Below are positions 1 through 64,000 of a stretch of 64,000 nt of DNA, in pieces. Each line of letters begins with the position of its first letter. The stretch's first letter is position 1. The notes below the pieces were generated by a model. It did no database searches and was not told the DNA's origin. It saw nothing but the letters and a program-made list of their open reading frames with translations. The stretch is from Demequina sediminicola (GTDB lineage: Bacteria; Actinomycetota; Actinomycetes; Actinomycetales; Demequinaceae), in NCBI RefSeq assembly GCF_000975055.1, contig NZ_BBRB01000004.1:1-64000 (forward strand), in the 5' to 3' direction. A program made the translations under genes and the position numbers.

Positions 1-20
1 GCTCATTTTCACTCTGTCAA
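1..20 (-). promoter_or_regulatory. Probable rRNA operon promoter, -35 element (cut by window edge)
   Basis: On the minus strand a perfect TTGACA lies at 20..15, followed by 14 bases to the window edge, so its -10 would fall outside. The stretch after TTGACA (GAGTGAAAATGAGC) resembles spacers of actinobacterial rRNA promoters. In many actinobacteria the 16S-23S-5S operon lies downstream of tyrS on the same strand, which is the arrangement here. A small inverted repeat, CGCTA-TCTC-TAGCG at 23-36, lies just upstream of the hexamer. No rRNA sequence is inside the window, so this is inference. Confidence 0.45.
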
Positions 21-310
21 ATCGCTATCTCTAGCGGTTTGTTTTGTGTCCTTGAGCGGACTTCCTATCGTACACCCTCGGAGCGCGCTAGCGAACCAAG
101 ATCTGTATCAATGGGATGCTGCGGGGAGCGGATGTGTTTGACCCTCTGGGCCATGTTTCCGCGCTCCCCTCGTCGGCAGCAAGAAGAACATTACGGCCAG
201 ATGAACCCCATCGTCAAATCGTCAGGATCCCGGGCGTGTCGCACCCGATATCGACTCAAACAGCCTGGTATTCACTGCTTGTAGCGGTTATGGCGACAGC
301 TCGAGGGCAT

Positions 311-1582
311 TCAGAGCCGGACAAGTGCGACGGATTTTTTTCCACGTCGAAGAACAAACCACCCGCCGGCAAGCGGCGCATGTGCGGCAACAACCGAGTC
401 GATCCCTTCGACCTTGACGTTATTCACGTAGGCACCGCCGTCCTGCACTGCGCGACGAGCGTCCGATTTCGTACTCACGATGCCCGCGGCAACGAGCGCA
501 TCAACCACAGTCGTCTCGGAGTCGATCGATGTCTCGCCGAGTTCGGCTGCGCTTCCGGCCAACGTCCCCTCGTCCAGGGTGTCGAGTTCCCCGCGGCCAA
601 AGAGAGCCTGCGATGCCTGAACGACAGCATCGGCTGCCTCCGCGCCGTGGACCAGTGCGGTGACGTCCCATGCCAGTGTCCGCTGGCCCTCGCGACGGAA
701 CGGTTCCTCTCGTACCTTGGTCTCGATCTCCTCGATCTCTGCCCGCGTGCGGAACGTGAAGATCTTGAGGAAACGCACCACGTCTGCATCGTCAGTGTTG
801 ATCCAGAACTGGTAAAACGCGTATGGGCTCATCATGTCCGGAGCGAGCCAGACCGCACCGCCTTCGGTCTTACCGAACTTGGTGCCATCAGCCTTGGTAA
901 TCAATGGCGTCGTCATGGCGTGCACACCATGACCCTCAGCCTTGCGGATCAACTCGACCCCGCTGAGCAGGTTGCCCCACTGATCATTGCCACCCGTCTG
1001 CAACGTGCAGCCGTAGCGTCGATGAAGTTCCAAGAAGTCGTTGCCCTGGAGCACTTGGTAGCTGAACTCGGTGTACGAGATTCCTTCATCACTCGACAAG
1101 CGGCGGGCGACCGTGTCCTTCGCGATCATGGTGCCGAGGCGGAAGTGCTTACCGATCTCGCGCAACATGTCGATCGCAGTGAGTTCCCCAGTCCAGTCAA
1201 GGTTGTTCACCATGGTCGCGGGGTTGTCGCCCTCAAAGTCCAAGAAGCGCGAGATCTGAGAGCGCAAACGCTCCACCCACTCGGCAACGGTGTCCTTGGT
1301 GTTCATCACACGTTCCCCGGACATCCGAGGATCGCCGATCATGCCCGTGGCGCCGCCCACCAACGGCAAAACCCGGTGGCCCGCGCGCTGCAAGTGACGC
1401 AGCAGCACTAACTGCACGAGGTGGCCATGATGCAAACTCGGTGCCGTGGGGTCGAAGCCGCAGTACAACGTGAGCGGCCCGGAACTCAACGCATCGCGGA
1501 GTTCGTCTTCACCGGTGGTCTGCGCGACGAGGCCACGCCACGTCAGCTCGTCAAGGATGTGCTCAGTCATGATGCTCGCCAT
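311..1582 (-). CDS. tyrS: Tyrosyl-tRNA synthetase
   Basis: Charges tRNA-Tyr with tyrosine in the cytoplasm. It is a class I synthetase of 423 residues, the usual bacterial TyrS length. Visible are the YCGFDPTAPSLHHGHL block (Rossmann start with an HxGH-type signature), GGATGMIGDP, the tyrosine and ATP pocket segment YQVLQGNDFLEL, and KFGKTEGGAVWL carrying the KMSKS-equivalent loop. The C-terminal part ends with an S4-like RNA-binding segment (SDARRAVQDGGAYVNN). A second ATG four codons in (1570, MTEHILDEL) may be the true start. Monocistronic. Bases 1-310 downstream hold no gene, and no clear terminator was seen there. Confidence 0.97.
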   Translation of the reverse strand: MASIMTEHILDELTWRGLVAQTTGEDELRDALSSGPLTLYCGFDPTAPSLHHGHLVQLVLLRHLQRAGHRVLPLVGGATGMIGDPRMSGERVMNTKDTVAEWVERLRSQISRFLDFEGDNPATMVNNLDWTGELTAIDMLREIGKHFRLGTMIAKDTVARRLSSDEGISYTEFSYQVLQGNDFLELHRRYGCTLQTGGNDQWGNLLSGVELIRKAEGHGVHAMTTPLITKADGTKFGKTEGGAVWLAPDMMSPYAFYQFWINTDDADVVRFLKIFTFRTRAEIEEIETKVREEPFRREGQRTLAWDVTALVHGAEAADAVVQASQALFGRGELDTLDEGTLAGSAAELGETSIDSETTVVDALVAAGIVSTKSDARRAVQDGGAYVNNVKVEGIDSVVAAHAPLAGGWFVLRRGKKSVALVRL

Positions 1583-1833
1583 TGTGCCAGTAGTTGTGTC
1601 GAGTGAGTACTTGCCTACCCATCATGGCCCTGATGGACCTCTGTGGTCAGTGACGTTCGTGGCTGGCCCCCGCGCCGGCCCAGAATGTCGGGCTGCTTGC
1701 ACAGACGACGAAGATGCCGCTGGACGCGATCCGGCGAGGGTGAACCGGCGCTGAGGGGTGGACATCCGCACGGTGCCCAGCCGGCTCAAGCCATCACGCG
1801 TCCAGCGACTAAGTCGACGGTATTCCTGTTCTC

Positions 1834-1849
1834 CTGAGAAGCGTCTCAG
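1834..1849 (-). terminator. Possible weak terminator hairpin after the kinase-like gene
   Basis: CTGAGA (1834-1839) and TCTCAG (1844-1849) form a 6-bp stem with an AGCG loop, 25 bp beyond the stop of the kinase-like gene on the minus strand. There is no U-tract. The rest of the 1583-1873 spacer, upstream of tyrS, shows no convincing gene or structured leader. Confidence 0.3.
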
Positions 1850-1873
1850 AAACGGACATTCCGTACATCGGTT

Positions 1874-2515
1874 TCACCGCGAAGGAACAGGCCGCGTAGG
1901 AATAGGCAACGTGCCGTCGATCAGCATGTGAGCATGGTCACGCGTGTGGTCCGCGATGAAATGAGCGCGCTCCGTGTCCATCCAGGAGAGCCACTCGGCA
2001 CGCATCTGTTCCCCGTCCCGCTCAATGCCCCGGGCCAGTCGCACGTCAGCAGGTGCTTCTACCCACAGCACCAATGCGCCTAAGTCGCGTGCGGACTCGC
2101 GCCCGACCCCGACACCTTCAACCACCAAGAAATCGCGTGGCGGAACAGCGATGTGATGCGTGCGTCGGTCAACGTGCCAGTCCCACATACGGAAGGCGCC
2201 GCTGTGTCCGTCGGCGAGCGGCGTCAGCACTTGCTGAACTAGCACATCGTCGAGTGCGTCCAGTCCAGACCAGCCCTCATACATATCGTCGCCATGAAGG
2301 ATCTGAGTAGGACTCGAGGCCGCGGGAAGATTGTCAGGGGAAAACGTTCCCGCCCCTTCAGATGCGCGTCCGCCCAATGCGATAGCGATCGTGTTAGCAA
2401 GAGTGGTCTTGCCCGACCCTGCGGGGCCGTCGATCAGGATCACCCGTGTGCGTCCGGCCAACGCGCGGCGCACTGACGCTTGCTCCACGATCTGCGCAAT
2501 GGACGGGTTAGTCAT
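1874..2515 (-). CDS. Uridine kinase-like P-loop NTPase
   Basis: 213-residue protein with a Walker A motif (DGPAGSGKTTLA, about residues 28-39) and a downstream GDDMY segment typical of the uridine/nucleoside kinase-like P-loop family. FLVVEGVGVG fits a Walker B-like strand and ARGIERDG an arginine-bearing lid. The substrate cannot be told from sequence. The open frame runs further upstream, but the ATG at 2515 (MTNPSIAQIVEQ) is preferred because the upstream part overlaps the racemase gene and has no protein-like character. It lies 31 bp after the racemase stop, so it may be the last gene of the D-amino-acid unit. Whether it has a role there is unknown. Confidence 0.75.
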   Translation of the reverse strand: MTNPSIAQIVEQASVRRALAGRTRVILIDGPAGSGKTTLANTIAIALGGRASEGAGTFSPDNLPAASSPTQILHGDDMYEGWSGLDALDDVLVQQVLTPLADGHSGAFRMWDWHVDRRTHHIAVPPRDFLVVEGVGVGRESARDLGALVLWVEAPADVRLARGIERDGEQMRAEWLSWMDTERAHFIADHTRDHAHMLIDGTLPIPTRPVPSR

Positions 2516-2546
2516 GCCGACCTCATGCTCGATGCACGCACTGGTG

Positions 2547-3677
2547 TCACGATACGTCCACGTGGCGGACGTCCACGGCGAAGTCTGCGATCGCGGCCTC
2601 GTCGGGCTGCTTACAAAGACCCGCAAATGTCGGCACATCAATGCGCCCGTCGCGGAGTACGAACGGCGTGGTGAGGTCGCGGTCGTAGAACCGGCTGGAG
2701 GCAGAGATATCTCCTGGCAACGTAAAGCCAGGAAGGCCGGCGAGGGCTGCGTTGGCGCCCCGCGCAAGACCGGTCTCCAGCATGCCGCCACACCAGACTG
2801 CGGTACCGGAAGCCCGGGCCACATCGTGGATCCGTCGAGCTTCGAGGTAGCCGCCGACGCGCGAAGGTTTGATGTTGATCACAGCAGCCGCGCCCAGAGC
2901 AATGGCATCCGCGGCGCCCTCGGCAGACACCACTGACTCATCAAGGCACATCGGCGTGGCCATCACGCGCGCAAGTTCCGCATGCTGACGCATATCCGCC
3001 TCTCCCAATGGCTGCTCGATGAGGAGAAGATCGAAGGCATCCAATCCACGGAGGTGGGCAGAGTCCACAAGCGTGTAGGCCGCGTTGGCGTCGACCTGCA
3101 GTGGGACATCAGGGTGAGCTTCGCGCACCGCTCGGACGGGTTCGATGTCCCAACCCGGCTGAATCTTCAGCTTGATGCGCTGATATCCCTCATCGACGTA
3201 TCCGGCGACGGTCTCGAGCAGACGGGGTATGGACTCCTGAATCCCCACGGAAACGCCCGACGGCACGGACGATGCTGTGACGCCGAGATACGACGCGAAG
3301 GATGTCTGGGACGCCTTGAGCTGGGCATCGAGAATTGCCGATTCCAGAGCGGCCTTTGCCATACGGTGTCCCACGATGGATTCCACGTGGCTCGCACACG
3401 TCTCGGCACTCAGCGCCCCGTCCCGCTGAGCTTCCGCCAGCCGCGGCAGAAGGAAACGCTCGATGACGTCGACAGCCCCAGTCGCGTACTCCTCCGAATA
3501 GACGGGTTCCGCGAGTGCCCCGCACTCGCCCCACCCGGTGACTTCTCCAGCACTCGTGCGCGCAGCCACTTCAATGGCCACCACTGTGCGTGCGTACTGA
3601 GTGGAAAACGACGTGGTAAACGGGGACACGAGTGGAATCTGCAACTCATGAATTGTCACGTGATCGATCTGCATCAT
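2547..3677 (-). CDS. N-succinylamino acid racemase / o-succinylbenzoate synthase family enolase
   Basis: 376-residue enolase-superfamily protein of the NSAR/OSBS subgroup. The catalytic set is intact: K169-x-K171 (RIKLKIQPG), metal ligands D196 (VDANAAY), E221 (IEQPL) and D246 (LDESV), and the second catalytic lysine K270 (NIKPSRVGG). OSBS acts in menaquinone synthesis, while NSAR racemises N-succinyl amino acids; sequence alone does not separate them. No other men gene is nearby. The start codon overlaps the stop of a COG3375-like GNAT (ATGA), and that gene overlaps an M20 hydrolase, which is the genomic context of NSAR. A Shine-Dalgarno GGAGG precedes the ATG. I favour NSAR; it may also have OSBS activity. 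Confidence 0.85.
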   Translation of the reverse strand: MMQIDHVTIHELQIPLVSPFTTSFSTQYARTVVAIEVAARTSAGEVTGWGECGALAEPVYSEEYATGAVDVIERFLLPRLAEAQRDGALSAETCASHVESIVGHRMAKAALESAILDAQLKASQTSFASYLGVTASSVPSGVSVGIQESIPRLLETVAGYVDEGYQRIKLKIQPGWDIEPVRAVREAHPDVPLQVDANAAYTLVDSAHLRGLDAFDLLLIEQPLGEADMRQHAELARVMATPMCLDESVVSAEGAADAIALGAAAVINIKPSRVGGYLEARRIHDVARASGTAVWCGGMLETGLARGANAALAGLPGFTLPGDISASSRFYDRDLTTPFVLRDGRIDVPTFAGLCKQPDEAAIADFAVDVRHVDVS

Positions 3678-4501
3678 GGTGCCTCCAGCACATAGCGGTT
3701 GCCCTCAAAGCCAATGATGGTCCACCCGAGGACGATGCGGTCCTGCAGTGCTTCCCGCACGGCGTGACGCCAGTGAGTAGCGACAGTACTGTTCTCCCGC
3801 CGCATCGCTTCGATATCGGCAGGAACCGCGACTGTGATGAGCGACACGTCAGCATCAAGAGGCGTCAACACCGGTTTCTCGTCAGGTCCGGCCACCAGGA
3901 GGGGCGCAGCCTGAGCAACACGAACCGAGAGACCTTGGCTCCCGGACACCGCCTCGCCGTGAGTCGACGCCACATCCCAACGCGCGAGCAGCCGGTCACT
4001 CCCCTGCCCCGCGTTCACCGCATCGGGCATCTGTCCATAGAAGTCCACGAGATACTCAGCCACTTCGACACGCAGTCGATTCAGATTGAACGACGCATTG
4101 CGCGCCACCAGAGGATCAAAAGTCCACGTGATCCAGCGCAATCCCCGCACCCCGGCCCAGGCACGCTGATGCAACTTGAGCGCCATGCCGATGCCGCGGT
4201 GACCATTGCCCGGAGCGACCGCGGCCACATGGGAATGAAGAACTTTCCCCAATGGCTCCGCGAAGTACGCAACGCACACGGCAACAAGGCGGTTGTCCGA
4301 AAAGGCACCAGCGACGTAGGCACCGGCATGGCGCAATGCGACCATCATCGGAGGTTCCACCACGCCAGAGCCCCACATGACGCGCAAGAGCGTCGCCGCG
4401 GCATCGACCTCAACCGTGCTGAGTTCCCGCACCGTGACACCAGCTCGTGATGCTGCAGCGATCGCTTCATCGAGCATGGCGACGTTTGCGTCGCTCATCA
4501 T
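3674..4501 (-). CDS. GNAT acyltransferase, COG3375-like (probable amino acid N-succinyltransferase)
   Basis: 275-residue protein with a GNAT core. The acyl-CoA-binding stretch is AVAPGNGHRGIGMALKLHQR, followed by WITWTFDPLVARNASFNLNRL, a segment characteristic of the COG3375 group. In Geobacillus a member of this group was described as an N-succinyltransferase acting on D-amino acids next to NSAR. Here the gene overlaps both the racemase (4 bp) and the M20 hydrolase (4 bp), so the three are almost certainly cotranscribed and translationally coupled. The assignment to succinyl transfer rests on family and context; acetyl transfer is the alternative. Two adjacent ATGs (4501, 4498) could start it; 4501 gives the ATGA overlap. 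Confidence 0.8.
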   Translation of the reverse strand: MMSDANVAMLDEAIAAASRAGVTVRELSTVEVDAAATLLRVMWGSGVVEPPMMVALRHAGAYVAGAFSDNRLVAVCVAYFAEPLGKVLHSHVAAVAPGNGHRGIGMALKLHQRAWAGVRGLRWITWTFDPLVARNASFNLNRLRVEVAEYLVDFYGQMPDAVNAGQGSDRLLARWDVASTHGEAVSGSQGLSVRVAQAAPLLVAGPDEKPVLTPLDADVSLITVAVPADIEAMRRENSTVATHWRHAVREALQDRIVLGWTIIGFEGNRYVLEAP

Positions 4502-5661
4502 GCCTTCTCCGCGCGGTCACCGAGCAGATCAGCAATCAAGAGCGCCACCAAAGCGGTGCGGTGCGGCACATGCTCGATGAGCACATGCTCGTCATCAGCA
4601 TGTGCTCCACCGCCGACTCCACCGAGTCCGTCAAGCGTGGGGATCCCCAAGCCGGCAGTGAAGTTTCCGTCGGAGGCACCGCCAACTGCACATTCGGCGA
4701 GGTCTTCTATTCCGGCGGCGGAAGCCAAGCGCACAGCCCGCTTAAACAACGGGGCAGCCATCGCATACTCAAGCGGCGGCCGGTTGATGCCGCCTTCTAC
4801 CGTGACGGAAGCGCCCGGTAGCTTCGCCTCAAGGCCCCGAATCCGTGCGTCGATTCGCTCGAGTTCTGCACGAGTCCTGGCACGCACATCGACCCCGAAT
4901 GAGGCCAGCGCGGGAACCGTGTTCACCGTGCTGCCGATAGTGCCGCTCGTCGGCACCACCGTGGTTCCATCTGCGCTGCCGTCAAGGTCAGCGACAGCCT
5001 GAAGTTGATACGCAAGTTCCAGCCCCGCATTGACACCGTTTTCTGGTTCAAGGCCCGCGTGCGCCGCACGCCCGTGCGCGCTCACCGTATACATGCTGGT
5101 GCCCTTGCGCTCAGTCTTCAGGGCCCCTCGCGGACCGGAGGCCTCGAAAACCAACACGGCACGAGCATCGGCCGCTGTCTCTTCGAGAAGTGCCCGCGAC
5201 GTGACGGACCCGACTTCCTCATCGCCAGTGATCAGAAGCGTCACGCCATCAGCCGCGCCGGGACCTTCGCGCCGAGCGAGTTCGGTCACCGCATGGACCG
5301 CCTGAACTATGCCGATGGCCATGTCAAAGCACCCGGGCCCCCGCATGACTCCGGCTCCAACCGAACACGGATGAGTCTCAAGGGACCCGTGAGGCCAGAC
5401 CGTGTCGTGATGACCCAACAGCACGATCCGCGTTGGGCCTCCCCAGCGCCAACGAAGGTGAGTGACACCATCGATGACCAGGCGCTCGGGCTCTGCGTCA
5501 AGGCCCACACTTCGGAGCCTGCGCCCCACAACTCCGGCGACAACGTCTGCAGACTTCGCCACGGCCTTCAGGTCATGAGACGGCGATTCACACTCGATGA
5601 TGGCGCGGGCGTCGTCCAGCATCTGAGGGAGCCGGGCGTGCAAGCTGTCGGTAAGGGTCAC
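4498..5661 (-). CDS. M20 family metallohydrolase (probable N-succinyl-L-amino acid hydrolase)
   Basis: 387-residue dizinc peptidase of the M20/carboxypeptidase G2 type. Metal and catalytic residues are visible: H84 and D86 (GHHDTVW), D113 (CFDMA), the general base/ligand pair E147-E148 (GDEEVG), E173 (FEASG), and a C-terminal His in GGGAHADDEH. The dimerisation (lid) domain holds SAHGRAAHAG. It is first in the coupled unit with the GNAT and racemase and would release free L-amino acid from the succinylated form. The GTG start at 5661 has no good Shine-Dalgarno. Carboxypeptidase or other aminoacylase specificity is the alternative. Confidence 0.82.
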   Translation of the reverse strand: MTLTDSLHARLPQMLDDARAIIECESPSHDLKAVAKSADVVAGVVGRRLRSVGLDAEPERLVIDGVTHLRWRWGGPTRIVLLGHHDTVWPHGSLETHPCSVGAGVMRGPGCFDMAIGIVQAVHAVTELARREGPGAADGVTLLITGDEEVGSVTSRALLEETAADARAVLVFEASGPRGALKTERKGTSMYTVSAHGRAAHAGLEPENGVNAGLELAYQLQAVADLDGSADGTTVVPTSGTIGSTVNTVPALASFGVDVRARTRAELERIDARIRGLEAKLPGASVTVEGGINRPPLEYAMAAPLFKRAVRLASAAGIEDLAECAVGGASDGNFTAGLGIPTLDGLGGVGGGAHADDEHVLIEHVPHRTALVALLIADLLGDRAEKA

Positions 5662-5708
5662 GATGCCATGCTGTCAGATGCCGCCGAGCGAGGGCGGGAA
5701 GAGCCAAG

Positions 5709-5753
5709 AAAACAGAGAACCCACGCCGTGCACCTGCTCGGGTCGTCGTGGGT
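5709..5753 (-). terminator. Terminator after argH
   Basis: On the minus strand ACGACCC-type pairing places ACCCACG (plus 5719-5725) against CGTGGGT (5747-5753), with a short inner ACC/GGT pairing, followed by a U-rich run (plus AAAAC at 5709-5713). It lies 30 bp beyond the argH stop and separates the arginine operon from the D-amino-acid unit. Confidence 0.55.
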
Positions 5754-5782
5754 CATCCGTGGATATCTCTCGTCTGAGGCTT

Positions 5783-7219
<1,437 letters not shown>

Positions 7220-8422
7220 CTATCCCTTCACGCGTGCAGCGCGCGCAGCTGCCTGCTTGGCTGCGAGGCCGTAGATCTCGATAAAGCCGCGAGCCGCAGA
7301 CTGGTCGAATGCATCGCCCTCGTCGTACGTCGCCATGTTGAAGTCATACAGGCCAGTCTCGGACTTACGGCCGGTCACAGTCGCACGACCACCGTGCAGG
7401 ACCATGCGCACGTCACCTGAGACGTATTCCTGAGTGTCGTTGACGAATGCATCGAGCGAGTCCTTCAGCGGCGAAGACCACATGCCGTCATAGACGAGCT
7501 CGCCCCACTTCTGCTCGACACCACGCTTGAAGCGGAGCTGTTCGCGCTCCAGCGTGACGTTTTCGAGTTCACGGTGAGCCTCGATCAGCGTCACCGCACC
7601 CGGAGCCTCGTAGACCTCGCGTGACTTGATGCCGACCAGACGGTCCTCGACGATGTCGATACGGCCGATGCCGTGCGCCCCCGCGCGGCGGTTGAGGATC
7701 TCAATGGCCTGCAGCGGCGTGACCTTCTCACCGTCGATAGCCACGGGGATACCGTGCTCGAAACTGATGGTGACCTCGTCGGGGACCGGTGGGAACGCGG
7801 GGTCATCCGTGTAGTTGTAGATGTCCTTCGTGGGTGCGTTCCAGATGTCCTCCAGGAAGCCCGTCTCGATAGCACGGCCCCACACGTTCTGGTCGATGGA
7901 GAACGGGTTGGACTTGGTGGTCTCAATGGGCAACTGGTGACGGCTGGCGTACTCGATTGCCTTGTCGCGGGTCAGCGCGAGGTCGCGCACAGGGGCGATG
8001 CACTTGAGCTCAGGAGCAATCGACGTGATGCCCACCTCGAAACGCACCTGGTCGTTGCCCTTACCGGTGCACCCGTGAGCAACCGTAGTGGCGCCGAACT
8101 CGCGAGCGGCAGTCACCAAGTGCTTGACGATGACCGGTCGCGACAGACCTGACACGAGAGGGTACTTGTCCTGGTAAAGGCCGTTCGCCTTGAGCGCTGG
8201 CATGCAGTACTCCTCGGCGTACTCGTCGCGAGCATCGGCAACATAGGCCTCTACTGCGCCGCAGTCGAGCGCGCGCTGGCGAATGACCTCGAGGTCCTCA
8301 CCACCCTGGCCCACGTCCACTGCCACGGCGATGACCTCAGCGCCCGTAGCATCGGCGATCCATCCAATGGCCACCGAAGTGTCCAGGCCGCCCGAATACG
8401 CGAGCACCACCCGATCCGTCAT
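7220..8422 (-). CDS. argG: Argininosuccinate synthase
   Basis: Condenses citrulline and aspartate with ATP. The 400-residue protein carries the N-terminal ATP pyrophosphatase P-loop ([10 protein letters not shown]), VDVGQGGED, and the [13 protein letters not shown] motif. The reading frame opens at a TTG at 8428, but the ATG at 8422 is preferred because AAGGAG lies 7 bases upstream. A 76-82 bp spacer separates it from argR and contains a small imperfect hairpin (8470-8486) and a promoter-like region, so argGH may have an additional promoter. GAATCATTC in this spacer looks like ARG-box half sites but with the wrong spacing. Confidence 0.97.
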
Positions 8423-8504
8423 GTTCAATCTCCTTCTCGATACGTCTTACTGTGAATGATTCGTTCTACGCCGGCGTCACGCCAGCACATCTGTGGAGGG
8501 GCAC

Positions 8505-9007
8505 CTACCCCTGGTGAAATGAGGGGCTTTCGCCCGCGGCTCGCTCCAGGAACTGACGCGCCAAACGCAGGCCGCCGTCTGGCTCACGGGTGATCACCAT
8601 GATGGTGTCGTCGCCACCGACGGTCCCCAAGATCAACGGATCCTCATGCTGATCGATAGCGCTCGCCAAGTACTGTGCAGCGCCAGAAGGCGTCCGCAGT
8701 ACCGAGAGGTTCGCCGAACCGTCAGCAGTCAAGAGGAGTTCTGCACACAACCGGGTGAGCCGTTGGTCGGTGTCCTCAGAGACGCTCAACGAGTCGGTGG
8801 TTGCATAGATATGCGCACCGCCAAGCCCGCGCACCTTGACCGCGCCGATGTCGACCAAGTCCCGCGACAGCGTTGCCTGCGTCACACCGATTCCTTGGCT
8901 CTCCAACCGAAGCGCCAACTCACCCTGTGAGTGGATTGCGTCCGTTTCGATGAGCCGCCGAATCAGCGCCTGGCGGGCAGCCTTCGTCGCGGGAATGGTC
9001 TGGGACA

Positions 9008-9008
<1 letters not shown>
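8505..9008 (-). CDS. argR: Arginine repressor
   Basis: 167-residue ArgR: an N-terminal winged helix (RQALIRRLIETDAIHSQGEL, then GIGVTQATLSRDL) and a C-terminal arginine-binding/oligomerisation domain with GGDDTIMVI. It represses arginine genes with arginine as corepressor by binding ARG boxes; a good box lies over the argC promoter. The ATG at 9008 is chosen because it overlaps the argF stop as TGATG and matches the family's N-terminus. The longer open frame runs into argF. The gene sits inside the operon it should control, which is typical for actinobacteria. Confidence 0.96.
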
Positions 9009-11174
<2,166 letters not shown>

Positions 11175-11178
<4 letters not shown>

Positions 11179-12092
11179 GCCCACAGCTCCGTGTCGTCAG
11201 GCCGCACCATCGTTCCGATACCGCGAGTGGTGAAGATTTCCGTCAGCAACGAGTGCGGTTCGCGCCCATCAATGATGTGCGCTTGTGCAACGCCGCCGCG
11301 AACCGCGCGCAAGCATCCCTCCATCTTGGGGACCATGCCGGAAGCCAGGCTGGGGAGCAGCTTTTCAACGTCGCTGGCGTGGATCCGACGCACCAGTGAA
11401 TCCTTGTCAGGCCAGTTCGCGTACAGGCCTTCCACGTCTGTCAGCATGACTAGCTTGCGTGCGCGCAGTGCCACAGCGATAGCGGCGGCAGCGGTGTCCG
11501 CATTCACGTTCAAAACGGTGGTCGGATCGTCCATGTCGGGCGCGACCGTCGACACCACAGGAATGCGTCCGGCAGAGATGATGTCCTCAATGGCAGCGGG
11601 GTTCACCTTCACCACATCGCCAACCAGACCCACGTCCACCTGCTCGCCGTCCACCGTTGCCTGCCGGCGCTTGGCCTGCAGGAGGCCCGCGTCCTCGCCG
11701 GACAGACCGACAGCCAGCGGACCGTGGTCGTTCACGAGGCCCACCAGTTCTCGGGAAACGGATCCGGTCAGCACCATGCGAACGACATCCATTGCCTCGG
11801 GGGTCGTCACGCGCAACCCACCTCGGAATTCGGATTCGATCCCCAGTTTGCTGAGCATTTCCGAGATCTGAGGTCCACCGCCATGCACGATGACAGGGTG
11901 CAATCCGAGCAGACGTAGGTGTACGACATCCTGAGCGAAGGCAGCCTTGAGTTCGTCATCAATCATGGCGTTGCCGCCGTACTTGATCACGACGGTCGCG
12001 CCCTTGAAATTCTCGATCCACGGCATAGCGTCGATGAGGACGCCTACCTTTTGCGGCGGGGTCAGGTCGGGGTAATCAATGTCATGGCTCAT
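11175..12092 (-). CDS. argB: Acetylglutamate kinase
   Basis: Phosphorylates N-acetylglutamate, usually the arginine-inhibited control point. It is a 305-residue amino acid kinase family protein. Nucleotide and substrate loops are [15 protein letters not shown] and [26 protein letters not shown] is also family-typical. The ATG at 12092 overlaps the argJ stop as ATGA, and the argB stop overlaps the argD start, so translation through argJ-B-D is likely coupled. Confidence 0.97.
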
Positions 12093-13264
12093 GAGCTGTA
12101 TGCACTGTTCTCGTGGACGTAATCGTGGGTCAGATCGTTGGTCCAGACCGTTGCAACGGCCTCGCCAGCGTGGAGGTCGACGACGACAGAGACTTCGCGT
12201 CCCGTAAGGTCGACAAGGTCGCGGTCTTCTCCGACGCCTGCATTGCGACAGACCTGGATGTCATTGACGAACACGTCAAGTGACCGGGCATCAAACGGAG
12301 CGACATCCTCGGGGACGGTGCCAGCGGCCGAAATGATGCGGCCCCAGTTCGGGTCATTTCCGAAGATCGCAGTCTTGAAGAGGTTTGAGCGAGTGATGGC
12401 ACGAGCCACCGCCTCCGCGGCGTCTTCGGTGGTGGCGTTCTTGACCGTGACGGCAATGTCGTGGCCCGCGCCTTCGGCATCAGCGACTAGCTGGCGGGCG
12501 AGACTTGCGAGTACCTCGGTCAACGCTTCCTCAAACTCGACGGCGCCGACCTGCGTGCCTGAGGCACCCGAAGCCATCAACAACACCGTGTCATTGGTCG
12601 ACATGCAGCCATCGGAGTCAACCCGGTTGAGGGTCTGGCGAACGGCCGATGCTAGGGCATGGTTCGCGACTTCGGCATCGATGGCCGCGTCGGTGGTCAC
12701 GACACACAGCATGGTCGCCATTCCTGGCGCCAACATTCCTGCGCCCTTCGCCATGCCCCCGACGGTCCAACTGTCCCGGGTTGCGACTGCAGTTTTCGAT
12801 ACTGAATCAGTCGTCATGATGCCGGCTGCGGCATCCTCCCCACCGTCGGGCGAGAGACCCGCGATTGCGGCATCGGCCCCCTTCAGAAGCGAGTCCATGG
12901 GGAGACGCACGCCAATGAGACCTGTGGAGCACACTGCCACATCACCAGACGCGATCGAGCGCCCCGCTGCACCCAGCGCAGCGGCCACGTGCTCAGCCGT
13001 GGCGTGCGTGTCGGCGAACCCCTCCGGTCCGGTGCAGGCGTTTGCGCCGCCGGAGTTAAGAATCACCGCGTCGACGCGGCCGTCAGATGCGACCTGACGC
13101 GACCAGGTCACGGGCGCAGCCTCCACCCGGTTTGTCGTGAAGACTCCCGCTGCGACTTTGTCTGGACCGTCGTTCACCACAACGGTCACGTCTTTTGCGC
13201 CTGTCGACTTGATACCCGCGGCGACTCCTGCCGCGACGAAGCCCTGTGCTGCTGTGACACTCAC
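12089..13264 (-). CDS. argJ: Glutamate N-acetyltransferase / ornithine acetyltransferase
   Basis: Transfers acetyl from acetylornithine to glutamate, closing the acetyl cycle. It is a self-cleaving Ntn-like enzyme of 391 residues. The autoproteolysis site is in [12 protein letters not shown], where the conserved Thr follows Ala. Other visible motifs are [10 protein letters not shown] and NDPNWGRI. The GTG at 13264 (VSVTAAQGF) overlaps the argC stop as GTGA and fits the family N-terminus; the open frame extends 66 codons upstream into argC and that part is not protein-like. No argA-type gene is needed if ArgJ is bifunctional, which sequence alone cannot prove. Confidence 0.96.
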
Positions 13265-14304
13265 GGTGCTACCCCCTGGAGTTGAAGACCGGTTGCCTCG
13301 GGAAGTCCCAATGCGATGTTCATTGACTGCAATGCCTGTCCGGCTGTCCCCTTCACGAGGTTGTCGATCGCGGAGATCACCACGACTCGGCCGGCCTTCT
13401 CGTCGACCGCGACCTGCACCACGCACGTGTTCGCGCCCAGGGTCGCGGCGGTCGTCGGCCATTGCCCCTCTGGCAACAGGTGCACGAAAGGCTCGTCCGG
13501 GTACGCGCTCTCCCAGGCCGCACGGACCTCGTCCGCGCTGGTGCCAGCAGCAAGCGGCGCCGTGATCGTGGCAAGGATGCCGCGGGCCATGGGAACGAGC
13601 GTGGGGGTAAACGAGATCTTGACGTCGTCTGCTCCGGCGACGCCGAGGTTTTGCACGATTTCCGGGATGTGACGGTGAACTCCCCCCACGCCATAAGCAC
13701 TGGCGGCGCCAAGTCCCTCGGATGCGAGGAGGTTGGTCGCGAGCTTCTTGCCAGCCCCTGAGTAGCCGTTGGCGAGCACTGCAACGATGTCGGTGGGATC
13801 AATGACCCCCGCCTTGACGCCAGGCTGAAGACCCAGGGTCACTGCCGTCACGTTGCAACCGGGCACGGCGACACGCTTCACTCCTGGAAGATTGTCACGC
13901 TGGTGGCCGGAGGCAGTCATCAACTCGGGCATGCCATAAGGCCAGGTACCGGAGTGGTCACCGCCGTAGTACTCGGCCCACGCTTGGGACGACGCGAGCC
14001 GGTGGTCAGCGCCGCAGTCGATCACGAGAGTCTCAGGCGGTAGCTGTGCGGCGATCTCGCCTGACGCTCCGTGCGGGAGGGCAAGGACGACGACATCGTG
14101 GCCCGCGAGCGTGTCAGCGTTCGTGGCGACAATCTCGCGATCCGCCAGGGATCGCAGGTGGGGCTGATGCACCCCCAAGAGATCGCCAGCAGATGAATGC
14201 GCCGTCAGCGCACCGAACTCCACGTCCGGGTGCTCACTGAACACACGCAACACCTCACCGCCCACATATCCGGAGGCACCAGAGACTGCGACTGAGATCG
14301 ACAT
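13261..14304 (-). CDS. argC: N-acetyl-gamma-glutamyl-phosphate reductase
   Basis: NADPH-dependent reduction to N-acetylglutamate semialdehyde. It is about 347 residues. The Rossmann start is [16 protein letters not shown], and the catalytic Cys is in [13 protein letters not shown]. First gene of the arg cluster. Two starts are possible, ATG 14310 and ATG 14304. I prefer 14304: neither has a Shine-Dalgarno, and a TATAGT -10 element at 14317..14312 puts the predicted transcription start right at this ATG, giving a leaderless mRNA. An ARG box overlaps the -10. Confidence 0.95.
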
Positions 14305-14321
14305 GTGCATAACTATACATG
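14304..14321 (-). promoter_or_regulatory. ARG box overlapping the argC -10 element
   Basis: TGCAT-AACT-ATACA (14306-14319) fits the ArgR operator pattern TGNAT-N4-ATNCA, a near-perfect palindrome. It covers TATAGT at 14317..14312 on the minus strand, the likely argC -10. No clear -35 is seen. A TGAAT half site at 14326-14330 may be part of a second, degraded box. Binding of ArgR here would block transcription of argCJBDF. Confidence 0.65.
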
Positions 14322-14372
14322 ACCATGAATGAACGATCGGGGCGGTGCCAGGCGCGTGTCACGATGGAACCC

Positions 14373-15374
14373 ATGAAGACTGTGATCGCGAACCAGCCCG
14401 GCGGTCCATCCGTCATGTCCCTCACCGACACCGAGCCGCTCACCCCGGGACCCGACGACATCGTGGTCGACGTCCACGCCTGCGGCGTCAACTACATTGA
14501 CACGTACCAGCGCTCCGGTACCTACAGCGTGGACTTCCCCTTCACGCCAGGGCTTGAAGGGGCCGGGACGGTGAGCGCCGTCGGACGAGCAGTGTCGAGC
14601 GCGGCCGTCGGAGACCGAGTCGCATGGGCATTTACACCGCGCTCATACGCCGAGCAGGTCATACTGAATGAGCACGACCTCTACGCCGTACCCGACGACA
14701 TCACCCTAGAAACGGCCGCAGCCATGATGCTGCAAGGGCTTACCGCACACTTCCTCAGCGCATCCACCTATCCACTGGCGCCCGGCGACACGGCACTCGT
14801 GCATGCCGGCGCCGGAGGCGTCGGGCTCCTTCTCACACAACTTGCAGTCGCGCGTGGCGCCCGAGTCATCACCACAGTCTCCAACGACGTGAAGGCTGAG
14901 CAATCTCGAGCCGCTGGCGCAGACGCAGTCATTCGGTATGACACGTTCTCCTCGATCGCCGATGAACTCCCGGCGGCCGTACGCGACCTTACCGACGGCA
15001 TCGGCGTCAATGTCGTCTACGACGGCGTGGGTGCGGCAACCTTCGACGGCTCGCTCGGATCGCTCGCTGAACGAGGAACCTTGGCACTGTTCGGCGGAGC
15101 ATCGGGCCAAGTCCCACCCGTCGATCTCCAGCGCCTCAACCATGGAGGATCACTGTTCGTCACACGACCGAGCATGGTGCATCACCTCCGCACGGCCGAG
15201 GAGCGCGCCTGGCGTGCCAACGAGCTCTTTGACGCAGTGCGATCGGGACAGTTGCACGTCCGCATCGATGGAAGATACGCACTCGCCGACGCCCCCGCCA
15301 CCCACGAAGCCCTCGAGTCGCGGCGAACGATGGGCAAAACTGTCCTGACAGTGGACGGACCGAACGCGCGCTGA
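14373..15374 (+). CDS. NADPH:quinone reductase-like medium-chain dehydrogenase
   Basis: 333-residue zinc-free member of the MDR superfamily, quinone oxidoreductase (QOR) branch. The N-terminal GroES-like domain includes ACGVNYIDTYQRSG and the nucleotide-binding domain AGAGGVGLLLTQLAVARGA. Likely NAD(P)H-dependent reduction of quinones or enones; the substrate is unknown. The open frame starts at 14319, but the ATG at 14373 (MKTVIANQPGG) matches family starts. Divergent from argC; the roughly 70-bp shared spacer holds the ARG box. Confidence 0.85.
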   Translation: MKTVIANQPGGPSVMSLTDTEPLTPGPDDIVVDVHACGVNYIDTYQRSGTYSVDFPFTPGLEGAGTVSAVGRAVSSAAVGDRVAWAFTPRSYAEQVILNEHDLYAVPDDITLETAAAMMLQGLTAHFLSASTYPLAPGDTALVHAGAGGVGLLLTQLAVARGARVITTVSNDVKAEQSRAAGADAVIRYDTFSSIADELPAAVRDLTDGIGVNVVYDGVGAATFDGSLGSLAERGTLALFGGASGQVPPVDLQRLNHGGSLFVTRPSMVHHLRTAEERAWRANELFDAVRSGQLHVRIDGRYALADAPATHEALESRRTMGKTVLTVDGPNAR

Positions 15375-15430
15375 CACAGGTGACACAGCCTGGACACGCA
15401 ATCGACACACTCGCACGGCACAATAAGGAC

Positions 15431-15940
15431 ATGCAGAATCTCCGCCTTCGCGTCATGCGTGACAGCGACCTTGACACCGTGGTGACGATGAACAACGCCG
15501 CGGTACCGGCCGTGAACGAACTGGACACTGACGCGATGCGTGCACTCCACGCCTTGTGCGACGTAGCGCTGGTCGCGACCAACAGGCACGGAGACGTCAT
15601 TGCTTTTCTCTTGTCGCTAGCGAACGGACAGCCCTACGACTCCGAGAACTACCGATGGTTCGAAGGTCGCGGCGTGCGCCACCAATACATCGACCGGATC
15701 GTGGTCGCCGCATCTGCCCGTGGCACTGGTGTCGGCCGCGCCATGTATGAGTCAGTCTTTGAACGCGCCCGCGAACGAGGGGCAAGCGAAGTGTGCGCCG
15801 AAGTCAATGTGCGGCCCGCCAACCCCAGGTCGATGGACTTTCACGAACGACAAGGATTCCGAGTGCTCGGCGAGCAAGAGACCAAGAACAACACGGTCCG
15901 CGTGGCTATGCTGAGCTGCGCTGTCGACGGGGTTTTCTAG
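15431..15940 (+). CDS. GNAT family N-acetyltransferase
   Basis: 169-residue single-domain GNAT. The acetyl-CoA loop is DRIVVAASARGTGVGRAMYE, followed by EVNVRPANPRSMDFHERQGF, the usual beta5-alpha4 segment. The substrate cannot be inferred. The ATG at 15431 is chosen; upstream codons (from 15380) look non-coding. Its last 35 bases overlap the 3' end of the convergent MFS gene. Confidence 0.85.
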   Translation: MQNLRLRVMRDSDLDTVVTMNNAAVPAVNELDTDAMRALHALCDVALVATNRHGDVIAFLLSLANGQPYDSENYRWFEGRGVRHQYIDRIVVAASARGTGVGRAMYESVFERARERGASEVCAEVNVRPANPRSMDFHERQGFRVLGEQETKNNTVRVAMLSCAVDGVF

Positions 15941-17426
15941 CAGCAGCTTCCACAATCTGCGGTGGCATGACGAAGAAGCACGCAACGATCGCGCCCACTG
16001 CAATCACCAGAGCCGGCAAGAGCAAGGTCTGGGCCATCGCGGTGGAGAACGTCTCCAACACTGCATCCGGCACGGATCCAGCAGCGAGCGCACCCGCAGG
16101 GTTGTCTGCTGTCACGGTGATGTCTTGTGCACCCGCAAGCTGCGACATCTCGGCATTAATACGGGCAACCATAAGCGTGGCAATGGCGGCAGAGCCCAGG
16201 ACGGCTCCCACTTGCCTGGTGGTGTTGTAGACACCCGCGCCGGCGCCAGCCGCGGATTGCGGCAGGCCCCGCGTTGCTGTGGACGACAGTGGCCCCCACA
16301 TGAACGAACTGGCCACGCCAATACACAAGGGCGGTATGAGCAAGACCGCGATGGATGTGTCGGGGGTCATCAGCCACAAGTACGACACCATTGCGATCGC
16401 GTTTACCAGCATCGCCGGCACCACGAGAAGTCGAGGGTGAACCCGGTCGGTGAGTTTTCCAGCCACAGGCGCAAGGACGATCGACGCTATCGCGGTAGGG
16501 ACCGACATCAGTGCGGACTGCGTTGGACTCATCCCCATCGCCACTTGGTAAAAGTAAATGACCGGGATGAACATCGCGGTCGTCGCGAATCCAACGGTGC
16601 TGATCGCTGTAGCCGAGACTGCGAAGTTGCGGTCACGGAAGAGTGACAAAGGCACCAACGGCTCTTGCGTGTTGCGACGCTGCCACCACAAGAACACAGC
16701 CAACACCACCACACCCACGGCAATCATGATCCAGATCCATGGCGCCCATGCGTATGTCTGGCCTTCCTGGATGGCGAAGACCACGAGGAACATGCCAACG
16801 GCGGACAGCAACACCCCCCACCAATCGAAGCTGTGAGAGTGCGTCTCCAATTGAGGCACAAGGCGCCACGCAAGCACAAAGCCGATGACGCCTACCGGGA
16901 CGTTCACGATGAAGATCCACTCCCAGCCAAGGGAATCCACGAGGACGCCGCCCAGCAGCGGCCCGACAAGCGTGGCCACGCCTGCCACTGCGCCCCAGAG
17001 CGCCATCGCAGGACCGCGCCGATGAGCGGGGAAAGTTCGCGTGATCACCGCCATGGTTTGCGGAGTCATCAACGCGGCTCCAAGGCCCTGCACCGCTCGC
17101 GCAGCGATGAGGTTGCCGATCGGGGAACCGGGTAGCCATTCAGCAAGTCCGCAGGCGAAGGAGGCGACAGTAAAAATCGTCAACCCCACGAGGTACACCC
17201 GACGTGGACCAAAACGATCCCCAAGCCGCCCTGTAATCAGGAGCGGTACTGCATAGGCCAAGAGATACGCACTCGTCACCCAGATCACTTGAGTGGTAGT
17301 CGCGCCCAGATCAGCCTGGATGGTGGGGTTCGCTATCGACACAATCGTGGTGTCGACGAGGATCATGAAGAACCCGAGCACGAGCGCCCACAGTGCGGGC
17401 CAGGGACTGCGAAGAGAGGACGTCAC
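15906..17426 (-). CDS. DHA2 (EmrB/QacA-type) MFS drug transporter
   Basis: Proton-coupled multidrug efflux permease of about 506 residues with the 14-TM layout of the DHA2 family. Motif A is LLITGRLGDRFGPRR and the motif C-like segment is AGVATLVGPLLGGVLVD; the long hydrophobic segments are regularly spaced. The GTG at 17426 (VTSSLRSPWPALW) is preferred because it places TM1 near the N-terminus; an ATG at 17495 would add 23 residues that look unstructured. The C-terminus ends in a basic tail and its coding end overlaps the convergent GNAT gene by 35 bp. No regulator is adjacent. Confidence 0.88.
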   Translation of the reverse strand: MTSSLRSPWPALWALVLGFFMILVDTTIVSIANPTIQADLGATTTQVIWVTSAYLLAYAVPLLITGRLGDRFGPRRVYLVGLTIFTVASFACGLAEWLPGSPIGNLIAARAVQGLGAALMTPQTMAVITRTFPAHRRGPAMALWGAVAGVATLVGPLLGGVLVDSLGWEWIFIVNVPVGVIGFVLAWRLVPQLETHSHSFDWWGVLLSAVGMFLVVFAIQEGQTYAWAPWIWIMIAVGVVVLAVFLWWQRRNTQEPLVPLSLFRDRNFAVSATAISTVGFATTAMFIPVIYFYQVAMGMSPTQSALMSVPTAIASIVLAPVAGKLTDRVHPRLLVVPAMLVNAIAMVSYLWLMTPDTSIAVLLIPPLCIGVASSFMWGPLSSTATRGLPQSAAGAGAGVYNTTRQVGAVLGSAAIATLMVARINAEMSQLAGAQDITVTADNPAGALAAGSVPDAVLETFSTAMAQTLLLPALVIAVGAIVACFFVMPPQIVEAAARKPRRQRSSA

Positions 17427-17514
17427 CTGCTCAGAGTAGCCCTGGCGACCGACACGAAACGCGAGGTAGTCAGCACGCCACTCGCCGTGGCACATAGACA
17501 GTTAGGCTGAGCAA

Positions 17515-18561
17515 ATGCGCATCCTCATCGTTGGCGGTACCGGGCTCATCTCCTCCGAACTAGCCGCGAACCTCTCCTCGTCAGGCCACGAACTCACACT
17601 CGTCACGCGCGGCAGGTCTCAGGTAGCTCCACCGCCGCCTGGAGCAAGCACTATCACCGCAGACGCGACCCAGCCAGAGCAGTTGCGATCCGCACTTCGT
17701 GGGCCTCGCCTGCGCGGTGAGAAGTTTGACGCGGTGATCCAGACTGTGGCGTTCACCCCGGGACACGTCGCTGAGGATGTCGAGACCTTCGCACCACTCA
17801 CCGACCGCTACGTTCTGATCGCGACGGGCGCCGCATATGAGACCGTCGATCGCTTCATCCCCCTGACCGAGGACTATCCCCTCAACAACTCCGTGTGGGA
17901 GTACGCCGACCTCAAAGCGCAGTGCGAGGAAGTATTGCGCTCCCACGCCGCGAGCGCGGGGCTTGAGTGGACGATCGTGCGTCCCGCCCACACGTATGGC
18001 CCTTCAAAGATTCCGGCTTTCACCGCCAACTCCCGCAAGCCGTGGACACTCGTGGATCGCATGCGCCGTGGGGCGGACATCATCGTGCCCGGGGATGGAA
18101 CCTCTCTGTGGACGATCACCCACGCTCGTGACGTTGCGGCGGGAATCGCGGGCCTCGTGGCGAGCGAAGCCGCGGCGGGCATGGCGGTCCATGTGACATC
18201 AGACCAAGCGCTCACATGGAACGCGATCTACTCGACTATCGCTGACGCCGCTGGCCTCAGCCGCGAGCAGTACGAGAGGCAGCGTCTATGCGTGCCTTCG
18301 GACGCTATGGTGGCGGCTGCACCAAGCCAGGCAGGCTCGATCTATGGCGACAAGATGCACCCGGCGATCTACGACACGACCCTGATTCAGGCCCTGGTGC
18401 CTGGCTGGTCAGCGAGCACAACGTTTGCCGACGGAATGCGTGAAGCCGTTGAGTGGTTTGAGGCGGATCCGGCGCGTCAAGAAATTGACGAGGATGCCAA
18501 CGCTTACCTTGACAAACTTGGGGGCATCTATCGGGCGGCGTTGGGGCAATCGCAGGCATGA
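17515..18561 (+). CDS. NAD-dependent epimerase/dehydratase family protein
   Basis: 348-residue extended SDR-like protein. The N-terminal NAD-binding motif is VGGTGLISSELA (GxxGxxS variant), followed by VTRG and the conserved TIVRPAHTYGP strand seen in epimerase/reductase relatives. The classical YxxxK is not clear: YADLKAQCEE is the probable equivalent. Substrate unknown. It looks leaderless: TAGGCT at 17503-17508 is a plausible -10 that puts the transcript start on the ATG. Its stop overlaps the TetR gene by 4 bp. Confidence 0.8.
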   Translation: MRILIVGGTGLISSELAANLSSSGHELTLVTRGRSQVAPPPPGASTITADATQPEQLRSALRGPRLRGEKFDAVIQTVAFTPGHVAEDVETFAPLTDRYVLIATGAAYETVDRFIPLTEDYPLNNSVWEYADLKAQCEEVLRSHAASAGLEWTIVRPAHTYGPSKIPAFTANSRKPWTLVDRMRRGADIIVPGDGTSLWTITHARDVAAGIAGLVASEAAAGMAVHVTSDQALTWNAIYSTIADAAGLSREQYERQRLCVPSDAMVAAAPSQAGSIYGDKMHPAIYDTTLIQALVPGWSASTTFADGMREAVEWFEADPARQEIDEDANAYLDKLGGIYRAALGQSQA

Positions 18562-19229
18562 GGTGGCGCAGGCGTGAGCACAACCCCGCACAGGCTAGCG
18601 ATGCGGTCATGGTGACACGACTGTTGGACTCTGCCGTGACGTGGATGTCTCGCGATCCACACACCCCCTACGCGCACATCATTGAGCATGCCGGGGTCAG
18701 CGCGAGGGATGCTGAACGCCTGATAGGAGATCGTGAGGAGCTCATCCACGCTGCCATTGTGCGTGGCGCAACTCGTGTGGGTGCCGCCGTCTTCCTCGAC
18801 GATGGCACACCTGCGGAACAGATCGCGATGCTCGCAGGCCGGGTCTGGGATGACCAGGCGGCAGTCATACCGCTCACGCGCCTCGCAGTGCGCGGCCGCC
18901 ACCACGAGGACGTCGAACGGGCGCTCGATCCCTTAAGGACGACACTCCTCAAGGCCGTCACCGCCGGTACCGCAGCATCTTCTCCCTCTCCCCTGCGCGC
19001 AGATGTCTCCCCCGCAACGGTGTCCTGGCTTGTCGAACAAGCCATGTGGGATGTCATTGAATCTCCTTCCATCGAGCAGGCAACCCACGACAACGTGCGC
19101 ATCCTCGTCATGACGCATGCGCTCTGCGCGGCGGGGCTCTCCTGGGAGTCCGCACAAGAGGTCGCGGCCACCTGCGGCGCACGCTTGCACAAGACTCGCC
19201 GGCCACACTCGCCACCAAGCCACACATAA
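18558..19229 (+). CDS. TetR-like transcriptional regulator (divergent)
   Basis: 223-residue protein whose first 60 residues resemble a TetR helix-turn-helix (LDSAVTWMSRDPHTPYAHIIEHAGVSARDAERLIGDREELIHAAI), with an all-helical ligand domain behind it. The match is weak in the recognition helix, so TetR is a cautious call. The ATG at 18558 overlaps the upstream stop (ATGA); an ATG at 18609 is possible. It is sandwiched between the epimerase-like gene and a zinc-less alcohol dehydrogenase-like gene and may control them. Confidence 0.6.
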   Translation: MRWRRREHNPAQASDAVMVTRLLDSAVTWMSRDPHTPYAHIIEHAGVSARDAERLIGDREELIHAAIVRGATRVGAAVFLDDGTPAEQIAMLAGRVWDDQAAVIPLTRLAVRGRHHEDVERALDPLRTTLLKAVTAGTAASSPSPLRADVSPATVSWLVEQAMWDVIESPSIEQATHDNVRILVMTHALCAAGLSWESAQEVAATCGARLHKTRRPHSPPSHT

Positions 19230-19262
19230 ATCGTCCCCACCTCGTCACGAAAGGACAACACC

Positions 19263-20252
19263 ATGCATGCCATCGTCGCCGTCGACGCACGAGATGTCTC
19301 CGATCCGCTCGCACTCAGGGACATGGAGATCGCAGAGCCGGCTCTGCGTGACAAGGACCTCCTGATCCGCGTTGAGGCCGTGTCCTGCAATCCCACTGAC
19401 GTGAAGCGGCGTGCAAGGGTGAAGTCCGGTGGAGAACCTCGCGTTTTGGGCTTTGATGGCGCGGGTGTTGTCGAAGCCCTCGGGCCAGACGTGGACGGCT
19501 TCACCGTGGGAGACAAAGTCTGGTGGGCGGGTGATGCAGGGCGCGCAGGATCAAACGCAGACCTGCAGGCAGTGGATCACCGGATTGTCTCGCGGATGCC
19601 TGCCTCCACGACCTTTGCCGATGCCGCATCGTTGCCCCTGACTGCGCTCACGGCCTGGGAGAGCCTCTTTGATCGGATGCGCTTGTCACGCGAAGACACG
19701 GGCACTTTGCTGGTGGTTGGCGCTGCTGGCGGTGCAGGTTCCGCAATGACCCAGATTGCCAAGAGCGTCACTGGGATGACGGTGATCGCTACGGCCTCGC
19801 GTGAGGATTCCGCTGCGTGGTGCCGACGGATGGGAGCGGATGCCGTTGCCAACCATCACGACCTCGTTGCGACCACCGAACCGCTCGCGCCCGGAGGTAT
19901 CGACTACGTGTTCTCTGCCTATACCCCCGGAAACATCGAGGCCTACGCCACGTTGGTGCGACCCGGTGGGCAAATCGTCTCCATCGATGGCGGTGACCTC
20001 GACCTCCTCCCCTTGTTCCCCAAGTCGATCTCGTTCCACTGGGAGTACATGTTTGCGCGGGCACGCTACGACACCTGGGATATTGGCGAGCAAGGGCGCA
20101 TCCTTTCGCAGGTGGCGGACCTGGTTGACGACGGGACCATTGTTCCCACCGCGACGCACTACATCAGCGACTTCTCCGCAGAGGGCATTCGTGAGGCTCA
20201 CCGACTCGTCGAGTCATCGAGCCTCATCGGCAAGGTCGTGGTGCATCGCTAG
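19263..20252 (+). CDS. Zinc-type alcohol dehydrogenase-like oxidoreductase
   Basis: 329-residue MDR superfamily protein of the ZADH/quinone-reductase-like group. It has VSCNPTDVKRRARV in the GroES-like domain, LGFDGAGVVEALGP, and the nucleotide-binding motif VVGAAGGAGSAMTQIA. The Cys/His zinc ligands of true alcohol dehydrogenases are absent. Probably reduces enones or quinones with NADPH. AAGGAC about nine bases upstream serves as ribosome site. It follows the TetR-like gene by 33 bp and likely belongs to the same transcript. Confidence 0.85.
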   Translation: MHAIVAVDARDVSDPLALRDMEIAEPALRDKDLLIRVEAVSCNPTDVKRRARVKSGGEPRVLGFDGAGVVEALGPDVDGFTVGDKVWWAGDAGRAGSNADLQAVDHRIVSRMPASTTFADAASLPLTALTAWESLFDRMRLSREDTGTLLVVGAAGGAGSAMTQIAKSVTGMTVIATASREDSAAWCRRMGADAVANHHDLVATTEPLAPGGIDYVFSAYTPGNIEAYATLVRPGGQIVSIDGGDLDLLPLFPKSISFHWEYMFARARYDTWDIGEQGRILSQVADLVDDGTIVPTATHYISDFSAEGIREAHRLVESSSLIGKVVVHR

Positions 20253-20318
20253 GCAGTCGCCGCGCGGAACGTCATGGTGGGCTTTGGCTACCACGACTTC
20301 CTCTGCCACGCTCGAACC

Positions 20319-20987
20319 ATGAAGACTGCGACCCGCATCGTCCCTGCTCTTGCCGCCCTGGTGCTACTCGCAGGGTGCACCTCAGCGGGCGACAGTTCGC
20401 CCGAGAGCTCAGCCCCCAAGGCCACGCCGGGGCCGAGCTCCGCCGTCGAGACGTCCCCGTCAGGCACGGCATCGGAGTCGCCGTCAACACAGCCCTCAAG
20501 TGACTCGATAGCCTCCGGCGTCGACCCCTTCTGCACCGCGGCCCACGAGGGGTACCTCGCGCAACTCGACTTGCTCGATGCCACGGAGCGCAAGTCCACC
20601 GAGACTGGTGCGCCTGACGATTCGGGGAACGTGAGCGTGATGAATGCTGCGGCTCTCGACATGCAGACCGCCCTTGCAGACGTCCGGTCCGAATGGACAA
20701 GCGCGCGCGAGCACATCGGTGACTCCACGAGCGCGGGCGCAACGACGTCCCTGTCGCCAGACGAGGTAACTGCCGCTTTCGATACGTACTTCGTCTATGC
20801 GGACGAGCTCATCGAGCCGGAAGCAACGCTTGCTGCGAAGGCCGGGTCAATCGCGGAGTACGACCAAGGGATGGTCGCCATCCTAACCGCGAGCGGCGCC
20901 ACCGATGCCCTCGCCAGTGGAGGCCAAGGGCTCAGCGATATCCTGATGTACACCGTCGAACGCTGTGGTTCACTCCCGCTCGGATAG
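20319..20987 (+). CDS. Putative lipoprotein, unknown function
   Basis: 222-residue exported protein. The signal peptide ends in a lipobox (LVLLAGC), after which follows a Ser/Pro/Thr-rich linker of about 40 residues, then a mostly helical domain ([22 protein letters not shown] onwards). No family recognised. The ATG at 20319 is chosen because it places the n-region and lipobox correctly. The last 18 bases overlap the end of the convergent tal gene. Confidence 0.8.
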
Positions 20988-22130
20988 CGATGAGTCGCTC
21001 GACTGCTGTGACAATTGTTCGCGCACGCGGGCGAGAAGGTCTTCCCAAGCATCGGCGAACTTAGCGATGCCTTCTTCTTCCAGTTGGGCCGTCACGTCTG
21101 CAAAGTCAACACCTGCGGCAGCCACCGCGCTGAGCGTCTCGCGAGCGGCATCGTAGGTACCGCGTACAGCGTCCCATTCGTGCGGTTCGGCGGGGTGCGC
21201 CCCGTGATCGGCCACTGCATCAATGGTGGACTCAGGCATCGTGTTCACCGTCCCCGCAGTCACTAGCTCATCGACATACATGGTGTCGGGGTAGTCAGGG
21301 TTCTTCACGGACGTGGAAGCCCACAAGGGCCGTTGAGGATGTGCCCCGGCGGCGGCCAGAGGCTCCCAACGCTCCGAGGTCAACACGGCCTCGTGATACT
21401 CGAACGCAAGTCGCGCATTCGCCACTGCGGCTGCACCATACAGTTCCGCCGGGCCACGACCTGAGTCAAGCCGCGCGTCCACTTCCGAGTCAACGCGGGA
21501 GACAAAGAACGATGCCACCGAACCAATGCGGCTCACATCGAACCCCGCACGATGAGCCTTCTCCATACCCGTCAAGAACGCGTCGACGACACTCTGGTAT
21601 CGCTCGAGCGAGAAGATCAACGTGACATTGACGGAGATCCCTTCCGCGATGGCAGCCGTGATAGCGGGCAACCCCTCGACCGTCGCGGGGATCTTGATCA
21701 TGACGTTAGGTCGGTCGACCAACCACCACAGTTGGCGGGCCTCGGCAATGGTCGCTGCGGTATCGCGAGCAAACCGCGGGTCCACCTCAATCGAGACCCG
21801 GCCATCCAGGCCATCGGTGCGGTCATAGACAGGGCGCAGCACATCGCAGGCTTCACGTACATCCGCGGTGGTGATCATGCGGACCGCCTCGTCGACGCCG
21901 ACGCCACGAGCAGCCAACTCCGCTATCTGCGCGTCATAGTCGTCAGAACCACTGACGGCTGCGGAGAAGATCGACGGGTTGGTCGTGACGCCAACAATGT
22001 GGCGTTCCTGAATGTCACGTCCGAGTGACCCGCTCTTCAGGCGGTCCCTGCTCAGGTCGTCCAACCACACGGACACACCTGCTTGGGACAGCGCTTCGAG
22101 GGGACGTGGCGTAGTGCTCTGGGCGGACAT
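20970..22130 (-). CDS. tal: Transaldolase
   Basis: Non-oxidative pentose phosphate enzyme that moves a dihydroxyacetone unit between sedoheptulose-7-P and erythrose-4-P. The 386-residue length matches the long actinobacterial Tal (TalB/TAL-type subfamily 2). Motifs: [13 protein letters not shown] near the N-terminus and the Schiff-base lysine in [15 protein letters not shown] lies 5 bases before the ATG. It is divergent from zwf, with a 165-bp shared promoter region, and is part of a tal/zwf/gnd pentose phosphate group. Confidence 0.96.
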
Positions 22131-22246
22131 GGAAACTCCTTGTCAGTTGTCACTTCGGCGTGCGCCTGGTGGAACACTCATCCCTGCTCGCACATTCCCA
22201 GAGAGTCGTGCTGCACACGGCCTGTCCACTCGCTCGGACTGCGGTC

Positions 22247-22260
22247 CCACCCTAGGGTGG
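22247..22260 (+). promoter_or_regulatory. Palindrome CCACCCTAGGGTGG in the zwf promoter
   Basis: A perfect 14-bp palindrome lies 36 bp before the zwf start. It contains TAGGGT (22253-22258), a common actinobacterial -10 sequence; no clear -35 is visible. The same core, CCCTAGGGTGG, occurs at 58223 between infC and the DUF1844 gene. It may be simply a -10, or an operator. Confidence 0.4.
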
Positions 22261-22295
22261 AAGCGTCATCACTACAGGCCTCAGAAGGAGTCCAC

Positions 22296-23696
22296 ATGCC
22301 CGGAGCCGCCCCCGGCACCATGTCCGATTGCCTGGTGTTCTTTGGCGCCAGTGGAGACTTGGCACGCAAGTCAATCTTCCCATCGCTCTACCGCATGGTG
22401 AAGGAAGGAACCCTTGCAGTGCCTGTCATCGGCGTCGCGTTTTCCGACTGGACCGTCGAGGACCTCCGCACGCGTGCGCGGGAGGCAGTGAAAGCGCGTT
22501 ACGGCGGCATAGACGATGAAGCGGCACTCGAGCGCCTGCTCTCACTCTTGCGTTACGTGGACGGCGACTACGCAGAGCCAGAGACATTCGAGCGACTGAA
22601 GACAGCACTCGGTGAATGCTCACGCCCCACTCACTATCTAGCCATACCCCCGGTGCTGTTCGGCACCGTAGTGCAGGGCCTCAAGTCCGTCGGACTCAAT
22701 CACGATGCTCGCGTTGTGGTGGAGAAGCCATTCGGTCGAGACCTCGCCAGCTGCCAGGAGCTCAATCGCGTCATCATCGACGCCTTTGACGAGCACGCAA
22801 TCTTCCGCATCGATCACTTCCTCGGCAAGGAAGAGATCATGAACCTGTTGTACTTCCGATTCGCCAACTCGATCTTTGAGCCCGTGTGGAACCGCAACTA
22901 CATCGAGTCGATTCAAGTGACCTTCGCTGAAGACTTTGGGGTGCGTGGACGCGGTGCGTTCTACGAGTCGGCAGGTGCACTCCGCGACGTCGTCGAGAAC
23001 CACTTGTTCCAGATCGTCGCGCTGCTGACGATGGAAGCACCGACCTATCAGGGCTATGGCGCCGTCCAGGCCGCCAAATCGAACGTCTTCAAAGCCATGC
23101 GTCCCCTGACCCGCAAGGACTATGTCCGGGGCCAGTTCAATGGCTACCGCGATGAAGAAGGAGTCGCCGAACACTCCGACGTCGAGACGTTTGCGGCAGT
23201 CAAACTCTTCATCGACTCCTGGCGATGGGCCGATGTGCCGTTCTATCTGCGCACAGGCAAGGCACTTGCGGTGTCTGCGGGCGAGGTTGTCGTCAACTTC
23301 AAGCGCCCCCCACAATCCCTGTTTAACGATGCGCAGGACCCAGACCAGCACCCCAACCGCCTGCGCTTCCGACTGCAGCCCGACGGTGAGATCGGCTTGG
23401 GCGTGCGGGTGAAGCGCCCTGGCGAAGAGTTTGTGGGCCACGAACAAGAGCTCCGACTGCCGACAGAAAGTCCCCTCGAGCGCGAACCCTACGAGCGCCT
23501 CCTCACGGATGCACTACGCGGCGATAGCGCACTCTTCACCCATGAAGACTCCGTCGAAGCCGCGTGGAGAGTCGTCGACGGCATCCTGACCGACCACGCC
23601 TCCGTCATTCACTACGAGCCCGGAACGTGGGGCCCCGAGGAAGCAGCCGGTCGCCTCATCGGCGACCACGGCCCATGGCAAAACCCCCACGTCTAA
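22296..23696 (+). CDS. zwf: Glucose-6-phosphate 1-dehydrogenase
   Basis: Entry enzyme of the oxidative pentose phosphate pathway, making NADPH. It is 466 residues. The NADP motif is FFGASGDLARKSIFP, the substrate loop EKPFGRDL and the active site RIDHFLGKE. The ATG at 22296 is fixed by a strong AAGGAG six bases upstream; the open frame extends 71 codons further with no coding character. gnd follows after 63 bp on the same strand. Confidence 0.96.
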   Translation: MPGAAPGTMSDCLVFFGASGDLARKSIFPSLYRMVKEGTLAVPVIGVAFSDWTVEDLRTRAREAVKARYGGIDDEAALERLLSLLRYVDGDYAEPETFERLKTALGECSRPTHYLAIPPVLFGTVVQGLKSVGLNHDARVVVEKPFGRDLASCQELNRVIIDAFDEHAIFRIDHFLGKEEIMNLLYFRFANSIFEPVWNRNYIESIQVTFAEDFGVRGRGAFYESAGALRDVVENHLFQIVALLTMEAPTYQGYGAVQAAKSNVFKAMRPLTRKDYVRGQFNGYRDEEGVAEHSDVETFAAVKLFIDSWRWADVPFYLRTGKALAVSAGEVVVNFKRPPQSLFNDAQDPDQHPNRLRFRLQPDGEIGLGVRVKRPGEEFVGHEQELRLPTESPLEREPYERLLTDALRGDSALFTHEDSVEAAWRVVDGILTDHASVIHYEPGTWGPEEAAGRLIGDHGPWQNPHV

Positions 23697-23759
23697 GCCT
23701 CTCCCCTCCACACCACCACGGCATCGGCCCTTTACCCCTCACTCTCCAAGGAGCAAGCA

Positions 23760-24797
23760 ATGAGTACGACCACCTCGCAACTCGGAATGATCGGCCTCGG
23801 ACGCATGGGCGCTGGATTAAGCCGCCGCCTCATGCGCGACGGTCACACGGTCGCAGTGCACGACGTCTCATCCGAAGCGATCGACGCCTTGGAAGCCGAT
23901 GGTGCGGTCGCAGTCCGCGACATGACGGACTTCATCACCGCCTTGGAAGCACCCCGAGCAGTGTGGGTCATGGTCCCCGCTGGGGAGATCACGCAATCCG
24001 TGATCTCCGCCTTGGCCGACGTTCTCGAGCCCGGCGACACCATCATCGATGGTGGCAACAGTTACTACCGGGACGACCTCAAGCATGCAGCGGAACTCGC
24101 CGACAAAAACCTCCACCTCGTCGACTGCGGAACCTCCGGCGGCGTGTGGGGGCTTGAGCGAGGTTTCTGCCTCATGATCGGCGGAGAGACCGAGATCGTC
24201 CAGCGCCTCTCCCCCATTTGGGACACCATTGCCCCAGGCGCCGACTCAGCTGAGCGCACACCTGGCCGTGAAGGTGACCCGACGCCTGCCGAGCGCGGCT
24301 GGCTGCACTGTGGACCCAACGGAGCCGGCCACTTCGTCAAGATGGTCCACAACGGCATCGAATACGGCTTGATGGCCGCGTACGCCGAGGGACTCAACGT
24401 CTTGCGCAATGCCGACATCGGCACCCGTGCACGTACCGCAGACGCGGAAACCGCACCCATGTCGAACCCCGAGTTCTACCAATATGACATCCCCGTTGAC
24501 GACGTGGCAGAAGTATGGCGTCGCGGATCGGTCGTGGGCTCCTGGCTCCTTGACCTCACGGCCGAGGCTCTCCACCGCGACCCGGACCTTGAAGGATTCT
24601 CGGGCAACGTCGCAGACTCCGGCGAGGGCCGATGGACCTCCATTGCCGCTGTCGAAGAAGGTGTCCCTACCCCGGTGCTGACGACCGCGCTGTACTCACG
24701 GTTCGCCTCACGCGATCTCGACATCTATGCGGAGAAGGTGCTCTCAGCGATGCGTAAGGGGTTCGGTGGCCACGAAGAGAAGCCGACTGGGCAGTAA
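23760..24797 (+). CDS. gnd: 6-phosphogluconate dehydrogenase, decarboxylating, short type
   Basis: Converts 6-phosphogluconate to ribulose-5-phosphate and CO2. At 345 residues it belongs to the short (GntZ/YqeC-like) class rather than the 470-residue Gnd. The Rossmann start is MIGLGRMGAGLSRRL, then IDGGNSYY, VDCGTSGGVWGLERGF, and the catalytic lysine region GAGHFVKMVHNGIEYG. AAGGAG sits 7 bases upstream. Short-type enzymes often use NAD; cofactor use here is not determined. Confidence 0.93.
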   Translation: MSTTTSQLGMIGLGRMGAGLSRRLMRDGHTVAVHDVSSEAIDALEADGAVAVRDMTDFITALEAPRAVWVMVPAGEITQSVISALADVLEPGDTIIDGGNSYYRDDLKHAAELADKNLHLVDCGTSGGVWGLERGFCLMIGGETEIVQRLSPIWDTIAPGADSAERTPGREGDPTPAERGWLHCGPNGAGHFVKMVHNGIEYGLMAAYAEGLNVLRNADIGTRARTADAETAPMSNPEFYQYDIPVDDVAEVWRRGSVVGSWLLDLTAEALHRDPDLEGFSGNVADSGEGRWTSIAAVEEGVPTPVLTTALYSRFASRDLDIYAEKVLSAMRKGFGGHEEKPTGQ

Positions 24798-24813
24798 ACC
24801 GTACTGGTGAGGG

Positions 24814-25269
24814 TCACTTCACCAACGTGGTGAGCACTCGCTCCATCTGGCCGGGATGGTCAACGCCCAGAAAAATCTCTTCACCGTCATGGGTAGTGAT
24901 CACCACAGCAGTCGAACCATAGAGAGTAAAGGCACGCTTGCCGCCCTTTCCAAACCGCCAGCCCCACCCACCAAAGTCCCGCATAGGGCTGTAGTCGCGC
25001 ACCTCCACGGCAGCAACCTCAGCAATGCCGATGCGCTTGGCCGGGATGCCCCAAAATCGAGCGCTGACCTCACCCTCACGTGAGACCTCAACGTCAAGAT
25101 TGATCAGAAGCAGCGCGAGCACGACGACGATAGTGCCCGCGACCAGAACCGTGCTCGCCCACGAGTCCAAGAAGAAAAAGAGCACGGACACCGCGACCGC
25201 TGTCATCAGGACCATGCTGACGGCTAGTGGGTTGCGGTAAAGCCATTGACGCGACGAAAACTGAGGCAT
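24814..25269 (-). CDS. Small membrane protein, PH-like domain
   Basis: 151 residues: two adjacent TM helices (about 17-34 and 38-57), then a soluble C-terminal domain with strand-rich text such as RAFTLYGSTAVVITTHDGEEIFLG, reminiscent of bacterial PH-like domains. Function unknown. Its coding end lies 16 bp from the convergent gnd stop. Separated from the DUF202 pair by about 30 bp on the same strand, so possibly cotranscribed. Confidence 0.7.
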   Translation of the reverse strand: MPQFSSRQWLYRNPLAVSMVLMTAVAVSVLFFFLDSWASTVLVAGTIVVVLALLLINLDVEVSREGEVSARFWGIPAKRIGIAEVAAVEVRDYSPMRDFGGWGWRFGKGGKRAFTLYGSTAVVITTHDGEEIFLGVDHPGQMERVLTTLVK

Positions 25270-25301
25270 GCGTGCATGCTAACGCCACGGCAAGCGGTGG
25301 C

Positions 25302-25664
25302 CTAAGCGAGACTTGCCTCCCACAGCAGCCAGGCCAGTGTGCCGACGCCAGACACCAGCGCAAACAAGGAAAGCAATGCCACGCGAGTGCGCGCAGTTGC
25401 CATTCCAGAGTCGTGGACTCCTGCGCGCACAGCACGAGCGTGGTGCACATACTGGCGCGACACAGACACGTGCAACATGACGCCCACGGCAACGCCCACG
25501 AGACCCAATGCGTACGCCGATCCGCCATACACCAGCGCCAACAGTTGAGCGCCGACCACCGAGACCGCGCCGATGCGAATGGCAGTTCGACGCCATGCCA
25601 GTGCCGTCAACGTACGAGCGTCGAAGGGATCCGTGTCCTTGAGACCGCGGCCTGCCGCCGTCAC
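25302..25664 (-). CDS. DUF202 domain membrane protein (second of pair)
   Basis: 120-residue integral membrane protein with about three TM helices. The DUF202 hallmark is the N-terminal TLTALAWRRTAIRIG, comparable to AxERTFLAWxRT in the partner gene. Overlaps the partner's stop by 4 bp (ATGA). DUF202 proteins such as YidG/YidH have no firmly known role. Confidence 0.75.
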   Translation of the reverse strand: MTAAGRGLKDTDPFDARTLTALAWRRTAIRIGAVSVVGAQLLALVYGGSAYALGLVGVAVGVMLHVSVSRQYVHHARAVRAGVHDSGMATARTRVALLSLFALVSGVGTLAWLLWEASLA

Positions 25665-26008
25665 AGCAACAGCGCTCCCGCCATCAGGGTCACCGTCGCC
25701 ACCACAACGCCTGCGGTAATGACCACACCCATACGTAGTGTCGGCTCCCAGTCACCCCGTCGAGCATCGCGGTCAGTGGCACGCCACCCCAACCACGCCT
25801 GAATTGCGCATGCGATGCCGAGGACAACGAACAGTCCACCTGAGGCCAGCAACCATCCAGGATGGACCGGCGGATCAAGCGCCACCAGCGCCGCACCAGT
25901 AGCAGTCAGGCCTAGCGACGTGCGAATCCATGCCAGGAAGGTGCGCTCATTGGCGAGTCCCACTTGCGGGCTCACGGGAAGATCACCTGAGTTGTCTTGA
26001 GAACCCAT
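25661..26008 (-). CDS. DUF202 domain membrane protein (YidH-like)
   Basis: 115 residues with the typical DUF202 start ANERTFLAWIRTSLGLTATGAAL and three predicted TM helices. The ATG at 26008 is supported by GGAGG eight bases upstream; the open frame running to 26257 lies in the antisense of the next gene. Tandem, translationally coupled DUF202 pair; the two may form a complex. Confidence 0.8.
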   Translation of the reverse strand: MGSQDNSGDLPVSPQVGLANERTFLAWIRTSLGLTATGAALVALDPPVHPGWLLASGGLFVVLGIACAIQAWLGWRATDRDARRGDWEPTLRMGVVITAGVVVATVTLMAGALLL

Positions 26009-26072
26009 CTGCGCCTCCTCACTCGGCACCACACCAGTACTTTCGTACCTTAGCGCGAGGAGAATTGTCGTG

Positions 26073-26957
26073 TCAGGAACGCTCGCGAGCCGTGATGATT
26101 CCGGCATAGGGGCCAGCGACGGGGCCCGGCTCATCCATCGACTCAATCCATAACGTCGAGATATCGCCGTCGAGGTACAGAGCGTCTTCCACACCCAACT
26201 CGTCACGGAAGAGCGTGGCGAAATCCCACAAGTTCGTGAACGACCACGAGATTGCAAGATAAACCGTGTCGCCCTCTGGGCTCACGCCTACTCCCGAGCG
26301 CACCGCAAGATTGCTAGAACCCTCATTGAATGCCGGATGCACGTCGCCATCCAGAATCAACGCCGGTCCAGACTGCGTGGCCTGCATCACGCCCTCGCCG
26401 TTGTAGTCAACGCTATTGACTACTGCGGCGTGCCCGTCCTCGTACACCGCGAAGACAGCATTGGGCATGAGATGGAAGTTGCCAGCGCCCTCCGACAGGT
26501 TCAGCGGCACCATTTCGACGCCGTCCGCCACGAGAAGCCCGCCGGGCACGAGCTCCGGAGTGAAGATGCCCCCGTTGGTGGCAACCGCAATGGTGGGATC
26601 CTCTGCCACAGCATCTCGCAGCATGGTCCCGCGGTCCTCGGGGTCCCATTCAACACTGACGTCCCACTGCTCGAGCGGCAGAGTGACCACCAGATAAGAG
26701 TTGCCCGCGTGTTCAATGCCCTCAGCATCCACCGCTGAGCCCGCTGTCGGGTCAGGGCTTGTGCCGGCCGACTCCGTCGGGGTCTGGCCCGAGGGCGGAG
26801 CACTAGGTGCAGTGGAGGACTCCGCGTCACCCAGTGAACATGCCGCAACCATCACCACGGTGGCGACCGTCACCACCAACATACGGGCGGACTTCCTGAA
26901 CCTCCGACTCACAATTGTCTGGCTCGGAACTGTCCGGCTGGGAGCTTGACGGCTCAC
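26073..26957 (-). CDS. Lipoprotein with phosphodiester glycosidase (NAGPA-like) domain
   Basis: 294-residue exported protein. A Cys in VVMVAACS serves as the lipobox, followed by a Ser/Thr/Pro-rich linker. The domain shows the NAGPA-type motifs ATNGGIFTPELVPGGL, ATQSGPALILDG, VRSGVGVSPEG and DALYLDGD. This family cleaves GlcNAc-1-phosphodiester links in some members. The start overlaps the antiporter stop by 4 bp. A function in cell-wall or exopolysaccharide phosphodiester turnover is inference. Confidence 0.75.
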   Translation of the reverse strand: MSRQAPSRTVPSQTIVSRRFRKSARMLVVTVATVVMVAACSLGDAESSTAPSAPPSGQTPTESAGTSPDPTAGSAVDAEGIEHAGNSYLVVTLPLEQWDVSVEWDPEDRGTMLRDAVAEDPTIAVATNGGIFTPELVPGGLLVADGVEMVPLNLSEGAGNFHLMPNAVFAVYEDGHAAVVNSVDYNGEGVMQATQSGPALILDGDVHPAFNEGSSNLAVRSGVGVSPEGDTVYLAISWSFTNLWDFATLFRDELGVEDALYLDGDISTLWIESMDEPGPVAGPYAGIITARERS

Positions 26958-28603
26958 AGTTCGAGCCGAATCTGCTCCGCATCCAGGCGGCGCAGCATCG
27001 CGGACAACGAATCAGAACTAAAGATTCCGACATCACGCGCCTCGATGAGCGCGCTTCGCTTCGCTTCGATGACGGCGATGTGCTGACTCGTACGGCGCTC
27101 ATGCGAATCAGACGCGCGGAAGGCAGCCCGCGCCTCCCCAGCAGCGTTGTCAAGATACTCACTGAGGGCCACCCGTTCGGCCTCCTCTTCCTGCTGCGTC
27201 GCACCGCGAGAAGGCTTGAGGACCTCGATGGCCCAGCGCACCGTGCCACCTTGAATCACCAACGACCCCACAGCCACACAGTAGGCAATCAGCACAAGGA
27301 GAGCTCTGCCGGGCGTGTCCAGAGGCAAGGTTTGTGCGGCGGCGACAGTGACAACGCCACGCATGCCTGCCCACACCATGAGTGCACCCTCCCGAGTGCC
27401 CAAGGGCTCCTTAACCAAGTAGCTGATATCGGCCTCGGTTCGCTTCAGGTGATGCTTCACCCGTTCATGACTCACGATGCCACGAGAGATTGCCCGCCCC
27501 CGGAATCCGCCTGTGGCCTTGCCGACTTGTTCCAGGGCACCGGCCGCAGTGTCAGGGTGGCCCAGTTCCTGATGGAATCTCTTGATGTCCGGCTGCAACG
27601 CGGCCGCGCGGCGTGCACGCCGGGCTTGCCCCCACAGCAGCGGCGCGATGAATGCGGCTCGCACCAGCAAGACAAGGAACAGAGCGGCTGCGGCGACGCT
27701 GACTGCGAAGCCCACTCCCCCGTGTTCAGCCTCCACTTCTTCGATCGTGGCGACGAGTTCGAGGCCGACGATCAGATACACCGCGCCCTCCAGGATCAAC
27801 TCGATGGCACGCCACGTCTGCAAATCCGAGATGCGCACCTGCGGCGACAACGCCCTCGCCGCTCCGTTGCCTGTCACCAGGCCACATACGACGGCAGCCA
27901 CCAGCCCGGAGGCTCCCACAAGTTCCGCGGGAATCGAGGCAATAAACGGCACCGCGAGCGTGAACACCGTATTGGCGGTCGTGTCCTTGATGTGGCCCGA
28001 GACCCACAGGTTCAGTTTTCCGACAGCAAGTCCGATGATGACCGCCACTGTCATTGCGAGCACAAACTCTAGACCGATGTCGAAGAGCGTGACCGACGCT
28101 GCTGCGGCAGCCACCGCCCCGCGCAGCAGCACCAACGCACACGCGTCATTCAGAAGGCTCTCGCCTTCGAGGATGCTCACCATGCGCGGAGATACCCCGA
28201 GTCGCTTGATGATCGAAGTGGCGACCGGGTCAGAGGGCGAGACAATCGCTCCCATCGCGAATGACCATGCCCACGACAGATCCGGAATCACCCAGTGGAA
28301 GAAGACGCCTAACAGCAGAGTGGAAATGATCGTCAGCGCAACGGACATTCCGGAGATCGCTTTGAACTCCCGGCGAAAGTCCGTCGCAGGAATTGACGCA
28401 CCGGCGGCGAAGAGGAGCGGCGGCAGGACGCCGGCCAAAATGACTTCTGGGTCGATTTGTATCGGGGGCACGAAGGGCAGCAGTGATACACCGACGCCAA
28501 CCGCGACAAGGATCAGGGGCGAGGCGATGCCCACGCGTGGACTCATTGCGGTGGAGATCGCGATCGCGACCAGCGCAAGAACGGCGACAACCAGGTACTC
28601 CAC
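26954..28603 (-). CDS. CPA1-family cation/proton antiporter
   Basis: 549 residues: about 12 TM helices in the first 410 residues, then a hydrophilic C-terminal tail of about 90 residues. Family motifs: FAAGASIPATDFRREF, MGAIVSPSDPVATSIIK (the ND-type ion-site region) and LEGESLLNDACALVLLR. Exchanges Na+ (or K+) for H+. It uses a GTG start with GGGAGG five bases upstream. Coupled to the downstream NAGPA-like lipoprotein gene. Confidence 0.88.
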   Translation of the reverse strand: MEYLVVAVLALVAIAISTAMSPRVGIASPLILVAVGVGVSLLPFVPPIQIDPEVILAGVLPPLLFAAGASIPATDFRREFKAISGMSVALTIISTLLLGVFFHWVIPDLSWAWSFAMGAIVSPSDPVATSIIKRLGVSPRMVSILEGESLLNDACALVLLRGAVAAAAASVTLFDIGLEFVLAMTVAVIIGLAVGKLNLWVSGHIKDTTANTVFTLAVPFIASIPAELVGASGLVAAVVCGLVTGNGAARALSPQVRISDLQTWRAIELILEGAVYLIVGLELVATIEEVEAEHGGVGFAVSVAAAALFLVLLVRAAFIAPLLWGQARRARRAAALQPDIKRFHQELGHPDTAAGALEQVGKATGGFRGRAISRGIVSHERVKHHLKRTEADISYLVKEPLGTREGALMVWAGMRGVVTVAAAQTLPLDTPGRALLVLIAYCVAVGSLVIQGGTVRWAIEVLKPSRGATQQEEEAERVALSEYLDNAAGEARAAFRASDSHERRTSQHIAVIEAKRSALIEARDVGIFSSDSLSAMLRRLDAEQIRLEL

Positions 28604-28697
28604 AGCGTCCTCCCTATGACGGCGTGACCATCGTATCGACGCGAGCGATGAGCGGTGCGCTCACACGAGGCGCGGACACACGTCACGAAGCAGGGGC

Positions 28698-29822
28698 TCA
28701 GAGGGCAAAGAGCGCTGGCTGCTCACCGTCTGGCGCCGACGTCCGTTCTTTGTTGGGGCGGCGGCGCCACAATCCGTCGCTGTCGCGAGCGCTCACTCGA
28801 GCCCCCACAACTCGTTCCTGAGCGGCAGCGGTTGATCCCATCGATCCCGTGTTGGGGTCCTCCACGGCTGGAGCCAGTCCATGGTCTCGAATCAGAGGAC
28901 GTATCCGCGCCGCGAGCTTCTTGCGGTAGGCCGCCGGCGCATAGGCATCGTCTCCGTACAAGCGGCGGTAGCGCGGAGTGAGATCGGGTCGATGCGTGTT
29001 GAGCCAGCGCGCGAACCATTCCTTGACCCCTGGGCGCAGATGCATGGCGCTATACGTCACGGACGTGGCCCCTGCCGCTTTGATGCGCTCTAGGGCGTCG
29101 TTGAGCTGCTCGGCGGAATCAGTCAGGTAAGGCAGGATCGGCATCATAAAGACCGACACGTGAAAGCCTGCGTCGACAGCGGCTGTGACGGTAGCGAGGC
29201 GTGCAGCTGTCGATGGAGTTCCCGGCTCGATGGTGCGCTGCAGTTCGTCGTCGAAGATGGCGATCGACATCGCGATATCCACGGGCACTCGTGTGGCCGC
29301 GTGTTGAAGCCGTGGCAGGTCGCGCCGCAACAAAGTTCCCTTGGTGAGGATCGACATGGGCGTGCCGGATTCAGCGAGCGCTTCAATGATCCCGGGCATG
29401 AGCTGGTAGCGGCCCTCGGCACGTTGGTAGGGGTCCGTGTTCGTGCCGAGAGCGACGTGCTCTCTCTTCCATGACTTCTTAGCGAGATCCGCTCGTAGCG
29501 CCTCAACGATGTTTGTCTTGACGATGACTTGGTTGTCGAAGTCGTCGCCGCTGTCGAGTTCAAGGTACTCGTGGCTAGGGCGCGCGAAGCAGTACACGCA
29601 AGCGTGGGAACAACCGCGATAAGGGTTGATGGTCCAGGTGAACGGCATTGCGCTGGTGTGGCCGACTTTGTTGAGTGCGCTCTTGGCGTGAATTTCATGG
29701 AACGTGACTCCAGCAAATTCCGGGGTCCGGACTGACCGGATGAATGTGTTGAGGCGCGCTAGCCCGGGCAGTACATCTGGTTGTGCGACTTGTGTGGCCT
29801 GGCTATCCCAACGCATGCACAC
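28698..29822 (-). CDS. Radical SAM protein, Rv2578c family
   Basis: 374 residues, cytoplasmic. The radical SAM cluster motif CxxxCxxC is in RGCSHACVYCFARPSHEYL. Downstream are KTNIVEAL and GTNTDPYQRAEG, as in the SplB-like/Rv2578c group. The reaction is unknown. Start is GTG 29822 or ATG 29816. A perfect LexA-type SOS box ends two bases from the GTG, so expression is probably DNA-damage induced and the mRNA leaderless or nearly so. The C-terminal 50 residues look disordered. Confidence 0.85.
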   Translation of the reverse strand: MCMRWDSQATQVAQPDVLPGLARLNTFIRSVRTPEFAGVTFHEIHAKSALNKVGHTSAMPFTWTINPYRGCSHACVYCFARPSHEYLELDSGDDFDNQVIVKTNIVEALRADLAKKSWKREHVALGTNTDPYQRAEGRYQLMPGIIEALAESGTPMSILTKGTLLRRDLPRLQHAATRVPVDIAMSIAIFDDELQRTIEPGTPSTAARLATVTAAVDAGFHVSVFMMPILPYLTDSAEQLNDALERIKAAGATSVTYSAMHLRPGVKEWFARWLNTHRPDLTPRYRRLYGDDAYAPAAYRKKLAARIRPLIRDHGLAPAVEDPNTGSMGSTAAAQERVVGARVSARDSDGLWRRRPNKERTSAPDGEQPALFAL

Positions 29823-29824
29823 AT

Positions 29825-29840
29825 TCGAACATATGTTCGA
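29825..29840 (-). promoter_or_regulatory. SOS box (LexA operator)
   Basis: TCGAACATATGTTCGA is a perfect 16-bp palindrome and exactly fits the actinobacterial LexA consensus TCGAAC-N4-GTTCGA. It overlaps TATGTT at 29833..29828 on the minus strand, the best -10 for the radical SAM gene. Confidence 0.85.
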
Positions 29841-29885
29841 TGCGCATTCAAGGATTGCGTCTCAGCGAGTCTGACAAGAAGTCAC

Positions 29886-30779
29886 TCACACTGTGTTGAC
29901 CGGGTCCGCAATCACCAAGACCTGGTCAGCAACGGCTTCCGCAACAGCAGGGTCTTGGCTCGAGTAGGCCACCAGGAGCGCACCGTTGTCCTCAGATGTG
30001 GAGCCGGGGTTGGGCCCTGGGAGGTTTTTGATGACCATGGTCTGCCAACCGCCATCACCATGCTGGAGAGTGATGTGGGTCGTGTAGATGCCGTCGATAA
30101 CCTCGTCTGTGGCCCACCCATCGAGGACGTCGACCGCGAGCGCTCCCAGGTACTGTTCCGCAGTCATGCTGGTAGGCACGACAGCGATTCCCAGGAGAGC
30201 ACTCTCGCCGGTGTCTGGGTCCAACCATTCCAGGTCAACGGCGCATCGTGCGGGCACGGAGGGAAAGGGTGCGTTGACATCCGTACCCAGATGCCAGTCG
30301 AAGCACGGTGTCTGGAGGTTCCCCTCAGCGAGCGTCGCTTGCCACTCACCTTCTTCGTAGAGCGTGTGGACCACTGGTTGCCCGTCGAGCATCCACGTGC
30401 TCGCCGGGTCACTTGACTTCAAGGCAGCCTGGCCCGCGGCCCACGAGCCGTCTTGTGCGTCGATTGCTTCCTGGACTTTGGGGTGGACGTCGGCCGCGTG
30501 GGTGTCGGCATCGTCTGCTTGCCCGTCGAGCGTCTCGCCGCCCTGGCCCCCCGGTGGCACCGAGTCACCACCGGGCCGGGACTTGCCCCACCAGGTACCG
30601 ACGTTGGCGGGTGAATCCGCGGAGCGCGGTGGTTCGCTGACTGGGACACATGCCGCGAGCGCGAAGGAGATGCCGATGACCATGAGGCTCATCGCACGGC
30701 TGGGCCCCCGTTGATGATGCGGCTGTAGCAAAGGCTGCCCCGGTGGCGCTGCCTGATCAGTAGTGATGTCCGCGGTCAT
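29886..30779 (-). CDS. Putative lipoprotein, unknown function
   Basis: 297 residues as read from ATG 30779, which has a G-rich ribosome site. A lipobox (ISFALAACVP) lies unusually far in, at about residue 44. An ATG at 30692 (MSLMVIGISFALAAC) would give a normal signal peptide and a 268-residue protein, and is a real alternative. After the lipobox is a Gly/Pro-rich linker and a domain with two Cys (TPCFDWHLG, ARCAVDLEW) that could form a disulfide. No family recognised. Confidence 0.7.
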   Translation of the reverse strand: MTADITTDQAAPPGQPLLQPHHQRGPSRAMSLMVIGISFALAACVPVSEPPRSADSPANVGTWWGKSRPGGDSVPPGGQGGETLDGQADDADTHAADVHPKVQEAIDAQDGSWAAGQAALKSSDPASTWMLDGQPVVHTLYEEGEWQATLAEGNLQTPCFDWHLGTDVNAPFPSVPARCAVDLEWLDPDTGESALLGIAVVPTSMTAEQYLGALAVDVLDGWATDEVIDGIYTTHITLQHGDGGWQTMVIKNLPGPNPGSTSEDNGALLVAYSSQDPAVAEAVADQVLVIADPVNTV

Positions 30780-30878
30780 AGTGCCCCCTTGGCGTGAGTT
30801 GTGGCGATGCCTTCAACGTCGACGCTACTTGTCACCGAGTGCACGGATTGAGTTATCCACATGGCCACAGCACACGGC

Positions 30879-30916
30879 AAAGGGCCGATGCCGGGTCACC
30901 CCGACATCGGCCCTTT
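30879..30916 (-). terminator. Terminator after the chitinase gene
   Basis: AAAGGGCCGATG (30879-30890) pairs perfectly with CATCGGCCCTTT (30905-30916), and an inner CGGG/CCCG stem with a TCAC loop extends it. On the minus strand it lies 60 bp beyond the chitinase stop. The A/T ends allow function in both directions. Confidence 0.8.
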
Positions 30917-30975
30917 CCCTGAGTGGTGCGGACGCTCCTCGCGAGAGAGCCTGCACCCGAACTATGCTTCGCGAA

Positions 30976-32766
30976 TCAGCTGCACAGTGCGCTGGCCTCC
31001 CACGGGCCCCATGGCTCCACACCGGGGACTTCGTTGGAGTTCCACCAGCGCGCCTCGTGATTCACGCCAGCAAACGAGACGGTGTTCTTGCGCTTGTACC
31101 GGGCCTCGTCATCCCAGACCGGCGCGCACTCCTCGACCACAGGAGCAGTTCCTGAGGTTCCACATTCGCCGAGTTGCTTCCACGCATGACCGGCCTTGCC
31201 ACCTGGGGCGAATTCACGCACCCACCAGCGGGCCTCGTACTCCATGCCGTCGACGGCGACGACATCGCCGCGCGTGTATGTGGTGGTGGCATACCAGGGT
31301 GCGGCGCAAGTCTCACTGACACGCGGTCCAGGCGTGGCTCCGGCAAACACATTGCCTACCTCAGTGACCAGATCAGCGTCCTTGTCTCCCGAAAGATCCC
31401 ACCACATGGCTCCGCCGAAGTCGTTCTCAGCCAACCACGCGGACTTTGCCCGCACGGAAGTCGTCGTGTCCAGGCTCCACCACTGGTCTCCGTCATATCG
31501 CCATGCGGCACCTGCGGCTTCGTCGTAGTACTCCTCTCCAATGTTCTGGAGTTCGTCGTAGGTCTTGGTGCCGATGGCGCCCGTGGCGGCAGCGCCGGGA
31601 ACGTCTCCGTTCTCCACGCCTTCCCAACCCTGACCGTAGATAGCCATTCCAAGGTTGATCTGCTCCGGTGCATAGCCTGCAGCCTTGTACGCGTTCAGGA
31701 GTCCATCTGCCGCCAGGCCCCAGTTCGCAGTGGTCTGCTCGCCCTCGGGTGCCGTCGGGTCGGTAGGCCATTCGTATGCGTGCAGGTTTCCTTGGTGGCC
31801 GGTGCGGTTGGTCACCCAGGTCCCGTGATAGTCGTAGCCCTGGATGTTCAGGTAGTCGAAGGTCGCCACGGCTCGCGGGTCAACCCAGCCACCGTTAGTT
31901 CGGGGAGACCAGCCTGCTGGTGCGAAACCGGTGAGGAGATAGTCCTCGTCATTCGCTTCACCACGCTCGTCCAACTGGGCACGGAACTCCTCGAGCAACG
32001 ACAGGAAATTCTCTTTGTCGACATCTGGATTGGGGCTGGGGTGTTCACCGTTCGCGGCAGGCCACTCCCAGTCAATGTCGATGCCGTCAAACACTCCCGC
32101 CGCGACACCTTCGCCACCAAAGCCATCGGCCACAGGCAGGTCACCGTCGATGTAGATGTCCAAGCACGAGTCGACGAGGCGCTCGCGGCTTTCGGCGGTC
32201 AGCGATGCATCAGAGAAGTTGTCCGACCAGGTCCATCCACCGAGGGAGATGAGGATCTTGAGGTCGGGGTACTCCTCTTTGAGTTTGAGTAGCTGGTTGA
32301 AGTTGCCGGCAAGCGCCTGACCTTCGGCATCTGCAACACCGTCAACGGAATCGGCAGCCGACACGAGGCGCTGGTAATCGTTCAGCGGATCGCCGTCCAC
32401 TTGGCCGGGATCCACAGCATCGTCCGGCGCGAGTTCATCGGTGATGTCACACACGAGATCGGTGGTGACGTTGCCGAAGGAGTAGTTAATGTGCGTCAGG
32501 TGATCAGCTGCGCCTGACTCAATGATGTCCGCGACCTGATAGTCACGGCCATCCTTGCTGGGGGCGTGGGCCTGAAAGTAGCCCACAGAACGGTACCCGT
32601 TGATGCCATCGGGATCCGGTGCATCGTCGACGTCCTTGCCGGCGGATGCGCTCGAGGCAGCGAGGACACTCATGCCCAGTGCTGCGGTGGTGATCCAGGC
32701 CGTGCGCGTCGCGACGCGTCCTGGGGTTGACGGGTGGCGCATTGTGCGCGATTTCCATGTGCTCAT
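30976..32766 (-). CDS. Secreted GH18 chitinase with two C-terminal chitin-binding modules
   Basis: 596 residues. The Sec signal peptide cleaves near SASAG (about 38-43). The GH18 barrel covers about 55-490 with SLGGW (174-178) and the catalytic DxxDxDxE motif DGIDIDWE, general acid E234. Two CBM5/12-like modules follow (about 505-545 and 555-596), each with AxWxxxxxYxxGDxVxxxGxxYxAxWW-type text. It releases chitobiose from chitin outside the cell. It fits with the intracellular diacetylchitobiose phosphorylase about 6 kb away. A 19-bp palindrome lies 140 bp upstream. Terminated by a strong hairpin. Confidence 0.95.
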   Translation of the reverse strand: MSTWKSRTMRHPSTPGRVATRTAWITTAALGMSVLAASSASAGKDVDDAPDPDGINGYRSVGYFQAHAPSKDGRDYQVADIIESGAADHLTHINYSFGNVTTDLVCDITDELAPDDAVDPGQVDGDPLNDYQRLVSAADSVDGVADAEGQALAGNFNQLLKLKEEYPDLKILISLGGWTWSDNFSDASLTAESRERLVDSCLDIYIDGDLPVADGFGGEGVAAGVFDGIDIDWEWPAANGEHPSPNPDVDKENFLSLLEEFRAQLDERGEANDEDYLLTGFAPAGWSPRTNGGWVDPRAVATFDYLNIQGYDYHGTWVTNRTGHQGNLHAYEWPTDPTAPEGEQTTANWGLAADGLLNAYKAAGYAPEQINLGMAIYGQGWEGVENGDVPGAAATGAIGTKTYDELQNIGEEYYDEAAGAAWRYDGDQWWSLDTTTSVRAKSAWLAENDFGGAMWWDLSGDKDADLVTEVGNVFAGATPGPRVSETCAAPWYATTTYTRGDVVAVDGMEYEARWWVREFAPGGKAGHAWKQLGECGTSGTAPVVEECAPVWDDEARYKRKNTVSFAGVNHEARWWNSNEVPGVEPWGPWEASALCS

Positions 32767-32903
32767 CGATCAGGCCTCATTGCTCTGTTCTTGTGTTCCA
32801 TCACGGACACCGGAACGCTAGCGAGGCGCTAGTGATCATGGGCATACGGGAAATCACGTAATTTCAGGAAGCCGTGCGTAGATTCACCCGTTTTTCACCT
32901 GGA

Positions 32904-32922
32904 TGTTGCATCCGATGCAACA
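32904..32922. promoter_or_regulatory. 19-bp perfect palindrome upstream of the chitinase
   Basis: TGTTGCATC-C-GATGCAACA has 9-bp arms around one base. It lies in the 208-bp spacer between the chitinase start and the DUF1801 gene stop, both on the minus strand. Odd-centred symmetry suits a LacI- or TetR-type operator; a transcription terminator is less likely since the loop would be tiny and there is no U-tract. The rest of the spacer has no clear promoter. Confidence 0.4.
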
Positions 32923-32974
32923 CCTGTGCGGCTCAGAGCAACTGACTGTGCACTATCTGAACGGTCAACCCTGC

Positions 32975-33397
32975 TCAAGAGTACGGCTGCACCTTGGCCG
33001 CGTGCCGCACCATGTCCCGGAGGACACCCAGGTCGAGCCCCTCGGCAGCCCGGAAACTGATTGATGCAGAGCCCACCTTTGTTTTACCCAACAAGGGCCC
33101 ATACTTCTTTGCCAGGTACTCTCCACCATCGGCCGCATTCACATAAAGGCTGATGTAGTCCTTTTGCCTGGCAAGACCGATCAGAAACCACTCCACAGTC
33201 TTCCCACGAGGACGTGGTTGCTCGATATCTCCGTAACCGATGATCGCCTGTTCGGTACCTCCCCAGAAAACCCCGCGCCACACAACCCTCGCCGCCTGGC
33301 GCAACTCGTCCACCACAATCGCGTCAATCAAGGCCAACGATCCATCAACGTCCTCGGTGCGAATGAACTCGTCAACCGACTCGTGTGTGCGTTCCAT
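32975..33397 (-). CDS. DUF1801 domain protein
   Basis: 140-residue cytoplasmic protein of the DUF1801 (YdhG-like) fold: RQAARVVWRGVFWGGTEQAIIGYG, then EWFLIGLARQKDYISLYVN and a closing ISFRAAEGLDLGVLRDMV. Function unknown. The ATG at 33397 is fixed by GGAG seven bases upstream. Stands alone. Confidence 0.75.
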   Translation of the reverse strand: MERTHESVDEFIRTEDVDGSLALIDAIVVDELRQAARVVWRGVFWGGTEQAIIGYGDIEQPRPRGKTVEWFLIGLARQKDYISLYVNAADGGEYLAKKYGPLLGKTKVGSASISFRAAEGLDLGVLRDMVRHAAKVQPYS

Positions 33398-33510
33398 GGC
33401 GATGCTCCTTGGGGCTCTGTGCCGCGTTTGTAGCAACACTGGTTTTCACACTATGCGCCACTGCAAACAACGGCCAGACAACACCCCTGAGAATCCCGTA
33501 TGATTCCTTC

Positions 33511-33636
33511 ATGCCCGACGGCCATAGTCCGAAGCGCCAGCTCGCACCCCTGTTGTGCAGCATGGCGCCTGCCCCTGTCCTTCCCCCATTCTCCGCGCGG
33601 TTCGCCTCCGGTGAGAAGTCTGGATTGCGCGCATGA
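33511..33636 (+). CDS. Possible leaderless small ORF coupled to the CNNM gene
   Basis: 41 codons (MPDGHSPKRQLAPLL...). TATGAT at 33499-33504 is a good -10 and puts the transcript start on this ATG, so the main mRNA would begin with this ORF. Its TGA overlaps the next ATG (ATGA at 33633-33636). It may be a leader peptide coupling translation, or simply a short 5' region. The peptide resembles nothing known. Confidence 0.4.
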   Translation: MPDGHSPKRQLAPLLCSMAPAPVLPPFSARFASGEKSGLRA

Positions 33637-35012
33637 CCGCGGCCGCATTTCTGCTTGTCCTCGCGATCCTCCTCATTGCCGCCAACGCACTGTTTGTCGC
33701 GGCCGAGTTCGCGTTCGTCACCGTTGACCGTGCCACCGTTGACCAGGCCGCGCAAGACGGAGACAAGCGAGCAATCTCGCTGCACAAGGGGCTTCGCACC
33801 CTGTCGACGGAACTCTCGGGAGCCCAATTGGGCATCACCGTCACCAGCCTGTTGGTGGGTTTTATTGCAGAACCGTCCCTAGCGACCCTCATGCGTCCAG
33901 GGCTCGAGGCCACCGGCCTTCCTGATGCCACCGCATCTGCGGTGGCGATCACCATCGCCTTCATCATCGCTACCGCAACGCAGATGGTTTTTGGTGAGTT
34001 GGTGCCAAAGAACTGGGCACTCGCCGAGCCACTGCGTGTGGGTCGTGCAGTGGCTGGGGCTCAGCGTGGGTTCACCTGGTTCGCTGGACCCCTCATTCGG
34101 TTCCTCAACGGTTCTGCCAACTGGCTTGTCCGCCGTCTAGGCATCGAGCCACGTGAGGAGTTGGCGTCAGCGCGTTCGGCACAGGAGTTCGAATCTCTGG
34201 CGTCCCGCTCAGCAGCCCAAGGCACACTCGAGCCACGGGTCGCTATCCGTCTTGCCCGCGCAGCGGAAATGAAGGAGCGGACGGCTTCCGACGCTATGAC
34301 GCCGCGGACGCGCGTGACCTTTGTGGAAGCCGATGACAGTGTTGCCGCTGTGCTCGAACTCGCGGCCCGCACCGGTCACGCACGATTCCCTGTCGTGGGC
34401 GAAGATGTGGACGACATCGTGGGCGTTGCACACTTCAAGAAGGCATTGGGAGTCCCGGTACGTCAACGCAAGACCACGCGCGTGCGTGAGATCTGCATGG
34501 ACGTGGAATCCGTTCCCTCCACCATGCCCCTCTCCGCTGTCCTCGACGCTCTGCGACGAGGCTCGCAGATTGCTGTCGTCGTAGACGAGTACGGCGGCAC
34601 CGATGGCATTGTGACCCTGGAGGACCTCGTCGAAGAGATCGTTGGCGAGATTGAGGACGAACAAGACCGGCCGCTCGCTCGTCACCGTCAGATTGACGAC
34701 GACAAATGGTCTTTCTCCGGCTTGCTGAGGCCCGACGAGGCTGGCGACATCATGGGTATCGACATGCCCGAGGCTCGCGAGTCAGACACTATCGGCGGCC
34801 TCCTGACCGAGCATCTGGAACGCTTTCCCCACTTGGGTGACCAAGTCACGCTTGAGGCTCGCGACGAGACGCACCGTGACGAGGACGACATCCCCACCCC
34901 CATTGATGTCCGCATCACCGTGACCCGCCTCGACGGCCACCGCGTGGATCGCGTGATGGTGGAGACCCAGACACGCGACGTCTTCGATGAAGAGGAGGCC
35001 GACGATGAGTGA
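33633..35012 (+). CDS. CNNM/CorC-HlyC family membrane protein
   Basis: 459 residues. The N-terminal CNNM (DUF21) domain has three to four TM helices ([18 protein letters not shown] at the start, a typical helix with the [18 protein letters not shown] motif). A pair of CBS domains follows (about 215-340), including [26 protein letters not shown], then a C-terminal CorC/HlyC domain (about 345-430) and an acidic tail. Family members act in Mg2+/Co2+ efflux or homeostasis. Overlaps the second CNNM gene by 8 bp. Confidence 0.88.
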
Positions 35013-36054
35013 CTGGACCGCGATGGGAATCGCCATCTTGCTGCTGATCGGTAACGCGTTCTTTGTGGGCGCGGAGTTTGCGCTGGTCTCTGCACGCCGC
35101 TCCCAGGTTGAGCCCTACGCGGCTGAAGGATCGTGGCCGGCTCGCATCACCGTGCGTGCCATGGAGCGCGTGTCCCTGATGATGGCCGGCGCTCAGCTCG
35201 GCATCACCATTTGTTCTCTAGGTTTGGGTGCCATCGGTGAGCCTGCAGTGGCGCACCAGATCGAGAAGCCGCTGGCTGCTATCGGTATCGAAGGCGCATG
35301 GCTTCACGGCATCGCTTTCGCTATTGCGCTGGGCCTCGTGGTCTTCCTGCACATGGTCCTGGGTGAGATGGTTCCCAAGAACTTTGCGCTGGCAGCTCCG
35401 GAACGCACGGCGATCCTGCTAGGCCCACTGCTGTACGGCATCGTGTGGATCCTTAAGCCCATCATTTGGATGTTGAACTGGATTGCCAACTGTGTGCTCC
35501 GGCTCCTGAAGGTGGAGCCTAAGGAGGAGGTCGAATCGGCCTTTAGCGCTGATCAGGTCGCTGCCTTCGTTGCACAGTCCCGCAAGGAAGGACTACTTGA
35601 CGAGGAAGAGCACCAGGTACTGTCCGGCTCGCTGACGCTGTCCTTTGAGACTGTCGAGACCGTGGTGACCCCCTCCTCGGAACTCGAGACGCTGTCCACC
35701 GATGTCACACCGCAGAAGGCGCAAAAGATCTCATTGCGCACCGGGTTCTCCCGCTTCCCCGTGGTGGATGACTCCGGTGAGTATGTGGGCTACCTGCACC
35801 TCAAGGACTTCGTTGAGGTCCCCCGAGGTGGAGCGACCAAACCGGTTCCCCGTGAGGCGATTCGTCCGCTCACCACGATCTCTGCCGATGCCTCACTCGA
35901 GTCGGCACTAACCGCGATGCAGGCCCGTGGAACACACATCGCGTTGGTGGTGAAGGACGACACGATCATCGGCGCAGCAATGCTGGAAGACGTGATTGAG
36001 CGTCTTGTGGGTGAAGTGGTTGATGCGGGTCAAGCCGTGGATGCAAGCCAGTAG
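35005..36054 (+). CDS. CNNM/CBS family membrane protein (second copy)
   Basis: 349 residues: the same CNNM domain (LLLIGNAFFVGAEFALVSARR, MMAGAQLGITICSLGLGAIGEPAV) and a CBS pair, but lacking the CorC/HlyC C-terminal domain of its partner. The ATG at 35005 has AGGAGG seven bases upstream and overlaps the first gene's stop. Paired CNNM genes are common in actinobacteria and may make a heteromer. The stop is three bases from the convergent methyltransferase-like gene. Confidence 0.88.
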   Translation: MSDWTAMGIAILLLIGNAFFVGAEFALVSARRSQVEPYAAEGSWPARITVRAMERVSLMMAGAQLGITICSLGLGAIGEPAVAHQIEKPLAAIGIEGAWLHGIAFAIALGLVVFLHMVLGEMVPKNFALAAPERTAILLGPLLYGIVWILKPIIWMLNWIANCVLRLLKVEPKEEVESAFSADQVAAFVAQSRKEGLLDEEEHQVLSGSLTLSFETVETVVTPSSELETLSTDVTPQKAQKISLRTGFSRFPVVDDSGEYVGYLHLKDFVEVPRGGATKPVPREAIRPLTTISADASLESALTAMQARGTHIALVVKDDTIIGAAMLEDVIERLVGEVVDAGQAVDASQ

Positions 36055-36057
36055 CCG

Positions 36058-36687
36058 CTACATGTCCTTCTGAAAGATGTACGCGAACCCCGTGCGGGTA
36101 TAGGCAATCCCTTTACCGGCGGCGCGGATTAGCTCAGCATCGGCCTGTTCGCGCTTTTTCGGGATGAGATAGGTATCAAGCTCATCGCAGGAAAGGGAGT
36201 AACGTCCATCCTCGTGATGCACCACGCCCACCAGGGTGAGGCTCGGATCGAGGGCCGCGATGCAGGCATCACCGTGGCTCGTGTTGGCCAGCAACAGACC
36301 GCGTGGCGCGAGATACCGTGCGAAACGATCCCAGATGAACCCCGCATAGAGCGAGATCACCACGTCGTAGGCAGCGGGGTCCAGCGGTAACTCATCGGCG
36401 TAGTCGGCATGGATAAACCGGATGCGGCGCTCCCCCGCAATGCCGTGGTCCTCGAGTTCAGACTCGGGCAGACCCTCCGTAGCGAAGTACTTGGCGGCAC
36501 GTTTGTCCACGTCAAGATAGGTGACGTCCTTGATCGCCGTCGACGGCGCTAGGTCCAGGTAGCAGCCTGGATAGAGCGCGCGCTCGGAGCCCCAATGACG
36601 CGTGACCAGGGCGAACAGTGCAGAGCGGTCCCCGATGGAGGCCTGATAGTTGCCCCAGGTGGGAGGCGGTTTGCGTGGCTGACTCAC
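36058..36687 (-). CDS. Methyltransferase-like protein, unknown function
   Basis: 209 residues with a class I SAM-methyltransferase-like order: ALYPGCYLDLAP in place of the GxGxG loop, VTYLDVDKRAAKYF with an acidic residue after strand 2, FIHADYAD, then AYDVVISLYAGFIWDRFARYLAPRGLLLANTSHGD. The SAM loop is atypical, so activity is uncertain. It starts at GTG 36687 and overlaps metS by 4 bp (GTGA), so it is cotranscribed with the MetPS importer. A link to methionine/SAM metabolism is attractive but inferred. Confidence 0.65.
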   Translation of the reverse strand: MSQPRKPPPTWGNYQASIGDRSALFALVTRHWGSERALYPGCYLDLAPSTAIKDVTYLDVDKRAAKYFATEGLPESELEDHGIAGERRIRFIHADYADELPLDPAAYDVVISLYAGFIWDRFARYLAPRGLLLANTSHGDACIAALDPSLTLVGVVHHEDGRYSLSCDELDTYLIPKKREQADAELIRAAGKGIAYTRTGFAYIFQKDM

Positions 36688-36857
36688 TCGTGTTCACCAC
36701 CGTGAACCGCGCCCTGCCCGTCTGCCTCGTCGTCATTGCCACCCTCCGGCATGTCCTCGCGCTCGGGACGTGCGCGCAAGGCGAGGATCGCGACGATGAG
36801 CCCTCCCCAGACCACGGTGAGCGTGATCACCATCAGAACTATCGCATCGGCGCTCAT
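36684..36857 (-). CDS. metS: NSS transporter small subunit, MetS-like
   Basis: 57-residue single-span protein: MSADAIVLMVITLTVVWG, TM helix to about residue 28, then LRARPERED and a short acidic tail. This is the size and shape of MetS, the small subunit needed by the Corynebacterium methionine/alanine importer MetPS. The ATG overlaps the metP stop (ATGA) and the stop overlaps the next GTG (GTGA). Too short for routine gene callers. Confidence 0.85.
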   Translation of the reverse strand: MSADAIVLMVITLTVVWGGLIVAILALRARPEREDMPEGGNDDEADGQGAVHGGEHE

Positions 36858-38482
36858 GACACTCCTCCTTGGCGATCACTGTGAGCGTTGCCCGTAGCGT
36901 GACCCGCGGTCTCAAGGCCAAGTTGCGCGCGCGTGGGCCATGCCTCGAAGTCTTGCTTGCCTTGCGCCCACGGAATCGCTGGCATCACCAGCGCCGCCAC
37001 GACAATGAACGCGAGTGTGCCCCAACCAAAGACCGCGATGTACCAGTCGGGGTAGCCGCCATACCCCTCGCTCACGAGGGTGATGACCTTGTCCGCGAAC
37101 ATGTACATGAGCAATACCGCGACGAGTGACGTGGTCGCCAGCCAGATGCGCCCTACCCGCATCGTGGAAACGGCAGAGAGGTGCCGGGCAAGTTCTTGCC
37201 CACGGCGGCCAGTCCACAGCACCACGACCACCATCAGGAAGGCGCCCGCCACAATACCGAGTTGGTTCGACCACTGATCCAGGGTGTCCAACAAGTACAG
37301 GCCCGTCGTGGTGCCAAAGCCCACCATCGACACGAGCGCCATGGGGATGCAGATCCACAACGCGGTCCGGCGCGGGTTGAGCCCGAACTTCTCTTGAATT
37401 GCTGAGAGCACCACTTGCAACACCGAGACGAGCGATGTCAGGCCTGCCAGCAAGAGCGACCCAAAGAACAGTGCTCCGAACAGCGCGCCGCCGGGCATTT
37501 GTGCAATGACGGCGGGGAACGTGACAAAGGACAACGTGATGCCCGTCAACCCATCGACGTCGGCTACCGCAACGCCCTGCTGCGCCGCCAGAAAGCCAAT
37601 CGTGGAGAAGACTCCGATGCCCGCCAACAACTCAAAGGATGAGTTGCTGAATGCCACCACGAGCGCCGGTCCGGTCACATTCGAACGACGCTTGCGATAC
37701 GACGCATAGGTAATCATGATTCCGTAGGCGATGGAGAGCGAGAAGAAGATTTGCCCATAGGCCGCTATCCAGACAGCGGGGTCGGCCAGAGCGGCAAAGT
37801 CAGGTGAGAAAAGCGCGTCCAAGCCGTCCGCAGCTCCGTCGAGGAAAAGGGCCCGGACTACCAGCGCGGTGAACGTCACCATGAGCAAAGGAATGGCAAC
37901 CACGTTGAGCTTCTCTACGCCCTTGGACACACCGAGCGCGAGCACCACGATGGTCACGAGCCATATTGCTGCGAGAGGAAGCAGGACGCCGGGGACGAAG
38001 TCGACGCTGAAGCCTGGCTCCCCTGCTTGCAAGAATTCGTTGCTGAAGAAGCCACCGGGATCATCGGCATAGGACAGGTTGAAGCTGAAGAAGAAGTAGG
38101 ACAACGCCCACGCGATGATCACCGTGTAGTACAGGCCGATGATGAAACATACGGCGACGTGCCACCACCCCACGGCTTCACCTCCGCGGGCAGCCCTTCT
38201 CAGGGCAAGGGGCGAGGAGCCACGAAAACGGTGTCCGATGGCGTGGTCAAGAAACAGGATCGGAATTCCAGCAGTGATCAGAGCAATCAGATAGGGGATC
38301 ATGAACGCTCCCCCGCCGTTGTCGTAGGCCTCCCCGGGGAATCGCCAAATGTTGCCTAGCCCGACGGCAGACCCGACCGCCGCGAGAATGAAGGCTGTCT
38401 GGCTCGACCACTTGTCGCGACTTGCCTCACCGCGGGCGCTGGGATTCTGCCCCGCCGATGCTGGGGTGCTCTTGCCGCTCAT
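36854..38482 (-). CDS. metP: Sodium-dependent NSS-family transporter, MetP-like large subunit
   Basis: 542 residues with 11-12 TM helices, neurotransmitter:sodium symporter family. The hallmark LAAVGSAVGLGNIWRFP lies in TM1 (Na+ site) and AYDNGGGAFMIPYL follows. Given the adjacent MetS-like subunit, the substrate is probably methionine and/or alanine. The ATG at 38482 is preferred (GAGG five bases upstream); the longer frame upstream is not protein-like. Confidence 0.88.
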   Translation of the reverse strand: MSGKSTPASAGQNPSARGEASRDKWSSQTAFILAAVGSAVGLGNIWRFPGEAYDNGGGAFMIPYLIALITAGIPILFLDHAIGHRFRGSSPLALRRAARGGEAVGWWHVAVCFIIGLYYTVIIAWALSYFFFSFNLSYADDPGGFFSNEFLQAGEPGFSVDFVPGVLLPLAAIWLVTIVVLALGVSKGVEKLNVVAIPLLMVTFTALVVRALFLDGAADGLDALFSPDFAALADPAVWIAAYGQIFFSLSIAYGIMITYASYRKRRSNVTGPALVVAFSNSSFELLAGIGVFSTIGFLAAQQGVAVADVDGLTGITLSFVTFPAVIAQMPGGALFGALFFGSLLLAGLTSLVSVLQVVLSAIQEKFGLNPRRTALWICIPMALVSMVGFGTTTGLYLLDTLDQWSNQLGIVAGAFLMVVVVLWTGRRGQELARHLSAVSTMRVGRIWLATTSLVAVLLMYMFADKVITLVSEGYGGYPDWYIAVFGWGTLAFIVVAALVMPAIPWAQGKQDFEAWPTRAQLGLETAGHATGNAHSDRQGGVS

Positions 38483-38606
38483 CATCACCTCGTGTCCACC
38501 GTGACGTCGCGCATGCCGGGCGCCTCGCGGAACCTCACGCCTGATAGGTGCCACGCTAGCGCAACAACGCCCCGCGACCCTGGGCATCGGCCGTATTGAC
38601 CGGTGC

Positions 38607-38626
38607 CCAACGCCGCGAGGCGTTGG
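38607..38626 (-). terminator. Terminator after the chitobiose phosphorylase gene
   Basis: CCAACGCC (38607-38614) and GGCGTTGG (38619-38626) form a perfect 8-bp stem with a GCGA tetraloop, about 20 bp past the phosphorylase stop on the minus strand. No U-tract follows. Confidence 0.6.
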
Positions 38627-38647
38627 AGACTGTTGTGACGCGTGGGA

Positions 38648-41062
38648 TTAGCCGAGCGTGACGACCACGGACACCTCGGCGCCCTCGGGCTGGACCGGGA
38701 TGGGGGCCAATGCGTCGACCTCGTTGCCGTCAACTGTCACCGAAGCAACGCCCTTAGAGACGTGCGAGGGGTTCTTGACCTCAATGTTGTAGACGGCACC
38801 GCGCCATTCGCGGCGCACCTCAAAGCCGTCCCAGTCCTTCGGGATCGATGGGTCAACGACAAGGCCGTCGAAGGCAAGGCGGATACCGAGGATGTATTTG
38901 GTGGCGGCCGTGTACATCCAACCTGCGGTGCCGGTGAGCCACGGGTTCTGCGCCTTGCCGAACCACTCGTGGTCACGGCCATAGAGGAACTGGACATAGG
39001 CGTAGGGCTCCGAGCCACGGACCTCAATGTTGTCGTTCTGGTTGAAGGGCAGGATCTTGTCGTAGAAGTCGACCGCCTCGTCGCCGCGTCCCAGCATCGC
39101 TTCCGCGATGATGGGCCAGGCATTGGGGTGGGAGAAGATTGCTGCGTTCTCCTTGATGCCCGGGTAGACGCGAGTCACGAAGCCGACGGTGTCGTCGACC
39201 TCAGTGAACGCGGGCCAGTTGAGGTGGTTACCGTACTCCGACCCGAGGAGTTCGCGCACCGAGTCCATCGACGTCTCACCACGCTCCTGCGATGTGATGC
39301 CAGCAATCACGGGCCACGCCTGGTGCTCGAGGAAGATCTTGCCTTCCTTGTTCTCGTTTGAGCCGACCTTCACGCCGTCGCGGGTGTAACCGCGAATCCA
39401 CCACTTGCCGTCCCACAGCTGCTCGTCCGCGACCTTGGCGATGCGCTCGCGCTCGGCTGTGTACGTAGCGATGGCGTCGTCGTCTCCGCGGTGCTCTGCG
39501 ACCTCGAGGAAGGCGTTGATGGCCCAGGCGTGCAGGAAGGTGACCAAGGAGGTCTCTCCGCCGCCAAGGTTCAGGCAGTCGTTCCAGTCAGCACGCAGAC
39601 CCAGTGCCACACCGTTCTGACCGATCTGCTCGGCAGAGAAGTTCAGCGCGGCCTTGAGGTGCTCGTAAACCGTAGCCTCAGGACCATCGGCAAAGGCGTA
39701 CACCTCGTCGAGGAACGCGTGGTCGCCGGTCTCCTTGACGTACTCCACGATCGATGGCACGAGCCACAGGTGGTCGTCCGAGCAGGTGTCCTCGAGTCCG
39801 TGAATCAGATCGTCCATCGACGGCGTCGGCACAATCGTGGGCGACGGGATGTCAGGCAACTTCTCCGCGTCGGGGTCAAAGGACTTGGGATCGAACAGGT
39901 GGATTCCGTAGCCACTGGAGACCTGGGCGCGCAGCAACTCCACGATGCGCTGACGGGTCTTGGTGGGGTTGGAGTGGATGACGCTCATGACGTCCTGCGC
40001 AGTGTCGCGGTAGCCCAGGCCGGTACGGCCGCCGACCTCAACGAACGAGGCAAAGCGGGACCAGACCACACAGGTCTCTGCCTGCAGAAGGGTCCACGAG
40101 TTGATCATCGTGTTCATACCCTCGTGCGGGGTGGTGATGCGCAGCTTGTCCTGCTTGTTCTTCCAATACTGACGAAGCGCAGCGAACTCGGCGTCGACAT
40201 TGGCGACATCGGCATACTTGGCCTGAATGGGGCGCGCGACCTCGTCACGCGAGCCATAGCCCAGCATGTACACCAGGCGCTTGGTCTCGCCGGGCTGCAG
40301 CGTGACCTTGTGCTGCAACGAGCCACAGTGGTTCTGGGTGGTGGCGGACTCGTTGGTGCCTTCTCCACGCTCGATGGCAATGGGGTTGCGCTCATCGCGG
40401 TAGGGGCCGATGAAGTTGTCACGTAGGGAGTCGTAGGAGTCCGGGGTCTCCGACGAGCAGAAGTAGTGGAACGTCCAGGGCTCGTAGTAGAAGTCGTACT
40501 CGATGATGCCGTCTTCATACGACGACCCCGAAGCGTAGAGCGACATCTGGAGGTTCTGGTTGTCGATCTCGATGGTGTGGAAGGAGAACTCCACATATGA
40601 GCCAACGGTCAGTTCACGCGGCTTGTCCGTGGTGTTGGTGACACGCACGTCCCACAGTTCAACGTCATCATCCAACGGGATGAAGATCGTGTGCGACGTG
40701 TCAATGCCACGGTAGCTCGACTCAAAGCGCGAATAGCCCAGGCCGTGAGCGGTCGTGTACTTGGCGGCGCCTTCACCTTCGAAGGGCTTGCCCACAGGCT
40801 GCCACGCGGATGACCAGTAGTCGCCGTCCTCGTTGTCACGCACGTAGACGTAGTGACCGGGACGGTCGAGCGGGACGCCGTTCTGACGGAAACGTGAGAT
40901 TCGCCCGTACTGCGAAGACTTGTAGTACGAATAGCCACCACCGTTGTGCGACAGCACGGTGCACATGTTCTTGGTACCCAGATAGTTAGTCCACGAAACG
41001 GGGACGTCGGGGCGGGTGATGACGTATTCGTCATTCTCAGTGTCGAAGTGGCCGTACTGCAT
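38648..41062 (-). CDS. chbP: N,N'-diacetylchitobiose phosphorylase (GH94)
   Basis: Cytoplasmic inverting phosphorylase: GlcNAc2 plus phosphate gives GlcNAc-1-phosphate and GlcNAc. It is 804 residues. The N-terminal text (ITRPDVPVSWTNYLGT, DRPGHYVYVRD, GDYWSSAWQPV) follows Vibrio ChBP rather than cellobiose phosphorylase as I recall them. The general acid is D492 in ADWNDCLN, the residue number reported for the Vibrio enzyme. The ATG at 41062 gives a normal ChBP length; no strong ribosome site. Sits 92 bp after the fusion gene, which could use GlcNAc-1-phosphate. Cellobiose specificity is the alternative but less likely. Confidence 0.88.
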   Translation of the reverse strand: MQYGHFDTENDEYVITRPDVPVSWTNYLGTKNMCTVLSHNGGGYSYYKSSQYGRISRFRQNGVPLDRPGHYVYVRDNEDGDYWSSAWQPVGKPFEGEGAAKYTTAHGLGYSRFESSYRGIDTSHTIFIPLDDDVELWDVRVTNTTDKPRELTVGSYVEFSFHTIEIDNQNLQMSLYASGSSYEDGIIEYDFYYEPWTFHYFCSSETPDSYDSLRDNFIGPYRDERNPIAIERGEGTNESATTQNHCGSLQHKVTLQPGETKRLVYMLGYGSRDEVARPIQAKYADVANVDAEFAALRQYWKNKQDKLRITTPHEGMNTMINSWTLLQAETCVVWSRFASFVEVGGRTGLGYRDTAQDVMSVIHSNPTKTRQRIVELLRAQVSSGYGIHLFDPKSFDPDAEKLPDIPSPTIVPTPSMDDLIHGLEDTCSDDHLWLVPSIVEYVKETGDHAFLDEVYAFADGPEATVYEHLKAALNFSAEQIGQNGVALGLRADWNDCLNLGGGETSLVTFLHAWAINAFLEVAEHRGDDDAIATYTAERERIAKVADEQLWDGKWWIRGYTRDGVKVGSNENKEGKIFLEHQAWPVIAGITSQERGETSMDSVRELLGSEYGNHLNWPAFTEVDDTVGFVTRVYPGIKENAAIFSHPNAWPIIAEAMLGRGDEAVDFYDKILPFNQNDNIEVRGSEPYAYVQFLYGRDHEWFGKAQNPWLTGTAGWMYTAATKYILGIRLAFDGLVVDPSIPKDWDGFEVRREWRGAVYNIEVKNPSHVSKGVASVTVDGNEVDALAPIPVQPEGAEVSVVVTLG

Positions 41063-41118
41063 GAAGGGCGATGTCCGTTCTTTCCGTGGATATGGGGTAA
41101 TGCGTGGGGACGATGATC

Positions 41119-41149
41119 GCGCCCCGCCACCCATGAGGTGGCAGGGCGC
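41119..41149 (-). terminator. Strong intercistronic hairpin between the fusion gene and chbP
   Basis: GCGCCC-C-GCCACC (41119-41131) pairs with GGTGGC-A-GGGCGC (41137-41149): 12 bp with one mismatch and a five-base loop, 5 bp past the fusion gene's stop on the minus strand. No U-tract. It could be a partial terminator or an mRNA-stability element that sets different levels for the two genes. Confidence 0.55.
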
Positions 41150-41154
41150 ACATC

Positions 41155-43347
41155 TTAAGCAGTGACGAAGCTCTTGAGCCAGTCCATCAGCTCAGTGGCC
41201 TTCTCTGGGCTGTCCGCTTCAACGAACATGCGCAGCACCGGTTCGGTTCCGGAGAAGCGCAGGAGCGCCCAGTTGTCATTCTCGAGCAGAATCTTGGTGC
41301 CGTCCAGGTGGCTGATGGACTTCACTGGGTATTCGCCGATGTGGGTCAACGGGTCCGCTTCTAGGCGGCGGGGAACGGCGACTCGCATCTCAGGGGTAGC
41401 GGGGACGCCGGCTTCCTCGGTGTAGAGGCGACCGGTGATCTCGTAGATCATTTCGCGCAGTTCGGAGATGCGCTTACCCGTGCGCGCCAGCATCTCGGCG
41501 ACGAGGGCGCACGCAAAGATGCCATCCTTGCCAAGAATCCAGCCACGTACCGTCAGACCACCAGAAGACTCGCCGCCGAGCACGGCGCCGATCTTGTCCA
41601 TGCCGGCCGTGACGTGCTTGAAGCCGACCTTGCATTCGAAGGACTCTTCGCCAAAGTGAGCCGCCAGGCGGTCCAGCAGGTGGGTCGTGGCGAGGTTACG
41701 CACCACGCCGCCCTTTTCGCCACGAACCTCGTGGAGGTACCAGTACAGGAGCAGCAAGAGGTCGTTACTGGTGATGTACTCGCCCTTTTCATCGACAATG
41801 CCGATGCGGTCCGAGTCACCGTCGGTGGCCATACCGAGGTCGAAGTCACCCTTGGCGCCTTCGATGATGTTGATCAGGGAAGACAGGCGCTGGAGGTCAG
41901 GGGCGGGCGCAATGCCACCGAAGAGCGGGTTGTGCGACGCGTGAATGAACTCTGCGCGCACACGCATGTCGGACAAGATGGTGCCCAAGGTCAACTGGCT
42001 GGTGCCGTACATCGGGTCCACGATCACGCGCAGGTCTGACCCTCGCACAGCCTCAACATCGATAATCTCTTCAATCGCATCGATGTAGGGCTCGGTGAGC
42101 GGCTTCTCCACGACCATGCCTGCCCTGCGAGCCAGCGCAAGATCAAGCGAGATCACATCGTCGACGGACATGGCGTTGGCCTCGTCCTGGTACCGGTCGG
42201 TTTCCTCATCCAGGGGCAACGAGCCATCGGCACGGAAGACCTTGACACCGTTCCACTCGGGCGGGTTGTGGCTCGAGGTGATGATGATGCCGTAGGCGGC
42301 GTTGGTGAAAGGAGCGGCAAATGTCACGAGGGGCGTCGGGACGTCGTCGGGCAGCAGGATCACCGGAATGTTGTTTCCGGCAAAGACCTCGGCGGCGGCT
42401 TCGGCCGATTCGCGAGACAGGAAGCGGCGGTCACCACCGATGACCACACCCTTCGAAGCGATCCCCTGCCGCGTCGCTTCATTGGCCACAGCTTGGCTGA
42501 GCCGGCGCAAGTTGCCGAGCGTGTATCCCTCGCCGATGACAGCACGCCAGCCGCCGGTGCCGAACTTGATGGTCGTGTCGGTGTCCTTCTTGGGCATGAA
42601 CAGACGCTTGAGGACGATATCCGCTGCAGCCTGGTGCTCTTCAGGCGAGTTGATGCCCTGCACCTCATCGGGATCGAGGCTGCGATACGTCACGACCGTC
42701 GAGCCGTCCTGGATGAATTGGCGGGCCACCTCAGTGAGGCGGTGCTCCCCTGCTGCTGCGAGTGCATCAATCTTGGCGAACAGGCGCTCGGGAGCCGCCA
42801 CATACGAGCCCACGTTGATTTCGTGGAGGTCGGCCTCAGCGTGTGTCAGGTCCTCGGGCTCAACGATCGCGCTGACCTTGTCATTGTCGTCACGCTCAAT
42901 GCGTCCGTACGGCAAGGGCTGGTCAATGATGGCCGTCAGAAGAGAGAAGTCGGCGTTCAGCAGGTGGTGGCGGTTCAGCACTCCCCGGAGAGAGTCGGTA
43001 CGCAACAGAGGCGTGTCCGCGTACGTCACCAACACGGCCTCAGCATCGGCAGGGAGCGCGTCCCGTGCTGCGAGCACGGCGTCCCCTGTGCCAAGCGGGT
43101 TCGCCTGCTCCACATAGGTGAGGTCAGCGCCCAAGAGGTCGCGCATGGTGGTGTCACCAGGAGCGGTAACCACAACAATGTGGCTTGCCGGCACCACGGC
43201 ACGCACATTGGCAAGTGCGAGTTGCGCCACCGTCGAGTCGCCCAGCTTCTCAGCCAAAAGCCCACGCGACGCATCGTCACCGCCAGCGGCGAGAACTACA
43301 GCTGCGGTAACGGGCTTGGCGAATGCTGCGTTCGTACTGGATGCCAT
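41155..43347 (-). CDS. Fusion: GlmU-like nucleotidyltransferase + phosphohexomutase
   Basis: 730 residues, two enzymes in one chain. Residues 12-245 are a GlmU-type sugar-1-phosphate nucleotidyltransferase: PLGTGDAV (84-91), YADTPLL (109-115), YGRIERDD, AIVEPED, EINVGSY. The signature loop is abnormal (LAAGGDDASRGLLAEKL instead of LAAGxGTRMxSxxPK). Residues 258-730 are an alpha-D-phosphohexomutase: catalytic S359 in TSSHNP, metal loop DGDSDR (509-514), sugar loop GGESSGG (591-597), phosphate site RFSGTEP. GlmM would have GGEQSGH, so this mutase is PGM- or GlcNAc-P mutase-like. Upstream of chbP on the same strand. AGGAG five bases before the ATG. Confidence 0.85.
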   Translation of the reverse strand: MASSTNAAFAKPVTAAVVLAAGGDDASRGLLAEKLGDSTVAQLALANVRAVVPASHIVVVTAPGDTTMRDLLGADLTYVEQANPLGTGDAVLAARDALPADAEAVLVTYADTPLLRTDSLRGVLNRHHLLNADFSLLTAIIDQPLPYGRIERDDNDKVSAIVEPEDLTHAEADLHEINVGSYVAAPERLFAKIDALAAAGEHRLTEVARQFIQDGSTVVTYRSLDPDEVQGINSPEEHQAAADIVLKRLFMPKKDTDTTIKFGTGGWRAVIGEGYTLGNLRRLSQAVANEATRQGIASKGVVIGGDRRFLSRESAEAAAEVFAGNNIPVILLPDDVPTPLVTFAAPFTNAAYGIIITSSHNPPEWNGVKVFRADGSLPLDEETDRYQDEANAMSVDDVISLDLALARRAGMVVEKPLTEPYIDAIEEIIDVEAVRGSDLRVIVDPMYGTSQLTLGTILSDMRVRAEFIHASHNPLFGGIAPAPDLQRLSSLINIIEGAKGDFDLGMATDGDSDRIGIVDEKGEYITSNDLLLLLYWYLHEVRGEKGGVVRNLATTHLLDRLAAHFGEESFECKVGFKHVTAGMDKIGAVLGGESSGGLTVRGWILGKDGIFACALVAEMLARTGKRISELREMIYEITGRLYTEEAGVPATPEMRVAVPRRLEADPLTHIGEYPVKSISHLDGTKILLENDNWALLRFSGTEPVLRMFVEADSPEKATELMDWLKSFVTA

Positions 43348-43385
43348 GGGTGCTCCTCGAATCGACCACTGCGTTTGTTAGGAAA

Positions 43386-43420
43386 CCTACCAAACTCTAC
43401 GATTCGCAAGCCTACCGAAC
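43386..43420 (-). repeat. Direct repeat CCTACCRAAC upstream of the fusion gene
   Basis: CCTACCAAAC at 43386-43395 and CCTACCGAAC at 43411-43420 are 25 bp apart, in the 150-bp region upstream of the fusion gene start. On the minus strand they read GTTyGGTAGG and lie where a promoter should be. Candidate regulator site. Confidence 0.4.
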
Positions 43421-43498
43421 TTCACAGGGTGCTCTCTAGGCAACACGGCCCGGGACGCCCCGGTTCAGTAGAAAATCATCACCACCCGCTGCACAGCT

Positions 43499-44200
43499 CT
43501 AGCGTTGAGCGGCCGCCAGCCACCGACGCGCCTCAGCACGAGCTTCATCGACGGCAACGCGACGTGCCCGCAAAGCATCGGCGTCCGTTGCCACCGCCGT
43601 GGACGTGTCCTCGTCCAACGAGGCGGTCAGCGACCGCAACACCGCCAGGCCACTACCGGCGAGACTCGTCCTCTCGTCCGTCGGAGCATCGGCGCTGAGC
43701 TCGTGGAGTTCTTGATCGATGTCAAGCACGCGTGGCCGGCCCGCTTGCCACAGGGATTGAGCCTCTGCGGCTGAAGGCTTCGAGAGAATCTGCGGGATCA
43801 GCGAGTCTTCGAACCACGAGAACTCGGCCCGCGCTTTCCGTAGCCGGGAGTCCCACTTGCTCCGGGCCCCGTTCTTCACAGCCAAAGCAATGATGATCGT
43901 GAGCACCACGAGAGCGAGCAAGACCCACGGCCACCACAGCACGTCACCTTCCTCTTCCGGTTGCTCCGGTTCCGGCGAAGGCGTCGACTCTTCGGTCTCC
44001 GTCACGACAGGTGCAGGCTCAGACTCCTCGGTTTCCGTCACGACAGGCGCAGGCTCAGACGTGTCGCTCGGACGAGGCGAGAGACTAATGTCCGGCAGAT
44101 TCGAGGGGTCAATATCTGGCAAGTTGTCACAGGCCGTCACCCCCGAGGCCAAGAGTCCAGCGATGAGCACGGCTGTCAGGCGGCGGGCGGAGGTTCTCAC
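43499..44200 (-). CDS. Lipoprotein-like membrane protein with repeat region
   Basis: 233 residues. Signal with lipobox-like GVTACD (Cys about residue 24), then an extracytoplasmic Ser/Pro/Glu stretch holding two tandem copies of a 12-residue unit (SEPAPVVTETEE), a TM helix (about 87-108, WWPWVLLALVVLTIIIALAV) and a C-terminal helical region that would be cytoplasmic. Lipid anchor plus TM is unusual. Starts with GTG, AAGGA seven bases upstream. Function unknown. Confidence 0.7.
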   Translation of the reverse strand: MRTSARRLTAVLIAGLLASGVTACDNLPDIDPSNLPDISLSPRPSDTSEPAPVVTETEESEPAPVVTETEESTPSPEPEQPEEEGDVLWWPWVLLALVVLTIIIALAVKNGARSKWDSRLRKARAEFSWFEDSLIPQILSKPSAAEAQSLWQAGRPRVLDIDQELHELSADAPTDERTSLAGSGLAVLRSLTASLDEDTSTAVATDADALRARRVAVDEARAEARRWLAAAQR

Positions 44201-44473
44201 GTGACGTCCTTCATTTGGGTCAGGCCTACACGTTCGACACTAGCGGGAACGGTCGTGCCAGGTAAGGGGTACGCCCTTCAGGTTTCCGTGGGGCATCGAC
44301 GCAGGATTGAGAACGTCCCAACACGCGGCCCCAGTGATCGCATCGCCTGGCCCCAAAGCTTGCCGACATTGCCTTCGGTCCGCCACCCCGGCACGCTGGC
44401 AGTCACTGAGCGTAGGGATCCGCCACGTTCCGCACACTGAGCGGCTGGCAGGAGACTCCTATAACCTTCACGC

Positions 44474-45349
44474 ATGAGGATGCGGCGCCGCTACAACGCG
44501 TACCCCGTCAGGCAGGCGATGCCGGAAGCCACGCCTTGGACATCTCCCCTTGGGTCTCCGCTGAGCCCGCGCCGATGGTGGCAGTGGCGGCGGTTCGCAT
44601 GGCCGGCACGCTACGCCGACCACGACGACGCCCCGGAGTACCCGATCGATCACGGTGAACAGGTGTGGCCACGCGTGGGCGAGCCAAGGCCGACGGTCGC
44701 AGGGTTGTGCGATCTGGATGCCGAGACGGTCACGCGCGTGTTCCTTCCCTTTGTGCTCAACGGCGACCCGGATGCTCCCGGCGTCGACGGGCGTCGCACC
44801 TGGGCTCGGATGCTCACGCCGCTCGGAGTGGACGTGAGCGCGGACCTCTCGCTGCGGGAGGAAGTCGCCTCCGGGCGAGTGCCTGAGGATGGCTTCGACG
44901 ATGCAGAGGGGAACTGGTACTGGCACGAGGGCGGCGTAGAGCCTCACACGTGGGGCGTGCTGTCGCGCGCGATCACCGATGCCGGACTGACCGATCAGAT
45001 CGACATCATCGGGTGGGCTGTGTACAACGAGAACGTGATCTGGGGAAACAACGGCGCGCGTTCAGTTCCCGCAAAAGATGGAGGCGTGTGGTGGGAAGAC
45101 GGTGCCCACCTCCGGATCCGCGACGCCAGGCTCGCGGACGTTGACCAGTTCGCGACGCACGACGCCACTCGCTTCCCCGTGGCACTCATTGCCGCTGACG
45201 GCTCGTACCTGGTCTCCGCGCCCGGGTACTCGGACTCGCTGTATGTCTCAGGGCCGATGCGTCTGGCTGAGTCCCTGCGCGAGCATGGCTTGGAGTGCGC
45301 GCCGGTGGACGTGGACTCGGAGGCCGTGCTGCCCTCGAGTCACGACTGA
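44474..45349 (+). CDS. Hypothetical protein
   Basis: 291 residues, no signal peptide or TM segment, rich in Trp and acidic residues. Segments such as TWGVLSRAITDAGLTDQIDIIGWAVYNENVIWGNN and LIAADGSYLVSAPGYSDSLYVSG look like a compact domain, but I recognise no family. TATAAC at 44460-44465 could be a -10 giving an almost leaderless mRNA. The spacer 44201-44473 upstream shows no other gene or tRNA. Confidence 0.6.
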   Translation: MRMRRRYNAYPVRQAMPEATPWTSPLGSPLSPRRWWQWRRFAWPARYADHDDAPEYPIDHGEQVWPRVGEPRPTVAGLCDLDAETVTRVFLPFVLNGDPDAPGVDGRRTWARMLTPLGVDVSADLSLREEVASGRVPEDGFDDAEGNWYWHEGGVEPHTWGVLSRAITDAGLTDQIDIIGWAVYNENVIWGNNGARSVPAKDGGVWWEDGAHLRIRDARLADVDQFATHDATRFPVALIAADGSYLVSAPGYSDSLYVSGPMRLAESLREHGLECAPVDVDSEAVLPSSHD

Positions 45350-45436
45350 ACCAGTCGCTCACAGATCCGTCCCCGCATCCAACCCGTCGGTGGTCCCAAG
45401 ATTGCGCTTGCCACAGCTCGCCGCCATGATCTAGCC

Positions 45437-45982
45437 ATGGATTGGCAAACGACCGCCCTCATCGCAACAGCAGCTTCGCCGGTCGTCGCGGCGATAATCT
45501 TCCTGAGTTCGGCGGTTGCTGACGCGCACCGGAGGCGACAAGACCAGTTGCGCGCAGCAATAGTAAACGCACGTACACAACTCTATGTCGCTGCCAAGCG
45601 CGCGGCATTGCCTGGACCGTTCACTCTCATCATTGGATGGCAGCTCACGCTATTGGGCGCTGTCGCCGAACTTGGATTGACCGTGGACCGCCGGCGGTAT
45701 CGGCAACTATCCGTGTGGCTCGTTCAGGGCGCGAAGTGCTCCGCGGAACGCGAATCACGAGCAAGAATCGAGGTGCTGTCACAACTAGTTCAAGTAACGG
45801 CTCTCATGGGAAACGGTAGTAGAACGCAACTCGATGCAGCTCAGAGCTACGCCAAGACACACCCCTGGCCCCAGGATCGAACGGACGCTCCACGGCACAG
45901 CTTCTGGAACGGGACTGCTCGCTGGGCACTATCCATCATTGCGCTCGACGCTAGTTTGCGTCGCCCCACGGCCAAGACTTAG
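45437..45982 (+). CDS. Hypothetical membrane-anchored protein
   Basis: 181 residues. One N-terminal TM helix (ALIATAASPVVAAIIFLSSAV), then a basic, helical region with no recognisable motif. Codon use looks less GC-biased than neighbours, a possible sign of transfer. 87 bp after the preceding hypothetical gene. Ends just before a strong bidirectional terminator. Confidence 0.55.
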   Translation: MDWQTTALIATAASPVVAAIIFLSSAVADAHRRRQDQLRAAIVNARTQLYVAAKRAALPGPFTLIIGWQLTLLGAVAELGLTVDRRRYRQLSVWLVQGAKCSAERESRARIEVLSQLVQVTALMGNGSRTQLDAAQSYAKTHPWPQDRTDAPRHSFWNGTARWALSIIALDASLRRPTAKT

Positions 45983-46001
45983 CGCTCGGGCACCCAGAAT
46001 G

Positions 46002-46047
46002 GGCCCGATGATCCCCGGCCCTTCAAAAAGGATCGGGGACCATCGGG
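46002..46047. terminator. Bidirectional terminator between convergent genes
   Basis: GCCCGATG-A-TCCCCG (46002-46016) pairs with CGGGGA-C-CATCGGGC (46033-46047): 14 bp with one mismatch and a 16-base loop. It lies between the converging hypothetical gene and the DEAD-box helicase gene. Confidence 0.8.
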
Positions 46048-46055
46048 CTCGGGAC

Positions 46056-47564
46056 CTAGCGCGAGCGACGCCCGCCGCTGCGGGCCGCGGAGAAGTCAGC
46101 CGCGGAGCGGTTGCTACCCTGCGATGCGCGACCGCCGGAGCGGCTTCGGTTGCCGCCGCCCTGTCCCGGCTTGGACGAACCGTGGCCGGCGTCGTTGCGG
46201 TGACCGTTTGCAGTCGCGGAGCGGCCTTCACCGTTACCGCGTGCACCCTGGCCACGTGCGCGTCCGCGCCCACCACCGTTGCGGTTGCCGGGCTGTCCGC
46301 CGCCGTTGCGGTTGCGACCGCGACCGTTGCCGCGACCGGCACCCTGCTGCTGCTTGGGAGCCTCGGGAGAGGGCTTCACGTAAGGCGCAACCTCACCGAT
46401 GAGGTCGATGACCTGCTTGGAGGTCGCGTTGACTGCCTCAGGGCTCACGATGATCTTTGCGCGGCGCAGCAGCTGGTCTGCGTCGCGGCGCTGTTCGGGC
46501 AGAACGATGGTCACGACGTCACCGGCGGAACCAGCACGAGCAGTACGACCCGAACGGTGCAGGTATGCCTTGTGTTCGGCCGGCGGGTCGACGTGAATGA
46601 CGAGCTCGATGCCGTCAACGTGGACACCGCGTGCGGCGACGTCAGTAGCAACCAGGACCTTGACTTCACCGGAGGCAAACGCAGCGAGGTTACGGTCGCG
46701 GGCGTTCTGTGACAGGTTGCCGTGCAGGTCAACCGCGGGGATTCCGTCGGACGTGAGCTGCTTGGCAAGACGCTTCGCGTGGTGCTTGGTGCGCATGAAG
46801 AGGATGCGACGCCCGGTACCTGATGCCAGGGCGCGGACGACCTCCTTCTTGGCTTCAGCATCGGCTACCCGGAACACGTGGTGTGTCATGGCCTCGACAG
46901 GGCTTTCAGCGCTGTCGACACTGTGCGTGGTGGGATTGTCGAGGAAGCGCTTGACGAGCTTGTCGACGCCATTGTCCAGTGTCGCGGAGAACAGGAGGCG
47001 CTGCCCCTTGGATGGGGTGGCGTTCATGATGCGGGTAACACCGGGCAGGAAGCCGAGGTCTGCCATGTGGTCGGCCTCATCGAGCACGGTGATCTCGATG
47101 GCATCGAGAGAGACGATGCGCTGCTTCATCAGGTCTTCGAGACGGCCCGGGCAAGCCACAACGATATCGACGCCCTGCGCCATGGCGCGCTGCTGGCGAG
47201 ACTGGTTGACGCCACCAAAGATAGTGGTGGTCTTCATGCCATAGGCAGCGGCGAGCGGCGCCAGCACAGCATCGATCTGGGTTGCGAGCTCGCGAGTGGG
47301 CGCCAAGACGAGCGCGCGAGGGCGTCCAGGCTGGGCCTTGCCGCCCTTGGTGTTGAACGTGGTGGAGCCGAGGCGGGCGACGATGGGCAGCGAGAAGGCG
47401 AGGGTCTTGCCGGAGCCAGTCTTGCCGCGACCGAGGACGTCACGCCCTGCGAGGGTGTCCGGCAGTGTGTCTGCCTGGATGGGGAATGCGTTGGTTTTGC
47501 CTTCGCGCTCAAGAACTGAGGTGAGTGCGGTTGGCACGCCGAGATCGGCGAAAGAGGTACTCAT
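46056..47564 (-). CDS. DEAD-box RNA helicase
   Basis: 502 residues. Q-motif region FADLGVPTALTSVLEREGKTNAFPIQ, Walker A GKTGSGKT, PTREL, DEAD (VLDEADHMAD), SAT and HRSGRTAR are all present, so a functional ATP-dependent RNA unwinding enzyme (RhlE/CsdA-like). The C-terminal 90 residues are an Arg/Gly/Asn-rich RNA-binding tail. ATG at 47564. The long upstream region (about 270 bases) may be a 5' leader, as for cold-shock helicases; no motif identified. Confidence 0.93.
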   Translation of the reverse strand: MSTSFADLGVPTALTSVLEREGKTNAFPIQADTLPDTLAGRDVLGRGKTGSGKTLAFSLPIVARLGSTTFNTKGGKAQPGRPRALVLAPTRELATQIDAVLAPLAAAYGMKTTTIFGGVNQSRQQRAMAQGVDIVVACPGRLEDLMKQRIVSLDAIEITVLDEADHMADLGFLPGVTRIMNATPSKGQRLLFSATLDNGVDKLVKRFLDNPTTHSVDSAESPVEAMTHHVFRVADAEAKKEVVRALASGTGRRILFMRTKHHAKRLAKQLTSDGIPAVDLHGNLSQNARDRNLAAFASGEVKVLVATDVAARGVHVDGIELVIHVDPPAEHKAYLHRSGRTARAGSAGDVVTIVLPEQRRDADQLLRRAKIIVSPEAVNATSKQVIDLIGEVAPYVKPSPEAPKQQQGAGRGNGRGRNRNGGGQPGNRNGGGRGRARGQGARGNGEGRSATANGHRNDAGHGSSKPGQGGGNRSRSGGRASQGSNRSAADFSAARSGGRRSR

Positions 47565-47838
47565 ACGTGTGGTGTTGCCTTTCGGGCAAGGTGCCGGACG
47601 CGTCACTGAGCGTCAGTAGCGCGTGTTGTCCGTGGAAGTCACGGCACCGGCAGTGGTGGCGAAGCGCGAAGGTGTCCGCGTTCGTTCGCCGAAGAGAGGA
47701 TTTCTACGAGCCGCGCATGTCGGGGACGGGCGCTGGCGAGAAGGAGAAGCAATCTGCGACGCGTGCCCACCTACGATCTGGCTGGGGCACAGATACAAGA
47801 GTACCAGGTGCGATCGCGGGGGGTGGGAGCACCTAGTT
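47565..47838. other. Spacer between the DEAD helicase and the DRT ncRNA region
   Basis: No convincing gene, tRNA or repeat was seen in this stretch. It should hold the helicase promoter and a long 5' leader (minus strand). Short open frames in it look like chance. Confidence 0.5.
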
Positions 47839-47886
47839 CGCGGCACTCTTGCTTCGCCTGTTTAAAGTCGAAGCAAGAGTGCCGCG
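47839..47886 (-). repeat. 18-bp perfect inverted repeat
   Basis: CGCGGCACTCTTGCTTCG (47839-47856) and its exact complement at 47869-47886 flank a 12-base loop (CCTGTTTAAAGT on the plus strand). Far stronger than the other hairpins in the window. No U-tract, so either a terminator of an unusual kind or a structural element of the candidate ncRNA. Confidence 0.85.
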
Positions 47887-47969
47887 TCCCAGGAACGTGG
47901 CTTCCGCGTCAGCCGGTGCCCGTGCGCTGGTGTGTACTTGCCGCAAGACGCAACAAGTGATGCGGGCGC
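47839..47969 (-). ncRNA. Candidate DRT3-associated ncRNA
   Basis: A 131-base segment directly after the second RT stop, same strand. TATACT at 47981..47976, overlapping the last codons of that RT, is a strong -10 (no good -35). Then comes a small hairpin (47957..47937, CTTG/CAAG outer stem), then ACACAC at 47935..47930 just outside it, and the segment ends in an 18-bp perfect stem-loop (47886..47839). DRT3 systems are reported to carry an ncRNA; an ACACAC template feature has been reported in recent work as I recall it. The boundaries are my inference. Confidence 0.5.
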
Positions 47970-47973
47970 GCCT

Positions 47974-50019
47974 TCAGTATATGTCCCTGACGCGTTTCCG
48001 CAGGAGCCGCTCGTGAAGGTCAATCTGTCCCCACTCAACGAACCAATTGGACGCGACGCCCGCGGCGACGCTTACATCGCTCATTTTGGTTTGCGGGCTG
48101 AATGAACGTGCAACCTTCAGTTTGGTGGCTTCGCCCACGAAAGGCGACGCCAGGAGGCCGAGCGCGAAGAAGGTGACCGAGGCATCGGGAACATCGTCGT
48201 GCTCCCTCGCCTGCACTTTAGCGAGTGCATGGTCTGCGAGCGCACGGTGTGCCCATGCCAGGTCCGTGGACCTGGAGGCGACCCGCATCAACTCGAACAC
48301 CACTAGTGGATTGAACCAAGTAGGCACCTGGGGTCGTGCATCGCGCCGAACCCCAACTGCGCGAAGGGCACGCTCCGCCAGTCGAGTGTCGACCCAAGCG
48401 TCAGCCATCAGATCAAGAAAGAAGAGCGACTCGATCGAATTGTCTTCCGTCAACTCGAACCTTTCCATCGTCGCTATACACGCCTCTGCGATGCGGGTAT
48501 CCAGTTCGCGACGATTCGCGCGGAAAGGCACTAGCACCGCACACGCCTTCCTCACTTCCGCGAGCGAACGAACGACCTTGACAGCGTTTGCCACGCGAGG
48601 CGCCAGATCGTAGAGCCAGAAGTAGAGCTCGACTAGGTCAGAAAGGTTGCGGGTGAGTTCCACGCCCACGTTGGCAGGCAGAGCAGAGTATCTATCTACG
48701 TACGTTAGTAGTTCGGAAAGGACGCCAGATGCACGCTCCTCAAGCAGTGAGACCGCGTAAGAGGCGAGGGGGCCTGCTACGTCAGTCGACTGGGAGATGA
48801 CACCGGAAATCTCCTGCCGGATTCTGTTCGTCCGGGCCACGACCCGCCCCACCGTGCGGTGGTTGCCGGTTTCTTCGCGATACTCGACATAGAGGTTCTC
48901 ACCCACGATCGTGCGCACCGCTGCACGCGAGGAATCCAGTTGATTCAGACGTGGAGTGGCCGAGAGATCGCTCTTGTCATGATTCAAGTAGAGACGGTAC
49001 GAGCTCAGCACTCGATCCACCGCAGATTGAACTCGATGCGCTACTTCTTCAGTTGACGCGAATGCAAAGTAGTCGTCGACATACCGAAGGATCTCGAAAT
49101 CATCGCCCCTTGACAGTCCTGACGCGCGCAACGCATCTTCAATCTCGCGATCTGCAGACTGGAACACAACCTCTGCGAACAGTCTTGAAAACTCCGGCCC
49201 AATCAGTAGACCGCGGGTCTCAAGATCGTTCATGGACTGCATGGTCCGATCCATTCGGTCCCCCAGTGAGCCCTGGTAGCGCGAAATACTCGTTGATTTT
49301 CGCTTGACTCGCTCACGACCGTCATATGCCCACGACGCACTATGTGTGTAGAAGCTCTCGAAGCACCGTTCAACGTCGAGGGCGAGCACGTACGGAAACT
49401 TCCGCTCGAGACGCCGAAACTTGGCGGAGCTAAAGAGCTTGAAGATGAATCGGTGCTCGCGGTAGCGGTAGTACGAGGTTAGGAACTCGTACTCCCTCGC
49501 GTCAGACTCAACACCGTGGCGTGCTTTGTCCTCGAACCGGCTAAATATTGAGTCCCGCACCGAGACTACGGATGCTCGACGAACCGGCGTTCTCACCGAG
49601 AAGCTGGGGCGACGCAAATACTGAAGCATCGCGGGGCCATAGCGATCGTAGAAGTGCGCTACTGCAATCTGGGCGCCGGGGTGCGGTACAGACAACTCGC
49701 GGTATCCGTGCCTGTCGTGACGCACTCTGTACCGCAACGGCGAAGTCCGTTTCAGCGGTAGTTTGACGGACATGGGGTTGTCTCGTTGTTTCGTATCGAT
49801 GTGGGGCTCTTTGCCAAAAAGGATGCTGACAAGGAGGTAATTGACAGGGTCACGCGGACCCAGGTCGATGCCCGACGAAGTGAACTTCGCTCGACGACTA
49901 ATTAAGTACTCATAGAGACCCACGTTCGAGAACGAGACCGGGAGCTCGAAGGGCGTGGTCTCTGTGAGGATTGGTGTGAAAGGACTCCTTGCGAGACGCA
50001 GTCTCTTACTTCTCGCCAA
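47974..50019 (-). CDS. drt3b: Reverse transcriptase, Drt3b-like (UG8)
   Basis: About 681 residues. The catalytic aspartate is in LALDVERCF (D215 from this start) and YVDD (313-316), so the polymerase site is intact. No maturase or endonuclease domain. The C-terminal 300 residues are helical and of no known fold. Two adjacent, distinct RTs match DRT type 3. Start uncertain: the frame opens at GTG 50061, but the TTG at 50019 has GGAGG four bases upstream and overlaps drt3a by 14 bp. Base composition is lower than the neighbours (two 60-base lines counted at 50% and 55% GC), suggesting transfer. Confidence 0.8.
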   Translation of the reverse strand: MARSKRLRLARSPFTPILTETTPFELPVSFSNVGLYEYLISRRAKFTSSGIDLGPRDPVNYLLVSILFGKEPHIDTKQRDNPMSVKLPLKRTSPLRYRVRHDRHGYRELSVPHPGAQIAVAHFYDRYGPAMLQYLRRPSFSVRTPVRRASVVSVRDSIFSRFEDKARHGVESDAREYEFLTSYYRYREHRFIFKLFSSAKFRRLERKFPYVLALDVERCFESFYTHSASWAYDGRERVKRKSTSISRYQGSLGDRMDRTMQSMNDLETRGLLIGPEFSRLFAEVVFQSADREIEDALRASGLSRGDDFEILRYVDDYFAFASTEEVAHRVQSAVDRVLSSYRLYLNHDKSDLSATPRLNQLDSSRAAVRTIVGENLYVEYREETGNHRTVGRVVARTNRIRQEISGVISQSTDVAGPLASYAVSLLEERASGVLSELLTYVDRYSALPANVGVELTRNLSDLVELYFWLYDLAPRVANAVKVVRSLAEVRKACAVLVPFRANRRELDTRIAEACIATMERFELTEDNSIESLFFLDLMADAWVDTRLAERALRAVGVRRDARPQVPTWFNPLVVFELMRVASRSTDLAWAHRALADHALAKVQAREHDDVPDASVTFFALGLLASPFVGEATKLKVARSFSPQTKMSDVSVAAGVASNWFVEWGQIDLHERLLRKRVRDIY

Positions 50020-51364
50020 GGTTCCTCCAAATGTAAGACAGCCTCTGAATACGCTTTGCACTCACCTTGACGAACCTCACATCGTCGATCCCACTAGAAA
50101 AAGACAGCGGTTCGAGCCGCGCAATGAGCGCCCGGTCAGACGAGATGGAAGCGATCTCGAGCGCGAGGTTGCGATCAAGCTCGCGAACAGACCTGCTAGT
50201 GGATCCGACCAACGGGCTCGCGAACGCCAAACCCACGTAACTGCGAGCCTTGCGCCCGCTTAGTCGGTAGTTTGACGTGACGAGCTCTATCCGCTGCACA
50301 AGTTGATTTCCGTCCGCGTCAGTCCGCGAACTCGATCGGAACGCGTCGAAGGCACGCGTGACTCTCGTCGATAGACGCCGAATCTTCTTCTCAGATAGTT
50401 CGGCCGTAACACTGTTGGACCTCAACTCAAAGCGGTACCCCAAGTACTCTATTGACCGCACCCGCGACGACTTGGATAGCGGGAGTTCTAGTGCGAGCGA
50501 CTTTTCAGGATTCGCCTTAAGGCCTAGTTCCTCTATCGCCGACACAACCTGGCGCCTCCGGTCTTGAGGTCGAGACTTGGGCCCACCCGCACCGAAAACT
50601 ACAACCACATCGTCGACATACCGGAAGTACTGCACCACGTCAAGGTCGCGACCGATACTCTGGTCGAGTTCGGCGAGCACCAGCTCTCCGAGGAACGCCG
50701 AGAGGGCGACGCCACGCGGGAGTCCCACCCGCGCCCCGGCGGTCTGTGTGAAACTGCGGAGTAGAGCGGATACATGGTCAGCCGCGGTCGGCGAGAGGTC
50801 CGGACGGTTCTTCACAACCTCAACCAGCATCTCGTGGCTGACGCTCTCATAGAAGGCCTGGACATCCGTCTTGACGACCACTTTGGGACTCGGCTCTTCC
50901 AAAGTCGAAAAAAGGGCCGCGCAAAGCGCGGTGCGATCTACGCCTTGGGGTGAGAGATTTCCGCGGAGGTCGGTCTCGACTACAAAGCGCGCGAGCAGGT
51001 GGGCGCGGTCGGTGTCCTTGAGACGATAAGTCGCCGCCGGCGACACCAAGCCACGAACAGGCACCAACTCCCACAAGGACTGGGGCTCGTCCACGAGATC
51101 TAGCACATTCGGTAGATCGAGCTCCAATAGCGCTACTACTTCTTCACGAACCTCTTTGCGAAGATTGGCTATCTCTATCGTGAGCCGGTTCGCCATGGCC
51201 CAATCCGACGTGCGCCGCGCCGCTCGCCGCGCTCTTGCAACAGTTGTGATCTGGCTTTGCAGTGCGTCGAGCTCCGGGAAAACCTCAACAAATGGCCGAC
51301 CTTGCCGATCGAACTGATCGACTGCACGTAGTAGCCACTTGGCATCAATGTGCGCGGAAGACAC
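50006..51364 (-). CDS. drt3a: Reverse transcriptase, Drt3a-like (UG3)
   Basis: 452 residues with RT motifs: catalytic D167 in KTDVQAFYESV, GLPRGVALSAF (214-224), YVDD (249-252), LGLKANPEKS and EYLGYRF. Both polymerase aspartates are present. An N-terminal helical region of about 100 residues precedes the RT core. It lacks group II intron maturase features, and there is no msr/msd, so retron is unlikely. The size and pairing with the larger RT match DRT3. GTG start at 51364 with a G-rich ribosome site that includes a run of nine G. First gene of the unit. Confidence 0.82.
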   Translation of the reverse strand: MSSAHIDAKWLLRAVDQFDRQGRPFVEVFPELDALQSQITTVARARRAARRTSDWAMANRLTIEIANLRKEVREEVVALLELDLPNVLDLVDEPQSLWELVPVRGLVSPAATYRLKDTDRAHLLARFVVETDLRGNLSPQGVDRTALCAALFSTLEEPSPKVVVKTDVQAFYESVSHEMLVEVVKNRPDLSPTAADHVSALLRSFTQTAGARVGLPRGVALSAFLGELVLAELDQSIGRDLDVVQYFRYVDDVVVVFGAGGPKSRPQDRRRQVVSAIEELGLKANPEKSLALELPLSKSSRVRSIEYLGYRFELRSNSVTAELSEKKIRRLSTRVTRAFDAFRSSSRTDADGNQLVQRIELVTSNYRLSGRKARSYVGLAFASPLVGSTSRSVRELDRNLALEIASISSDRALIARLEPLSFSSGIDDVRFVKVSAKRIQRLSYIWRNLGEK

Positions 51365-51370
51365 GCGGCT

Positions 51371-51379
51371 CCCCCCCCC
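51371..51379. repeat. Poly-C/G tract of nine at the drt3a ribosome site
   Basis: Nine consecutive C on the plus strand (G on the transcribed sense) lie 6 bp before the drt3a GTG and form the Shine-Dalgarno. Slippage could change the ribosome site spacing. Confidence 0.7.
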
Positions 51380-51530
51380 TCATCTGCCCCGCCGAACCTG
51401 AATTCGCCCCAACGTAGCACACAGTCTTGACGCGCCGAAGAGTGCTTCGCACCGACCTCACATGATGAAGCCGTCGCTTGTCAGACAGGGGCAGGCAGGC
51501 ACGTCGCAACCGAGCATTGCCAGTCCCGGA

Positions 51531-51545
51531 GCACAAGTTTTGTGC
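51531..51545 (-). terminator. Weak hairpin after pheT
   Basis: GCACAA (51531-51536) and TTGTGC (51540-51545) form a short stem with a three-base loop, 11 bp past the pheT stop, between pheT and the start region of drt3a. Extended on the minus strand to about 8 bp with G-U pairs. No U-tract. The region 51365-51555 also should contain the drt3a promoter; TACGTT near 51410 is a weak -10. Confidence 0.3.
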
Positions 51546-51555
51546 CCAACGCAAC

Positions 51556-54180
51556 TCAACGCAAGAAGGCTTCGCACTTTTCAGCAGCCGCCGCGATGAT
51601 CGCCTCGCGCACCGCGAGCACCTCGTCTCCGGACAGCGTGTGGTCGGCCGCACGCAGGCGCACATTCACGGCTAGGGACTTCTTGCCCTCACCGATCTGT
51701 TCGCCTTCATAGACGTCGAACACTCGTGCGTCCTCGACCACATCTCCCCCGGCGGCACGCACTGCACCAACTAGGTCGCCAGCGGCCACATCAGCAGCCA
51801 CGACGAAAGCGAAGTCCTCCTTCGCCACCACCTGCTGAGACACGGGGACAGCTTCGACGATGGTGCCGTCTCCTGCTGCAATCAGCGGGTCCAACACAAT
51901 CTCGAATGCCACGGAACGAGCTGGGAGACCGAGCGTCTCGCATACCTTCGGGTGCAGTTCGCCAGCATGAGCCACGAACTCCCCTGACTCCAACCAGTAG
52001 GTTGCGCCACGGCCCGGGTGCCACGGCATGCGCGAACCCTGCGTCACCACGAGTTCAATACCGGCGGCAGCGGCCACGCGCTCCACAGCCGCAAGGGAGT
52101 CGTCCCACGACCATACGGTGGCATGTCCGTTCCAGCCAGCACGGACCCGGTTGCCCGCCATGATGCCGGCAACGCGACGTTCCTGACCGGGCAACACTGC
52201 GTTCAGCGCAGCAATCTCATCGGGAGTGATGCGGCCGTCCGTGAGGTCTGCCACGTGCACATCGCCGATGTTCTTGCCCTGATAGGCGCGTCCCAGTTCA
52301 TAAACCGCGATGTCCTGCTCGCCGCGGCCCAGGTTCACCTTCACCGCATCGACGAGCGACGCGAGCATGGTGGTGCGCATGATCGGCAGTTCCGCGGACA
52401 GCGGGTTCGCGAGGCGGACGATGTCGCGGCGCGGGTCAACGTCGGGAATCCCGAGCTCGTCGAGACGGGACTCCGCAATGAACGGATACGTCAGGACCTC
52501 AGTCAGTCCGGACTCGGCTAGCGTACGAGCCACCGAGCGGCGCACGCGCTGGCCGTGAGTGAGACCACGTCCAGGGGGCGCAACCGGTAGTACGGATGGC
52601 AGGTTTTCGTAGCCGTACAGTCGTGCGACCTCTTCAACCAAGTTGACTGACTCAGTAAGGTCGGGGCGCCAGGTGGGCGGGGTCACGAGAAGCGACTCGT
52701 AGTCTCGGTCAACATCGCAGCCCACCTGTTCAAGGGCGGACACCACCTGGTCAGGCGTGTATTCGACACCCACGAGGTTGGACGGGAAGGCGATATCCAT
52801 CGCGATCTGACGCGGTGCCTCGACAGAGTTCAGATCCGTGTAGACATCCTCGATCTCACCGCCACCGAACTCCTGCATCAGCGACAGCGCGCGCTCCACG
52901 GCAACGACCTGCAACTGGGTGTCGACACCGCGCTCGAAGCGACGGGAGGCCTCAGAACCGAGCTTGTGACGGCGAGCAGTCCGAGCAATGGTGATCGGGT
53001 CAAAGTGAGCGGCCTCAAGAAGAATGTCCGTGGTCGCGTCCGAGACCTCGGTCTCCGCGCCACCCATGACGCCTGCCATGCCAACCGCACGCGCACCGTG
53101 ACCACCCTGCGAATCAGTGATCAGCAGGTCCTCGGGCGAAAGCGCGCGCTCAGCATCGTCAAGCGTCGTCAGCTTCTCGCCAGCGTTGGCGCGGCGCACC
53201 ACGATGGGCTCGGTCAGCGTGCCCAGGTCATAGGCGTGCAGGGGCTGCCCCAACTCGAGCATCACGTAGTTGGTGACGTCCACTGCCAACGAGATGGGTC
53301 GCATGCCAGCCTGGTCAAGACGGCGCTTCATCCATGCCGGCGATGCCGCTGTCGGGTCAAACCCACGTAGGCGGCGCGCGACGAACCGATCGCAACCGAC
53401 AGTCCCCCGCACCGGCGCCTGGTCCTCGACAGCAACAGCGAAACCCTCACCTGCAGAGCCGGTGACAGCAACATCGGCCGGGTCCCGGAAAACCTGACCG
53501 GTGGCGTGGCTGTACTCACGTGCAACACCACGAACAGAGAAGCTGTAGCCGCGGTCTGGGGTGACGTTGATCTCCAGGGTGGCCTCATCCAGTCCCAGGA
53601 GGGAGATGGCCGATGCGCCGGGCACCAAGTCGCCTTCGCTCACCAGACCTGGGAAGGTCACGTCTGACTCACCGGATGGAGACGCGAGCACGATGATGCC
53701 GTCGTGGTCCTCGCCGAGACCCAGTTCCTTGGACGAGCAGATCATGCCGTCGGACCAGTGACCGTAGGTCTTGCGGCCACCGATCTGGAAGTTTCCGGGC
53801 AGCACGCCGCCGGGCAGAATGCACACCACGAAGTCGCCCTCGTGGAAGTTGTGCGCGCCACAGACGATGCCCTTGGAGGCGGGGAACATCTCTTTGTGGT
53901 CGGGCTTGTGTCCCGGGACTAGGCCAGCGGGGTCCTCGTCTGAAATGTCGTTGTGCTCCCCCACGTCAACACGGCAGTAGTTCACCGTCTTACCGTTGGA
54001 GGCAACCTCCTTGGTGAGGGTCATCACCCGGCCAATGACGAGCGGGCCAGTCACGCCGCCGCCTTCGATGCCTTCTTCTTCAAGACCCACCGAGGACAGA
54101 GCCGCGGCAACATCCTCAGCACTGTGCCCGTCAACGAGGTCAACGGACTCTTCGAGCCACTTAAGCGGAATCTTGGGCAC
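51556..54180 (-). CDS. pheT: Phenylalanyl-tRNA synthetase beta subunit
   Basis: 874-residue beta chain, which carries the editing (B3/4) site and the C-terminal anticodon-binding (FDX-ACB) domain; works as alpha2beta2. EMAP-like tRNA-binding OB domain near 40-150, B5 domain (PRQIAMDIAFPSNLVG) and the C-terminal FDX-ACB segment (KEDFAFVVAADV). It starts with GTG directly after the pheS stop (TAAGTG), so coupled. Not frameshifted. In Mycobacterium and Streptomyces pheT is followed by argC; here the DRT3 locus follows. Confidence 0.97.
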   Translation of the reverse strand: MPKIPLKWLEESVDLVDGHSAEDVAAALSSVGLEEEGIEGGGVTGPLVIGRVMTLTKEVASNGKTVNYCRVDVGEHNDISDEDPAGLVPGHKPDHKEMFPASKGIVCGAHNFHEGDFVVCILPGGVLPGNFQIGGRKTYGHWSDGMICSSKELGLGEDHDGIIVLASPSGESDVTFPGLVSEGDLVPGASAISLLGLDEATLEINVTPDRGYSFSVRGVAREYSHATGQVFRDPADVAVTGSAGEGFAVAVEDQAPVRGTVGCDRFVARRLRGFDPTAASPAWMKRRLDQAGMRPISLAVDVTNYVMLELGQPLHAYDLGTLTEPIVVRRANAGEKLTTLDDAERALSPEDLLITDSQGGHGARAVGMAGVMGGAETEVSDATTDILLEAAHFDPITIARTARRHKLGSEASRRFERGVDTQLQVVAVERALSLMQEFGGGEIEDVYTDLNSVEAPRQIAMDIAFPSNLVGVEYTPDQVVSALEQVGCDVDRDYESLLVTPPTWRPDLTESVNLVEEVARLYGYENLPSVLPVAPPGRGLTHGQRVRRSVARTLAESGLTEVLTYPFIAESRLDELGIPDVDPRRDIVRLANPLSAELPIMRTTMLASLVDAVKVNLGRGEQDIAVYELGRAYQGKNIGDVHVADLTDGRITPDEIAALNAVLPGQERRVAGIMAGNRVRAGWNGHATVWSWDDSLAAVERVAAAAGIELVVTQGSRMPWHPGRGATYWLESGEFVAHAGELHPKVCETLGLPARSVAFEIVLDPLIAAGDGTIVEAVPVSQQVVAKEDFAFVVAADVAAGDLVGAVRAAGGDVVEDARVFDVYEGEQIGEGKKSLAVNVRLRAADHTLSGDEVLAVREAIIAAAAEKCEAFLR

Positions 54181-55308
<1,128 letters not shown>

Positions 55309-55376
55309 CTACCGGCGGCTGATGCTCTCGCGTCCGCGCTGGCGGGTACTGGTGTCCCCAGCGGATTTGCTGCGCG

Positions 55377-55832
55377 TTAGGAGACGGCGAGCGTCAGCAC
55401 CGAGATGATCACTGCACCCGCAACCGTGTTCACAAGGGGCAAAGCAATGCGAAGAGCGCGCGGTATCGCCTCGTTCTTCACCACGAGCACGGAGACAAAG
55501 AACAGCACTAGGCCCAGCACTAGGCCAATGAGAGACAGTGAGAACACCAGCAACAGCGGCGCGAACATCACGATGCGCTCGGTCAACGATGCGTGCGCTC
55601 CGAACTGGAACACTTCTTCGCCTTGCCAGCCAAGCTTCTGGAAACCGGGAATCATGCCCGTTGACCGCAACTCCCCTGTGCTTCCATCCTTCATCGGGAT
55701 GCGCCAGGCGCCCTTCTTTCGGGTGATGACCTCGTCGTCCACGAGGATCGTGTAGAACACCCCTCGGGCACCCTTCACTTGCACACGCCCACGCGCGCCG
55801 GGAAGGTTCAAGTCAGTGATGTCGTCAGTCAT
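55377..55832 (-). CDS. Small membrane protein, unknown
   Basis: 151 residues. A soluble N-terminal half (about 1-85) and two TM helices in the second half (ERIVMFAPLLLVFSLSLIGLVLGLVLF, then a last helix). The ATG at 55832 has GAGG six bases upstream. Function unknown; its position between trmH-like and pheS suggests cotranscription with either. Confidence 0.6.
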   Translation of the reverse strand: MTDDITDLNLPGARGRVQVKGARGVFYTILVDDEVITRKKGAWRIPMKDGSTGELRSTGMIPGFQKLGWQGEEVFQFGAHASLTERIVMFAPLLLVFSLSLIGLVLGLVLFFVSVLVVKNEAIPRALRIALPLVNTVAGAVIISVLTLAVS

Positions 55833-55929
55833 GGCCACCTCGTTTCGATCACGAGAATAAGCCGTGCGTGTTTCCGCAATGTGTCCGGGCCTCAGCCGTT
55901 GACACGTGTCCCGCGACTACTGGGAACTG

Positions 55930-56769
55930 CTAGGACTGCTGTGCCTGTGCCGAGGCGTACAAGCACACGCTGGCGGCCGTCGACAGGTTCAGGCTTTCAG
56001 CACGCCCGTAAATCGGGATGCGCACCACGTCATCGACGAGCGCGAGCTCATCGTCTGAGAAACCCCAGGCCTCGTTGCCAAACACCCAGGCGGTGGGGAC
56101 GGAAAGGGCCGATGCGTCGGCGGAGTCGCCGCCCAGCGTTACCTCGCCAGAACCGTCAGCGGCCAACAGTCGCAGCCCGGCGCCGGAGAGCTCAGCAAGA
56201 GCATCTTCAAACGGCAACGAGCGGACGACTGGGAGGTGGAAAATACTTCCGGCCGTGGCACGGATGACCTTGGGGTTGGAGATATCGACGCACTCGCCGA
56301 CGAGGACGATCGCGTCAGCGCCGGCAGCGTCAGCGGCACGGATCACGGTGCCGGCGTTGCCTGGGTCGCGAACATTGCTGAGCACAGCCACCAGCGTGGG
56401 CTTGGCATCGATGACGACGTCAAGCGATGTGCCGGCATCGTCCAGCACCGCGACGACGCCCCGCGCGTCCTTGCTCATTGCGGCCAGGACCTCGGGTGTG
56501 CCGACGTGCACAAACCGTTCCGCCTCGAGGGCACGGTCCGCAATCTCGGGGTAGCGCTCAAGTGCCTGTTCGGTGAGGTACAGGTCACGTACGCGCTCAG
56601 CGGCGTAGGTGACTGCTTCGCGAACGGCCTGCGGGCCCTCAACGAGGACAGCTCCCGCACGCGAACGCGCAGAACGCCCCGCAAGCGCGGCGACCTTCTT
56701 GATGCGCTCAGCCTTCACATTAGTGAGGGTGAGAACCAGGTCAGCCCGTGCTGCGGGGCGTTCTGTCAT
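55930..56769 (-). CDS. SpoU/TrmH-family rRNA 2'-O-methyltransferase
   Basis: 279 residues. N-terminal substrate-binding domain (L30e-like, VLVEGPQAVREAV) followed by the knotted SPOUT domain with motif 1 NVRDPGNAGTVIRAADAAGAD, motif 2 WVFGNEAWGFSDDE and motif 3 IPIYGRAESLNLSTAASVCLY. Methylates a 2'-OH of rRNA or tRNA, like TsnR, which occurs at the same place (after rplT) in other actinobacteria. Follows rplT by 16 bp. Confidence 0.9.
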   Translation of the reverse strand: MTERPAARADLVLTLTNVKAERIKKVAALAGRSARSRAGAVLVEGPQAVREAVTYAAERVRDLYLTEQALERYPEIADRALEAERFVHVGTPEVLAAMSKDARGVVAVLDDAGTSLDVVIDAKPTLVAVLSNVRDPGNAGTVIRAADAAGADAIVLVGECVDISNPKVIRATAGSIFHLPVVRSLPFEDALAELSGAGLRLLAADGSGEVTLGGDSADASALSVPTAWVFGNEAWGFSDDELALVDDVVRIPIYGRAESLNLSTAASVCLYASAQAQQS

Positions 56770-56785
56770 ACGTATCTGCCTTAAC

Positions 56786-57166
56786 TTACGCGGCGGGGGC
56801 GTTCACGTCCGCGGGGAGCGCCTTCTTGGCGGTCTCCACGAGCGTCTTGAACGCAGCCTCGTCGTGAACTGCAATCTCGGCGAGCATACGACGGTCAACC
56901 TCGATCTCAGCAGCCTTGAGGCCCTGGATGAAGCGGTTGTACGTCATTCCGTTCGCACGGGCTGCAGCGTTGATGCGCTGAATCCACAGCTTGCGGAATT
57001 CGCCCTTACGAGCACGACGGTCGCGGTATGCGTAGACCATCGAGTGGGTGACCTGCTCCTTTGCCTTCCGGTAAAGGCGCGAGCGCTGGCCACGGTAGCC
57101 TGCGGCCCGCTCGAGGGTACTGCGGCGCTTCTTCTGGGCGTTTACTGCCCGCTTGACGCGTGCCAT
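56786..57166 (-). CDS. rplT: 50S ribosomal protein L20
   Basis: 126 residues, usual length 117-127. [21 protein letters not shown] at the start and [20 protein letters not shown] are family-diagnostic. AAGGAG lies just upstream of the ATG. Part of infC-rpmI-rplT. Confidence 0.98.
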
Positions 57167-57192
57167 GAGTTACTCCTTGCGTTAAACGGGCG

Positions 57193-57387
57193 TTATTCGC
57201 CCAGCAGCTTCTTGATCTTCTTCGAGTCGGCGTCCGAGAGGATCGCCGCACCGGCAACGCGGCGCTTGCGCGAGGAGGTCTTCTCCTCGAACTTGTGCAC
57301 GTTCATGGCGTGAGCGTGCTTCACCTTGCCGGTACCGGTCAGCTTGAAACGCTTCTTGGCACCCGAGTGGGTCTTGTTCTTCGGCAT
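57193..57387 (-). CDS. rpmI: 50S ribosomal protein L35
   Basis: 64 residues: MPKNKTHSGAKKRFKLTGTG, then a basic helix-rich remainder (KIKKLLGE). Normal length. 26 bp upstream of rplT. Confidence 0.97.
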   Translation of the reverse strand: MPKNKTHSGAKKRFKLTGTGKVKHAHAMNVHKFEEKTSSRKRRVAGAAILSDADSKKIKKLLGE

Positions 57388-57450
57388 GACTGCCCTTTCT
57401 TGACATCAGGCCCGGAACCCGGCGTGGATTCCAGACTCGTCTTTTACCGA

Positions 57451-58074
57451 CTAGTCGTCGGACGACTTCTTTGCGGCCTTGGCTGCGGCACGCTGATCGC
57501 GTTCCGCCACGGCTGCCGCCTTGGCTTCCTCACGAGCCTGACGCTGCTCTTCCTTAGCTTCCGCCTTCTTCTTCAGCGGGCCCAGGACGAGCGACATGTT
57601 GCGGCCTTCTTGCGAGGGGTGGTTCTCGACGACTCCATATTCCTGAAGTTCATCGGCCAGCTTCATCAGCAGGCGACGGCCCATCTCCGGACGTGACTGC
57701 TCACGACCACGGAACATGATGGTGACCTTGACCTTGTCGCCGCCCTTAAGGAAGCGGATGACGTGGCCCTTCTTGGTCTCGTAGTCATGCTCGTCGATCT
57801 TGAGACGGAAACGCATCTCCTTGATCTCGGTGTTGGCCTGGTTGCGCCGGGCCTCACGTGCCTTCACGGCCGCCTCGTACTTGAACTTGCCGTAGTCCAT
57901 GAGCTTGACGACTGGAGGGCGCGAGTTCGGAGCGACCTCGACCAGGTCGAGTTCGGCTTCCTGCGCCAGACGTAGCGCATCCTCGATACGGACAATGCCG
58001 ACCTGTTCGCCCTGTGGTCCGACCAGGCGGACCTCAGGAACGCGGATGCGATCGTTGATGCGGGGCTCGTTGAT
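57451..58074 (-). CDS. infC: Translation initiation factor IF-3
   Basis: 207 residues. The ATG at 57900 that a simple search would pick starts 58 residues inside the protein. Reading further upstream in frame gives [20 protein letters not shown], the true IF-3 N-terminus, beginning at an AUC codon (58074-58072) with AAGGAG five bases upstream. Non-AUG starts of infC are known from other bacteria and allow IF-3 to repress its own translation. N- and C-terminal IF-3 domains both present; a basic Lys/Ala-rich tail follows the C-domain. A terminator-like hairpin lies in its leader. Confidence 0.96.
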
Positions 58075-58120
58075 GGTGGCTCCTTATACGTGGACGGTGC
58101 GGATAACCCATCGGACAAAG

Positions 58121-58154
58121 AAAAAAGGCCCTTGCCCGATCACGAGCAAAGGCC
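58121..58154 (-). promoter_or_regulatory. Terminator-like attenuator in the infC leader
   Basis: On the minus strand GGCCTTTGC (58154..58146), a 10-base loop, GCAAGGGCC (58135..58127) and six U (58126..58121) form a textbook Rho-independent terminator, ending 47 bases before the infC AUC start. Such placement suggests premature termination control of the infC-rpmI-rplT operon. Confidence 0.75.
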
Positions 58155-58298
58155 ACCATCTCAACACCCACCATGTTCTGCGCGGTGAGCGCCTCGACTT
58201 GGAACCCTGGCCCATCTGCTGGCCCTAGGGTGGGAGGTGGACTCCACTTGCGTGCCGAAAGAACTTCCTTCCGGCCGGTCGACTTACAAGGATACACG

Positions 58299-58664
58299 AT
58301 GACGGAACACTCCCCCACCAACGACTCGATCAACGCCACAGCAGCCAACGCTGCCCGCGACATTTCGGAAGTCAATGCTGTGGAACTTATCACCACCGCA
58401 AGCGTTCACATGTTGAGCGCAGCTGCGCTCCGATGCGGATTGGCTGAAGAGGGCGAGGAATACCAGGATCTTGACGAGGCACGCACCCTCATCAACGCTC
58501 TAGCAGGGCTGGTGACTGCAGCGTCGCCTGACCTGGGCGACACGCACGCACGAGCGCTACGTGACGGCTTGAGGAGCGTACAGTTGGCCTTCCGCGAAGC
58601 ATCAACAATTCCGGACGCACCGGGCGAAGGCCCGGGCGAGAAGTACACGGGGGCAGTGAGTTAG
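58299..58664 (+). CDS. DUF1844 domain protein
   Basis: 121 residues. VNAVELITTASVHMLSAAALRCGL and DLDEARTLINALAGLV are typical of DUF1844, a small family found divergently upstream of infC in many actinobacteria, as here. Function unknown. AAGGA seven bases before the ATG. The CCCTAGGGTGG box at 58223 lies in the shared promoter region. Confidence 0.85.
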   Translation: MTEHSPTNDSINATAANAARDISEVNAVELITTASVHMLSAAALRCGLAEEGEEYQDLDEARTLINALAGLVTAASPDLGDTHARALRDGLRSVQLAFREASTIPDAPGEGPGEKYTGAVS

Positions 58665-59462
58665 GTGAATTTGACTCCTCAGCACGGCAACGCCGATGAC
58701 GACGTGCGCGCAAAAGACGCCCACGTCTCCGACACCACCGACGAATTGGAAACAACCGTCGATGTAGCCGACCCCGCTGAGGATGTCACGACGACTGAAG
58801 ACGCCACCACGCCCACCGACGCATCGGCCGGGGACCGCACGCGCCTACCCATTGCGAGCATCGTCCCTCCAGGGCCGATCCCCGTCACGGGCGACGTGGA
58901 ACCACTCACCGGCTCCATGCCAGTCATCAAGCCCATCTACCCACCCAAGAGCCGCAAACCCTGGGTCATTGCCACAACGGCGCTGACGCTACTGCTATTG
59001 GGCGCGGCGTACATGGGATGGCGGATGTACGAGGTCAACACCGAGTGGCAGGACTACGCGAACCAACTCACCCAAGCAAACTATGACCTGGGTGAACAAA
59101 TCGCCGAGGAACAGGCGACGGTGATGGAGAAGCAATCGGAGATCGACCTGCTCTCCGAACAGCTCTCCGCGTCCAACAGTCGAGTCCTTGACCTCTCCGC
59201 AGAGAAGGCCTCTGCGATTGATGGCCAAGAGAGTGCGTCGCAAGCGATCACCACCCTTGAAGAAGCACTGAGTTTTGGCCAGGCCGCGACGGCATCGTTG
59301 AACAGTTGCATCGATGGTCTGGAACAGCTCGGGGTATACCGCAGCGCGCCCGAGGGCGAGTATGAGCCGGCTGAGATCAATGACTACGAAGACAGCGTTG
59401 AGCAGCTGTGCACCTCCGCTGACTCCGCTACAGCACGCTTCCAGGGAGCGTTGGCAGAGTGA
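58665..59462 (+). CDS. Membrane protein with extracytoplasmic coiled coil
   Basis: 265 residues: acidic, Thr-rich cytoplasmic N-terminus (about 1-95), one TM helix (VIATTALTLLLLGAAYMGWRM), then a coiled coil (about 130-190, heptad-like Gln/Glu/Ala pattern). GTG start immediately after the upstream stop. Its stop overlaps the next gene (GTGA), so linked to the lipoprotein protease. Function unknown; perhaps a scaffold for it. Confidence 0.7.
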   Translation: MNLTPQHGNADDDVRAKDAHVSDTTDELETTVDVADPAEDVTTTEDATTPTDASAGDRTRLPIASIVPPGPIPVTGDVEPLTGSMPVIKPIYPPKSRKPWVIATTALTLLLLGAAYMGWRMYEVNTEWQDYANQLTQANYDLGEQIAEEQATVMEKQSEIDLLSEQLSASNSRVLDLSAEKASAIDGQESASQAITTLEEALSFGQAATASLNSCIDGLEQLGVYRSAPEGEYEPAEINDYEDSVEQLCTSADSATARFQGALAE

Positions 59463-60187
59463 AGCGAGCAGTCGCCGCTATCGCAGGGACGATGCTGGCG
59501 TTGAGTGGGTGCGCAGTACTACCGGACTCTCCGGAGGCGATGCCGACGAACTGGGTTCCCGTGTCAACGCTAGAGCCGGAACAAAACAACGTGGCCCTCT
59601 CCCCTGACGGCTTCAGTGCTGCTCAGCGGATGACGGTGCGCGTGCGCAACATCGGCTGTGGGTTTATCTCCACTGGTACCGGGTTCGCTCTGGACGCCTT
59701 CACCTTGGTGACGAATCGTCACGTCATCGATAACGCCAACAGCGTCGAAGTTTCCACGCACGACGGCCGAATCATCGAGGTTTCAGCCGCGTCCGTGACG
59801 ACCGTCGCCGACATCGCCATCGTGACGACCGACACATCACTTGGTGGCGCATTTGCTGCACGTGCCGAGCAGGACCCTGAAGAGGGCGATGCGATCACTG
59901 TGGTGGGATACCCCAATGGCGGACGGCTGACGACCACGACCGGAGTGGTGCTCGGTGGAGCCAAAGACCCCATCGGCGGCGCCGTGGGAACAGTGCTCGC
60001 AACCTCAGCGGTGGTCGAACCAGGATCTAGCGGATCGCCCGTACTGAACGAGTCCGGTCAGGTTGTGGGTGTGGTCTACGCCAAGAACGATGCCAACCAG
60101 AGCTTCATTGTGCCCGTGTCAACACTCAACAGTTTGCTCGCTCAACCCAGCTTGTTGGTGCCTGAACCCACCGAATGCGATGCGTAG
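59459..60187 (+). CDS. Lipoprotein trypsin-like serine protease (S1C-like)
   Basis: 242 residues. The lipobox LALSGC anchors it outside the membrane. The catalytic triad is visible as His in TNRHVIDN, Asp in VADIAIV and Ser in PGSSGSPVLN. No PDZ domain follows, so it is a short DegP-like form. GTG start, 4-bp overlap with the coiled-coil gene. A role in envelope protein quality control is probable. Confidence 0.85.
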   Translation: MKRAVAAIAGTMLALSGCAVLPDSPEAMPTNWVPVSTLEPEQNNVALSPDGFSAAQRMTVRVRNIGCGFISTGTGFALDAFTLVTNRHVIDNANSVEVSTHDGRIIEVSAASVTTVADIAIVTTDTSLGGAFAARAEQDPEEGDAITVVGYPNGGRLTTTTGVVLGGAKDPIGGAVGTVLATSAVVEPGSSGSPVLNESGQVVGVVYAKNDANQSFIVPVSTLNSLLAQPSLLVPEPTECDA

Positions 60188-60190
60188 CCG

Positions 60191-60913
60191 CTACGCCTGA
60201 GTGAGTTTGACCTCGAGGCTGTCCACGCTTTGGGCAATCACGTCAGACTGGGCAAGTTCGCTCTGAACGCGGGCCACGAGAACATCCAGTTCAGGACGCG
60301 ATAGTCCCTCGACCAGCGCCAGCACCACCGCAATCTCCGCGCCCTGTCCAGGCCTGACAGAGACACGCAGGAGCGAATCATCGGTGGTCACGGCGTCTGC
60401 CACCGCATCTGCGATGTCCGCTCGCACCTCGCCCTCCTCGATAGCTGGGCGCCACGGAAGCCCTTGCCCGAGCGCCCACACCGCGGGCCGAGGGACCACG
60501 ACGGTCTCCATCCCCGGGTTGATGACCAAGGACGACCACTCCTCGGCAATCGCAGCAAGAGCCGCACGGGGACCTTCCGCCGGAATGGGGCGGGCTTTGT
60601 CGTTCCACGCCATCACCGCGTCGGTGTCCGTGAAGACCGGCAACGCCGCACGCCCATCGGGCATCTGGACGGCCACGACACCCGTGGAGGCAACCGCATC
60701 TTGTTCGAGTCCATGAGCACCGACAAATCGCTGCTCTCCGGAAGCGAGAACGGGAATCAACACGCGCGCATACGCCAGCGCATCCACGACCTCGGAAAGC
60801 GGCGCATGTCCATGCGAGTGACGGATCAGCGCCTGGGCCAACACGGCATCGGCGCTGCCATCATCGTCGGAGAAGACCGACTCTGGGATCTCTTTCATGG
60901 GCTCGTCACTCAT
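60191..60913 (-). CDS. SseB-like protein
   Basis: 240 residues, cytoplasmic. The central part (VVAVQMPDGRAALPVFTDTDAVMAWNDKARPIPAEG) is the conserved core of the SseB family; the C-terminal segment (VRPGQGAEIAVVLALVEGLSRPELDVLVARV) is also typical. Molecular function unknown. Convergent with the protease gene. Confidence 0.85.
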   Translation of the reverse strand: MSDEPMKEIPESVFSDDDGSADAVLAQALIRHSHGHAPLSEVVDALAYARVLIPVLASGEQRFVGAHGLEQDAVASTGVVAVQMPDGRAALPVFTDTDAVMAWNDKARPIPAEGPRAALAAIAEEWSSLVINPGMETVVVPRPAVWALGQGLPWRPAIEEGEVRADIADAVADAVTTDDSLLRVSVRPGQGAEIAVVLALVEGLSRPELDVLVARVQSELAQSDVIAQSVDSLEVKLTQA

Positions 60914-60946
60914 ACCCTCGATGCTACGCGCCGGCTGTGACGTCGA

Positions 60947-61684
60947 CTACGGGCGACCCGCCACATCGAGCGCCTGAGGAAGCGTGAAGTTGCCGTTGTA
61001 GAGCGCCTTGCCCACAATCGCACCCTCGACGCCTTCGCTGGTGAGTGCCCGTAGCACGGCGAAGTCATCAAGGCTTGAGATTCCGCCGGAGGCCACGACA
61101 GGACGGTCGGTAGCCTCGCACACCTGGCGCAAGAGTTCGACGTTGGGCCCGGAGAGCATGCCGTCCTTCTTGACGTCAGTGACGACGTACCGTGCACAGC
61201 CCTCAGAGTCGAGGCGCGCCAACACGTCCCACAAGTCGCCGCCGTCGCGAGTCCATCCGCGGCCCGACAGGGTGGTTCCACGCACGTCAAGACCCACTGC
61301 GACACGGTCGCCGTGCTTAGCAATGGCAGCGGCCGTCCACTCAGGGTTTTCCAGGGCGGCTGTGCCGATGTTGACGCGGGCACATCCTGTCGCGAGGGCA
61401 CGCTCCAGGGACTCGTCGTCCCGAATGCCGCCGCTCATCTCCACCTTGATGTCGACGCTCTTGACGACGCTCTCGAGCAGCGCAGCGTTCTCACCGCGTC
61501 CAAAAGCAGCATCGAGATCGACGAGGTGAATCCACTCCGCGCCACCGTCAACCCAATCCTGTGCAGCTGAGAGCGGGTCTCCGTAGCTGGTTTCCGAACC
61601 GGCCTCGCCCTGGGTGAGGCGGACGGCCTGTCCGTCAGCAACGTCAACGGCGGGAAGCAGTTCAAGGCGGGGCGTCTCGGTCAT
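60947..61684 (-). CDS. priA: HisA / PriA phosphoribosyl isomerase
   Basis: 245-residue (beta/alpha)8 barrel. ProFARI isomerase motifs [19 protein letters not shown]-like [14 protein letters not shown] and [12 protein letters not shown] are visible. In actinobacteria lacking trpF this enzyme (PriA) acts in both histidine and tryptophan synthesis. Whether a separate trpF exists cannot be seen. The ATG at 61684 starts at the family N-terminus. 33 bp upstream of the SseB-like gene. Confidence 0.92.
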
Positions 61685-61942
61685 GGTCTCGCTTTCTGGG
61701 AAATGCTGGTCTAGGGAGGCGTGTGCCGTGTCATGGGGACCCCGATGCGACACAAGGTCACGGCGAGGGGTCACGCAGTCTCGGTAACAACATTGCGCCG
61801 ATGCGCGTCAAGGCTACCGCTACCCACGGATTGCGGGTTCTCCACTCTCGTGTCACGGGACGCGGGGAGGCGGCACGCCTCGTCGAGGACGAGTGTGCGT
61901 GGCGGCGCAGCGGCCGTCAGCACACATCAGTACAGCACTTTC

Positions 61943-61972
61943 TGGACAATACAGAGAATCATGTACTACGTT
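61943..61972 (+). promoter_or_regulatory. Promoter of the ArsR/CDF unit, leaderless
   Basis: TGGACA (61943-61948), 18-bp spacer, TACGTT (61967-61972). The predicted start is at or next to the ATG at 61980, so the mRNA lacks a 5' leader. The upstream 61685-61940 holds no gene that I can support. Confidence 0.5.
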
Positions 61973-61979
61973 AACTGCC

Positions 61980-62363
61980 ATGACGGATCTCATCGACAGC
62001 GGGCCTGAGACGGCACTGCAGGACTGCGGCGATTCTCGCAACGCCACACCGACGCACACCGCCGCCCTGGCCCACCTAGGTCACGCGCTCTCGGACACCA
62101 CCCGCTCAGCAATACTCCTTGCACTCCGAGGCGGACCGCAGTGCCCCGCACATCTCGCGGAAGAACTCGACGTGAGCCGCCAAAAGATGTCAAACCACCT
62201 CTCCACCCTGCGTGGCTGCGGACTCGTCGTCGCCGAGCGCAGTGGACGCCACGCACACTACGAACTTGCCCACGACGACGTCGCCAGCGCGCTCGACACC
62301 ATGCTCGCACTGGCCCTCGCCCTTGACCCCGAATGCTGCGACAACGAGGAATGCACCTGCTGA
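61980..62363 (+). CDS. ArsR/SmtB metal-sensing repressor, CmtR-like
   Basis: 127 residues, winged helix (HLAEELDVSRQKMSNHLSTLRGCGLVVAERSGRHAHYEL). Closest in layout to mycobacterial CmtR (Cd/Pb sensor). In CmtR the ligands are Cys57, Cys61 and Cys102. Here the first is Thr76, the second is kept (Cys80), and the C-terminus has a cluster Cys119, 120, 125, 127; Cys16 and Cys55 also present. So the metal site has been rebuilt. It should repress the CDF exporter that overlaps its stop by one base (TGATG). Confidence 0.85.
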   Translation: MTDLIDSGPETALQDCGDSRNATPTHTAALAHLGHALSDTTRSAILLALRGGPQCPAHLAEELDVSRQKMSNHLSTLRGCGLVVAERSGRHAHYELAHDDVASALDTMLALALALDPECCDNEECTC

Positions 62364-63175
62364 TGACTACCACCGCAACCGCCCTGACTGACGAGCGCAG
62401 CCGCGTGCTGCGCAAGCGTATCCGCTGGATCGTCGGCGCCACCATCGCCTACAACACCGTTGAAGCCATCATCGCGCTCAGTGCTGGCGCAGTAGCCTCG
62501 TCCAGCGCCCTCATTGGCTTTGGGCTCGACTCCGTGGTGGAGGTCGGCTCGGCTGCCGCAGTCGCCTGGCAGTTCTCTGCCCCCGACCCCAAGAAGCGCG
62601 AACACATCACGATGCGGATGATTGCAGTCGCGTTCTTTGCACTCGCCGCAGTCGTCACGGCCGATGCCCTCCGCAGCCTGGTCTTTGGCGCACCGCCCGA
62701 GGTATCCACAGTAGGGATCTGGCTCGCGGCCGTCTCCCTCGCCATCATGCCTGCCGCCGCCTGGTTCGAGCGCCGCACGGGCAAGGAACTCGGCTCGGCA
62801 ACGGCGGTCGCAGATGCCCGTCAACTCATCTTGTGCTCGTACCTCTCCGCAGCTCTCTTGGTGGGACTTGTCCTGAACGCCACCCTGGGCTGGTGGTGGG
62901 CAGACCCCGTCGCGGCAATCGTGATCGCAGGCTTCGCCATCAAGGAAGGCCGTGAGGCGTGGAAGGGAGACGGGTGCTGCGCCACCTCAGGCGCCCTCCT
63001 GCATGGCGACGCGGGCGCACACGATGACTCCTGCGCCGAGGACGCCTGCTGCTCGGGCGACTCGGCGCCGACGACCAGGATCGTCACCGCTCCAGCCGCG
63101 GCAACTGCTTCCGACGCAGAGACAGCCGATGCGTGTCAGGACCAGTGCTGCGGCTCATCCCCTACTAAGAACTAG
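62363..63175 (+). CDS. CDF-type cation transporter with Cys-rich tail
   Basis: 270 residues with about five TM helices (cation diffusion facilitator-like; FGLDSVVEVGSAAAVAW and ADARQLILCSYLSAALLVG are the metal-site helices, with acidic residues in place of some usual His). The C-terminus lacks the standard cytoplasmic CDF domain and instead has clusters GDGCCATSG, CAEDACCSGD and CQDQCCG, 9 Cys in all. Probably exports Cd, Pb or a similar soft metal. The ATG at 62363 overlaps the ArsR stop. 11-bp overlap with the convergent SUMF1 gene. Confidence 0.8.
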   Translation: MTTTATALTDERSRVLRKRIRWIVGATIAYNTVEAIIALSAGAVASSSALIGFGLDSVVEVGSAAAVAWQFSAPDPKKREHITMRMIAVAFFALAAVVTADALRSLVFGAPPEVSTVGIWLAAVSLAIMPAAAWFERRTGKELGSATAVADARQLILCSYLSAALLVGLVLNATLGWWWADPVAAIVIAGFAIKEGREAWKGDGCCATSGALLHGDAGAHDDSCAEDACCSGDSAPTTRIVTAPAAATASDAETADACQDQCCGSSPTKN

Positions 63176-63944
63176 CCGCGAGCAGCTCCCGGTAAGGTGT
63201 CCACCCAACCGGGAGCATTCCGCGAATGTTAGCTCTCTCACGGTCCCTGGCGCCGGACCAACCCTGGAACTCGCCACCCTGGGCTACCACAGGTCCCCGC
63301 GCAACTCGAAACCCCACATCCTCGAGAACTGCGTCTGGCGCCGATGCGCGACGCACTCCCGGCCTGCAACTCCAGGCACGATCCGCCCAACCGCCTCCTT
63401 TGAGCACCCGGTAATCGCGATAGCGTGCCGGATCCGCGTAGTCCCAGACCCATTCCCAAGCATTTCCCAACAGGTCAAAGACCCCGTCGGGACTCGCCTC
63501 CTTGGTACCCACGGGTCGTGGGCCATCCCCCACATCCGCATCCGTCCATGCGATGCGGTTGAGGCTCATTCCCTCCAGCGTCGTAGCAGCCCTCAACCAC
63601 TCAGCCTCTGTTGGAAGGCGGTACCCGTCAGCGAGGGGGTCCCACCGAATGATTCCGTCGACTTCCTTATACGCAGGAGCGAACCCGGAGACTCGTGAAA
63701 GTTCTTGGCAGTACTCAAGTGCGCTGAACCAAGTCACTCCCGTCACGGGAACGCCAGGCCCCGACGCAGCTCCGCGTTTGGCGCCAGCAGACACAGCGGC
63801 CCACTGTCTCGCCGTCACCATAGTGATAGCGATCTCAAATGCAGCGACCTGTGCAGCGCGCATCGAACCAGACCGGGCGTCGTGCACCTCAACGTCGCCG
63901 GCTGAGATCGCGACTAGATCCGGAGGAAGGAAGTCGACGTCCAC
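63165..63944 (-). CDS. SUMF1/FGE-domain protein
   Basis: 259 residues. Formylglycine-generating enzyme-like domain: YRLPTEAEWLRAATTL, GVFDLLGNAWEWVWD, VLKGGGWADRAWSCRPGVRRAS, DVGFRVAR. In sulfatase-modifying enzymes two copper-binding Cys sit in RGGSxxCxxxxC; here only the second Cys-like residue is present, so formylglycine generation is doubtful. Many such domains have other redox or binding roles. Probably complete at 63944. Confidence 0.75.
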   Translation of the reverse strand: MDVDFLPPDLVAISAGDVEVHDARSGSMRAAQVAAFEIAITMVTARQWAAVSAGAKRGAASGPGVPVTGVTWFSALEYCQELSRVSGFAPAYKEVDGIIRWDPLADGYRLPTEAEWLRAATTLEGMSLNRIAWTDADVGDGPRPVGTKEASPDGVFDLLGNAWEWVWDYADPARYRDYRVLKGGGWADRAWSCRPGVRRASAPDAVLEDVGFRVARGPVVAQGGEFQGWSGARDRERANIRGMLPVGWTPYRELLAASS

Positions 63945-63971
63945 GACAAGGCCGCCCTACAGCGAGGTAAC

Positions 63972-63990
63972 CCAGTTGCGTAGCAACTGG
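63972..63990. terminator. Hairpin at the right edge
   Basis: CCAGTTGC (63972-63979) and GCAACTGG (63983-63990) form a perfect 8-bp stem around GTA. It lies 28 bp upstream of the SUMF1 gene start and may terminate a gene outside the window or be an operator. Confidence 0.4.
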
Positions 63991-64000
63991 AGGCCCGCTT

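What the first reader, a model, noticed from the sequence alone, without database searches (positions are those of the whole stretch)
47839..51364. DRT type 3-like anti-phage system in the pheT-argC gap
Two distinct adjacent reverse transcriptases, 452 and about 681-695 residues, both with intact catalytic Asp and YVDD motifs, overlapping by about 14 bp, with no maturase domain and no retron msr/msd. Paired UG3 and UG8 RTs define DRT3 (Drt3a and Drt3b). GC content is visibly below that of the neighbours. It stands between housekeeping genes, with no integrase seen.
Basis: partly seen in the sequence, partly recalled or inferred. Interest (0 to 1): 0.9.

Follow-up and report, generated by a model that had tools for sequence, protein, structure and literature searches.

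The report
Two-polymerase anti-phage DRT3 system, actinobacterial
Two neighbouring bacterial polymerase genes, with an RNA-template motif beside them, carry the sequence hallmarks of a recently explained anti-virus system (DRT3) that makes repetitive double-stranded DNA, here from a divergent branch in an actinobacterium that seems to lack the nuclease known to restrain it in E. coli.

Summary
Window 47974-51364 (minus strand) encodes Drt3a (452 aa) and Drt3b (681 aa from a TTG; 14-bp overlap). Both score best to, and pass the curated cut-offs of, the Drt3a and Drt3b families. The residues that published work gives to Drt3b's protein-templated, protein-primed synthesis are present: E39, R121, R293, YVDD and a C-terminal Tyr. 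Such a repeat follows drt3b in 35 of 35 kept loci. The genes look constrained, and a sister genome has the empty site. So it most likely makes poly(GT)/poly(AC) duplex DNA and aborts infection. Beyond the known: it lies in one of two deep DRT3 clades, with a helical insert in Drt3a and a template close to drt3b; its host shows no RecC but an AdnA/AdnB-like pair. A covariance model did not recognise its RNA. New member of a known kind.

The parts
50006..51364 (-). drt3a: RNA-templated reverse transcriptase, 452 aa (GTG start); residues 24-72 are an insert found in one of two DRT3 clades, predicted as part of a long helical hairpin
   Evidence: NF041747 217.8 bits vs cut-off 200; PDLC03768 1.1e-72; insert mapped, AlphaFold2 model pLDDT 88 with helices 30-51 and 55-92
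47974..50019 (-). drt3b: inferred protein-primed, protein-templated polymerase, 681 aa from TTG (open frame to 50061, 695 aa); numbered on 695 aa: E39, R121, D229, R293, YVDD 327-330, C-terminal Tyr695
   Evidence: NF041748 396.3 bits vs cut-off 350; residues; TTG and GGAGG
50024..50028 (-). GGAGG, likely ribosome binding site of drt3b
   Evidence: read in the sequence
47930..47935 (-). ACACAC, inferred ncRNA template for poly(GT) synthesis by Drt3a
   Evidence: ACACAC or CACACA after drt3b in 35 of 35 kept DRT3 loci
47936..47958 (-). 9-bp hairpin directly 5' of the template (candidate template boundary, like stem-loop 4 of EcoDRT3)
   Evidence: kept in L024 with one G-U to A-U change; not significant on single-sequence folding
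47923..47970 (-). conserved core of the inferred ncRNA (2 differences in 48 columns from D. litorisediminis)
   Evidence: block chosen by eye
47838..47888 (-). long stem-loop downstream of the template (candidate 3' part of the ncRNA; no T-run follows)
   Evidence: Rfam gives only sub-threshold microRNA-model matches to the bare hairpin
51556..54180 (-). pheT, upstream neighbour (not part of the system)
   Evidence: present in 39 of 39 genomes searched
46056..47564 (-). DEAD-box helicase gene, downstream neighbour; adjacent to pheT in the empty-site genome
   Evidence: Pfam, synteny

Best explanation
It is a chromosomal DRT3 anti-phage system. Drt3a, bound to a short RNA transcribed from just after (perhaps overlapping the end of) drt3b, copies the ACACAC template over and over into poly(dTdG). 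Drt3b, a class 1 enzyme with a helical repeat domain, starts DNA on its own C-terminal tyrosine and, without a nucleic acid template, adds dA and dC in turn, with a Glu (E39) and an Arg (R293) beside the active site acting as gates, giving poly(dCdA). The strands anneal. The host's end-processing nuclease, here probably AdnAB since no RecC was found, keeps the duplex low; a phage that blocks that nuclease lets it build up and growth stops. Shown here: both families, the conserved active-site, gate and priming residues, the template motif and its conservation, constraint on the coding sequence, presence/absence between sister genomes. Inferred from the E. coli system: RNA, products, priming, duplex, abortive infection. 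Inferred only: AdnAB as the guard.
For: Family scores over curated cut-offs for both proteins; best PDB sequence matches are the Drt3a and Drt3b chains of 9z6y. The residues assigned to the E. coli mechanism in PMC13174585 are present; in 35 kept loci: R241-equivalent 35 of 35, E22-equivalent E in 29 and D in 6, R71-equivalent 34, a Tyr within the last four residues 35. ACACAC within 400 nt after drt3b in 34 of 35, CACACA in the other; in an earlier set with near-copies, 30 of 30 within 300 nt against a shuffle mean of 1.6, maximum 5. Noncoding core 46 of 48 identical to L024, where third codon positions of drt3b differ at 262 of 587 codons (binomial 4e-10, overstated because the block was picked by eye). 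Differences from L024 by codon position: drt3b 60/32/262, drt3a 48/34/139, helicase 46/30/173. UG3 and UG8 RTs are known to be neighbours (97% and 90% of cases; passages of PMC8934634). The Drt3b model's nearest folds are DRT4, DRT6, UG15 and AbiK; the Drt3a model's top Foldseek match is ncRNA-using DRT9.
Against: Nothing was tested in cells. The window's proteins sit on long branches (1.84 and 2.49 changes per site; at most 29% identity to the other 34 loci in the trees). A covariance model from four related loci gives the right place only 6.3 bits, eleventh in the region and not above background. Single-sequence folding of the 40 nt before the template is not unusual (z -0.6), and ACACAC alone arises in about 12% of shuffles of this 140-nt stretch; the window holds 18 copies on both strands. 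By VIA-align the Drt3a model is closest to group II intron and DGR RTs (Z 19) before DRT9 (Z 15.9). The known restraint, RecBCD, appears to be missing. One dual-RT viral locus, L116, has neither ACACAC nor a C-terminal Tyr and was left out of the counts.
Confidence: 0.88

Rival explanations
1. A DRT3 homologue whose specificity has drifted: Drt3a still copies an RNA repeat but Drt3b makes another sequence or a random one, as class 1 relatives such as DRT4 are reported to do.
For: Very long branches of the window's proteins; six of 35 relatives carry Asp at the Glu gate, so the gate can vary.
Against: In the window itself the gate residues are the E. coli ones and the RNA motif still encodes the complement of (CA)n.
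Confidence: 0.07
2. A decaying remnant, no longer working.
For: In L024 both RT genes are broken by frame changes.
Against: In the window both frames are intact over 452 and 681 codons with the catalytic motifs; divergence from L024 is concentrated at third positions as in the helicase; in L024 the helicase next door is broken in the same way, which points to indel errors in that assembly.
Confidence: 0.04
3. A retron, a group II intron RT pair or another non-defence retroelement.
For: RVT_1 domain in both; structural likeness of Drt3a to group II intron RTs.
Against: Retron St85 model 37.1 bits vs cut-off 235, group II RT/maturase 69.9 vs 300 for Drt3a; no maturase domain; Drt3 families score far better.
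Confidence: 0.01

Closest known systems
EcoDRT3 (PMC13174585), inferred from its 667 aa and residue numbers to be the L077/L078 kind in E. coli
   Same: Gene order, both RT families, YVDD, E/R gates, C-terminal Tyr, ACACAC after drt3b
   Different: Its Drt3a lacks the insert (N-terminal motif to catalytic Asp 112 aa vs 165 aa); template 129 nt after the stop vs 39 nt; it was studied in a host with RecBCD, while no RecC was found in the window's genome
E. coli GYB01 drt3 (L075) and viral-contig loci L079, L080, L081, L083
   Same: Same clade as the window: Drt3a insert, short distance to the template; L075 shares the 12-nt string ACACACCAGCGC with the window
   Different: E. coli or viral contigs; Drt3b identity to the window 25-27% for the viral-contig four and 23% for L028, a copy of L075's gene; model R1, built from four loci of this kind, does not recognise the window
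Drt3a/Drt3b of PDB 9z6y and Drt3b of 26cz
   Same: Best sequence matches among solved structures: 9z6y_A over window residues 140-445, 9z6y_H over 105-694, 26cz_A over 105-385
   Different: Inferred to belong to the other clade: the 9z6y Drt3a has its catalytic Asp near residue 115 (alignment) and its Drt3b end resembles L082; 26cz fits the EcoDRT3b numbering
DRT4, DRT6, UG15, AbiK
   Same: Fold of Drt3b
   Different: Single-RT systems as described; the Drt6 and Drt4 models match the window's Drt3b far less well than Drt3b's own

Membership tests
DRT3 | UG3-type Drt3a over the curated cut-off | tested here: met
   217.8 bits vs 200
DRT3 | UG8-type Drt3b over the curated cut-off | tested here: met
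   396.3 bits vs 350
DRT3 | drt3a directly followed by drt3b on one strand | tested here: met
   14-bp overlap
DRT3 | Intact catalytic Asp and YxDD in both RTs | tested here: met
DRT3 | ACACAC template motif downstream of drt3b | tested here: met
   47930-47935, conserved in L024; transcription not tested
DRT3 | Folded ncRNA of the known architecture | tested here: inconclusive
   Rfam has no such match; R1 model 6.3 bits; hairpin next to template kept in L024
DRT3 | Drt3b residues E22, R71, R241 | tested here: met
   E39, R121, R293
DRT3 | C-terminal priming tyrosine of Drt3b | tested here: met
   Tyr695 is the last residue; priming itself not tested
DRT3 | Helical repeat (alphaRep) domain after the RT domain of Drt3b | tested here: met
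   model (pLDDT 75) almost wholly helical from 411 to 693; nearest folds DRT4, DRT6, UG15, AbiK
DRT3 | poly(TG)/poly(CA) products and phage defence | not testable with these tools
   needs experiment
RecBCD-guarded DRT3 (E. coli regulatory model, not a defining feature of DRT3) | Host RecBCD | tested here: not met
   No RecC match in G000, while the control search rings in E. coli; AdnA/AdnB-like pair instead
Group II intron RT | Group II RT/maturase model over its cut-off, maturase domain | tested here: not met
   69.9 and 38.8 bits vs 300; no maturase domain
Retron | Retron RT model over its cut-off | tested here: not met
   37.1 and 12.7 bits vs 235 for the St85 model, the only retron model listed

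The most novel reading that the evidence does not exclude
DRT3 comes in two architectures. In the one the window belongs to, a helical hairpin in Drt3a goes with a compact ncRNA whose template lies 25-79 nt after drt3b; in the one studied in E. coli, Drt3a is shorter and stem-loops precede a template 102-262 nt away. Protein may thus have taken over a scaffolding job of RNA (or the reverse), and in actinobacteria the guard that the phage must trip is AdnAB, not RecBCD.
Probability: 0.45. Interest if true: 0.65.

Novelty: new member of a known kind. Interest (0 to 1): 0.5.

Why it matters
DRT3 is one of the few known cases of DNA made on a protein template. Finding its sequence hallmarks in an actinobacterium with at most 29% identity to the other 34 loci compared (its near relative L024 was not among them) shows how deeply the chemistry is conserved. 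The clade split gives a natural experiment on which RNA parts Drt3a really needs. And six actinobacterial carriers (two of them with Drt3b below the family cut-off) without a full-score RecC, each with an AdnA-like protein, make the question 'what does DRT3 guard?' testable outside E. coli.

Tried and rejected
Rfam at E up to 5 gave only sub-threshold microRNA-model matches to the bare hairpin: taken as chance. A covariance model (R1) from L075, L076, L080 and L083, run over 36 sources at E up to 10, found its four seeds, L025 (E 0.089), L079 (E 1.9) and one place inside a gene of L080 (E 6.3), not the window: rejected as a detector at this distance. Hairpin z-scores before the template averaged about -0.8 in both sets (15 and 20 loci): weak, not used as evidence. 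An idea that gate changes go with different templates was looked at: the six loci with Asp for Glu still have ACACAC, so no sign of it. The link between insert and template distance rests on one split, in the Drt3b tree (SH-aLRT 100) and the Drt3a tree (62); the two sets were named from these features before the trees were built, and the trees carry long-branch warnings. It is a single event and no proof of functional linkage. DRT3 entries do not appear in the fold-search lists, but that library ends in April 2026.

Rows left out before the 35-locus counts: L024 and L028 (broken frames); L078 and L093 (kin of L077), L084 and L086 (kin of L082), which conform; L097 and L098 (partial, conform where present); L091, L095, L101-L106, L115 (contigs fetched twice); L112-L114 (incomplete frames); L099 (no match to the motif filter); and L116, which lacks both ACACAC and the C-terminal Tyr and so speaks against universality among Drt3b-like proteins. 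L076, a close relative of L075, was kept. The sub-cut-off hits were not examined, save L119 and L120.

Not read: Deng et al. 2026 (Science) and Mestre et al. 2022 (not held), so whether the two clades or actinobacterial DRT3 are already in print is open. Searches: 'DRT3' with 'actinobacteria' 0 papers; 'Drt3a' with 'Drt3b' 4; 'DRT3' with 'reverse transcriptase' 9.
Full report
WHAT IS THERE. On the minus strand, 50006-51364 encodes a 452-aa reverse transcriptase and 47974-50061 an open frame of 695 aa. GC is 58.0% against 62.6% for the rest of the window, lower than any of 1077 same-length windows elsewhere in it. The flanks are pheT and a DEAD-box helicase gene. argC is 33 kb off.

WHAT IT IS. 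Both proteins score best to DRT3 families in PADLOC and pass the NCBIfam equivalog cut-offs: Drt3a 217.8 vs 200, Drt3b 396.3 vs 350. In the Protein Data Bank their best sequence matches are the Drt3a and Drt3b chains of 9z6y (9.4e-15 and 1.2e-49). The genus is inferred to be Demequina from L024, D. litorisediminis (81% identity in the best segment).

THE MECHANISM RESIDUES. From the preprint PMC13174585 I read the outline, the first three of thirteen parts, the discussion, two method sections and the first of two parts of the figure legends, and passages; of the review PMC13314766 passages; of PMC8934634 passages. The preprint reports that Drt3a copies ACACAC in an ncRNA downstream of drt3b into poly(dTdG), and that Drt3b makes poly(dCdA) from its C-terminal Y666 with E22, R71 and R241 as selecting residues. 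I tied the numbering to the window through 26cz and L077. In the window these are E39, R121, R293, YVDD 327-330 and Tyr695. Across 35 kept loci: R241-equivalent 35, D182 35, F187 35, both YxDD aspartates 35, R71 34, E22 as E 29 or D 6, Tyr within the last four residues 35.

THE RNA. ACACAC lies at 47930-47935, 39 nt after the stop. By itself that is weak: about 12% of shuffles of this stretch contain it, and the window has 18 copies on its two strands. Comparison makes it strong: 34 of 35 kept loci have ACACAC within 400 nt of the drt3b stop and the other has CACACA; in an earlier set of 30 that included near-copies, 30 had it within 300 nt against a shuffle mean of 1.6. The window and L024 differ at 2 of 48 columns over the core, a block picked by eye, although drt3b third positions differ at 262 of 587 codons. 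A 9-bp hairpin ends directly before the template in both. In some pairs of loci, the window and L024 among them, conservation also rises over the last 60-90 nt of drt3b, so the RNA may begin inside the gene. Against: the R1 covariance model does not find it (6.3 bits), Rfam has nothing, and single-sequence folding is unremarkable.

SELECTION AND MOBILITY. Codon-position differences from L024 are 60/32/262 in drt3b (587 of 695 codons compared) and 48/34/139 in drt3a (319 of 452), like the neighbouring helicase (46/30/173, 416 of 502); stretches under 55% local identity were excluded. In L024 the RT genes and the helicase are all frame-broken, which suggests assembly indels. Drt3b over the cut-off was found in 2 of 59 genomes in the relatives search, the window's own included, in 1 of 396 drawn across the phylum, which is the window's own, and in 4 of 396 of the order, own included. 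In G009, a sister with 88% identical PheT, helicase and pheT are adjacent with no drt3, and homology to the window resumes near 47768. In L024 drt3 is followed by the same helicase, but pheT was not found in the 2.7 kb held upstream of drt3a.

TWO CLADES. The distance from the N-terminal motif, placed by eye, to the catalytic Asp of Drt3a is 165-180 aa in the window and ten other loci, and 111-113 aa in fourteen. In ten more the motif was not placed; nine have open-frame lengths before the Asp that fit one class or the other (115-128 or 170-202), and L090 (163) has a longer open frame than its close kin L109 (122). The template lies 25-79 nt after the stop in 15 loci and 102-262 nt in 20. The Drt3b tree separates the two sets with SH-aLRT 100; the Drt3a tree does so with 62 (quick method, long-branch warnings). 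The insert is residues 24-72 of the window's Drt3a, modelled as part of two long helices, 30-51 and 55-92, with block pLDDT of 91-97. E. coli has both kinds: L075/L076 and L077. Stem-loops before the template appear in minimum-energy folds of the second set. This is a single split, so it is a correlation with one event behind it.

HOST GUARD. PMC13174585 reports that RecBCD restrains DRT3 and that the system cannot be kept in RecBCD mutants. The window's genome has no RecC match, while the control search rings in E. coli. It has two adjacent genes, 1094 and 1061 aa, each with UvrD-like helicase and PDDEXK nuclease domains; the 1061-aa protein best matches chains 7sjr_A, 9np6_A and 6ppj_A (3.7e-94 to 5.2e-93), which I recall to be mycobacterial AdnAB. 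That AdnAB is one of three classes of such helicase-nucleases is from the abstract of PMC5030088 as shown in a listing. Of five other actinobacterial carriers of Drt3b-like genes (three over and two under the family cut-off), none has RecC over the cut-off (one has an 18-bit match), and six of six including the window's have an AdnA-like protein. That AdnAB plays RecBCD's part is inference.

VERDICT. Its core is already explained in E. coli; what is added here is its ncRNA template motif, its membership of a divergent clade with a different Drt3a and RNA layout, and a host with a different candidate guard.

Noticed in passing
L070 7867-11159; L066 8937-10139; window 47974-51364: The stretch next to pheT holds different defence-like cargo in different genomes of the genus: drt3 here, a DNA-methylase-like plus restriction-like ATPase pair in G013, a GmrSD-type gene in G014, nothing in G009 (eight stretches fetched, not all identified). 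It may be an insertion hot spot.
   Followed up: partly
L024 2698-8085: In D. litorisediminis drt3a, drt3b and the conserved helicase are all broken by frame changes, probably indel errors of the assembly.
   Followed up: partly
L028 3456-5499 and L075 2843-4885: An E. coli IncY plasmid record has drt3b annotated as two pieces where nearly identical chromosomal copies are annotated whole.
   Followed up: no
L116 2420-6007: A viral contig with two adjacent Drt3-like RT genes but no ACACAC within 400 nt and no C-terminal Tyr: possibly another dual-RT variant.
   Followed up: no
L119, L120: Two actinobacterial Drt3b-like proteins below the family cut-off (315 and 308 bits) keep the gates and the C-terminal Tyr and have CACACA or ACACACA after the gene.
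   Followed up: partly
window 44474-45349 and 45437-45982: Two plus-strand ORFs downstream of the helicase with no Pfam or PADLOC match.
   Followed up: no
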